Below, one piece after another: positions 1 to 35,527 of a stretch of 35,527 nucleotides of DNA (the first letter of the stretch is position 1; each line of letters begins with the position of its first letter). The notes under the pieces are model-generated. The model saw nothing but the letters and a program-made list of their open reading frames with translations. It was not told where the DNA came from and did not search any database. The stretch comes from Chloroflexota bacterium. Lineage in GTDB: Bacteria > Chloroflexota > UBA6077 > SHYK01. A program made the position numbers and the translations under genes. The stretch spans positions 1-35,527 of the forward strand of contig DASRDP010000097.1 in NCBI GenBank assembly GCA_035652535.1. Direction: 5' to 3'.

Positions 1-141
1 CGCATCGACCCGGTCGCCGCCCGCCTGGCGGTGCTCAACTATCTCGCGAGCACCGGCGGCAACGTAGCGGCCACCGCTCGGGCCTTCGGCATTACCCGCC
101 CGGTGGTCTACGCCATCCGGGCCAAGGAGCGGACGGGCGAA
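1..141 (+). pseudogene. Transposase-type helix-turn-helix N-terminal fragment (remnant)
   Basis: Frame 1 from the first base reads as a helix-turn-helix segment with the core AATARAFGITRPVVYAIRAK. The pattern of a small residue pair, a turn and a recognition helix with RPVVY resembles the N-terminal domain of IS481/IS3-like transposases (family knowledge, not searched). After about base 141 the frame turns into nonsense, and an unrelated solute-binding protein starts in frame 3. No DDE catalytic domain follows. I read it as a truncated insertion-sequence remnant whose 5' end may lie outside the window. An assembly chimera at this junction is an alternative. Confidence 0.4.
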
Positions 142-146
142 GTGAG

Positions 147-929
147 CACTACGTGCTGGGATGGCCCAAGATCGACGAGATCGACGTGCAGTTCTTCAAC
201 GACGCCGATACGCTTACCGCCGCGCTGCTGGCAGGCTCCGTAGATCTCCCCCTCGGTTCGAGTCTCGCCCTGGAACAGGCCCTGGGAGTGAAGGACCAGT
301 GGCCAGACGGCGGGCTCGCCATCAATTATTCGTCGTGGATCGTCGTGTTCCCGCAATTTATCAATGCAGCGCAGCTCTTGAATGAGATCGGCTATCAGAA
401 ACTCCCCGATGGCGGGTGGCGCGGGGCCGATGGGCAACGTCTGAGCCTGGAAGTCCATAGCACCGCCTGGCCGGCCATTCATACCAGGGCGTTCTTCCCG
501 CTCGTGGACTACTGGAAGCGATTGGGCCTCGATATCGATCCCGTGGTGCTACCGGTTCAGCGACTGGCGGATCTCGAATACCGAACGCAGATGCCGAGCT
601 TCGAGATGATCCGCTTCCCGAACGGCGCGGACAATGTCTGGCGGCTCCACAGCTCGGAGACACCGCTGCCGGCGAACCGGTTCACCGGAAGCAACCGAAG
701 TCGCTATATGAGCGCAGAGTTCGACACCATGGTGGATCGCTACATGACGACGATTCCGTGGGATGACCGAATGCAGGCCCTGGGGGACATCGTCCACCAG
801 ATCTCCGATCAGCTGATCATGATGGGACTGTTCTACGACGTGAAGAGCTTCATGGTCGCCAAGCGGCTAACCGGCTTCACTCCGGCCGATAACGCTACCT
901 GGAACGCTCACACCTGCGACATCCGGTGA
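147..929 (+). pseudogene. ABC transporter substrate-binding protein (family 5), truncated and internally deleted
   Basis: This is a C-terminal part of a family-5 (peptide/nickel/opine type) extracellular solute-binding protein. Recognisable blocks are DIDVQFFNDADT-like text near the start, the NEIGYQKLPDGGWRG block, and a C-terminal stretch with NRSRYMSAEFDTMVDRY and a TIPWDDR segment. It has no signal peptide or lipobox, because the 5' half is replaced by the HTH fragment ending near 141. Between FPQFI (about 350-360) and AAQLLNEIGY the usual several-dozen-residue segment with the RRALLHAIDR-type motif is missing, so there is also an in-frame internal deletion. No permease or ATPase genes are adjacent. 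The frame stays open to the stop at 929, suggesting recent decay. GTG 153 is unlikely to be a genuine start. Confidence 0.65.
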
Positions 930-1074
930 CCGGGCCCCTGACCGCCCGGCTGAGCAAGCCTGGAGAGAGGCCCAGCGGGCAACAACCGACAGCAACGAAC
1001 AGCGGTCTGTGGGCTCCACCAATTTGTGGAACCCCATCGCCGAGGCAAGCAGAGAGCGCGGAAACAGCGACGAC

Positions 1075-1917
1075 CTACTTGCTGAAGCTGTAGACGCGTC
1101 CGAGCTCCGGCGTTGTAATAGTCTGCCCGAGCCCCATGGCGTCGACCGCGCTCTGCGCCTCGGCAATGGTGGTTTGTCCGGCGCTCGGCTCGACCCGCTG
1201 ATGGTGCGGGAAGACGGCGGAAAGATTCGGATTGTCGGTCATCAACAGCTTGACCTGCATCGCGAAATCCATGGGCTCATGACCGCCGTTGAGTGCGAGG
1301 ATCGCCAAATCCGGGTGGTACATCTGGGCTACCAGCGCCTGGTCTTGGTGGGCCGCCGAACTACCGGCGAAGTAGGCAGTCCAGCCGTTCTCGAACGTGA
1401 TCACGAATCCGGCCGCCGGGCCCCCGTAGGGTACGCGTTCGCTCGCCGCCGTCCCCAGCCCGCTTCCATGGACGGAGTTGACTATGCGAACCGTGATGCC
1501 ATCGATGATCGCACGATCGCCGGGACCGGCCGCCTGGATCAACTGGGAGCGCGGGAGCCCTTTGTCAAGAAACCACGTGCCCATCTCAAATGACGGGCTT
1601 ACGATCGTTCCACCCGTCTGCTCTGCAATCTCAAGAGCGTTCCCCATGTCGTCGCCGTGTCCGTCGGCTGGAAGAATGATGTCCGCTTGCGTCACATCGG
1701 AAAGCTGGATCGGTGAGTCGGGATTGAGCACCCACGGGTTCGTAAGCACGACTTTTCCCGTGGGCGACGTGAACCGATAGTGCGACCAGCCAAACCACTC
1801 CATCGTGACCGTCCCGGTCGGCGCCTGGGATGCCGAGCCCAGCCGTGGGATGAAGATCGCCGCCACCACCAACGCGGCGGTCACGAAGGCGGTCGCGGAA
1901 CGGGCGCGGGATGCCAT
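1075..1917 (-). CDS. Secreted MBL-fold (UPF0173-like) protein with degenerate metal motif
   Basis: 280 residues. The ATG at 1917 is chosen because AGGAGG lies 7 nt upstream, and it gives a clean signal peptide (basic MASRAR, then a hydrophobic stretch to about residue 28). The body follows the UPF0173/beta-lactamase-3 layout: MEWFGWSHYRF strand, VVLTNPW, then the position of the metal motif, a VHGS segment, AYFAGSS, and FPHHQ near the C-terminus. The canonical HxHxDH motif reads ADGHGDD at residues 84-90, so the first and last His are replaced by Asp. The later GDT-type Asp is replaced too (AGSS). It could bind a different metal set or be a non-catalytic relative. It is a single-gene unit, divergent from the decayed region downstream. 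Confidence 0.82.
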   Translation of the reverse strand: MASRARSATAFVTAALVVAAIFIPRLGSASQAPTGTVTMEWFGWSHYRFTSPTGKVVLTNPWVLNPDSPIQLSDVTQADIILPADGHGDDMGNALEIAEQTGGTIVSPSFEMGTWFLDKGLPRSQLIQAAGPGDRAIIDGITVRIVNSVHGSGLGTAASERVPYGGPAAGFVITFENGWTAYFAGSSAAHQDQALVAQMYHPDLAILALNGGHEPMDFAMQVKLLMTDNPNLSAVFPHHQRVEPSAGQTTIAEAQSAVDAMGLGQTITTPELGRVYSFSK

Positions 1918-1980
1918 GATTGGAACCTCCTGTCGTCGATTCCCGAGAGCACGGCGAACGTAACACCAAGTCTTCGTTCG

Positions 1981-2352
1981 GTCAAACGACACAGCTGCCT
2001 ACCTCACCAGCTCATCTCCGCGCTGTTGGCCGCGCTGGTCCCGGTCGTGGGGGCCTGCTCGGGACCCGCGATGCAGCCCATGGCGAAGGAGCCGTCGGCC
2101 GCTGGGCGAACGGCGCCTTCCGGACCTCAACGGCTCGCCATCGGCATATTGCAGGAGCCGCGCGGTTGGGCGCCGTGGAGGGAGCCACGACGGCCGGCGG
2201 GGCGCACGGTCTGGACGGTGACCTTTGATCTCGAGAGTTGCGGCGAGGGAGACCATTGCCTCACCATGATCGTGGAGCAGGCGTTAGAGGTTGATCTGCG
2301 CGCGACTTGCCCTTCGCCACGGACCTTCGATGTGATGGCCGGGAAGCGGTGA
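1981..2352 (+). pseudogene. N-terminal remnant of a solute-binding lipoprotein
   Basis: Frame 1 encodes a hydrophobic stretch ending in a lipobox-like VVGAC followed by SGPA, a low-complexity linker, then PQRLAIGILQEPRGWAPW. That is the usual opening of Chloroflexota family-5 solute-binding lipoproteins. Downstream text (VTFDLESCGEG onward) no longer resembles the family, and the frame stops at 2352. No ATG, GTG or TTG with a ribosome-binding site precedes the hydrophobic stretch, so it is probably not expressed. With the truncated copy at the left edge it marks a graveyard of this family. Alternative: a fortuitous open frame, but the lipobox plus the following motif makes that less likely. 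Confidence 0.4.
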
Positions 2353-2355
2353 AGG

Positions 2356-3546
2356 TCAGAACCCCGGCCGCTCCGCTTCCGGCGGCGCGAAGAGCGAGTC
2401 GGGCATGTCGAACGGGATCTCCTTCTCATCTAGCATCGCCTTGAACCGCCGCCGAACCTCCGGGTCTTCCTGCCAGTAGCGGATCAGGCGCCCGCCCTCG
2501 GTGACGCTCTCGTGGGTCGGATTGAACTCTTCGCCGCCCCGCCCCGTGCGTTTCGGTGCGAGATCGCCGAAGGCGGTTCCACCATAGAACGCGATCTGGC
2601 GCATGGGGCCGGCGCCGGTGTTGAAGTGCGCGTGGAACCACTGGCCCGGGGGGCTGTACAGTCCTCCCTCCCCGAACGGCTCGATCACCACCTCGTCGCC
2701 ATGCCCCGATTCGAACGGGCGCATGCCCAGCTCGAAGGGCCAGAGCATCACGAATCCCTCCGAGCGGAGCGTGTGGAGCAGGGCGCCGGGCCCGTGGTAG
2801 TGGGCCTGGTGGTAGCGGCCGGCGGGCCATTCGTGGATCGTGCCGCCAATGGTCTTGTTGACCATTCGGAAGCTGTGGGAGAGATTGCCATACGCCTTGT
2901 TGGAGGTGCGGAGCGAGGCGGTCCAGGCATCGTGGATAAAGTTCGTCTCCCACCAATTGCTGTGCGATCCCTCGCGGCCAAAGCGGTACTTCTTGTTCGA
3001 CTCGACGAAGTACTGGTCGTCGTCTCCGGAGTACAGCTCAGGAAACGTCACGGGACAATTGAAGACGAAGTCCGCGCTGTTGAAGCCCTTCATGACGAGG
3101 GGAGCGCTATTCATCACCATGAACTTCGCCGGCTCGGCGCCCAGGTTGTGCATCCGGTGCCACGCGTTGAGCGGAATGGCGAACACGCTTCCCTTGCCCC
3201 ACTCGAAGACCTGCTTTCGCGATTCTCCCTCCTGCCAGACTTCAGTAGAGCCGATCCCCTGCTCGACCAGCACGACCTTTTGACAGCACCATCGTTCCGG
3301 CTCCAGGCTTCGCCGGGGCGGGATCTCGACCAGGTAGAGGCCCAGGTTCGCTTCCATGTGCGCGTACAGGGTGATGAAGACGGCGTTCCCGCCGACGCGA
3401 GGCCACGGCGCCATTTCCAGCTCGCGGACGTCGTCCACCGTGAACCCCTCATGGATCGGGACCCCCTCCCGGCGCAGCCATTGGGCGTAGGGCGTCTCTG
3501 AAAACGCTTGCGTGATCCCCGTGATGTACGCTTGCTTCGCCGACAT
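2356..3546 (-). CDS. Bicupin (gentisate/homogentisate-dioxygenase-like) protein
   Basis: 396 residues from ATG 3546, preferred over the in-frame ATG at 3624 because GGGGAGAG sits just upstream. There are two cupin-like halves. The first has QKVVLVEQGIG, GSVFAIPLNAWHRMHN and a long FNCPVTFPELY insertion. The second has IHEWPAGRYHQAHYHGPGA, which offers a cluster of His residues suited to a mononuclear metal, and a SPPGQWFHAHFN block. Two-cupin enzymes of this kind include ring-cleaving dioxygenases, but I cannot assign a substrate. It could be one of the ethanolamine/cupin proteins common next to amidohydrolases in Chloroflexota. No signal peptide, so cytoplasmic. No co-directional partner within 1 kb. 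Confidence 0.75.
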   Translation of the reverse strand: MSAKQAYITGITQAFSETPYAQWLRREGVPIHEGFTVDDVRELEMAPWPRVGGNAVFITLYAHMEANLGLYLVEIPPRRSLEPERWCCQKVVLVEQGIGSTEVWQEGESRKQVFEWGKGSVFAIPLNAWHRMHNLGAEPAKFMVMNSAPLVMKGFNSADFVFNCPVTFPELYSGDDDQYFVESNKKYRFGREGSHSNWWETNFIHDAWTASLRTSNKAYGNLSHSFRMVNKTIGGTIHEWPAGRYHQAHYHGPGALLHTLRSEGFVMLWPFELGMRPFESGHGDEVVIEPFGEGGLYSPPGQWFHAHFNTGAGPMRQIAFYGGTAFGDLAPKRTGRGGEEFNPTHESVTEGGRLIRYWQEDPEVRRRFKAMLDEKEIPFDMPDSLFAPPEAERPGF

Positions 3547-4021
3547 GTCTCTCCCCAGCGCTCCAGCAATTCGGTGCGCAGCTGCGATCCCGCGGGGTGT
3601 TTGGAGCGTCGATCCGCCGCTCATCCTACGATGCTCCGGCGCAGAGATTCAATGTGGCGCCGCCGGCGCCACCGCCTCTGGCTGTCAATCGGATCCCATG
3701 CTGAGCGTGAGTTGACGTCCCGGGCGCACATGCGTACGCTCGACGGGCGGAGCACGTATCCCCACGTCGGGGCGAAGTCGGTCGTACGGCGTTGGGGAAG
3801 CTGATGCGAGGAGGGCACCCTCGGTGGTCGCTTGGATTTGCAACGGTCGGGATCGGCATTAGGCTCGTTCTCCCGCTTGCCGTTGGGACCGGAATGCTCC
3901 AACTCCAAATCCCGGGCGCGCAGGCAGTGGTGCGGGATTAGCGACCAGTGCAATTCCATGGGTTTCTCCCTTACGATCTCGCGAGTTATGAACCACACCA
4001 ATCGCGCCAAGGAGGTAGCTT
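3547..4021. other. Intergenic region between divergent bicupin and PNPOx-like genes
   Basis: A 475-bp gap. A perfect 8-bp inverted repeat GTGGCGCC/GGCGCCAC with a 3-nt loop lies at 3654-3672 in the leader side of the bicupin gene. It could be an operator or simple GC-rich symmetry. No convincing -35/-10 pair is visible on either strand. A short open frame on plus (3804-3941) is listed separately. Confidence 0.4.
3804..3941 (+). CDS. Possible 45-residue secreted peptide or gene remnant
   Basis: A short frame from ATG 3804 (GGGGAAG about 6 nt upstream). Its product is basic at the start, then hydrophobic (LVLPLAVGTGMLQLQ) and has a PGAQA segment that looks like a signal-peptidase site, followed by only a few residues and a stop. 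It may be the signal-peptide remnant of a lost secreted protein, or chance. Nothing else supports it. Confidence 0.2.
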   Translation: MRGGHPRWSLGFATVGIGIRLVLPLAVGTGMLQLQIPGAQAVVRD

Positions 4022-4570
4022 GTGGCAAGCGTGATCGCAGAAATCGACGACAAGATGAAGCGGTTCCTCCAGGCCCAGCATCTCTTCTTTGTAGCGACCG
4101 CCGCCAGCAGCCTTGACGGGCACGTCAACGTGTCACCCAAAGGTCACGACACGTTCCGCATTGTCGGTCCGAAGACGGTCGCCTATCTCGATCTCACCGG
4201 AAGTGGTGTCGAAACCATTGCCCATCTTCGCGATAATGGTCGCATCACATTCATGTTTTGCGCGTTCGAGGGGCCGCCCCGGATCGTGCGTTTGCAGGGC
4301 CGCGGCCGGGTCATCGAGCAGGCGGACCCAGAATTTCCGGATTGGCGAAAACGTTTTCCCGAACACGACGGAGTCCGTTCGGTCATCGTGGTCGAGCTGG
4401 ACCGGCTCTCCGATTCGTGTGGCTATGCGGTGCCGCTGATGAGCTACTCGGGGGAACGGACCCAGATGCAGGCATGGCTCGATCACAAGGGGCCGGACGG
4501 GATCGCAAGCTATCAGGCGAGCCACAACGTCAGTGTGGACGGCCTCCCCGGTCTCTCGAGCCTGGCCTAG
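4022..4570 (+). CDS. Pyridoxamine 5'-phosphate oxidase-like flavin/F420-binding protein
   Basis: 182 residues from GTG 4022; a strong AAGGAGG at 4009-4015 fixes this start. The fold signature of the PNPOx-like split barrel is clear. It opens with a helix ending FLQAQHLFFVATAA, then GHVNVSPKGHDTFRIV and a VAYLDLTGSG segment, followed by FMFCAFEGPPRIVRLQGRG. Proteins with this SPKG/GPPRILRLxGRG pattern are annotated as PNPOx-family proteins of unknown substrate that bind FMN or F420 and may reduce small molecules (family knowledge). No signal peptide. It stands alone, convergent with the LLM oxidoreductase, and no regulatory element is seen beyond the ribosome-binding site. Confidence 0.85.
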   Translation: MASVIAEIDDKMKRFLQAQHLFFVATAASSLDGHVNVSPKGHDTFRIVGPKTVAYLDLTGSGVETIAHLRDNGRITFMFCAFEGPPRIVRLQGRGRVIEQADPEFPDWRKRFPEHDGVRSVIVVELDRLSDSCGYAVPLMSYSGERTQMQAWLDHKGPDGIASYQASHNVSVDGLPGLSSLA

Positions 4571-4608
4571 TGGGTCGGTGGGGCCAGGCCCGCACAATAC
4601 GGTCGGGC

Positions 4609-4622
4609 GGGGATTGATCCCC
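4609..4622. terminator. Weak hairpin between convergent genes
   Basis: GGGGAT-TG-ATCCCC forms a short 6-bp stem between the convergent PNPOx-like and LLM genes. There is no T-tract, so any terminator role is tentative. Confidence 0.2.
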
Positions 4623-4684
4623 CGTCGCGACGTCTAGTCGGGCGGGGCCTTCTCCATGGCGCAGCCGCCATGCCTGGTCGGATC

Positions 4685-5764
4685 TCAAAATGGCTCGAAC
4701 GACCGTAATGTCGGAATGACTCGCGTGCCGAACAGTGTGATCGAACGCCTGATCTCCTCGTCGGTCATGGCGCCAAAGTTCATCTCGCAGAGCAGCGTAT
4801 TGATCATCCCCTCGCGCGCGGCTTGTTGAATGCTTCGCGAAACCGTCTCGGGTGAGCCGACGAACGCGAGGTTTCGGTCGATGAGGTATTCGACGTCGGT
4901 AACGTGGCGCGCGATCTCGGCTGACGCGTGCTCGCCGCGCCGCTCAGCGTTTTCCGCAAGCTGCGGCCGCAGCACGCCATCCACTTCGCGGACGCCGAAC
5001 ACCTTCGTAAAGGCGTGCTCGAAGTGGGGCTTGGCATGCTCCACGGCGAGCTCATCCGTTTCATCGACGTATACCAGGGCCCAATAGCTGACCTTCGGCC
5101 TGTCAGGATGGCCGGCCTTGCGCCAGAGGTCCACGTAATCGCGATAGCGCGGCGCGGCCTCGTCCCGCGGCATGAAGAACACGTAACCGGTGTGGATTCC
5201 TTCCTGGGCGAGGAACTCCAGGGTCTTCGGATCGCGCGACTCGATCCAGATCGGCGGATGGGGTTTCTGAATCGGCTTCACTGACAGCCGCAGGTTCTCG
5301 TATTGGTGGAATTGACCTTTGAAGCTGAAGGGCCCTTCAGTGGCGAAGGCCGTCTTCACGATCGCGAGCGCTTCGTTGGTGATGGCACGTCGGTTTTCGA
5401 AGTCCGCCTTGTACGGCTGGAAATAGTCGGGTGCGATGCCTGAGACGAGGCCGAGGTCTAGCCGACCGCCCAACACGTTGTCGAGCACCGCGGCTTCCTC
5501 GACGATCCGCAACGGATCGTACAGGGGGACGATGTAGCCCATGGGCCCGATTCGGAGGCGCTTCGTGTGGGCGGCAGCCGCGGCGCAATAGACGGCAGGC
5601 GTGGGCATCAACGCCTCATACGGACGGAAGTGATGCTCGACGGCAAAGGCGTAGTCGAAGCCGTGCTCGTCGCACAGCGCGAGCTCATTCCAGAGCTGCT
5701 CATAGCGCTGCGCGGCGGTCATGCCCGGCTTGTTCCAGACGTGGGAGAAGTGCGCGAACTTCAT
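4685..5764 (-). CDS. LLM-class (luciferase-like) flavin-dependent oxidoreductase
   Basis: 359 residues, full length for the bacterial luciferase-like family. It begins MKFAHFSHVWNKPG and contains the family hallmarks AFAVEHHFRPY (the EHH substrate/flavin region), RLRIGPMGYIVPLYDPLR, LDNVLGGRLDLGLVSG and the KPIQKPHPPIWIES block. Members use reduced FMN or F420 to oxidise diverse organics; the substrate cannot be told from sequence. The start is fixed by N-terminal conservation, but there is no Shine-Dalgarno. Instead an imperfect inverted repeat lies directly upstream (5765-5814), so the mRNA may be leaderless or structurally controlled. It is a single gene; a second, diverged paralogue lies at 20663-21679. 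Confidence 0.9.
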   Translation of the reverse strand: MKFAHFSHVWNKPGMTAAQRYEQLWNELALCDEHGFDYAFAVEHHFRPYEALMPTPAVYCAAAAAHTKRLRIGPMGYIVPLYDPLRIVEEAAVLDNVLGGRLDLGLVSGIAPDYFQPYKADFENRRAITNEALAIVKTAFATEGPFSFKGQFHQYENLRLSVKPIQKPHPPIWIESRDPKTLEFLAQEGIHTGYVFFMPRDEAAPRYRDYVDLWRKAGHPDRPKVSYWALVYVDETDELAVEHAKPHFEHAFTKVFGVREVDGVLRPQLAENAERRGEHASAEIARHVTDVEYLIDRNLAFVGSPETVSRSIQQAAREGMINTLLCEMNFGAMTDEEIRRSITLFGTRVIPTLRSFEPF

Positions 5765-5814
5765 GCGCGCAGTGTAGTCCTCGGGCTGCTGTCCGGCAAA
5801 GGACTATGGCGCGC
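5765..5814 (-). promoter_or_regulatory. Imperfect inverted repeat abutting the LLM start codon
   Basis: GCGCGC at 5765-5770 pairs with 5809-5814, and TAGTCCT at 5775-5781 pairs with AGGACTA at 5800-5806. The element ends exactly at the ATG of the minus-strand LLM gene and occupies the place of the missing ribosome-binding site. It could be an operator or an mRNA hairpin. Confidence 0.4.
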
Positions 5815-5866
5815 GGACGTGCACAGATCCTCTCGGCTCCGCGAGGATTGCGGTGGGCCGCTCGGG

Positions 5867-6181
5867 CTATTGCGCCCGGATCAGGTTCCCCGCGGGGTCC
5901 AGCTCGACGAAGTGGTGGGCGCGGCCCTCGCGAAAGGCCTTGCACTGGTTCTCCGCCTGGTCGTCGACGGGCTGCCTGGGTTGGTGCGCCACGTCCGCCA
6001 CCCAGTCGGGGGCGAGGTCCTCGGCGATGCACGGGCCGCTGGCGAAGTCGGTTCCCCGCGCCCGCTCTTCGGCATACACCTGGCGCGCTCGGGCGATGGC
6101 GGCGTCCCGATCGGTTGACGCCACGCACGCCGCGACAACGTACGCGGTGGCGAACATGGGGATCGCGAGCCAGCGTCTCAT
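5867..6181 (-). CDS. Small conserved lipoprotein of unknown function
   Basis: 104 residues from ATG 6181. The N-terminus MRRWLAIPMF plus a hydrophobic stretch ending AYVVAAC is a lipoprotein signal with Cys19 as acylation site. The mature part is compact and looks conserved: SGPCIAEDLAPDWVADVAH, a PRQPVDD turn, ENQCKAFREG, and HFVELDPAGNLIRAQ at the C-terminus. Two Cys in the mature part (GPC and NQC) could form a disulfide. I recognise the DWVADVAHxPRQPVDxxxENQC pattern as a conserved hypothetical family without assigned role. No strong ribosome-binding site is visible. The gene lies between the molybdenum hydroxylase subunit and the LLM gene, all on minus, with a REP-like hairpin upstream. 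Confidence 0.6.
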   Translation of the reverse strand: MRRWLAIPMFATAYVVAACVASTDRDAAIARARQVYAEERARGTDFASGPCIAEDLAPDWVADVAHQPRQPVDDQAENQCKAFREGRAHHFVELDPAGNLIRAQ

Positions 6182-6232
6182 GCCGGGATTTTTGCCAATT
6201 GGTCGGCGCGTGTCTATGCGCGTGCCCTGCTC

Positions 6233-6265
6233 CCGCTCGTCCTCAGCTTGTCGAAGGACGAGCGG
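6233..6265. repeat. REP-like palindrome with the TTCGACAAGCT core
   Basis: An 11-bp perfect stem, CCGCTCGTCCT (6233-6243) and AGGACGAGCGG (6255-6265), with an 11-nt loop. On the minus strand the centre reads CCTTCGACAAGCTGAGG, a core that recurs as an interspersed palindrome in many high-GC bacteria. It lies 15 bp beyond the stop of the molybdenum hydroxylase gene and could also end its transcript. Confidence 0.65.
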
Positions 6266-6279
6266 AGGAGGCGAGTGGG

Positions 6280-8592
6280 CTACTCGATGTCCGCGAGCGC
6301 GCCCAGGCCGGCCAGGATCTTCTCCGGCGTAAAGGGCAGCGCGGTGAGACGCACGCCCGTCGCGTCGAAGATCGCGTTGGCGACCGCAGGGGCCACGCAC
6401 GGGATCGAGGTCTGGGCGATCCCCTTGGAGCCGAAGGGCCCCGGCCCATCGCCGTGCTCGACGATGATCGTCCGAAATTGCTCCGGGATGTCCGCCATGT
6501 GCGGCAGCCGATACTGGAAGGCATCCGCGTTCAGGAGCTGTCCTTCCTGGTAGCAGACCTCCTCGAAGAGCGTTGCGCCGAACCCCATCACCGCTCCGCC
6601 CTCGATCTGCCCCCGGGCCGAGTGGTAGTGCAGGATCTTCCCGGCGTCGGCGACCGCCGCGTACTGGATGACCTTCACCTCGCCGGTTTCCTTGTCCACC
6701 TCCAGCTCCACGGCGGCGACGCCCGGTGACCAGTGATCATGGTCGCCGAAGGTCACGCTCAGGACCGGCGTCCCGTGCACGTACTCGCCTCGGCTGGTGA
6801 TGGCGCCGCCGGCGGGCAGGCGCTCGGCGATCTCGCGGAGCTGCACGGTCTGCCCGTCCCTTCGCAGCGCGCCGTCCTCGACGCGCCATTCATCTGCCGC
6901 CCCGCCGTAGGAGCGCGCCGCCGCCTCGCACAGCTCCCGCTTCAGCGCCTCGCATGCGTTGCGCACGGCGTTGCCCATCTGGACCGTCGTCCGCTGCGAG
7001 CTGGTGCCGGAGAACATGAGCTGGTTCCCCGTGTCGGGCTCCCCTACATGCACGTCATCCTGAGAGATCCCGAGGCTGCGCGCGGCGACGATGCTGATCA
7101 TGGTATGGGCGCCCTCCCCCACGTCGGGCGCGTTGTGCGAGATGGTGACACTCCCGTCGCGCTCGAGGGTTGCGCCCGCCGTGGCGGACCCGATGGACGC
7201 GCCACGCCGGACGGAGACGGCCATCCCGCGCCCGCGCACGCGCCGCCCGTCCGTGCCGACGGGGATCGGTCCGGCTGTGCGCCCGTCCCATCCGATCGCC
7301 CGCACGGCCTGCTCCATCAGCTCCACGTAGTCGGTGTCCATCTTCGGGATCCGCGTCGCCGCTTCCTTGCCGTCGCGGATCCACGTGGCGGCCGGGATCG
7401 TCTCGCCTCGGGTCAAAAGGTTCTTGGCCCGCAGCTCGATCGGCGCGATCCCCAGGTGACGCGCCACGCTGTCCATCGCGCAGTCGATGCCGAACGAAGT
7501 CTGGTTCTTCCCCGTGTTGCGGAACATGGCCGCGGGCACCTTATTGGTATAGGCGGCGCAGGCCCGGACGCGGAAGTTGGGCAGGCGATAGCCTCCGAAA
7601 GCGGAGTTGACGGCGTTCGACGTGGCGATGCGCGTGCCCGTGAGGTACGCGCCGGCGTCGACCGCCAGCTCGACGTCCAGGCCGAGCAGCGTCCCGTCGC
7701 GCTTCACGCCGACTCGCGCCGTGTAGTCCATGGCGTGCCGCGCCGTGACCCGAAAGCTCTCCTCCTCGGTGGCGAGGAACTTCACCGGTCGTCCGATCCG
7801 CATGGAGAGCGCGGCGGCCGCCAGCATCTCCCGCGAGCTGTGCTTCGCCCCGAAGTTGCCGCCAACGTAGGGCACGTGGATCCGTACCTGCTCGGGGCTC
7901 ACGCCGAACAGCTCGTGCATCTCGCGGACGACGTCGAACGGGTTGTTGCTCGAGGACCACGCCTCGATCCCCTGGGCCGTGTAGTTGACGAGGACCGACA
8001 TCGACGGCTCGATGGGGTGGTGGTAGATGGTCGGCGAGGTGAAGGTCCCCTCGAAAACATAATCGGAGTCGCGCAGGGCCTGCTCCACGTCGCCCCACTC
8101 CAGCGTCTCCACGTGGGCGCGGTTCCCTTCGGCATCCGCGTGCAGGTTCGGCGCGTCGGGCGCAATCGCGACCTGCTGGGAGAACAGTGGCTCGAGGATC
8201 TCCCACTCGATATCCACCATGCTCGCGGCCGCGCGCGCCGTCCGGAGGTCCTCCGCCGCGACCATACCGATGATGTCGCCGTCGAACCGCGCGCAGTCCG
8301 TCGTGATGAATCGGTTGTCAGATGTCTCGGGCACGAGGTGCACGTCGTACTCACCGAGGGAGTTCGGGTCGAGGATCGCGACGACGCCGGGGAGCTTCGC
8401 CGCGCGCGACGAGTCCACCGACACGATGCGCGCGTAGGAGTAGGGGCTGCGGATGGCTGCCGCGTACACCGTGCCCGGCAGATTCGGCAGGTCCTCGACG
8501 TAGCGGGCGGCGCCGGTCACCTTCTCCTGAATGTCGACGCGCGGACGTTCTCCGATGGCGGCGGGGTCCACCGCCGACGGCTCAGCAGCCAT
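6280..8592 (-). CDS. Xanthine dehydrogenase-family molybdopterin-binding large subunit
   Basis: 770 residues, normal for the large (Mo) subunit of the xanthine dehydrogenase/CO dehydrogenase/aldehyde oxidoreductase family. The N-terminal hammerhead domain starts GERPRVDIQEKVTGAARYV. The cofactor-binding domain shows VPYVGGNFGAKHSSRE and the MFRNTGKNQ loop, in the place of the AYRGAGRPQ loop of form II enzymes. The C-terminus has VAPAVANAIFDATGVRL and PFTPEKIL. Where the family has KGxGE with the catalytic Glu, this protein reads KGIAQ, giving Gln727 (codon 6412-6414). No [2Fe-2S] small subunit or FAD subunit lies nearby, so it is an orphan large subunit. It may use distant partners, catalyse a different reaction, or be inactive. 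GAGGAGC lies about 12 nt before the ATG. Confidence 0.9.
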   Translation of the reverse strand: MAAEPSAVDPAAIGERPRVDIQEKVTGAARYVEDLPNLPGTVYAAAIRSPYSYARIVSVDSSRAAKLPGVVAILDPNSLGEYDVHLVPETSDNRFITTDCARFDGDIIGMVAAEDLRTARAAASMVDIEWEILEPLFSQQVAIAPDAPNLHADAEGNRAHVETLEWGDVEQALRDSDYVFEGTFTSPTIYHHPIEPSMSVLVNYTAQGIEAWSSSNNPFDVVREMHELFGVSPEQVRIHVPYVGGNFGAKHSSREMLAAAALSMRIGRPVKFLATEEESFRVTARHAMDYTARVGVKRDGTLLGLDVELAVDAGAYLTGTRIATSNAVNSAFGGYRLPNFRVRACAAYTNKVPAAMFRNTGKNQTSFGIDCAMDSVARHLGIAPIELRAKNLLTRGETIPAATWIRDGKEAATRIPKMDTDYVELMEQAVRAIGWDGRTAGPIPVGTDGRRVRGRGMAVSVRRGASIGSATAGATLERDGSVTISHNAPDVGEGAHTMISIVAARSLGISQDDVHVGEPDTGNQLMFSGTSSQRTTVQMGNAVRNACEALKRELCEAAARSYGGAADEWRVEDGALRRDGQTVQLREIAERLPAGGAITSRGEYVHGTPVLSVTFGDHDHWSPGVAAVELEVDKETGEVKVIQYAAVADAGKILHYHSARGQIEGGAVMGFGATLFEEVCYQEGQLLNADAFQYRLPHMADIPEQFRTIIVEHGDGPGPFGSKGIAQTSIPCVAPAVANAIFDATGVRLTALPFTPEKILAGLGALADIE

Positions 8593-8765
8593 GGCTGTGG
8601 GTGCTCCTCATAAGGTGCACCTCCACGGTGAGAGTTTCTCGGGCGAGTGCCGCAATCATATCCCAGGCCGTGCGGCCCAGCCAGATCCAGCCCCCTGACA
8701 TCTTCGGAGCAGTACTGTCCACATCCAACTCGGCATCTCCTCATCGAGAAGCATCTGGGGCGACG

Positions 8766-8794
8766 TTGACCGTGAATCGAGGGGCGGATATCAT
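8766..8794 (+). promoter_or_regulatory. Promoter of tRNA-Val
   Basis: TTGACC at 8766-8771 and TATCAT at 8789-8794 are separated by exactly 17 bp, close to the housekeeping consensus. The predicted start of transcription is at or just before the mature tRNA 5' end at 8804. Confidence 0.7.
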
Positions 8795-8803
8795 CTTCAG
8801 CAC

Positions 8804-8877
8804 GGGCAAGTAGCTCAGCTGGTTAGAGCGCCACGTTGACATCGTGGAGGCCAGGGGTTCGAGTCCCTTCTTGCCCA
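8804..8877 (+). tRNA. tRNA-Val (anticodon GAC)
   Basis: Complete cloverleaf: acceptor GGGCAAG pairs with CTTGCCC, D-arm GCTC/GAGC, anticodon stem CCACG/CGTGG around the loop TTGACAT (anticodon GAC, valine GUC/GUU codons), and T-arm AGGGG/CCCTT around TTCGAGT. The discriminator base is A at 8877. It is followed by CCG, so the terminal CCA is not encoded and would be added by the cca product. It has its own promoter and terminator, so it is an independent transcription unit. Confidence 0.95.
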
Positions 8878-8905
8878 CCGAGCCTGGGTGGATTGCGAAT
8901 GAGTC

Positions 8906-8935
8906 AACCTCTCGTCCCAGGGCGAGAGGTTTTTT
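8906..8935 (+). terminator. Rho-independent terminator after tRNA-Val
   Basis: AACCTCTCG pairs with CGAGAGGTT (9-bp perfect stem, 8-nt loop), followed by a run of T. It ends the tRNA-Val transcript 20 bp before the thrS start. Confidence 0.9.
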
Positions 8936-8954
8936 GTTATTGGCGAGGGGGTCT

Positions 8955-10778
8955 ATGGGGTCGGACAGCGGGGTGCAAGCGGTCGGGTCCTCTCCCGACC
9001 TTGACACGATGCGGCATAGCGCCGCCCATCTCATGGCGGCGGCCGTGGAGCGGCTATTCCCGGGCACCCGTCTCGGGATCGGCCCGAACATCGAGCATGG
9101 GTTCTACTACGACGTTGATGTGCCCCAGCGCCTGACCCCCGAGGACCTCCCGCGCATCGAGGACGAGATGCGGGCCATCGCGGCCGAGCGGCTGCCCTTC
9201 GTGCGCGAAGATGTGCCCATCGACGAGGCGATCGAGCGCTTCCGCGCTATGGGCCAGGATTACAAGGTCGAGCTATTGACCGACCTCAAGGAGCGCGGCA
9301 CGACACGTATCGCCAGCCGTGAGGACGCGGACGTCGATCCATCGAACGTGGACAGCGCGAGCCTCTACCACACGGGCGCCTTCGTCGATCTCTGTCGCGG
9401 ACCCCACGTCCGCCACACGGGAGAGATCGGCCCCTTCAAGCTGCTGAGCCTTGCAGGCGCGTACTGGCGCGGCGACTCCGCGCGTCCCCAGCTCCAGCGG
9501 ATCTACGGCACAGCGTGGCCAACGCAGGCGGCCCTCGATCAGTACCTCTGGCGGCTGGAGGAGGCGGAGAAGCGCGATCACCGCCGGCTCGGCCGCGAGC
9601 TCGAGCTGTTCATGTTCCACCCATGGGCGCCGGGCGAGGCCTTCTGGCTCCCGAAAGGCGCGACCGTCTACACCCTCCTTTCCAATTACATGCGGCACTT
9701 GCTCGTCGACACGGCGGACTACGTGGAGGTGCGCACGCCCCTGGTGTACAATCGCGCCCTCTGGGAGACCAGCGGTCACTGGGAGAAGTTCCGCGACGTC
9801 ATGTTCCCGGTCCATACCGACAACGAGGAGATGGGCCTCAAGCCCATGAACTGCCCCGGGCACATGCTGATCTATGCAAGCGAGCTGCGCTCGTACCGCG
9901 ACTTGCCCCTCCGAATCCACGACCAGGGCGTGCTCCATCGGAACGAGGCGTCCGGGGTTCTCTCCGGGCTCACGCGCGTGCGCCAGTTCTGCCAGGACGA
10001 CGCCCACCTCTTCATCCGTCCGGACCAGCTTGGCGATGAGGTCAGCGGACTCCTGCGGCTGGTCGGCCAGGTCTATGGCGCGTTTGGTTTGACCTACGAC
10101 GTCGAGCTGTCGACCCGGAATCCGGAGAGCTACCTCGGAGAAGTCGCGACGTGGGACGCCGCCGAGGCGGAGCTGCGCGAGGCGCTCGAGGCGAACGACG
10201 TTGCCTACCGCGTCCAGCCCGGCGAGGCGGCGTTTTACGGACCAAAGATCGACTTCCACGTGACCGACGCCATCGGGCGCCGGTGGCAGTGCGCCACGAT
10301 TCAGCTCGACTATCAGCTCCCCCAGCGCTTCGACCTGACGTACGTCGGCGAAGACGCGCAGCGCCACCGGCCGATCGTGCTCCATCGCGCGATCTTCGGG
10401 AGCTTCGAGCGGTTCATCGCGATGCTCATCGAGCACTACGCCGGGGCGTTTCCATTCTGGCTCGCTCCGGTCCAGGCCGTTGTGCTCCCCATCGCGGACC
10501 GGCACGCGGAATTTGCCGCGTCGGTGGTGAAACGGCTGAGAGATAGCGGCTTTCGTGTCACGCTCGATGCGCGGCGGGAGAACTTAAACCACAAGATTCG
10601 TCAGGCGCAGCTCCAGAAGATCCCGTACATGTTGGTGGTCGGAGACCGAGAGGTTGCGGCCGACTCCGTGGCGGTCCGCTTGCGAAGCGGCGAAAACCTG
10701 GGCACCCTCACCGTATCGCAGGCACGTGCGCGGTTCGTTGAAGAAGGCAGCCAATACGGCTTGTCGAGCGTATACTGA
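8955..10778 (+). CDS. thrS: Threonyl-tRNA synthetase (class II, lacks TGS domain)
   Basis: 607 residues. It charges tRNA-Thr in the cytoplasm. ATG 8955 is chosen because the frame upstream runs through the tRNA-Val terminator, and GAGGGGG precedes this ATG. The N-terminal TGS domain of the usual ~640-residue enzyme is absent. The protein begins directly with the N2 editing domain: MRHSAAH (His21/His25) and VDLCRGPH supply the editing-site His and Cys. The catalytic core follows with MNCPGHM, motif 2 region HRNEASGVLSGLTRVRQF, CQDDAHLF, and motif 3 LHRAIFGSFERFIAMLIEHY. Cys, His and His in these blocks are the usual zinc ligands. The anticodon-binding domain follows to the C-terminus. infC starts 66 bp downstream, the classic thrS-infC order. 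Confidence 0.96.
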   Translation: MGSDSGVQAVGSSPDLDTMRHSAAHLMAAAVERLFPGTRLGIGPNIEHGFYYDVDVPQRLTPEDLPRIEDEMRAIAAERLPFVREDVPIDEAIERFRAMGQDYKVELLTDLKERGTTRIASREDADVDPSNVDSASLYHTGAFVDLCRGPHVRHTGEIGPFKLLSLAGAYWRGDSARPQLQRIYGTAWPTQAALDQYLWRLEEAEKRDHRRLGRELELFMFHPWAPGEAFWLPKGATVYTLLSNYMRHLLVDTADYVEVRTPLVYNRALWETSGHWEKFRDVMFPVHTDNEEMGLKPMNCPGHMLIYASELRSYRDLPLRIHDQGVLHRNEASGVLSGLTRVRQFCQDDAHLFIRPDQLGDEVSGLLRLVGQVYGAFGLTYDVELSTRNPESYLGEVATWDAAEAELREALEANDVAYRVQPGEAAFYGPKIDFHVTDAIGRRWQCATIQLDYQLPQRFDLTYVGEDAQRHRPIVLHRAIFGSFERFIAMLIEHYAGAFPFWLAPVQAVVLPIADRHAEFAASVVKRLRDSGFRVTLDARRENLNHKIRQAQLQKIPYMLVVGDREVAADSVAVRLRSGENLGTLTVSQARARFVEEGSQYGLSSVY

Positions 10779-10832
10779 TTTCAGAAGTCGCGCGTTCCCG
10801 TGCACTTTGCAGACGAATACACCTGATGAGGC

Positions 10833-10847
10833 AGGAGGAGGACCATA
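10833..10847 (+). promoter_or_regulatory. Shine-Dalgarno and AUA start region of infC
   Basis: AGGAGGAGG (10833-10841) is followed by ACC and then ATA at 10845-10847. Two in-frame stops (10824-10829) exclude any start further upstream, and the conserved IF3 N-terminus begins immediately after this ATA. IF3 rejects non-AUG initiation, so such a start gives autoregulation (established for E. coli infC, which uses AUU). Confidence 0.75.
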
Positions 10848-11492
10848 AGTAAAGACCTTCGGATAAACGAGCAAATCCGCGTCCGCGAAGTCCGACTGAT
10901 CGACGAAGAGGGCGGCCAGCTGGGTGTCGTACCGACTTTGGAGGCGTTGCGCATCGCACGCGAGCGCGGCGTCGACCTGGTCGAGGTGGCCCCGACCGCG
11001 GTGCCGCCCGTATGCCGCTTGCTCGATTACGGACGGTTCAAGTACGAGCAGGAGAAGAAGGACAGAGAGGCTCGGAAACACCAGAAAACGGTGCTCATGA
11101 AGGAGGTCCGACTCCGGCCCAAGACCAGCGTCCACGACGTGGACTTCAAGACCAAGCAGATCGAGCGATTCGTGGAAGAGGGCGACAAGGTCAAGGTCAC
11201 GCTACGGTTTCGCGGGCGCGAGATGGTGCATCCGAACGTCGGACGCCAGCTCCTCGAGGAGGTCGCCTCGCGCGTCAAGTCGGTTGCCACTGTCGAGCGG
11301 ATGCCACTCATGGAGGGCAACACGATGACGATGATCTTGACCAAGGCAAAGCCCGCGGGTGCGCCGCAAGCGCCGACGCAGCCGGGCGCTCCCGTGCCCG
11401 CCGCGACAGCGGCGCCGCGACCGGCGGCTGCGCGGCCGGTCGCCCCGGCCGAGGCCCCCGCGCCGCGCCGTCCCGCCGACGGGCAGCCCTAA
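10845..11492 (+). CDS. infC: Translation initiation factor IF-3
   Basis: 215 residues starting from ATA 10845, read as fMet. It binds the 30S subunit and proofreads start-codon selection. The N-domain reads KDLRINEQIRVREVRLID, then EALRIARERGVDLVEVAP and VCRLLDYGRFKYEQEKK, which leads into the basic linker helix. The C-domain has MKEVRLRPKTSVHDVDFKTK, FRGREMVHPN and a final MTMILTKAK strand. After about residue 170 there is a low-complexity Ala/Pro-rich tail of about 45 residues that E. coli IF3 (180 residues) lacks. This tail is probably disordered. It likely shares a transcript with thrS. An annotation relying on ATG/GTG/TTG would truncate it at TTG 10938. Confidence 0.95.
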   Translation: MSKDLRINEQIRVREVRLIDEEGGQLGVVPTLEALRIARERGVDLVEVAPTAVPPVCRLLDYGRFKYEQEKKDREARKHQKTVLMKEVRLRPKTSVHDVDFKTKQIERFVEEGDKVKVTLRFRGREMVHPNVGRQLLEEVASRVKSVATVERMPLMEGNTMTMILTKAKPAGAPQAPTQPGAPVPAATAAPRPAAARPVAPAEAPAPRRPADGQP

Positions 11493-11562
11493 CGCGACAC
11501 GCACGCGTCTAGGAACCGATCGGCGCATGGAGGGGCGGGATCTGTGCGCCCGCGGCACTTTC

Positions 11563-11568
11563 TATAAT
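11563..11568 (+). promoter_or_regulatory. Possible -10 box upstream of cca
   Basis: A perfect TATAAT stands out in GC-rich sequence 52 bp before the cca start. No good -35 hexamer is found 16-18 bp upstream, so confidence is low. Confidence 0.3.
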
Positions 11569-11619
11569 GGCCGAGGGTCGCCTCCGCGTGCCGCGCCATC
11601 GCCGCGCGGCGCCATCCTG

Positions 11620-13005
11620 ATGGGACGGACTATGGACTCAGTCGCCGCCCTGGCAGCGGCATTCGCCCAACGCGGCAGGAGCCTCTACTTGGTTGGAGGC
11701 TGCGTGCGCGATGCCCTCCTTGGCTTCAGTACCCACGACCTCGACCTGACAACCGAAGCGGAGCCAGCCGAGATCAAGAGCCTGGTGAGCGCGGCGGGCG
11801 CCGACGCCATCTACACCATCGGCGAGCGGTTCGGCACCATCGGTGCAATCTTTGGCGAAGACCAGGTCGAGATTACGACCTTTCGCTCGGAGAGCTATAC
11901 CCCGGGCAACCGCAAACCGGAAGTCCAGTATGGGACAAGTCTCGAGGCCGATCTGTCGCGACGCGACTTCACGGTGAACGCCATGGCTCGCCCAGCGGCC
12001 GGGGGCGGGATCATCGATCCCTTTGGTGGGCAGGAGGACCTGGCTGCGAAGCTCATCCGAGCGGTCGGCGACCCGGACGAGCGGTTTGCCGAGGATCCGC
12101 TGCGCCTCCTGCGCGCGGTGCGCTTCGCCGCGCAGTTCGGGTTCGCGATCGAGCCCGCGACGCGCGCGGCCATCGCTCGGAACGCCAACGCCCTGCGTAC
12201 GATCAGCGCGGAGCGCGTCGCCCAGGAGCTGAACCGCATCCTCCTCGTCGATCGCCCAAGCCGCCCCATCCGCGAGCTGTGCGTCCTCGGGTTGATGCAG
12301 CACATCATCCCCGAGCTGCTCGCTCTGCGCGACGTGCGGGCGCCGGGGCTGCGGCACAAGGACAACTTCGAGCACACGCTCATGGTGCTGGATCGCACGC
12401 CGTCGGTTCTCGCCGTCCGATGGGGCGCGCTGCTGCACGACATCGCAAAGCCCAGGGTGATGTCGGTCGAGGATCAGGAGGTCCACTTCTACGGCCACGA
12501 GGCGGTGGGCGAGCGGATTGCGAGGCGGATACTCCAGCGGCTCAAGTACGACCGAGCCACAATAGAACGCGTCGGCCTGCTCGTCCGGCTCAGCGGGCGA
12601 ATCAACTCCTACGAGGGCGAGTGGACCGATGGCGCCGTGCGACGGCTCGTGCGCGAGGCGGACGATGCTCTGGACGATCTCCTGGCCCTCTCGCGGTCGG
12701 ACGTGACCAGCCGGCGCGAAGAGCGAGTGCGCGCCGCCGAGGACCGCGTGGAGCAGCTCCGTGAGCGCGCGCTCCGCCTACGGGAAGAGGAAGACGTCGC
12801 GAGGATCCGCCCGCCGCTCGACGGACTCGAGCTGATGGAGATGTTCGGCCGCGGGCCGGGCCCCTGGATTCGCCCCATCAAGGACCGCTTGCTGGCCATG
12901 GTGCTCGACGGCGAGCTGGCGCCCGACGATAAGGAGCGCGCGGCCGAGATTGCCCGAGCGCTGATGCAGGAAGCGGGTAGCCCGTCTGCGACGGGCTCGG
13001 GGTGA
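11620..13005 (+). CDS. CCA tRNA nucleotidyltransferase / poly(A) polymerase family, with HD domain
   Basis: 461 residues. It adds or repairs the 3' CCA of tRNAs, which fits the non-encoded CCA of the neighbouring tRNA-Val. Nucleotidyltransferase head: YLVGGCVRDALLG with DLDL (Asp40, Asp42) as catalytic carboxylates, then EITTFRSE and SRRDFTVNAMA. The neck reads DPDERFAEDPLRLLRAVRFAAQ (split motif: EDPLRLLRAVRF). An HD hydrolase domain follows (HKDNFEHTL, LLHDIAKP, FYGHEAVGERIA). The C-terminus carries a charged helical segment rich in Arg/Glu. ATG 11620 and the in-frame ATG 11632 are both possible; neither has a strong ribosome-binding site. The last codons are formed by a repeat element that begins at 12979. 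A strict poly(A) polymerase is less likely given the CCA context. Confidence 0.9.
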   Translation: MGRTMDSVAALAAAFAQRGRSLYLVGGCVRDALLGFSTHDLDLTTEAEPAEIKSLVSAAGADAIYTIGERFGTIGAIFGEDQVEITTFRSESYTPGNRKPEVQYGTSLEADLSRRDFTVNAMARPAAGGGIIDPFGGQEDLAAKLIRAVGDPDERFAEDPLRLLRAVRFAAQFGFAIEPATRAAIARNANALRTISAERVAQELNRILLVDRPSRPIRELCVLGLMQHIIPELLALRDVRAPGLRHKDNFEHTLMVLDRTPSVLAVRWGALLHDIAKPRVMSVEDQEVHFYGHEAVGERIARRILQRLKYDRATIERVGLLVRLSGRINSYEGEWTDGAVRRLVREADDALDDLLALSRSDVTSRREERVRAAEDRVEQLRERALRLREEEDVARIRPPLDGLELMEMFGRGPGPWIRPIKDRLLAMVLDGELAPDDKERAAEIARALMQEAGSPSATGSG

Positions 13006-13044
13006 ACGGTTCTCTCGCCCTGCGACGGGCTCGGGGCGCACGGT
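12979..13044. repeat. Direct repeats with hairpin at the 3' end of cca
   Basis: A 25-bp unit starting CTGCGACGGGCTCGGGG occurs at 12986-13010 and 13020-13044 with 3 mismatches (34-bp period). The first copy also forms a perfect 8-bp hairpin AGCCCGTC/GACGGGCT (12979-12997). The first copy encodes the last residues of the cca product and its stop codon. It may also act as a terminator, though no T-tract follows. Confidence 0.6.
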
Positions 13045-13200
13045 CGGTCGGCGGACTATGAGTCGAGGGGCGGCCTCTCCCCGATAGCGGCTATCCTGTC
13101 ACGCGCTGGCCACGACTTGTCGCACGTACCGAACGTCGCGGCGGGTCCCCGGCGGCTTACTCGTCGGATGCCACGGTCCCGCCGCCGATCGAGCGATTCG
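13045..13200. other. Intergenic gap between convergent cca and regulator gene
   Basis: 156 bp with no supported gene, promoter or terminator on either strand. Confidence 0.4.
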
Positions 13201-13458
13201 TCAGTCGCGTCGCGCCAACAATCGAACCGCCCGTCCAACCCGTTCGCGCATCTCGTCCGGCGGAAGGGTGTTCACGCACTCGTCGATGTGCGCGGTGATC
13301 AGCTCTTCCGTGGCGCGCCCGATGGCGTGGCGGACGGCGGTGAGCTGCGTGACGACGTCCTCGCAGCTCCGGCCCTCCTCGATCATCCTGATGATGCCGC
13401 GGAGCTGGCCCTCAGCCCGGCGCAGCCGATCTCGAACCCGCTCATCCTGCGTTTTCAT
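13201..13458 (-). CDS. CsoR/FrmR-family (DUF156) regulator, probably persulfide- or copper-sensing
   Basis: 85 residues from ATG 13458, with GAGGAAAGGG upstream. It is an all-helical metal-sensitive transcriptional repressor of the CsoR family: RLRRAEGQLRGIIRMIEEGR, then SCEDVVTQLTAVRHAIGRAT, and AHIDECV. Cys32, His57 and Cys61 match the C-H-C ligand positions of Cu(I)-sensing CsoR. The persulfide sensor CstR keeps the two Cys. The residues alone therefore allow copper sensing, but the gene is the last of a co-directional cluster with a rhodanese and a CstB-like persulfide dioxygenase, which argues for a CstR-like sulfur sensor. The likely operator is the palindrome at 15559-15583 in the cluster's promoter. 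Confidence 0.88.
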   Translation of the reverse strand: MKTQDERVRDRLRRAEGQLRGIIRMIEEGRSCEDVVTQLTAVRHAIGRATEELITAHIDECVNTLPPDEMRERVGRAVRLLARRD

Positions 13459-13499
13459 TCTGGCCCTTTCCTCACCACTCCAAGGCTCGTCCAGGCGGG

Positions 13500-14096
13500 T
13501 CATCCCACCTGGGCAGGTTGGGCGCCGGCGCTCAGCTGGGACACCGCCGCGGCGGGGTCGCAGCGCGCCCCCTGGTTATAGGGCAGCTTGCTGAGGAGCA
13601 TTCCCATGAGGCAGCTATTGGTGAGCGCGGCGGTGGTTAGCCCTGCTCCGATGGCCCCCGCGATCCATTTGGCTGGCTCGTAGGCGAGGCTGCCGAGCAC
13701 GCTCGCGAGGACGATCGCGCCCGCGACGAAGCGCACTTGGCGTTCCAGGTCCCAGCGCTGGCGGCCGCGCTGCACCGCGCCCCCGGCGGACTCCCAGGCC
13801 AGGATTCCACCTTCCAGCACCTGGGCGTCGCCGATTCCGGCTGCCGCCAGGAGGCGTTCTGCGTGATGGGCTCGATTTCCGGAACGGCAAATCAGCACCA
13901 CCGGTTGGCGAAGCCCGCGTGCCAGCTCATCCAGGTGGCCCTCAAGGGTATCGAGCGGCAGGTTCACCGATCCTGGGATGTGAATGGATTGGAACTCGGC
14001 AGCGGTCCGGACGTCGATGAGCGCGACCTGGCGTTCACGCCGGAGCCACTGGGCGAGCGTGGGACTGTCGAGAGAAGAAGGTCGACCACCGGCCAT
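13500..14096 (-). CDS. Rhodanese domain fused to DUF2892 membrane domain
   Basis: 198 residues from ATG 14096. N-terminal rhodanese: VALIDVRTAAEFQSIHIPGS and the active loop CRSGNRA with Cys70, which carries a persulfide in this family. The C-terminal part (about residues 115-170) has two hydrophobic segments and SCLMGMLLSKLPYN, the YgaP-like inner-membrane DUF2892 module. It therefore probably handles sulfane sulfur at the cytoplasmic membrane. It is the middle gene of the minus-strand sulfur cluster, 63 bp after the CstB-like gene and 41 bp before the regulator, so probably one transcript. Tail residues after PYN are low complexity. Confidence 0.9.
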   Translation of the reverse strand: MAGGRPSSLDSPTLAQWLRRERQVALIDVRTAAEFQSIHIPGSVNLPLDTLEGHLDELARGLRQPVVLICRSGNRAHHAERLLAAAGIGDAQVLEGGILAWESAGGAVQRGRQRWDLERQVRFVAGAIVLASVLGSLAYEPAKWIAGAIGAGLTTAALTNSCLMGMLLSKLPYNQGARCDPAAAVSQLSAGAQPAQVG

Positions 14097-14159
14097 TGGA
14101 TAGGATCCTCCAGAGGAATGTGCAAGCGACGAAAATTCGCGCGATCAATCGCAAACGGC

Positions 14160-15524
14160 TCAGGCAGCTTGGCCGCCGGAGGCCAGGCGCATGAGGTCGG
14201 GGATGCCGCCGCGGCTCACGACAATGGGGCGGAATCCCGCGCGCTCCAGGAGCCCCGCCGCGATGGTCGCCCGGTAGCCGCTGGCACAGGCGACCCACAC
14301 GGGCTCGTCCGGGGAGAGGCCATCCGGAACGCGGTCGACGAGGTCCGGAACATAGGTGTGGAACCCGACGCCCAGGTGTCCTGCGTCCCACTCGCCGGGC
14401 GAGCGCACGTCGAGGATCTGGCGCACCAGTCCCCGGCGGAGGGCATCCGCGGCCTCGGATACATCGACCGTCTTGAAGGCTGCCAGGGACTCCGGGGTCC
14501 TATTCAGAGGGTCGAGGTCCTGCACCACGCCCCGCACGTCGTCGAAGCCGATTCGCGCGAGCTGGACCATCGCCTCGGCGAGATCCTGGCCTGGATCGAG
14601 CACCAGCACGATGGGGCTGCCGAAGGGCAGGATCCAGCCAGCCCAGACGCCAAACTGCTCGTCGAGTTCGATTCCGATCGATCCGGGAATGTGGCCGGCG
14701 GCGAAGCGCTCGCGCGGGCGCGCGTCCACGACCCAGACTCGGTTTGCCAGGGTGCGGACGTCCCGCTCACTGAGGGACGGAACGGTTTGCGCGGGCATTG
14801 GCTGGGGGCCGAGGACGTTGATGGGCCCCATGGCGGCATAGTACGTCGGGTATGGCTGAAGTCCCGCGAGCTGAGCGCGCACGAACTCGGCCGCGTCGCG
14901 GTGAGCGAGCGCCGGATTGAACGCCTTCTCGTGCCCGATGGTCGAGGTGCCCCTCGATGCCAACGAGGCGGAGCAAAAGGACCCCGCGCCATGGGTCGGG
15001 TAGAGCGGCACCTCGTCCGGGAGAGCCGCGAGCCGCTGGAGCGAGCCGAATTGGAGGACGCCGAGCTGGCCGGCGCGCGCAGGCCCCAGGAGATCGGTCC
15101 GGCCCGCTGAACCGGCGAGGAGGCTTCCGCCAGAGAAGAGCGCCACCGGCCGGCGATCGAGCAGAACCAGATAGCTGACGTGCTCGGGCGTATGCCCTGG
15201 TGTGTGGATCGGCCGGATCGTGAGCTGTGCCTCGGCCTCCAGATCCTCGAGGTGGAAGGCTGGCACGTGCTCAAAGGCTGCGCCCGCGGCCGCAGGCAGC
15301 ACGAGCTGGGCCCGACTGCGACGCGCGGCCTCGCGCCCGCCGGAAACGTAATCGTTGTGCAGATGGGTTTCCAGGACGTGCCCGATCCGAATGCCGGCGC
15401 CGTCGGCGAAGTCGATGAACCGATCGACGTCGCGCTGAGGATCGACGAGGATGCCGACGCCCTCATGGGTCAGAAGGTAGGTGGTGTCGCCCAGCCCGGG
15501 GGTGCGAAATGCCGCGATGTCCAT
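14160..15524 (-). CDS. CstB-like persulfide dioxygenase: MBL fold plus two rhodanese domains
   Basis: 454 residues from ATG 15524, with AAGGAG upstream. Domain order equals that of CstB, which oxidises persulfides and transfers sulfur. The MBL domain (1-250) has ETHLHNDYVSGG (His54, His56, Asp58), HTPGHTPEH (His111) and LYPTHGAGSFC. The first rhodanese (about 255-335; VWVVDARPRERFAAGHIPGS) lacks the catalytic Cys, reading VLDPGQD, as in the pseudo-rhodanese of CstB. The second (about 350-450) has ACASGYRA with the active Cys. In the MBL domain, the family's TGD metal-ligand Asp reads SGG (residues 131-133), so the iron site may differ. It is the first gene of the cluster, behind the palindromic promoter 15555-15585, and is cytoplasmic. 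Confidence 0.9.
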   Translation of the reverse strand: MDIAAFRTPGLGDTTYLLTHEGVGILVDPQRDVDRFIDFADGAGIRIGHVLETHLHNDYVSGGREAARRSRAQLVLPAAAGAAFEHVPAFHLEDLEAEAQLTIRPIHTPGHTPEHVSYLVLLDRRPVALFSGGSLLAGSAGRTDLLGPARAGQLGVLQFGSLQRLAALPDEVPLYPTHGAGSFCSASLASRGTSTIGHEKAFNPALAHRDAAEFVRAQLAGLQPYPTYYAAMGPINVLGPQPMPAQTVPSLSERDVRTLANRVWVVDARPRERFAAGHIPGSIGIELDEQFGVWAGWILPFGSPIVLVLDPGQDLAEAMVQLARIGFDDVRGVVQDLDPLNRTPESLAAFKTVDVSEAADALRRGLVRQILDVRSPGEWDAGHLGVGFHTYVPDLVDRVPDGLSPDEPVWVACASGYRATIAAGLLERAGFRPIVVSRGGIPDLMRLASGGQAA

Positions 15525-15554
15525 CGGGACTCCTTGCCGTGAGCTGCTGCGCAG

Positions 15555-15585
15555 ATTATATACCAATACCAGGTATGGGTATAAT
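15555..15585. promoter_or_regulatory. Divergent promoter with 25-bp palindromic operator (CsoR/CstR-type candidate)
   Basis: A near-perfect palindrome spans 15559-15583 and centres on 15571. Its core is ATACCAGGTAT (perfect), flanked by TATACC and GGGTATA. The minus strand has a perfect -10 TATAAT (15560-15555) leading to the CstB-like gene at 15524. The plus strand also has TATAAT at 15580-15585, facing the MmgE/PrpD gene. The palindrome fills the -10/-35 region of both, where a repressor would block both directions. A/T-flanked C-tract/G-tract palindromes are typical of the CsoR family. Confidence 0.7.
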
Positions 15586-15754
15586 CCCGAGATCCCGGGC
15601 AGCGCTGGCGCCGCGCGCTCGAGCCCGGACGCGGAACGGCGAGGACCGCGCGAACGAAGCTCGATGGCAACGGGTGTTCTCTTCTTGCGCACAATGGACC
15701 CGGGGAAAATCAAGAGATAATCGGTCATTCGTTGGGCCGTGTTTGGAGGGGTGG

Positions 15755-17131
15755 ATGAGCGCATCGAGGCAACCCGCGACGCCTGGCGTCACCGTCGCGC
15801 TCGCCGAGTACGCGGCGAGGGTGACGTTCGAGTCCCTGCCGTCCGCCGTTGTCATTGCCGTGAAGCGCCTCATCCTGGATTCGTTGGGGACGGCGCTCGC
15901 GGCGGGGACCATGGGGGATGGGTGCCGCGAGCTGGTAGACATGGCGGTCGCGTGCGGGGGGCGCCCCCAGAGCACGATCCTCGGATTCGACCGCAAGGGT
16001 CCGGCGCCGCTCGTCGCGTTGGCGAACGGCGGGTTGGTCCACGCGCTGAACTATGACGCCGGGGGACCGGGACACTTGGGCGTCGTTGCTCTCGTCGCGC
16101 CGCTGGCCGCTGCGGAATACGTTGGCGGTGTATCGGGCAAAGAGCTGATCGCGGCATCCGCCACCGCGTGCGAAATCACGGCGCGCATGTCCGTCGCGGC
16201 GCACGGGGCGGACATCCGCGGTGAGCTGCCCTGGCTCGCGGGTCAGTTCCTGAGCTACGTGGGGTCGGCCGCCGGCGCTGGACGCGCCCTCCGGTTGTCG
16301 CCCCTCCAGATGCACAGCGCCATCGCGCTCGCCGTCATGCAGGCCGCCGGCACGCGTCAGGTCGTGCTTGACGGCGATCCGCCGGCCAAAGCCGTCTACG
16401 GCGCGTTTCCCAACCAAGGCGGCATGCAGGCGGCGCTCCTGGCCCAGTTGGGGCTCCGCGCCGATTGCGCGGCGCTCGAGGGCAGCGGTGGCTTCTACGC
16501 TGCCTTCCTCGGCGATAGCAGCCGCGCGGCCGGGATCGCCGACGGACTGGGGGATCGCTACGTCCTGGCGGGTGTGCAGTTCAAGGCGTGGCCGACGAGC
16601 GGTGTCGTCGCGCCATACGTCGAAGCTGCCCTGAACCTCCGTCGGACCCACGGTTTGTCCGCGGATGTCGTCGCGCGCGTGGAATTCACCGGTGGAGAGC
16701 GGATGCGCCACTGGTGCGAGCCGCTAGAGGAGCGGCGAGCCCCGGCGAGCGGCGCGACGGCGGCCAACAGCATCTTCTTCGGCATCGCCAATGCGCTCGT
16801 CCACGGTGCAGTGACGCTCGAGCGCTTCTCACCCGCGGGCCTAAGCGACCCGAGCGTGCGCCGCCTCATGGCGCGGACTGAGTACACGGTGAACGCGGAC
16901 CCGTCGGAGCACGCGGCGCTGCGTGTCTGGACGACGCGCGGGCCCGCGGTTGAGGCGCCGGTGGCGGCGAGCGCGAGCCCCGTGACCGAAGCCCAGCTCG
17001 TCGCCAAATTCGTCGACTGTGCGCGGTATGCGCCGCGCCCGATGGAAGCGGACCGGGTGCAGCGGCTCGTGGAGCTGGTTCTGGACCTCGAAGCAGTGGC
17101 CGACGTCAGATCTCTGACGGAGCGTCTCTAG
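15755..17131 (+). CDS. MmgE/PrpD family protein (2-methylcitrate dehydratase-like)
   Basis: 458 residues from ATG 15755, with GGAGGGG upstream. The N-terminal helical domain has VKRLILDSLGTALAAG and ANGGLVHALNYDAGG, the block where PrpD proteins carry the HxxDFDD-type motif. The middle has EITARMSVAAHG and SPLQMHSAIALAVMQAAG. The C-terminal domain includes VQFKAWPTSG. PrpD dehydrates 2-methylcitrate, but this broad family includes members with other substrates such as cis-aconitate decarboxylase. The usual motif is degenerate here (NYDAGG), so substrate and activity are unclear. No other methylcitrate-cycle gene is present. It is divergent from the sulfur cluster across the shared promoter. 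Confidence 0.85.
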   Translation: MSASRQPATPGVTVALAEYAARVTFESLPSAVVIAVKRLILDSLGTALAAGTMGDGCRELVDMAVACGGRPQSTILGFDRKGPAPLVALANGGLVHALNYDAGGPGHLGVVALVAPLAAAEYVGGVSGKELIAASATACEITARMSVAAHGADIRGELPWLAGQFLSYVGSAAGAGRALRLSPLQMHSAIALAVMQAAGTRQVVLDGDPPAKAVYGAFPNQGGMQAALLAQLGLRADCAALEGSGGFYAAFLGDSSRAAGIADGLGDRYVLAGVQFKAWPTSGVVAPYVEAALNLRRTHGLSADVVARVEFTGGERMRHWCEPLEERRAPASGATAANSIFFGIANALVHGAVTLERFSPAGLSDPSVRRLMARTEYTVNADPSEHAALRVWTTRGPAVEAPVAASASPVTEAQLVAKFVDCARYAPRPMEADRVQRLVELVLDLEAVADVRSLTERL

Positions 17132-17152
17132 TCTTCGGTGTCGGTTCTACGC

Positions 17153-17572
17153 TCACGAAGCCTTCCGCCGCGGCTCCTCCGCCGCCACCGATCCGCCGTC
17201 CCCCGGCTCGTTCGGCGTAGCTCGCGCCCGAATCGCCTCGAACTGCTCCTGGAGGCGCTTCAGATCCTCGTCGGTCAGCTCCTCCAGGTTGACCAGGTTG
17301 GTTCGGGCACCGGTCACCGCGCGCAATAGTTCGTCGAGCTTGAGCTGCATCGCCCGCGTGTCGCGGTTCTGCGAGTTCTGGATCATGAACACCATCAAAA
17401 ACGTGACGATCGTGGTCCCGGTGTTGATGACCAGCTGCCAGGTGTCGGAGAAGGCAAAGACGGGACCCGTCACCGCCCATGCGACGACGACCGCAACCGC
17501 GAAAATGAACGCGCCGGGCGAGCCCGTCGCTTCCGCCATGAACTGGGCAAATTCGCGAAATCGCTCGTTCAT
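17153..17572 (-). CDS. Low-affinity iron permease family small membrane protein
   Basis: 139 residues from ATG 17572, with GAGGAA about 11 nt upstream. The N-terminal part matches the PF04120-type pattern: FAQFMAEATGSPGAF, two transmembrane segments at about 21-40 and 46-65, and the conserved TWQLVINTGTTIVTFLMVF and IQNSQNRDTRAMQLKLDELL blocks. A cytoplasmic helix with LVNLEELTDEDLKRLQEQF follows, then a hydrophilic tail. Despite the name, iron transport is not demonstrated for most bacterial members. Convergent with MmgE/PrpD (21 bp) and divergent from the DUF2905 gene; a palindrome lies between them. Confidence 0.9.
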   Translation of the reverse strand: MNERFREFAQFMAEATGSPGAFIFAVAVVVAWAVTGPVFAFSDTWQLVINTGTTIVTFLMVFMIQNSQNRDTRAMQLKLDELLRAVTGARTNLVNLEELTDEDLKRLQEQFEAIRARATPNEPGDGGSVAAEEPRRKAS

Positions 17573-17619
17573 ACCATTCGATTCCTCGGACCGATTCCTC
17601 GCGCGCCCTTTTTTCCACT

Positions 17620-17629
17620 ATACCGGTAT
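17620..17629. promoter_or_regulatory. ATACCGGTAT palindrome between divergent membrane-protein genes
   Basis: A perfect 10-bp palindrome sharing both half-sites (ATACC/GGTAT) with the core of the operator at 15566-15576, but with no central base. It lies 48 bp before the iron-permease-like gene and overlaps the DUF2905 start codon. Confidence 0.4.
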
Positions 17630-17900
17630 GGAAGATGCGGGAGTGTGGGGAGTGGTGGTGGAAAATCCCGGCTTGCTGGATCTCGGTCGCGTTCTAATCA
17701 TCGCTGGCGGGCTGCTCGTCCTCATCGGCGTCGCCATCGTCCTGGCGCCGCGCATCCCGTTTCTCGGACGGCTGCCGGGCGACATCCTCTTTCAGCGCGA
17801 TGGGGTCACCATCGCCATTCCGCTGGCCACGTCCATCCTGCTCAGTCTCGTCTTGACGGTCCTCCTGAACCTCCTGGCGCGCATCTTCAACCGATCATGA
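17628..17900 (+). CDS. DUF2905 family small membrane protein
   Basis: 90 residues from ATG 17628; a downstream GTG is also possible. DUF2905 proteins are about 70 residues with two transmembrane helices separated by a short conserved loop. Here the first helix includes DLGRVLIIAGGLLVLIG, the loop is PRIPFLGRLPGDILFQRDG, and the second helix follows to the C-terminus. The LPGDI motif is the family signature. Function unknown. The start overlaps the palindrome at 17620-17629, so a repressor there would affect both divergent genes. Confidence 0.85.
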   Translation: MEDAGVWGVVVENPGLLDLGRVLIIAGGLLVLIGVAIVLAPRIPFLGRLPGDILFQRDGVTIAIPLATSILLSLVLTVLLNLLARIFNRS

Positions 17901-18058
17901 CACGCACGCGTCCCGGCCTGGCTTGGGTACTCCCGCGCGCCTCCGCTACCATGACTCCCGAAGGGGCGACGGGCTATTCACCGTCACCTCGTGAAATGCG
18001 CCCCGGGACCTCGACGTACCCAGCCGTTCCATTCCAGCAGGACGATCGGAGGATTGAC

Positions 18059-18760
18059 GTGCCCGAGCCAAGCATCGACGCGCTTCGCGAACAGATCACG
18101 GCATGCACCCGAATGCTGGTGATGCAAGAGATCATGGACTACAGTGGCCACGTCAGCGCGCGGATCCCGGGGACCGATCGCATGTTGATCCAGCCCCGTG
18201 ACACGAGCCGCGCGGTGCTGAAGCCCGTCGATCTGCTCGTGGTTGATCTCGATGGCAACCTCTTGGAAGGCGAGGGGCCCGCTCCCTCTGAGACTGCGCT
18301 CCACCGTTGGGTGTACCGCTCGCGCCCGGACGTCGCCGCCGTGTGCCACGGCCATCCCGCCATGTCGACGCTTTTCACGGTTGTCGACCGACCGATGGTT
18401 GCCGTCCGCAATTTCGCGTACCGGTTCATGGGCACGCCGATCCACGCCGATACGACCCACATCCGCACCGACGAGCAAGGGCGGGCGGTGGCCCGGACCC
18501 TGGGTCAGCACCGAGCGTGCCTGCTTCGCGCACATGGCACCGTCCTGGCCGCCCACAGCGTGCCGGAGCTGTTCATGGATTGCCTGGAGCTGGAGGAGAA
18601 CGCCCGGAGCCTTGCCCTCGCCACCGGGCTCGGCGCCCTCTCCCCCATCTCGGATCCGGAAGCCGCGGAGCTGGAGGTCTCGTTCGGCAAGAACGACTAC
18701 CGGGTCAGCAAAATCTGGGAGCACTATCTTCAGAAGGGGGCAGCCGCGGGCGTGATCTGA
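18059..18760 (+). CDS. Class II aldolase/adducin family protein
   Basis: 233 residues from GTG 18059, chosen because GGAGG is 6 nt upstream. The class II aldolase fold uses a zinc site formed by His residues: CHGHPAM (His97 and His99) and LLRAHGTVL. Other family blocks are YSGHVSARIPGTDRMLIQP at the N-terminus and the GPAPSETALHRWVYRSRPD segment with the catalytic Glu78. Members cleave sugar-1-phosphates such as fuculose-1-P or ribulose-5-P, and some decarboxylate. Here the substrate is unknown. The gene sits 75 bp before an aldehyde dehydrogenase on the same strand, which could oxidise an aldehyde product. No signal peptide. Confidence 0.9.
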   Translation: MPEPSIDALREQITACTRMLVMQEIMDYSGHVSARIPGTDRMLIQPRDTSRAVLKPVDLLVVDLDGNLLEGEGPAPSETALHRWVYRSRPDVAAVCHGHPAMSTLFTVVDRPMVAVRNFAYRFMGTPIHADTTHIRTDEQGRAVARTLGQHRACLLRAHGTVLAAHSVPELFMDCLELEENARSLALATGLGALSPISDPEAAELEVSFGKNDYRVSKIWEHYLQKGAAAGVI

Positions 18761-18835
18761 TGCCCCGATCGCGAACCGAGCCGGGCGCGCGACCGCGGCA
18801 TTTGGGCGACAATAAGAGAAAAAGGGGACGACGCC

Positions 18836-20227
18836 ATGGCCATGCAGTCGATCAATCCCGCCACGGGCGAGGTCCTCGCCACCTTCGAGGAACATTCGGA
18901 CGCGCAGGTTGACGCGATCCTGACCGAGGTGGCGCGCGAGTATCCGAACTGGCGCAACCGCTCGTTCCGCGATCGGGGGGCGGCGATGATGCGGGCCGGG
19001 GACTACCTGCGCGCCCAGAAGGCGCGCTTCGCGCAGCTCATCACCGTCGAGATGGGCAAGCCCATCGTCCAGGCCGAGGGTGAGATCGAGAAGTGCGCGT
19101 GGGCGTGCGACTACTACGCCGAGCACGCCGCCGAGTACCTCGCGGATCGACCCGTTGCGACCACCGCGCGCGACAGCTATGTTGCCTTCGATCCGCTGGG
19201 GCCGATTCTGGCGGTCATGCCGTGGAACTTTCCCTTCTGGCAGGTGTTTCGCTTCGCCGCGCCGACGCTCATGGCGGGAAACGTGGCGGTCCTCAAACAC
19301 GCCTCCAACGTCCCGCAGTGCGCGCTCGCCATCGAGGAGGTGTTTCAGGAGACCGGGTTCCCCGCCGGGGTATTCCGAACGCTGCTCGTCTCGAGCCGCT
19401 CGGTGGAGCGGATCATCGCCGACGATCGGATTCGTGGGGTCTCCCTCACCGGCAGCGACGTCGCCGGCGCGACGGTCGCGGAAGTCGCCGGGCGCCATCT
19501 GAAGAAATCGGTGCTGGAGCTGGGCGGATCGGACCCCTTCATCGTGCTTCGCGACGCCGACCTCGACGCGGCAATCGACGTTGGGACGACCGCTCGCTAT
19601 CAGAACACGGGCCAGAGCTGCATCGCTGCCAAGCGATTCATCGTTGAGGAGGCGATCGCCGACGAGTTCGAGCGTCGATATACGGACGCGGTTGCTCGCA
19701 TGCGCGTCGGTGACCCGCTCGCCCGCGACACCCAGATCGGGCCGCTGGCACGGCCGGACCTGGTGGACAATCTCCACGCGCAGGTTCGCCAGTCGGTCTC
19801 GATGGGCGCGAAGGTGCTGCTGGGCGGCGACCGCATGGATGGGCGGGGCAACTTCTTCCAGCCGACGATCCTGTCGAACGTCGGTCGCGGCATGCCGGCC
19901 GCCAGCCAGGAGACGTTCGGCCCCGCCGCGGCGTTGATGCGGGCGCGGGACGCCGATGAGGCGGTCGCCCTCGCGAACGACACCCAGTTCGGGCTCGGCG
20001 CGGCTCTCTGGACCCGCGACGTGGCGCGCGCTCGGGAGATGGCCCGCCGCATCGAAGCTGGATCGGTGTTCATCAACGGGCTCGTCGCATCGGACCCGCG
20101 GCTTCCCTTCGGGGGCGTGAAGCGGAGCGGATTTGGGCGCGAGCTGAGCGATTTCGGCATCCACGAGTTCGTGAACGTCAAGACGATCTGGATCGGCCCA
20201 CCGGCCCCACCCCCGGTCCCGAGGTAA
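18836..20227 (+). CDS. NAD(P)-dependent succinate-semialdehyde-type aldehyde dehydrogenase
   Basis: 463 residues, typical for GabD/Sad-type enzymes that oxidise succinate semialdehyde to succinate. Starts MQSINPATGEVL. Catalytic residues are visible: Asn131 in MPWNFPFWQ, Glu228 in LELGGSDPF, and Cys262 in QNTGQSCIAAKRFIV, a block that closely follows the succinate-semialdehyde dehydrogenase subgroup. The C-terminus has LPFGGVKRSGFGRELSDFGI. AAAGGGG lies upstream of the ATG at 18836. A DUF488 gene starts only 5 bp after the stop, so the two are probably cotranscribed. The exact aldehyde is inferred from subgroup similarity, not proven. Confidence 0.92.
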   Translation: MAMQSINPATGEVLATFEEHSDAQVDAILTEVAREYPNWRNRSFRDRGAAMMRAGDYLRAQKARFAQLITVEMGKPIVQAEGEIEKCAWACDYYAEHAAEYLADRPVATTARDSYVAFDPLGPILAVMPWNFPFWQVFRFAAPTLMAGNVAVLKHASNVPQCALAIEEVFQETGFPAGVFRTLLVSSRSVERIIADDRIRGVSLTGSDVAGATVAEVAGRHLKKSVLELGGSDPFIVLRDADLDAAIDVGTTARYQNTGQSCIAAKRFIVEEAIADEFERRYTDAVARMRVGDPLARDTQIGPLARPDLVDNLHAQVRQSVSMGAKVLLGGDRMDGRGNFFQPTILSNVGRGMPAASQETFGPAAALMRARDADEAVALANDTQFGLGAALWTRDVARAREMARRIEAGSVFINGLVASDPRLPFGGVKRSGFGRELSDFGIHEFVNVKTIWIGPPAPPPVPR

Positions 20228-20232
20228 GCGGA

Positions 20233-20604
20233 ATGAGCGTTCGCCTCCGTCGCATCTACGAGCCACCCGAGCCGGACGATGGCGTCCGGATCCTCGTCGA
20301 CCGGCTGTGGCCGCGAGGGCTCAAGAAAGAGGACGCGCATATCGACGCCTGGCTGCGCGACGTGGCGCCCAGCAGCGACCTCCGTCGCTGGTTCGGCCAC
20401 GACGCGGGCCGGTGGAGCGACTTTCGCGCGCGATATCGCGCCGAGCTGCAGGAGCCCGAGCGCGCAGCGGATCTCCAGCGGCTCGTCGACGAAGCGCGAA
20501 AGGGTCCGGTTACGATCCTCTGCGCAGCCCACGATCTGGAGCAGAGCAATGGCGCGGTGATCCGCGACCTGATCGCCGAGCGATTGGGCCAGCCCGCGGC
20601 GTAG
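20233..20604 (+). CDS. DUF488 family protein (YeaO-like)
   Basis: 123 residues, the usual size. Family signature: RRIYEPPEPDDGVRILVDR, then LWPRGLKKEDAHIDAWL, RDVAPSSDLRRWFGHD and WSDFRARYRAEL, with the C-terminal GPVTILCAAHDLEQSNG segment. The function of this family is not established; heavy-metal or stress roles have been proposed. ATG 20233 is 5 bp after the aldehyde dehydrogenase stop and GGTAAGCGGA lies just upstream, so translation is probably coupled. Confidence 0.93.
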   Translation: MSVRLRRIYEPPEPDDGVRILVDRLWPRGLKKEDAHIDAWLRDVAPSSDLRRWFGHDAGRWSDFRARYRAELQEPERAADLQRLVDEARKGPVTILCAAHDLEQSNGAVIRDLIAERLGQPAA

Positions 20605-20662
20605 AATCACGCGTCGCGCTCTGGTGCGCGGCGTCCCCATCTCGCGCTCCGGAGCAAAGGGC

Positions 20663-21679
20663 GTGCGTTTTCACATGCATCTTCTGCCGACCTATTTCCC
20701 GGATCGGATGAGCCCGTTCGAGGGCTATTACCGCGAGGTGCTGGAGGAGGTCGCGCTGGCTGAGGAGCTGGGGTGGGAGTGCTTCTGGTTCACCGAGCAC
20801 CACTTCCTCCCGTACGGAGGCGCCATCCCCAATCCCGCCGGATTCCTCTCGGCGGCGGCCGCTCGAACCTCCACGATCCGGCTGGGATCGGCCATCTCGA
20901 TCCTTCCGCTCCACCACGCCGTCCAGATCGCCGAGGACTACGCCATGGTGGATGCCATCTCGGGCGGTCGACTGGAGTTCGGCATTGGCCTCGGGAATAC
21001 GGCGATCGACTTCCAGGTCTTCGGCGTCGACCGGGAGGAGAGCCGCGCGCGCTTCGAGGAATCTATCGAGATCATCCTGAAAGCCTGGACTCGCGACCGT
21101 TGGAGTCACGACGGCGCGTTCTGGCAGATGCAGGACGTGTCGGTCTTCCCACGGCCGGTCCAGCAGCCCCATCCGCCCATCTGGGTCGCGGGTGTCTCGC
21201 CCGAGTCCCTGGGGTGGGCCGGACGCCATGGCTGCAACATCATGACTGTCGCGCACTCGTTTCCGCCCGAGGCCTATGTGCCCGGAATCGCGGCCTGGCG
21301 CGCGGGCATCGAAGAAACCGGGAGCGACCCGCGAAACTTTCACTGCAAGCTGCATCTTCGCGTCTGGGTCGACGAGGACTCGGAGCGCGCGCGGACCGTG
21401 GCTGAGGCGGCGATCGCGCAGTACGAGCACGTCGCCACTGTGGGACGCGAGCGGCGGATCCCCAAGCCGCCCGGCCCCTACGACTGGGCAGGGATGCTGG
21501 CGAGCGGGCGAAACGCGTACGGCACGCCGGAGGAGTGCATTCGCGCTATCCAGAACACGCTGCGCAACTACGAGTTCGACATCCTGAGCACCACCTTCAA
21601 CTACGGTGGGATCCCCCACGACCAGGTCATGGCCGCAATGCGGCTCTTCGCACGCGAAGTAATGCCCGCATTCGCTTAG
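20663..21679 (+). CDS. LLM-class (luciferase-like) flavin-dependent oxidoreductase
   Basis: 338 residues from GTG 20663 with GGAG 8 nt upstream; ATG 20675 is an alternative. Family blocks are WECFWFTEHHFLPYGGAIPN, RTSTIRLGSAISILPLHH, the AMVDAISGGRLEFGIGLG strand and QQPHPPIWVAGVSPES. The EHH motif and the GRLEFGIG turn bind the reduced flavin or substrate in this superfamily. It is only distantly similar to the paralogue at 4685-5764, so the two probably act on different compounds. It may be cotranscribed with the aldehyde dehydrogenase/DUF488 pair, 58 bp downstream of DUF488. Flavin-dependent monooxygenation or dehydrogenation of an unknown substrate is inferred. Confidence 0.92.
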   Translation: MRFHMHLLPTYFPDRMSPFEGYYREVLEEVALAEELGWECFWFTEHHFLPYGGAIPNPAGFLSAAAARTSTIRLGSAISILPLHHAVQIAEDYAMVDAISGGRLEFGIGLGNTAIDFQVFGVDREESRARFEESIEIILKAWTRDRWSHDGAFWQMQDVSVFPRPVQQPHPPIWVAGVSPESLGWAGRHGCNIMTVAHSFPPEAYVPGIAAWRAGIEETGSDPRNFHCKLHLRVWVDEDSERARTVAEAAIAQYEHVATVGRERRIPKPPGPYDWAGMLASGRNAYGTPEECIRAIQNTLRNYEFDILSTTFNYGGIPHDQVMAAMRLFAREVMPAFA

Positions 21680-21727
21680 GCGCACGCTCGCCAGTGGCCG
21701 AGTCTGCGCGTTCGTATAGCAGCGTTC

Positions 21728-21767
21728 CCTTTCAGAAGACGGATTGCTTTGTTTCATTGCTGAAAGG
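21728..21767 (+). promoter_or_regulatory. Long-loop inverted repeat upstream of the HtrA gene
   Basis: CCTTTCAG (21728-21735) is exactly complementary to CTGAAAGG (21760-21767), with a 24-nt AT-richer loop. It lies about 105 bp upstream of the protease start in a 193-bp gap. It might be an operator pair, a leader hairpin, or the end of the preceding transcript. Confidence 0.3.
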
Positions 21768-21872
21768 AGAATGCAAGAAGAGTGCAAAGTCGCCGCCAAA
21801 GTCGCCAACTCTGCTGAACAATTAGAGTGGAGTCCAGTTTACGGGTTCGAAAGTCTCTCGTGGGGGGACGAC

Positions 21873-23057
21873 ATGCACCACCTTCGATATCTCTCGCGAG
21901 TTCTGTTGCCCCTGGTCCTCGTAGGCGCAACGTTGCTCGGCAGTGTGGCGTGCCAGATCGTCACGCCGCCCCCCGCTCCTCCAAGCCCCGCGGCCCAGAC
22001 GCCGACGAGGCCCAGCGCGACGCCGGCGCAGCCGGCGCCGCCGCCCAGTGGTCCGGCGGCAGATCTCGGCAACGCGGTCCGTCAAGTCGCCCAGGCGGTG
22101 CGGCCGGCGGTCGTGCAGATCACGAACCAGCAGACGACGGTGGACCTGTTCAACCAGCCGTACACGGTCCCCGCCGGCGTGGGCTCGGGCGTAATCTATG
22201 ACAGCCAGGGCCACATCCTGACAAACAACCACGTGGTGCAGGACGCGCAGAGTCTCCTGGTGTCGCTTCCGGACGGGCGCTCATTCCCGGCGCGGCTGGT
22301 CGGCGCAGATCCGCAGACTGACCTCGCGGTGCTCCAGATCACCGCGGACAATCTGCCCGTGGCACGCCTCGCGGAATCGAATCACCTCCAGGTCGGCGAC
22401 TGGGTCGTCGCCATCGGCAATGCCCTCGGCCTGAGTGGCGGCCCGACGGTGACGTCGGGCGTGGTCAGCGCCCTCGGGCGCACGGTCCAGGAGCCGTCGA
22501 GCGGGTCTTCGAGCGCGGCCGGCCCATACCTGTTCGATCTCATCCAGACGGACGCGGCGATCAATCCAGGAAATTCCGGCGGCCCGCTGGTCAATCTCTC
22601 CAACGAAGTCGTCGGCATCAACACCCTCGTGGCGGGGCAGGCTGAGCCCGGAGTGCCGGCGCAGGGGATCGGCTTTGCCATCTCGATCGACACGGCGAAG
22701 CCCATAGCCGACCAGCTGGTGGCGACCGGTCGCGCGGTTCATCCGTACCTGGGCATTCGCTATCAACCGCTGAACCCCGCCATCGCGTCGCAGCTCGGGA
22801 TCCCCAGCGCGCAAGGGGGCCAGGCGCCGCACGGCGTCGTGATTCTTCAGGTCCTGGCGGGATCGCCCGCGGGGAACGCGGGGCTTCGGCGCGGCGACGC
22901 GATCATCGCCATCGACGGCAATGATCTGAAGGACGAGTCCTCCCTGGCGCAAACGATCAATCAAAAGAAGCCGGGCGATTCCCTGACCCTGAGCGTCCTT
23001 CGCGGGAATCAGCGCCTCAGCGTCCAGGTGACCCTGGGCGAAGCGCCGCCGGCGTAA
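21873..23057 (+). CDS. HtrA/DegP-family serine protease lipoprotein with PDZ domain
   Basis: 394 residues from ATG 21873. A hydrophobic signal ends in LLGSVAC (Cys27 lipobox), followed by a Pro-rich linker to about residue 60, so the enzyme is probably anchored outside the membrane. The trypsin-like domain has the triad His120 (HILTNNHVV), Asp150 (DPQTDLAVLQ) and Ser235 (NPGNSGGPLV). A PDZ domain follows, with HPYLGIRYQPL and SPAGNAGLRRGDAIIAIDG. Members degrade misfolded envelope proteins. A longer in-frame start at ATG 21771 would bury the signal peptide, and its GGAG lies too close, so it is rejected. The next gene encodes another secreted protein, and the pair may share a transcript. Confidence 0.95.
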   Translation: MHHLRYLSRVLLPLVLVGATLLGSVACQIVTPPPAPPSPAAQTPTRPSATPAQPAPPPSGPAADLGNAVRQVAQAVRPAVVQITNQQTTVDLFNQPYTVPAGVGSGVIYDSQGHILTNNHVVQDAQSLLVSLPDGRSFPARLVGADPQTDLAVLQITADNLPVARLAESNHLQVGDWVVAIGNALGLSGGPTVTSGVVSALGRTVQEPSSGSSSAAGPYLFDLIQTDAAINPGNSGGPLVNLSNEVVGINTLVAGQAEPGVPAQGIGFAISIDTAKPIADQLVATGRAVHPYLGIRYQPLNPAIASQLGIPSAQGGQAPHGVVILQVLAGSPAGNAGLRRGDAIIAIDGNDLKDESSLAQTINQKKPGDSLTLSVLRGNQRLSVQVTLGEAPPA

Positions 23058-23230
23058 CGAGCCGTCACCTCCAGGTTGCGGGCCGTAGAATACCGTGGCG
23101 CAGATCGGGCGATGGCCGCACGCCCGGTCGCGAGCCACGCTGATCAAGTGGCAGACCGTGCCCACGCCCCCTCCTCGGGTGACTGCACAGCCCATACTGC
23201 GCCACCAGGCCAAGATCAGGAGGACGCCCG

Positions 23231-24460
23231 ATGTCGATTCGCCTTACGCTCAGTTCGCTGTTCGCGCTCGCGGCGGTGGTTGTTCTGACGGGGCATGCAG
23301 CTCAGCCGAGGGATCCATTGGCGCCTGTGGCGCAGGTCAGAGCAACGACGGCGGCGAGCCCCACCGCGATCCCAACCAACACGCCGCTCCTGGCCGTCGC
23401 GACTCCATCCCCGACCGCGGCGCCGACGAGCCTGACGCCGACCGTGGGTCCGCCGACCCCGGGCCCGGGGGAATCCGTGCAGACGACCGCCCACTATGCC
23501 CTGGTGCTCTCCATCGGCCCTGTCGAGACCATGCTGATGCCCGACCAGACGACCGGCGCGCGTTCGGGTGAGGTGATGGCCCAGATGCCGGGCATGCCGA
23601 TGGTGACGCCCGCCACAACCGATGAGGGCCAGCCGGTGAATCATCACGTCGAGGTTCACGTTCGTGACCTTGCCACCGGAGCCGTCGTGTCCGACCACGT
23701 ACCGTCCATCATCGTCGTGGACGAGGGGGCCGGTACGTCGCGGCAGCTCAGCTCCGTGATGCCCATGTACGACGTAGCGAAAGGGCAGGACGACCTGCAC
23801 TTCGGACAAAACGTCTTCCTCGCGCCGGGGACCTATTCCGTCCGGGTCGAGATCGGTGCGGAGGGCGTGGTCTTTCGCAATCTTTCCGTGGGTGGTGCGG
23901 AAGGGACGCCGGTGCCGACCATGGCGCCCATGGAGGCGGGCCCGGCGCCGGGTGCAGTCGCGCAAGCGCCCGTGCCAGTGGCCGAGGGGTTCGCGTACCT
24001 CACCGACGCGTCCGGCCGGCTCGTGGGAGTCGCACGGCTTACGTCCATCGGCAACGGCGTGCAAGTCGACGCCCGCTTCGCCGGCCTCGCGCCGGGGTCG
24101 CACGGGTTGGATCTCGAGGCCGGGGCTGGATGCGATGCGACTCCAGCCACGACCGCGGGCACGGCTGCCGCGCTACCGGCGCTCTCGATCGACGATGATG
24201 GGTCCGCCTCATACACCGGAACGGCCAGCGGTGCGACGCTGATCCCAGACGCGACGATTCTGGCGGCGTACACCAGCGACGCAGTGGCCAGCGGTCGGAT
24301 CGCGTGCGGCGTGCTGCAGGCTGGGGCGCTCCGGGCCGCGGATGGCCACTCGATCCTGGATGAGAACGCGGCGATCCAGGCGCTTTTCACCGCCACCTGG
24401 GGCATCTATGCGCCGCAGGAGTGGGTCCTGGAGCATGACGCGCAGATCGGCGCCCGCTGA
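23231..24460 (+). CDS. Secreted two-domain protein: Tp34/P19-like plus degenerate Cu/Zn-SOD-like domain
   Basis: 409 residues from ATG 23231, with AGGAGG 7 nt upstream. A signal peptide (to about residue 24) is followed by a Thr/Pro-rich linker. Domain 1 (about 85-220) has NHHVEVHVRDLATGA and VMPMYDVAKGQDDLHFGQNV with GTYSVRV. This resembles the Tp34/P19 periplasmic iron- or copper-binding family, with Met and His residues as possible ligands. Domain 2 (about 255-375) follows the Cu/Zn superoxide dismutase layout: GVARLTSIGNGVQVDARF, then LAPGSHGLDLEAGAGCD, and RIACGVLQAG. In active SOD that block is HGxHxHxxGxC, so the copper His ligands are replaced and catalysis is unlikely, although both disulfide Cys positions remain. 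A metal-handling or structural role is inferred. Confidence 0.65.
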   Translation: MSIRLTLSSLFALAAVVVLTGHAAQPRDPLAPVAQVRATTAASPTAIPTNTPLLAVATPSPTAAPTSLTPTVGPPTPGPGESVQTTAHYALVLSIGPVETMLMPDQTTGARSGEVMAQMPGMPMVTPATTDEGQPVNHHVEVHVRDLATGAVVSDHVPSIIVVDEGAGTSRQLSSVMPMYDVAKGQDDLHFGQNVFLAPGTYSVRVEIGAEGVVFRNLSVGGAEGTPVPTMAPMEAGPAPGAVAQAPVPVAEGFAYLTDASGRLVGVARLTSIGNGVQVDARFAGLAPGSHGLDLEAGAGCDATPATTAGTAAALPALSIDDDGSASYTGTASGATLIPDATILAAYTSDAVASGRIACGVLQAGALRAADGHSILDENAAIQALFTATWGIYAPQEWVLEHDAQIGAR

Positions 24461-24479
24461 TCCGCACAGCGGTGGCGAT

Positions 24480-24506
24480 GGGGGCGGGGCGAGCATCCCC
24501 GCCCCC
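24480..24506 (+). terminator. Strong GC hairpin after the two-domain protein
   Basis: GGGGGCGGGG (24480-24489) pairs perfectly with CCCCGCCCCC (24497-24506) around a 7-nt loop, 19 bp after the stop codon. The T-rich part after it is short (ATTCGTTT), so it may be an imperfect intrinsic terminator. Confidence 0.55.
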
Positions 24507-24603
24507 CCATTCGTTTGATCGCCAGAACGGGCCGTCGTATGCTTCAACCAGAACCGGGCCCATCCGATCTGGGGCACCTCGATCGAGGGAAGGAGACGGA
24601 AAG

Positions 24604-25689
24604 ATGTACCGCGTTGGGAATGTGCCGCGACACGGCGAGGATTCGGAGCTCTTTCACCACTCGTGGACGCGCAAGGGGTTCTTCGGTCCCTACGCGAACC
24701 TCTACAAGACGCGCAATCCGGGCGAGCCCGTCCGCTGGGACTTGCGCCTGGGGCCGGCCACCATCGACCCGATTGAGGCGACGCCGAGCGACCTGGACCG
24801 GCCGGACGGACGACCGATGCCGCTCCTCACGAACGGCAACGCCACGGTCTCCGTTTCGCGGCGATCCACCCCAATGCCTTTCTGCGTTCGGAACGTCGAT
24901 GCCGACGAGCTGTACTTCATCCATCGCGGGGCGTGCCGCTTCCATACCGAGTTCGGCGTGCTGGACGCCGAGCCAGGAGACTTCGTGTACCTTCCGAGAA
25001 ACGTCGTTTATCGGACGGCGCCGCGAACGAACGAGACGGTTCACCTGATTCTCGAGACGCGCTCGATGCTGGAGTCGGCCGACCGTTACCACCGGGCGCA
25101 CGGGGAGACGAGCGCAGGTCTCGACATGAGCCTGATCGTCGTGCCCGATCCGTCCCAGAGCGGCGGCCCCGTCCAGTCCGAGTACGAAGTGCAGCTGAAG
25201 GTTGATGGCGAGTATTACTCGATGTACTTCGACTTCGATCCCGTGGGCGTTACGGCCGGTTGGGCGGGAGACCCCATCGTCTACAAGCTGAGCGGCTGGG
25301 ACGTCCCCTGCGCATCCCTGCCGTCCACCCCTCCGACGGCGGCCGTCTTCCTGACCGAGGAGAGCGACTGCGTCGTGACGGTGCACACCCCGAGAGGCCT
25401 GGTGATGACGCGCGGTGGCGGGCCGCCTGCCCACACGAACGACTACGACGAGATCTGGTTCCTCCATTCGACGGCGAACGCGGAATCCGAGCGGATGGGT
25501 AAGCTGCGGTGGGAGCCGCAGGGTCTCACGCAGCCCGGAGCGCGGCTGACGCACGGCGAGCGACCGCGCCGGCCTGCGGACATTCCGGTCCTCAACGTCA
25601 ACGTGGACGTCCGGCAGCGCCTCCACGTGACACGCGAGGCGGAGGGGTTGGTGCGGGAGCGCCGCGCCGCCGCCACCGCGCGCGCCTAA
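24604..25689 (+). CDS. Homogentisate 1,2-dioxygenase-like bicupin
   Basis: 361 residues from ATG 24604, with AAGGAGACGG upstream. The N-terminus MYRVGNVPR and the FHHSWTRKGFFGPYANLYK stretch resemble homogentisate 1,2-dioxygenase and its paralogues. Its cupin core has VRNVDADELYFIHRGACRFH, EFGVLDAEPGDFVYLPRNV and YRTAPRTNETVHLI. In true homogentisate dioxygenase the iron is held by two His and a Glu in the C-terminal cupin; here the corresponding C-terminal block reads GPPAHTNDYDEIWFLHST and contains His and Asp/Glu candidates. The protein is shorter than the ~430-residue enzyme, so function is only inferred as a homogentisate-dioxygenase-like aromatic ring-cleaving enzyme. It is single, with no hmgA pathway partner visible. 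The end is convergent with the slipin gene. Confidence 0.75.
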   Translation: MYRVGNVPRHGEDSELFHHSWTRKGFFGPYANLYKTRNPGEPVRWDLRLGPATIDPIEATPSDLDRPDGRPMPLLTNGNATVSVSRRSTPMPFCVRNVDADELYFIHRGACRFHTEFGVLDAEPGDFVYLPRNVVYRTAPRTNETVHLILETRSMLESADRYHRAHGETSAGLDMSLIVVPDPSQSGGPVQSEYEVQLKVDGEYYSMYFDFDPVGVTAGWAGDPIVYKLSGWDVPCASLPSTPPTAAVFLTEESDCVVTVHTPRGLVMTRGGGPPAHTNDYDEIWFLHSTANAESERMGKLRWEPQGLTQPGARLTHGERPRRPADIPVLNVNVDVRQRLHVTREAEGLVRERRAAATARA

Positions 25690-25698
25690 CCCGCGGGC

Positions 25699-25800
25699 GT
25701 TGCCGCCCTGAAGGCGGGCCTGACCGGCGGGGTTGCCGCCCTGACCGGCCGGGTTGCCGCCCTGACCGGCGGGGTTGCCGCCCTGAAGGGCGGGCCTGCG
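25699..25800. repeat. GC-rich tandem repeat between convergent genes
   Basis: GTTGCCGCCCTGA occurs at 25699, 25732, 25753 and 25774 (spacings 33, 21 and 21 bp); the full 21-bp unit is GGGTTGCCGCCCTGACCGGC plus one base. The last unit carries CCGCCCTGAAGGGCGG, a self-complementary arm. It fills the 114-bp space between the stop codons of the bicupin and slipin genes, so it is non-coding and could aid two-way termination. Confidence 0.75.
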
Positions 25801-25803
25801 GAC

Positions 25804-26652
25804 CTAGGCCCCAAATGTAGGCGGCGACGGCGGCTGCGGTTGCGAAGGCGGATTTGGTCCCTGGCCAGCTCCCGCTTCCCGGGCGAGGGCTGTGATTCCC
25901 GTCAGCGTGCCGAAGTTCATGCTCTCCACTGCCGTGGACGGCACGATGACGGTAGAGGTACCCCCGGCCTTCATCACCTCGTACAGCATATTCATCCCGC
26001 GCAGGTGAAGCGCCATCGGATTGGTCTCGTAGACGTTGCCAGCTTCCGCGAATCTCTGGGCCACGGCGACCTCGCTGTCCCCGAGGATGACCCGCGCCTG
26101 CCGCTCGCGGTCGGCCTGGGCCACGCGGCTCATCGCATCCTGGAGCACGTCGGGGATCTTGATGTCGCGCATCTGCACCGACGACACCTTGATCCCCCAT
26201 GGCTCAGTCTGGTTGTCCAGGACCTGAGTCATCGCCGCGTCGAGGGCTGCGCGCTCTGAGAGCACGCGGCTGAGATCGTTCTGGCCGATGACGTCCCGGA
26301 GCGCCGTCTGGGCGCTCCCGCGGACCGCCGTGGGATAGTCCGAGACCTGCAGCACCGCGCGCGCCGGGTCGATGACGCGCCAGAAGACGATGGTGTCCAC
26401 GTTGACCGGCACGTTGTCCTTCGTCAGGGTCTGTTCGGCGGTGAAGCTGCTGGTGACCGTTCGGAGGTCGATGGTGAAGGGCGTGCGCTCGATCCAGGGG
26501 AGGAGCAGGAAGATTCCGGGTCCGCGGACGCCCGTGAAGCGCCCAAGCCGCAACACAACTTTGCGCTCCCATTCGTTGCAGAGCCGGAGGGACGGCAGCA
26601 CGATGCCCAGGGCCAGGATCACCACGATGATGAGGAACGTCGAAAATGACAT
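25804..26652 (-). CDS. Slipin / SPFH (band 7) domain protein, stomatin-like
   Basis: 282 residues from ATG 26652, with GGAG upstream. Residues 3-22 form a single N-terminal transmembrane anchor (MSFSTFLIIVVILALG start). The SPFH domain follows: CNEWERKVVLRLGRFTGVRG, PGIFLLLPWIERTPFTIDLR, PVNVDTIVFWRVIDP, and the helical EPWGIKVSSVQMRDIKIPDV block, all hallmarks of the slipin group. A predicted coiled region with MSRVAQADRERQARVI follows, then a C-terminal Pro-rich tail. Such proteins scaffold membrane microdomains and often pair with an NfeD protein. No NfeD gene lies beside this one, but it diverges from the ECF operon across a 219-bp region with a palindrome. Confidence 0.94.
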   Translation of the reverse strand: MSFSTFLIIVVILALGIVLPSLRLCNEWERKVVLRLGRFTGVRGPGIFLLLPWIERTPFTIDLRTVTSSFTAEQTLTKDNVPVNVDTIVFWRVIDPARAVLQVSDYPTAVRGSAQTALRDVIGQNDLSRVLSERAALDAAMTQVLDNQTEPWGIKVSSVQMRDIKIPDVLQDAMSRVAQADRERQARVILGDSEVAVAQRFAEAGNVYETNPMALHLRGMNMLYEVMKAGGTSTVIVPSTAVESMNFGTLTGITALAREAGAGQGPNPPSQPQPPSPPTFGA

Positions 26653-26800
26653 GGCCACTCCATTTCTCAAACGCTCTCGACGCACGCCGAACTGGCGCGT
26701 AGCTCGGACGGGCGCAGACGCAGGATACCGGTTGCCGCGGGCCGTCGCCAGAACAAGCAGGAGCGAGCCGCCGCTGGCGCCGCCAGCGGCTCGCATGGAA

Positions 26801-26835
26801 ATATATATCGAAGAATCTTGATATTCTGATATATC
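26801..26835. promoter_or_regulatory. AT-rich palindromic operator candidate upstream of cbiM
   Basis: In a GC-rich genome this patch is about 75% A+T. The stretch TATATCGAAGAATCTTGATA (26803-26822) pairs ATATC with GATAT in inverted orientation, and an outer GATATATC follows at 26828-26835. The pattern resembles ArsR/SmtB-family operators. It lies about 37 bp upstream of the cbiM start. An ArsR gene with C-terminal cysteines lies at 31353-31694. Confidence 0.55.
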
Positions 26836-26871
26836 TAACCGACCGTCCCCGATCTCGCTGGAGGTGGCCCG

Positions 26872-27558
26872 ATTACGCACATCATGGTTCCAGACGGCGT
26901 GCTCCCAGCATGGCTGTGGATCGCCGGCTGGATTCTGGCCGCTTTGGCCATCGCCGCGGCTCTTCGCAGCGCCACCGCTCAGGAAGGCGCGCGCCTCATC
27001 CCTCTCGCGGGGACGATGGCCGCCGTCATGACCATCGTCATGTCCTTGGAGATCGTGCCCCTCGGCTACGAGCCCCACCTAACGGTCCTCAGCGGTATCC
27101 TGCTCGGGCCGTCGTACGGGCTGCTGGCGACCTTCGTATTCAACCTGCTGCGCCTGATGGTCGGGGACGGTAGCGTCACGCTCCTCGGCCTGAATACGCT
27201 CTTGCTCGGACTGGAGACCGTGGCAGGCGCGCTGATCTTTCGGGGCCTCACCCGCGTGTGGCCGAACGCCGGCCAGGTCGGGCCGAGCGCCGCGGTAGCC
27301 ACGTTCGTCGCGCTCGCCTTGTCCACCATCGCGTTCCTGGGGCTCATCGCTTTCGCCGCCGTCGACCCCCGCTCGATCGCGGAAGAGGGCCTCTTGGCGC
27401 GCGCAGGGACCGACGAACCCGGGTTCGCCCTCTATGCGCGGCTCGTGCTGGCGCTGGGTGCCATCGGATGGACGCTGGAAGCAGTGGCTGTGGGAGCGAT
27501 GACCGCGTTCATCTCCGCCGTGCGGCCCAGCCTGATCCGACGCGCGACGGTGACGTGA
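26872..27558 (+). CDS. cbiM: CbiM-like substrate-binding membrane component of ECF-type Co/Ni importer
   Basis: 228 residues if read from ATT 26872; ATG 26884 is the conventional choice. GGAGGTG at 26860-26866 is well placed for the ATT but 17 nt from the ATG, and only the ATT gives the N-terminus (M)THIMVPDGVLPAWLW. In CbiM/NikM the first Met amine and a following His bind Co/Ni (family knowledge), so the early His matters. Six or seven transmembrane helices follow, with EIVPLGYEPHLTVLSGILLG and LGPSYGLLATFVFNLLRLM as the family core. It forms an operon with cbiQ and cbiO, which start at overlapping stops. No cbiN/nikN is present. Confidence 0.85.
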   Translation: MTHIMVPDGVLPAWLWIAGWILAALAIAAALRSATAQEGARLIPLAGTMAAVMTIVMSLEIVPLGYEPHLTVLSGILLGPSYGLLATFVFNLLRLMVGDGSVTLLGLNTLLLGLETVAGALIFRGLTRVWPNAGQVGPSAAVATFVALALSTIAFLGLIAFAAVDPRSIAEEGLLARAGTDEPGFALYARLVLALGAIGWTLEAVAVGAMTAFISAVRPSLIRRATVT

Positions 27559-28334
27559 TCGACGTACTCGCCATCGATCGCTGGTCCAGCCGCGAGCTGG
27601 GCTGGGTGCATCGAGTGTCCCCCGGTGTCAAGATCGTGGGCGTGATTCTGGTCATCGCCTTCCTCGTGGTCGGTCATTCCGCGGGCGCCCTGGCTCTGGT
27701 ACTGGGCGCCGTGATTGCCGCGCTCCTCACTTCGCGGCTGCCCGTCGTACCGATCGCCGGGATGGCAGTCCTTCCCGTGACGATGTCGGCCCTCTTTGCC
27801 ACAACTCGCCTCGGAGGTAGCTGGGAATCCGCCATCGTGATCGTCGAGAAGGGAACGATCAGTAGCCTGACGCTCCTGCTGCTCGTGTCCTCGACTCCGC
27901 GAACGGATCTCTTTCGCGCGCTTCGACGCGTAGCCCCGTCCATCCTGGCCGACATGGTGATGCTCGCGTACCGATCTGTCTTCATCCTGATCGAGCGGGC
28001 GCTCGATACGCGGGACGCGGTTCGGCTCCGGAGCGCGAGCCTACCGCCTCTGGCGCGGCTTCGCCGAAGCGCGCTCGTGGCCGCGCTCGCGATCCTCCGG
28101 TCGCACGAGCTGGCGGAAGAGCAGTACGCGATGATGCGCCTGCGCGGCTACCCGGGCGCAGCGCCGGCAGACGCACGTCGCCCGCGGCTTCCCCGAGACG
28201 CGGCGTTTCTCCTCGCGACCGGCGCGTGGCTCGCGGGGGCGCTCGCCGTCGCACCAGGGCTGCCGCTCGCGACGAACCTCGCGATGGCGGGCGCGGTGGT
28301 GGCCGGGGCGGGCGCTCTCCGGAGCCGTCCGTGA
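27555..28334 (+). CDS. cbiQ: CbiQ-like transmembrane (T) component of ECF importer
   Basis: 259 residues from GTG 27555, whose bases overlap the cbiM stop (GTGA), so translation is probably coupled. Typical EcfT features: an N-terminal SRELGWVHRVSPGVKIVGVI block, several hydrophobic helices, and cytoplasmic Ala-Arg-Gly-like coupling motifs. ALDTRDAVRLRSAS and EEQYAMMRLRGYPG contain the RxRG/RLRG segments that contact the ATPases. It couples ATP hydrolysis to movement of the CbiM component. The C-terminus has two more hydrophobic stretches. Co or Ni specificity is inferred only from the CbiM partner. Confidence 0.9.
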   Translation: MIDVLAIDRWSSRELGWVHRVSPGVKIVGVILVIAFLVVGHSAGALALVLGAVIAALLTSRLPVVPIAGMAVLPVTMSALFATTRLGGSWESAIVIVEKGTISSLTLLLLVSSTPRTDLFRALRRVAPSILADMVMLAYRSVFILIERALDTRDAVRLRSASLPPLARLRRSALVAALAILRSHELAEEQYAMMRLRGYPGAAPADARRPRLPRDAAFLLATGAWLAGALAVAPGLPLATNLAMAGAVVAGAGALRSRP

Positions 28335-29203
28335 CCGAATCCCTCGCCTATGCCCGCGACATCCGCGTCGATTATCCGGACGGCCGCGCCGTCCGGATCG
28401 GCGGCATCCCGTTCGTCGTTCGCCGAGGCGAACGCGTCGCGATCGTGGGACCGAACGGGAGCGGGAAGAGCACCCTGATTCGCGCGCTCGTCGGGCTGCT
28501 TCGGCCATCCGATGGCGAGATCCGCGTGTTTGGCCATGACCCGTCGCGGGAGTTCGACGCGATTCGGCTGCGCATCGGGGTGGTGCTTCAGGACGTCGAC
28601 GCGCAGCTCCTCGCGCCGACGGTGGCGGAGGACATCGCGTTCGGGCTGGCCGGGCGCGGACTGACCGCGGCGGAGGTGAACGCGCGCGTGGCGGAGGTCG
28701 CCGACTCCTTCGACCTCGGCGAGGTCCTCAACCGGGTGCCCCACTATCTGTCGGGTGGCGAGCGCCGGAAGTTGGCGCTGGCCGGCGCGCTGGTGACGAA
28801 CCCCGAGCTTCTCGTGCTCGACGAGCCTTTTGCCGGACTCGACCCACGCTCACGCGCCGAGCTCATCGACCTCGTTCGGTCCGAGCACGCGCGCCGCCGG
28901 ATCTCTCTATTGCTGACAACCCATGAGGTTGAGGAGCTTCCGCGGCTCGTGGACACCGTGTACGTGATAGCGGAGGACGGCTCTCTGGCCGCTCGGTCTA
29001 CCCCGGACGAGATTTTCCAGATGCACGATCTGCTCGAACGGTGTAACGTGAGGCCGCCTCAGCTGGCGCGGCTGCACGCCCTGCTTCGGGCGGCCGGGGC
29101 GGAGCTTCCGAGGTTCGAAAATCCGGAGGCGGCAGCGGAGGCGATCATGGATTGGGCAGGACGCCCGAGGACGGACTCGATGGGAGGTCAATCGAAAGGA
29201 TGA
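28331..29203 (+). CDS. cbiO: CbiO-like ATPase (A component) of ECF importer
   Basis: 290 residues from GTG 28331, again overlapping the previous stop by 4 nt. Full ABC ATPase: Walker A VGPNGSGKST (about 39-48), Q-loop VVLQDVDAQLLAPTVAEDIA, signature LSGGERRKLALAGAL, Walker B LLVLDEPFAGLDP and H-loop TTHEVEEL. The family-typical LLAPTVAEDIAFG is a hallmark of cobalt/nickel ECF ATPases. One ATPase gene serves the complex, so it should act as a homodimer. The C-terminal 60 residues (after VYVIAEDGS) form the usual extension. Its stop overlaps the start of the cNMP/DUF1003 gene. Confidence 0.95.
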   Translation: MTESLAYARDIRVDYPDGRAVRIGGIPFVVRRGERVAIVGPNGSGKSTLIRALVGLLRPSDGEIRVFGHDPSREFDAIRLRIGVVLQDVDAQLLAPTVAEDIAFGLAGRGLTAAEVNARVAEVADSFDLGEVLNRVPHYLSGGERRKLALAGALVTNPELLVLDEPFAGLDPRSRAELIDLVRSEHARRRISLLLTTHEVEELPRLVDTVYVIAEDGSLAARSTPDEIFQMHDLLERCNVRPPQLARLHALLRAAGAELPRFENPEAAAEAIMDWAGRPRTDSMGGQSKG

Positions 29204-30261
29204 AGGACGCCGCGATTAGCTCCACCCACGCGCTTGCGCGAACGAACACGGCCCACATCCTCGACCGCCTCAGCGACGTCGAGCTGCTTCGGGCGCTGCC
29301 GCCCGACGAAGTCCAGGCCCTCGCCCCGAAAGTCGAGCTGGTCGAGGTGCCCGCCGGTCAGATCGTGTTTTCCCAGGGGGATCGGGGAGACGCGCTCTAC
29401 GTGATCGAGGCCGGCGAGGCGCAGGTCCAGCGGGATGGACGGATGGACGTCGCAACCCTCGGGCCGGGCGAGGTATTCGGGGAGATGGCGATCCTGGCCG
29501 AAGAGCCGCGCTCCGCGACAGTCCTCGCGCGCACGCCGCTCACCCTGTGGCGGCTCTGGCGGGCCGACGTGCACGATCTGGTCCAGGCGTCGCCGCAGTT
29601 TGCCGCGGCGCTCCGCGAGCTGGCCGAGAAGCGGCGGGCCGGCGTGCCGATTCAGCCGGTCGGGCGACGCGTATGGCTCACGGCGGCGCTTCGGACGTGG
29701 GGCGCGCGGAATCTGGGGATCTCCGGCTTGCGGGCCGCCGAGGAGCGGCTGGCGGCGGCCATCCAGCGCAAGCGCGCAACGCGCGACGTGAATCGCCTGC
29801 ATGAGGAATCCCTCACTGTCGGCCAGCGCCTCGCAGACCGTATCGCGGCCACCATGGGGAGCTGGCCCTTCATCATCGCGCAATCGTGCCTGCTAGCCCT
29901 GTGGGTCACAATCAACGTCACTGAGTTCATCTTTCATTCGTGGGATCCTTACCCATTCATCCTCATGAATCTGCTGCTCAGCTTGCAGGCCGCCTACGCG
30001 GCGCCCGTCATCATGATGAGTCAGAATCGCCAGGCCGCGAAGGACCGGCTCCAGGCGGAGCTCGACCTCCGTACGAATCTCCACGCGGAGACGTTGATCG
30101 AGGAGCTGCATGGCGCGATGGAGGATCTGCGTTTGCGCCAATGGCAGGAGCTATTGGAAATGCAGGAGCGGCAGATCAGCTATCTCGAGGCGCTCGTTCC
30201 AGGGGATCTGGCGCGGAAGACCCGGGACGACGGAGCGATACCCGGCGGGACCGGCGGCTAG
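29200..30261 (+). CDS. Cyclic-nucleotide-binding domain plus DUF1003 membrane protein
   Basis: 353 residues from ATG 29200, which overlaps the cbiO stop as ATGA. A GAAAGG element precedes it, and GGGAGG is further upstream. Domain 1 (about 25-150) is a cNMP-binding/Crp-type effector domain: FSQGDRGDALYVIEAGEAQV and LGPGEVFGEMAILAEEPRSA, the phosphate-binding cassette with the GEMAIL motif. Domain 2 (about 205-330) is DUF1003: RLADRIAATMGSWPF, two hydrophobic helices, YPFILMNLLLSLQAAYAAPV and IMMSQNRQAAKDRLQAE, ending in a coiled region. It looks like a ligand-controlled membrane protein. The operon position suggests a link to metal import, but DUF1003 function is unknown. Confidence 0.9.
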   Translation: MKDAAISSTHALARTNTAHILDRLSDVELLRALPPDEVQALAPKVELVEVPAGQIVFSQGDRGDALYVIEAGEAQVQRDGRMDVATLGPGEVFGEMAILAEEPRSATVLARTPLTLWRLWRADVHDLVQASPQFAAALRELAEKRRAGVPIQPVGRRVWLTAALRTWGARNLGISGLRAAEERLAAAIQRKRATRDVNRLHEESLTVGQRLADRIAATMGSWPFIIAQSCLLALWVTINVTEFIFHSWDPYPFILMNLLLSLQAAYAAPVIMMSQNRQAAKDRLQAELDLRTNLHAETLIEELHGAMEDLRLRQWQELLEMQERQISYLEALVPGDLARKTRDDGAIPGGTGG

Positions 30262-30272
30262 CGCCGCCGGGG

Positions 30273-30304
30273 GGGCAGGGCATCCGGTGTCGGGGGCCCT
30301 GCCC
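30273..30304. terminator. Hairpin between convergent genes
   Basis: GGGCAGGGC (30273-30281) pairs with GCCCTGCCC (30296-30304), 14-nt loop, just after the stop of the DUF1003 gene and before the end of the convergent small ORF. No T-tract on either side. Confidence 0.5.
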
Positions 30305-30339
30305 GAGAAGGAGCGCGCGATGGCGCGCGAAGATCGTGG

Positions 30340-30531
30340 TTAGGACCAGCCCCAGGTCTCGGCGAGCGCCAGGGTCGCCGCGCTCTCCGCCAGGCTTTCA
30401 GAGCTGCGCTGCTTGTCAGCCGGCGACGCAGCCGGGCGCTGATCTCGGCGGACGCGGCCCAGGAGCGTTCGCGACGCGCGAAATGCGGGCGACGGTCGTG
30501 CCTTTCCGGTCTGGCTCAAGGTCTCTGTCAT
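30340..30531 (-). CDS. Small ORF of 63 residues with strong ribosome-binding site
   Basis: 63 residues from ATG 30531. GGGAGG lies 7 nt upstream, and a -10-like TATAAA occurs on the minus strand further upstream (30567-30572). The product is basic in the first half (SRTLLGRVRRDQRP) and then acidic-neutral, ending AESAATLALAETWGWS. No Cys, no signal peptide and no family I recognise. It is divergent from the MarR gene and shares its palindrome-bearing promoter region, so it may be under the same repressor. Possibilities include a regulatory peptide, a peptide-modification substrate, or a spurious frame. The strong ribosome-binding site is the main argument for it. Confidence 0.45.
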   Translation of the reverse strand: MTETLSQTGKARPSPAFRASRTLLGRVRRDQRPAASPADKQRSSESLAESAATLALAETWGWS

Positions 30532-30580
30532 CGGGTTGCCTCCCTGTGTTTTCAACGTCTATGCTATTTATACCTAACTA

Positions 30581-30596
30581 TTGCTTGTACATGCAA
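30581..30596. promoter_or_regulatory. MarR-type palindrome
   Basis: TTGCTTGTACATGCAA is a 16-bp palindrome with one mismatched pair, within an AT-rich stretch between the divergent small ORF and MarR gene. Its size and TTGC/GCAA arms fit MarR-family operators, which usually lie beside the regulator gene. Confidence 0.55.
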
Positions 30597-30634
30597 ATAT
30601 TTTGCTGTGAAATTGTTTTCATTGGAGATTGCTC

Positions 30635-31090
30635 GTGATAAGCACCGATGACCCGGGCGTTCAGGCATGGCGGACGCTGCTCCGCAGCCACGCCGCCATC
30701 GTCCGCGAGCTGGATGCAGCCATGGAGCAAGAGGCCGGAATGTCTGTGCGCGCGTACGAAGTCCTGGTCCGGCTCGCCCATGTGCCCGGGGGCTCGCTCC
30801 GGATGGCCGAGCTGGCGAACAGCGTGTATCTCTCGCCGAGCGGCATCACGCGTCTCGTGGACCAGCTCGTGCGCCGTGGTCTCGTGACCCGGCGCAAGGA
30901 CCCGAACGACGCGCGCAGTTACCTGGCCGAGCTGACCAAGCGGGGGCAATCGAGCTTCGAGCGCGCCTCGGTGGTGTACCGCGGGGCCGTTCAGACGCAT
31001 TTCGCCCAGCGGCTCTCCACCGAGCAGCTCCTGTCGATATCTGAGATCCTGGGCGCCTTCGCTGAGGGGCTTCCGCGGCGCGCATCGTGA
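30635..31090 (+). CDS. MarR-family transcriptional regulator
   Basis: 151 residues from GTG 30635, with GGAG 7 nt upstream. An earlier TTG at 30629 is too close to this element. Winged helix-turn-helix: MSVRAYEVLVRLAHVPGGSL, then MAELANSVYLSPSGITRLVD with recognition helix SPSGITRLVDQLVRRGLV, and the wing RRKDPNDARSYLAELTKRG. The N- and C-terminal helices form the dimer interface. Ligands for the family are often phenolic compounds or oxidants; none can be inferred here. It probably represses itself and the divergent small ORF through the palindrome at 30581-30596. Confidence 0.93.
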   Translation: MISTDDPGVQAWRTLLRSHAAIVRELDAAMEQEAGMSVRAYEVLVRLAHVPGGSLRMAELANSVYLSPSGITRLVDQLVRRGLVTRRKDPNDARSYLAELTKRGQSSFERASVVYRGAVQTHFAQRLSTEQLLSISEILGAFAEGLPRRAS

Positions 31091-31352
31091 CGGACGTGCG
31101 CCGAAGCGTCGAACGGGATGAATTGACCCGATCCCGAAGCGCCGAGCGCCGGAGGAGCGCCGAAACCGTGTTTACCGCGGGTTGACGAGCAGACACCGTG
31201 GTCGCAACCGCCGGCGGCCACACTTCGGGGCGAGCATGCGCGCGCGGCTCGCGAGCACACACCACGGAGCCCGAGGGCGGGATCACAATGACGTGCCCGT
31301 CGCTCGGGCGCTCGCTCTTCTAGCGGTTGGAGGCGGACAAGGGGACGGGACG
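31091..31352. other. Gap between convergent MarR and ArsR genes
   Basis: 262 bp. No supported gene. A GGGAT/ATCCC inverted repeat within the first 60 bp is too weak to call a terminator. Confidence 0.3.
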
Positions 31353-31694
31353 CTAGGACGCGCGCGGGTCGCAGCAGGGGCTCGAGCAGGCATACGCCTG
31401 ATCCGAGCCGGCGACCACGACCTCCTCGGACGCGGCGAGGAGCCGCTCGATCGCGGGGTGGGACGCCCCGTACCAGACGCTGCGCGCCTCCTGGCGCCGA
31501 GTCGCCAGCCCCGCGGCGTGCAGCGCCGAGAGGTGCGTTGAGACGGTGGACTGCGAGAGTCCGGTCGCCTGCACAATGTCCGACACGCGCTGCTCGCGGG
31601 GAATGAGCGCTTCGAGGACGGTCAGGCGTCCTTCGTCGCCGATGGAGCGAAAGAGCCGCGCCATCAGCGGCACCATGTTGACCGGGCGAATCAT
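31353..31694 (-). CDS. ArsR-family winged-helix regulator with C-terminal cysteine cluster
   Basis: 113 residues from ATG 31694, with AAGGAG upstream. Helix-turn-helix: VSDIVQATGLSQSTVSTHLS (about 37-56) and LHAAGLATRRQEARSVWYG wing. The usual ArsR start, MVPLMARLFRSIGDEGRLTV, is present. The C-terminus reads YACSSPCCDPRAS, giving Cys103, Cys107 and Cys108. A Cys-rich tail of this kind can form a thiolate metal site (as in several ArsR metal sensors). I cannot say which metal. It is transcribed opposite MarR, and the divergent upstream gene is the amidohydrolase. Its operator could be close by or at 26801-26835. Confidence 0.9.
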   Translation of the reverse strand: MIRPVNMVPLMARLFRSIGDEGRLTVLEALIPREQRVSDIVQATGLSQSTVSTHLSALHAAGLATRRQEARSVWYGASHPAIERLLAASEEVVVAGSDQAYACSSPCCDPRAS

Positions 31695-31859
31695 GTGCTC
31701 TCCTTGAGGAGGTCGGAAGGCGACGCTCGGGCCCTCGGGTCCCGTTCGCCATTGTAGCAGACGCCGGTGCCCGCGCTTGCGTCTCCTACAGCGCGGCCAA
31801 TAAGCTAATGCTCGATGCGGCTCGTCGCGAGCCGGGCAGCAAGGCGGGAGGTGCGGGGC

Positions 31860-32921
31860 ATGGCGCCTGAACGGGTCATCGACGCGGACGGACACATCAT
31901 CGAGTCGGAGACCGAGATCTTCGCGTACCTACCACCGCCCTATCGCGGCCAGGATCAGCTCTTCTCCTATCCGTTCTTCCCCACGCTCGACGGCTGGCAT
32001 CGAGCGGCGCGCCGCGTCACGGACGGAAAGGGGTTCGTTACCGAGCGCCCGGACGCCGGCGCGTGGATCGAGTACCTCGACGATGCGAACATTGCCGCGA
32101 CTGTCCTGTTCCCCACGGCCGGCCTGGCCTTCGGGCTCATCTCCGATCCGGAGTGGGCCGCCGCGCTCGCCCGCGGCTACAACGATTGGCTCTCCGATCG
32201 ATTCATGCGGGCGGACCCCAAGCGGATCAAAGGCATGGCGCTCATTCCGGTCCAGGACCCGCCCGAGGCTGCGAGAGAGCTTCGCCGCGTCGTCCGGGAC
32301 CTGGGCATGGTGGGCGGAATTCTCCCCGCCGTTGGGTTGCAGCGCGCGTTCGGCGACCGCCAGTTCTGGCCGATCTACGAGGCCGCGCAGGAATTGAACG
32401 TGATCCTCGCGGTCCATGGTGCGCCGAACCACAATCTTGGCCTGGATCGCCTGCAGCGGCTCATCGAGGTCCGCGCCCTCACCCATCCGTTCAGCCAGAT
32501 GATTCAACTTACCAGCATGATCTTCAGCGGCGTGTTCGACGCGTTTCCCAGGTTGAGAGTCGCCTACTGCGAGGCGGGCTGCGGCTGGGTGCCGTTCATG
32601 GCGGAGCGGCTCGACATGGAGTTCCACAACCGCACTGCCCAGGCGCCCGATCTGAAGTGCCTCCCGAGCGAGCACATGGCCGGCGGGCGCATCTTCTTCC
32701 ACACCGAGCTGGACGAGGGCGGACTCGCGGCGGCCGTGAACAAGCTCGGGCGATCGGACGTATTCTTCTCGGCGTCGGACTATCCGCACGAGAAGAAAGA
32801 AGAGTACCCCGAGAAGATCGCCGACTTCCTGGCGCGCCGGGACCTCCCGACCGGCGCCCAGCGCACGGTCCTCTGGGACGTGCCCATTCGGATGTACGCG
32901 CTGGACCAAGCGGCCCTCTAA
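31860..32921 (+). CDS. Amidohydrolase family protein (ACMSD-like, amidohydrolase-2)
   Basis: 353 residues from ATG 31860, with GGGAGG 8 nt upstream. TIM-barrel metal hydrolase/decarboxylase of the aminocarboxymuconate-semialdehyde decarboxylase type. Visible ligands: VIDADGHI near the N-terminus (Asp10 and His12), LAVHGAPNHN with a central His, and FFSASDYPHEKKE with the C-terminal Asp. The segments AGLAFGLISDPEWAAALARG, NDWLSDRF and KGMALIPVQDPPEA are typical of this group. Substrate unknown; non-oxidative decarboxylation or hydrolysis of an aromatic or lactone substrate is the family norm. A cupredoxin gene follows 32 bp later on the same strand. Confidence 0.92.
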   Translation: MAPERVIDADGHIIESETEIFAYLPPPYRGQDQLFSYPFFPTLDGWHRAARRVTDGKGFVTERPDAGAWIEYLDDANIAATVLFPTAGLAFGLISDPEWAAALARGYNDWLSDRFMRADPKRIKGMALIPVQDPPEAARELRRVVRDLGMVGGILPAVGLQRAFGDRQFWPIYEAAQELNVILAVHGAPNHNLGLDRLQRLIEVRALTHPFSQMIQLTSMIFSGVFDAFPRLRVAYCEAGCGWVPFMAERLDMEFHNRTAQAPDLKCLPSEHMAGGRIFFHTELDEGGLAAAVNKLGRSDVFFSASDYPHEKKEEYPEKIADFLARRDLPTGAQRTVLWDVPIRMYALDQAAL

Positions 32922-32953
32922 GGCGAGCGCTCGCGATTCCCCGGCACTGCCGA

Positions 32954-33379
32954 GTGCTCGCGCTCATCGCCGGAGCGACCGCGGCGATGCTCGCCGGGTG
33001 CGCAATCCTGTCGCCACCGAATCGACACCCGGGATCGACCCAGGGCGAGCTGCGAGTGCGGTCGGTCATTCGCCGTGCCGAGTTCGCGTATGAGCCGATT
33101 GTTCTGGTTACCGCGGCGGACGTCCCAGTGCGTCTGACGTTCGACAATCACGTGGACGGGCCGATGAGCGGAGGAGGCGTTCCACACACGTTCACCATCG
33201 ATGCGTGGCCACGCGTTGGGTGGTTGACGCGGATCCTGGGACACACCGTCGACATTCCGGTTCGCGCCAATGACGAGGCGGACGGCGAATTTCAACTGCC
33301 GCCGGGTAGCTACGAGTTCTACTGCACCGTGTTCAGTCATCGCGAAGCGGGAATGGTCGGTACGCTGACCGTTGAGTAG
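32954..33379 (+). CDS. Cupredoxin-domain lipoprotein
   Basis: 141 residues from GTG 32954; no good ribosome-binding site is visible, so the start could differ. The signal ends in LAGC with Cys16 as lipobox. The body is a single cupredoxin domain of the cytochrome oxidase subunit II/plastocyanin type. His78 in VPHTFTID, and Cys124, His129 and Met134 in YCTVFSHREAGMVG, make a complete type 1 copper site. It would act as an electron carrier outside the membrane. Co-directional with the amidohydrolase 32 bp upstream, but no electron-transfer partner gene is nearby. Confidence 0.85.
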   Translation: MLALIAGATAAMLAGCAILSPPNRHPGSTQGELRVRSVIRRAEFAYEPIVLVTAADVPVRLTFDNHVDGPMSGGGVPHTFTIDAWPRVGWLTRILGHTVDIPVRANDEADGEFQLPPGSYEFYCTVFSHREAGMVGTLTVE

Positions 33380-33429
33380 CGGCCGGTGTGGACTCTGCGG
33401 ACGGCCGTCAGGCGAGGGCTCTCGCGCCG

Positions 33430-34086
33430 CTAGTTCGCGATCTCGCGGACGTCCGCGTCGACGATCAGGCGCGGCTGCGTGATCGCCTGGACCTCCTCGG
33501 CCGTCACGCCGGGCGCCAGCTCGCGCAGCGCGAGCCCCTCGGGCGTCACGTCCAGCACGCAGTAGTCGGTGATGATCCGATCGACGCACGCCACCCCGGT
33601 GAGCGGGAGCGTGCACCGGTCGAGAATCCGCAGCTCACCCGAGCGGGTCACGTGCTCCATCGTGACGACCAGCCGCCGGACGCCCACCGCGAGGTCCATC
33701 GCCCCGCCCATCCCCCTCGGCGCTGCGTTGGGCGCAGCCCAGTTCGCGATGTCCCCCGTCGCGGAGACCTGCATCGCGCCCATGATGGCCACGTCAAGCT
33801 TGCCGCCGCGGATGAGTCCGAAGGAGTCGATGGTCGGGATCAAGGCCGCGCCCGGCACGATCGTCGCGAGCGTCGTCTCGACGCTCACCAGGTCGGGATC
33901 CATCTCGTCGGGTTTGGGAGAAGGCCCGAGCCCGAGCACTCCGTGGCCGGAGTGCAGGATCACCTCGACGCCGGGCGGCACGTGGTTGGCCACCAGCATC
34001 GGGATGCCGACGCCCAGGTTCACGTAGTCGCCGTTGCGCAGCTCCCGAGCGGCCCGTCGAGCGATCTGGTCGCGCGTCAGCGGCAC
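33430..34086 (-). CDS. CoA-transferase subunit B (3-oxoacid CoA-transferase type)
   Basis: 218 residues from ATG 34086. Family blocks: MPLTRDQIARRAARELRNG, YVNLGVGIPMLVANHVPPGV, the VILHSGHGVLGLGP active-site region, and GGKLDVAIMGAMQVSATGDI with the TGVACVDRIITDYCVLDV C-terminal part. In the family the active-site segment is SENG (or SEHG) and the Glu forms the CoA thioester intermediate. Here it reads SGHG, so residue 47 is Gly (codon 33946-33948). Unless the reading is an error, the usual chemistry is lost. It is the last gene of a UbiD-CoA-transferase operon, 16 bp after subunit A. Confidence 0.9.
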   Translation of the reverse strand: MPLTRDQIARRAARELRNGDYVNLGVGIPMLVANHVPPGVEVILHSGHGVLGLGPSPKPDEMDPDLVSVETTLATIVPGAALIPTIDSFGLIRGGKLDVAIMGAMQVSATGDIANWAAPNAAPRGMGGAMDLAVGVRRLVVTMEHVTRSGELRILDRCTLPLTGVACVDRIITDYCVLDVTPEGLALRELAPGVTAEEVQAITQPRLIVDADVREIAN

Positions 34087-34102
34087 GGCGTGTGACCCGA
34101 CC

Positions 34103-34810
34103 TCACGCCCGGCGCTGCGCGAAGGGCGACTGGGGGTGATCGATCCCCTTGGATCGTCGCGCGACGACGACCCGGTGAACGAAGATGCCCGGCGTGTGGA
34201 TGCCGTTGGGATCGAGCTGGCCCGGTTCGACCAGCTCCTCCACTTCCGCGATGCAGACCCGGGCGCTTGCCGCCATGAGGGGGTTGGTGTTGCGCGCCGT
34301 TTCGCGGTAGACGAGATTGCCGTGGCGGTCGCCGCGCCACGCGGCGACCAGCGCGAAGTCCCCGTGAATCGCCCGCTCGAGCAGGTATGGCTTCCCCTCG
34401 AACTCGCGGACCTCCTTGCCCTCCGCTACCGGCGTCCCCACCCCCGTCGGCGTATAGAAGGCGGGAATCCCCGCGCCGCCGGCGCGGACGCGCTCCACGA
34501 GGGTGCCCAGTGGGACGAAGGTCACGTCCAGCTCGCCGGCCCGGAGCTGTCGCTGGAACGCCGCGTTCCCGACGGCGCGTGCGAGCAGCATGCGGCGGAC
34601 GCGCTGCGCGTCGAGGAGCTGGCCGATGCCCCAGCCGTCGAGCCCCGCGTCGTCGGAGACGGTCGTGAGGTCGCTCGCCCCCTGTTGGGCGAGGGCGCGC
34701 AGGAGGTTCTCCGGCACGCCGCAGAAGCCAAACCCGCCGATCAGGACCGTGGCCCCGGACGGCACGTCGTGAACCGCATGCGCGACCGACTCAACGACCT
34801 TGTCGATCAC
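34103..34810 (-). CDS. CoA-transferase subunit A (3-oxoacid CoA-transferase type)
   Basis: 235 residues from GTG 34810; no clear ribosome-binding site is visible upstream. Contains the glycine-rich VLIGGFGFCGVPENLLRAL, VPLGTLVERVRAGGAGIPAF and FYTPTGVGTPVAEGKE blocks that define subunit A of succinyl-CoA:3-oxoacid-type CoA-transferases. The HGDFALVAAWRGDRHGNLVY region follows. Subunit A lacks the catalytic Glu, which the B subunit supplies. It lies between UbiD and subunit B, all on the minus strand, and probably activates a carboxylic acid as a CoA ester. The acid is not known. Confidence 0.93.
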   Translation of the reverse strand: MIDKVVESVAHAVHDVPSGATVLIGGFGFCGVPENLLRALAQQGASDLTTVSDDAGLDGWGIGQLLDAQRVRRMLLARAVGNAAFQRQLRAGELDVTFVPLGTLVERVRAGGAGIPAFYTPTGVGTPVAEGKEVREFEGKPYLLERAIHGDFALVAAWRGDRHGNLVYRETARNTNPLMAASARVCIAEVEELVEPGQLDPNGIHTPGIFVHRVVVARRSKGIDHPQSPFAQRRA

Positions 34811-34834
34811 CCGCCGCGAGCGTCCAAGATGGAT

Positions 34835-35527
34835 CTATCGGCTTGGCGGGGTGTCGCCGCGGAGGATCCACCCCCACTTCTCGCGCGTCTCCCGCTTGTA
34901 GGCGGGGTCTGGCCCGATGGCGTGGGGGAACTTGTCCATCCACTCGTACGGCTTGCAGGCGTCGATGATCAGGCGCGAGTTGAACCCCTTGGCGTCAGGA
35001 TGGATCGCCGGGTCCAGCGGACCGCTCCAGGCCCGCTTGATGATGTCCAGCGAGCGCTCCGGATCGGACCGCGTGCACACCGCCCACATCACCTCGTCCA
35101 GGTCCGTCACGTCGATGTCCTCGTCCACCACGATGACCAGACGCCCCAGGTACGCGCCGGCCCGGCACATCGCCGCCACGTGCCCCGCCTGCCGAGCATG
35201 GCCGGGATACCGCTGCTTGATGGAGATCACGTTCAGGAGACGGCAGCCGCCCACGCCGTGGCACCAGGCTGCGACGACGTCCGGCACGCCGGCGAGCCGT
35301 ACCTCGCGGCGAAGGAGCGCGGAGCGCAGATAGATGCGGTACCGGTGCGCTTCATAGGGCGGCTTGTTGGGCGGCGCGCCCAGAATGATGGGATCGTCGC
35401 GGTAGTAGACGGCCTTGACGTCGACCACCGGCTCCTCGCGCGAGCCGCTGGCGTAGTAGCCCGTCCACTCGCCGAAAGGCCCTTCCATGAGCTTGGTGTT
35501 CGGATATGCGAAGCCCTCGAGGACGAT
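34835..35527 (-). CDS. UbiD-family (prenylated-FMN) decarboxylase, C-terminal part
   Basis: Partial: the gene continues beyond the right edge. The C-terminal ~230 residues are shown. The segment EGPFGEWTGYY at the start of the visible part supplies the two conserved Glu residues of the UbiD catalytic triad. It is followed by NVISIKQRYPGHARQAGHV and LGRLVIVVDEDIDVTDLDEV, also typical. UbiD enzymes use prenylated FMN made by UbiX for reversible (de)carboxylation of aromatic or unsaturated acids. No UbiX gene is in the window. The C-terminus ends DTPPSR just 24 bp before the CoA-transferase A start, so these three genes look like one operon. Confidence 0.93.
   Translation of the reverse strand: MVLEGFAYPNTKLMEGPFGEWTGYYASGSREEPVVDVKAVYYRDDPIILGAPPNKPPYEAHRYRIYLRSALLRREVRLAGVPDVVAAWCHGVGGCRLLNVISIKQRYPGHARQAGHVAAMCRAGAYLGRLVIVVDEDIDVTDLDEVMWAVCTRSDPERSLDIIKRAWSGPLDPAIHPDAKGFNSRLIIDACKPYEWMDKFPHAIGPDPAYKRETREKWGWILRGDTPPSR

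Follow-up and report, generated by a model that had tools for sequence, protein, structure and literature searches.

A putative persulfide-responsive operon with a doubled CsoR-family operator in an uncultured Chloroflexota class

When a CsoR-family regulator is encoded beside sulfur enzymes and also carries the ligand residues of a copper sensor, which signal does it sense, and how would it act on its own promoter? We addressed this question for a three-gene locus of a Chloroflexota bacterium (GenBank assembly GCA_035652535.1, contig DASRDP010000097.1). The window, i.e. the whole stretch of DNA that was analyzed, is 35,527 nucleotides long. A first-pass annotation of this DNA described a CsoR-family regulator, a rhodanese-DUF2892 protein, and an MBL-rhodanese-rhodanese protein as one unit, and the gene order, protein families, and gaps fit that description (Table 1). 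The gaps measure 63 nt between the MBL and rhodanese-YgaP_TM genes, and then either 41 nt or an overlap, depending on the start of the regulator. The regulator ATG at 13458 has AGGAAAGG upstream, fits the alignment with homologues, and yields the earlier His57 numbering; the alternative ATG at 13503 overlaps the stop of the rhodanese-YgaP_TM gene. The neighboring genes encode a CCA-adding enzyme (convergent) and MmgE/PrpD (divergent, ATG at 15755), so the three sulfur-operon genes form a free-standing unit. From this layout, we infer that the three minus-strand genes are cotranscribed. The small operon contains no CstA, TauE, or SQR gene, and probably removes toxic reactive sulfur.

Table 1. 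Features of the sulfur operon and its promoter region (positions are those of the window)
Feature	Position	Strand	Details
MBL-rhodanese-rhodanese gene	14160..15524	-	454 aa; Pfam Lactamase_B + Rhodanese; ATG start
Shine-Dalgarno-like AAGGAG, ahead of the MBL-rhodanese-rhodanese ATG	15530..15535	-	
Rhodanese + YgaP-like TM gene (formerly DUF2892)	13500..14096	-	198 aa; PF00581 + PF11127
CsoR-family regulator gene	13201..13458	-	85 aa; PF02583; Cys32/His57/Cys61; longer alternative start 13503
Operon promoter, -10 hexamer TATAAT	15555..15560	-	perfect match; shares 2 bp with the operator
Putative operator	15559..15583	.	interlaced pair of ATACC-n7-GGTAT sites, at 15560-15576 and, 6 bp further on, at 15566-15582

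The regulator matches the CsoR/RcnR family (PF02583) with 84.6 bits, against a cut-off of 22.8. As expected for the CstR subfamily, Cys32 and Cys61 are 29 residues apart and the gene shares its operon with sulfur genes. However, CstR-type regulators have no His at the copper-ligand position, whereas His57 is present here in the 85-aa frame from ATG 13458, as the first-pass annotation had stated. The equivalent residue is Asn in 7mq1 and Gly in the actinobacterial relatives. The closest solved structure is 7mq1 (E 1e-17), which is named csoR in the PDB and which we take to be S. pneumoniae CstR; the copper-sensing CsoR 4m1p matches with an E-value of 2.8e-10. The earlier description of a CsoR/CstR-like regulator is supported, and the protein presumably acts as a repressor. 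Its nearest relatives, at 56–63% identity, belong to its own class or to other Chloroflexota. The regulator tree, which has few alignment columns and weak support around the window row, places that row among Chloroflexota relatives, with Gly-type actinobacterial proteins in a separate starred clade and Tyr-Cys copper types elsewhere. Judged by their titles, literature matches for CstR in Chloroflexi concern bioreactors, where CSTR stands for stirred tank.

Related regulators show patterns of their own. CsoR-family regulators with thioredoxin partners are found across Chloroflexota (L044, L202, L203, L204, L205, L208, L210), several with ATACC-n7-GGTAT upstream. The second Cys is replaced by Ala in L204, L207, L208, L209, L211, L212, and L213, some of which adjoin thioredoxin; judged by their residues, such single-Cys proteins could not form a dithiol bridge or a C-H-C copper site. 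DUF302 genes are a recurrent, unexplained neighbor of non-copper CsoR-family regulators (L035, L042, L200).

At the promoter, the first-pass annotation had noted a perfect TATAAT overlapped by a 25-bp palindrome, and both elements were located. The palindrome, TATACCAATACCAGGTATGGGTATA, is symmetric at 22 of 25 positions and spans the -35 slot and the entire 17-bp spacer and runs two bases into the -10 hexamer. The -10 hexamer stands alone: no recognizable -35 is present in the operon promoter (best match 3/6), and a σ70 promoter call was dropped because none was found. The strength of the bare palindrome was likewise discarded as evidence, since an equal 22/25 palindrome appeared in 7 of 20 shuffles; a second one lies in the window at 28374–28398. 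The 25-bp palindrome is two overlapping 17-bp sites, arranged as ATACC-N-ATACC-N-GGTAT-N-GGTAT. This arrangement occurs once in the window and once in the 4.45-Mb genome, and none of 100 shuffles matched it at up to three mismatches. The 399 other Chloroflexota genomes contain no doubled site at 0–1 mismatches and three matches at two mismatches, which is the control rate. Close relatives lack the doubled site, and nothing closely resembling the window module occurs in its family, so conservation lends this exact operator no support. The earlier proposal of an operator at the promoter is thus refined into two sites, with the operator role itself predicted from their position. A second perfect TATAAT (15580–15585, plus strand) lies at the opposite edge, directed at the MmgE/PrpD gene, and the operator may act on this divergent promoter as well.

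A wider regulon was rejected, since the genome has no further exact ATACC-n7-GGTAT site and one-mismatch matches occur only at the control rate (25 versus 22). Around CsoR-family genes, the single site recurs: it lies within 600 bp of 19 of the 48 non-Gly-type genes analyzed. Of these 19, 13 are of the His type, 3 of the Tyr type, and the remaining three of the Arg, Gln, and Asn types; some are copper-type genes. By our own estimate from base composition, far fewer than one such co-occurrence would be expected by chance. The loci of MBL-rhodanese homologues are mainly actinobacterial, and where a CsoR gene was detected in them, 51 of 56 sites have n6 spacing. Spacing was rejected as a marker of the signal, given that copper-type CsoRs, too, can have n7 sites nearby; it follows lineage, with n7 in Chloroflexota and n6 in Actinomycetota. 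The palindrome could also serve another factor, with the operon constitutive or otherwise controlled, and the second CsoR of the genome could in principle use it. However, that protein has its own, different palindrome, while the half-sites in the window match the CsoR-family consensus of the lineage and sit exactly on the promoter of the regulator's own operon. We consider it most improbable that the regulator does not act on this promoter.

The first-pass annotation had suggested that the regulator responds to copper or to both signals. Cys32, His57, and Cys61 are indeed all three first-shell ligands of copper CsoRs. With this C-H-C set the regulator might sense Cu(I), alone or together with sulfur, and the n7 sites found near some copper-type CsoRs of Chloroflexota (L024, L028, L029) would fit. 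However, in the window regulator the residue before the first Cys is Ser and that at Cys+16 is Ala. The second CsoR of the genome, on contig C74, combines Tyr-Cys, His, and Cys with a Glu at Cys+16. We take this Tyr and Glu to be the second-shell Tyr35 and Glu81 of M. tuberculosis CsoR. The second CsoR gene lies upstream of genes for a copper-type P-ATPase (CopA) and a heavy-metal chaperone (CopZ-like), with a C/G-tract palindrome at its start. Because of this separate CsoR-CopA-CopZ operon, the copper task is already filled in this genome. No copper exporter or chaperone is encoded in the window operon, and there is no copper gene among the scanned neighbors of the non-copper relatives of the regulator. 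The suggestion of copper sensing therefore finds little support; copper control of the operon is disfavored, and a Cu(I) or dual sensor has only a slim chance of being correct. His57 is most readily explained as a trait of the lineage, although the protein may still bind Cu(I).

For sulfur control, genomic context provides good support. The genes next to the closest non-copper relatives encode thioredoxin, DUF302, and Cons_hypoth698, and also TauE together with an Asp-type CstB, and it is the thioredoxin, DUF302, TauE, and CstB neighbors that lead to the sulfur reading. Sulfur is a likely signal and copper an unlikely one. Counting against sulfur are the C-H-C set created by His57 and the behavior of Thermus TTHA1953, a regulator with a comparable doubled site that does not respond to NaHS in vitro (PMC10318464). 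TTHA1953 does leave DNA on plain oxidation (PMC10318464), and many related Chloroflexota regulators adjoin thioredoxin rather than persulfide enzymes. Both observations would suit a sensor that responds more generally to thiol redox state or electrophiles (disulfide stress, oxidants) and for which sulfur enzymes are just part of the task. However, sulfane-sulfur enzymes are the only genes seen under the window operator, the exact n7 site being confined to it. We give a general redox sensor a small but real chance, and prefer a regulator that responds to persulfides.

The MBL protein has an MBL domain followed by two rhodanese domains, the architecture of CstB and type III persulfide dioxygenases. 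It matches 3tp9 with an E-value of 5e-67, and its structure model has a TM-score of 0.88 to 3tp9 (query length) and 0.85–0.86 to 3r2u (target length). HLHNDY and TPGH supply the HxHxD[F/Y] motif and the second His ligand, and the catalytic Cys of the C-terminal rhodanese is present (Cys413, in CASGYR). The third iron ligand is missing, as FSGG has Gly at the Asp position. The earlier term "CstB-like" thus holds for the fold and the rhodanese Cys, but not for the metal site. Persulfide dioxygenases bind iron through two His and one Asp, and the A. caldus enzyme is inactive when this Asp is changed to Ala (PMC6060420), so the missing ligand argues against the sulfur reading. Gly replaces Asp in 98 of 111 aligned MBL-rhodanese sequences; among aligned homologues, HND mostly goes with Gly and HAD with Asp (exceptions L070 and L158). 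This Gly-for-Asp subfamily, usually with HND for HAD, is large (L068–L073, L086–L168, L169–L196). ScPDO of S. coelicolor oxidizes GSSH (PMC7533328). A Streptomyces locus with the gene order of the S. coelicolor circuit (L157) has the Gly form, and ScPDO probably belongs to the same Gly-type subfamily as the window enzyme. By analogy, persulfide dioxygenase activity is plausible without the Asp ligand. We predict that the MBL protein is a persulfide dioxygenase-rhodanese of the CstB/type III architecture, from a subfamily with Gly-Gly for Gly-Asp. The second enzyme resembles YgaP, with a rhodanese active-site loop (CRSGNR) and a YgaP-like TM domain.

Enzymes and regulator point to different origins. 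The closest relatives of the enzymes are from Actinomycetota (61%), and those of the regulator from Chloroflexota (60%). In the MBL protein tree, the window enzyme is one of 12 rows that form a starred clade, all other members of which are from Actinomycetota (one row is a Nonomuraea plasmid record), and the homologues of its class-mates are far off. For the membrane rhodanese, too, the best matches are actinobacterial, and in several loci its gene immediately follows the MBL gene. In Actinomycetota, the pair adjoins Gly-type CsoR-family genes with ATACC-n6-GGTAT sites. MBL-rhodanese homologues are present in 138 of 400 Chloroflexota genomes, and the short flanks of the 28 such loci scanned contain no CsoR gene. 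These comparisons are most easily explained if the enzyme pair was transferred, or derives from a shared source, and was combined with a local regulator and a local type of operator. The module therefore looks chimeric, combining an actinobacterial-type enzyme pair with a Chloroflexota regulator and operator type. A misplaced contig is unlikely, since the best matches of ThrS on the same contig are two genomes of the same family (71–76% identity). The phylum is Chloroflexota in the sense of GTDB, as loci from it show 100% identity to named Ktedonobacterales records; the genomes searched include 29 of the class. Two further loci should be mentioned. An Acidimicrobiia MAG (L086) has tandem MBL-rhodanese frames (4770–6338 and 6342–8645); of all homologues found, the first is nearest to the window enzyme. 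A contig labelled Heimdallarchaeota (L148) has an MBL-rhodanese that groups with actinobacterial ones, and its label is possibly a binning error.

Gene order, protein families, the Cys pair, and the architecture and position of the operator can all be read from the DNA; from these we infer how the operon is transcribed, what binds its promoter, which signal is sensed, and what is catalyzed. We consider it likely that the operon is a persulfide/polysulfide detoxification unit under negative autoregulation. The reduced regulator would bind both interlaced ATACC-n7-GGTAT sites over the -35 slot and spacer, blocking RNA polymerase. Rising persulfides would form sulfur bridges between Cys32 and Cys61 of neighboring subunits, as in CstR, taking the repressor off DNA. 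The MBL-rhodanese protein would then oxidize persulfide while the membrane rhodanese moves sulfane sulfur, and the regulator, encoded last in the operon, would be replenished and shut the switch again. A more specific version is doubtful: a His-containing CstR-like sensor, with one tetramer per DNA face on the interlaced operators, controlling a persulfide dioxygenase subfamily with two protein ligands to iron, in a module of actinobacterial enzymes spliced onto a Chloroflexota regulator. If true, it would add two new mechanistic features, a native operator that is doubled and an active site with two protein ligands.

It is credible that this is a known kind of reactive-sulfur operon with variant features, namely the doubled operator, the His-type CstR-like regulator, and the actinobacterial-type enzymes. 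As such, it would extend persulfide-type CsoR control to an uncultured Chloroflexota class, and it suggests that copper sensing should not be concluded from a His at the copper position alone. The two sites with a 6-bp shift, near the doubled site of TTHA1953, give a clear prediction for how small repressors use DNA, and a large supposed persulfide dioxygenase subfamily without the conserved Asp makes the two-His-one-carboxylate requirement directly testable.

Among known systems, the ScCsoR-ScPDO-TauE-rhodanese circuit of S. coelicolor shares a two-Cys CsoR-family repressor, a PDO-rhodanese, a rhodanese, and an ATACC...GGTAT operator with the window. There, polysulfide releases ScCsoR through Cys37/Cys66 (PMC7533328). 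The Streptomyces locus has the gene order of this circuit (pdo-tauE-CsoR-rhodanese) and carries the enzyme subfamily of the window. However, the S. coelicolor sites are single and n6 rather than interlaced and n7, CsoR and rhodanese are divergent, and Streptomyces regulators have Gly in place of His57. The S. aureus CstR-CstA-CstB system likewise combines a CsoR-family regulator and an MBL-rhodanese-rhodanese enzyme (3r2u) in a sulfur context, but its regulator has no His, its enzyme retains the Asp ligand, and CstA, TauE, and SQR have no counterpart in the window operon. Copper-sensing CsoRs share PF02583 and the Cys-His-Cys residues, whereas the window regulator lacks Tyr-Cys, Glu at Cys+16, nearby copper genes, and a G/C tract in its operator. 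For Thermus TTHA1953, the consensus TACNNTACNNNNGTANNGTA comes from sites selected in vitro (PMC10318464) and can be read as a pair of TAC-n9-GTA sites, one displaced from the other by 5 bp. By this reading of ours, the doubling offset differs from the 6 bp of the window. TTHA1953 controls distant Sox genes, whereas the window regulator lies within its own operon. The Cys spacing of 29 is common to the window regulator (32/61), ScCsoR (37/66), and TTHA1953 (39/68; PMC10318464). Both TTHA1953 and the window regulator have a doubled TAC/GTA operator without long G/C tracts, in a genome whose second CsoR uses a G/C-rich site. With its two CsoRs, this Chloroflexota genome resembles Thermus, where the sites of TtCsoR are distinct from those of TTHA1953 (PMC10318464).
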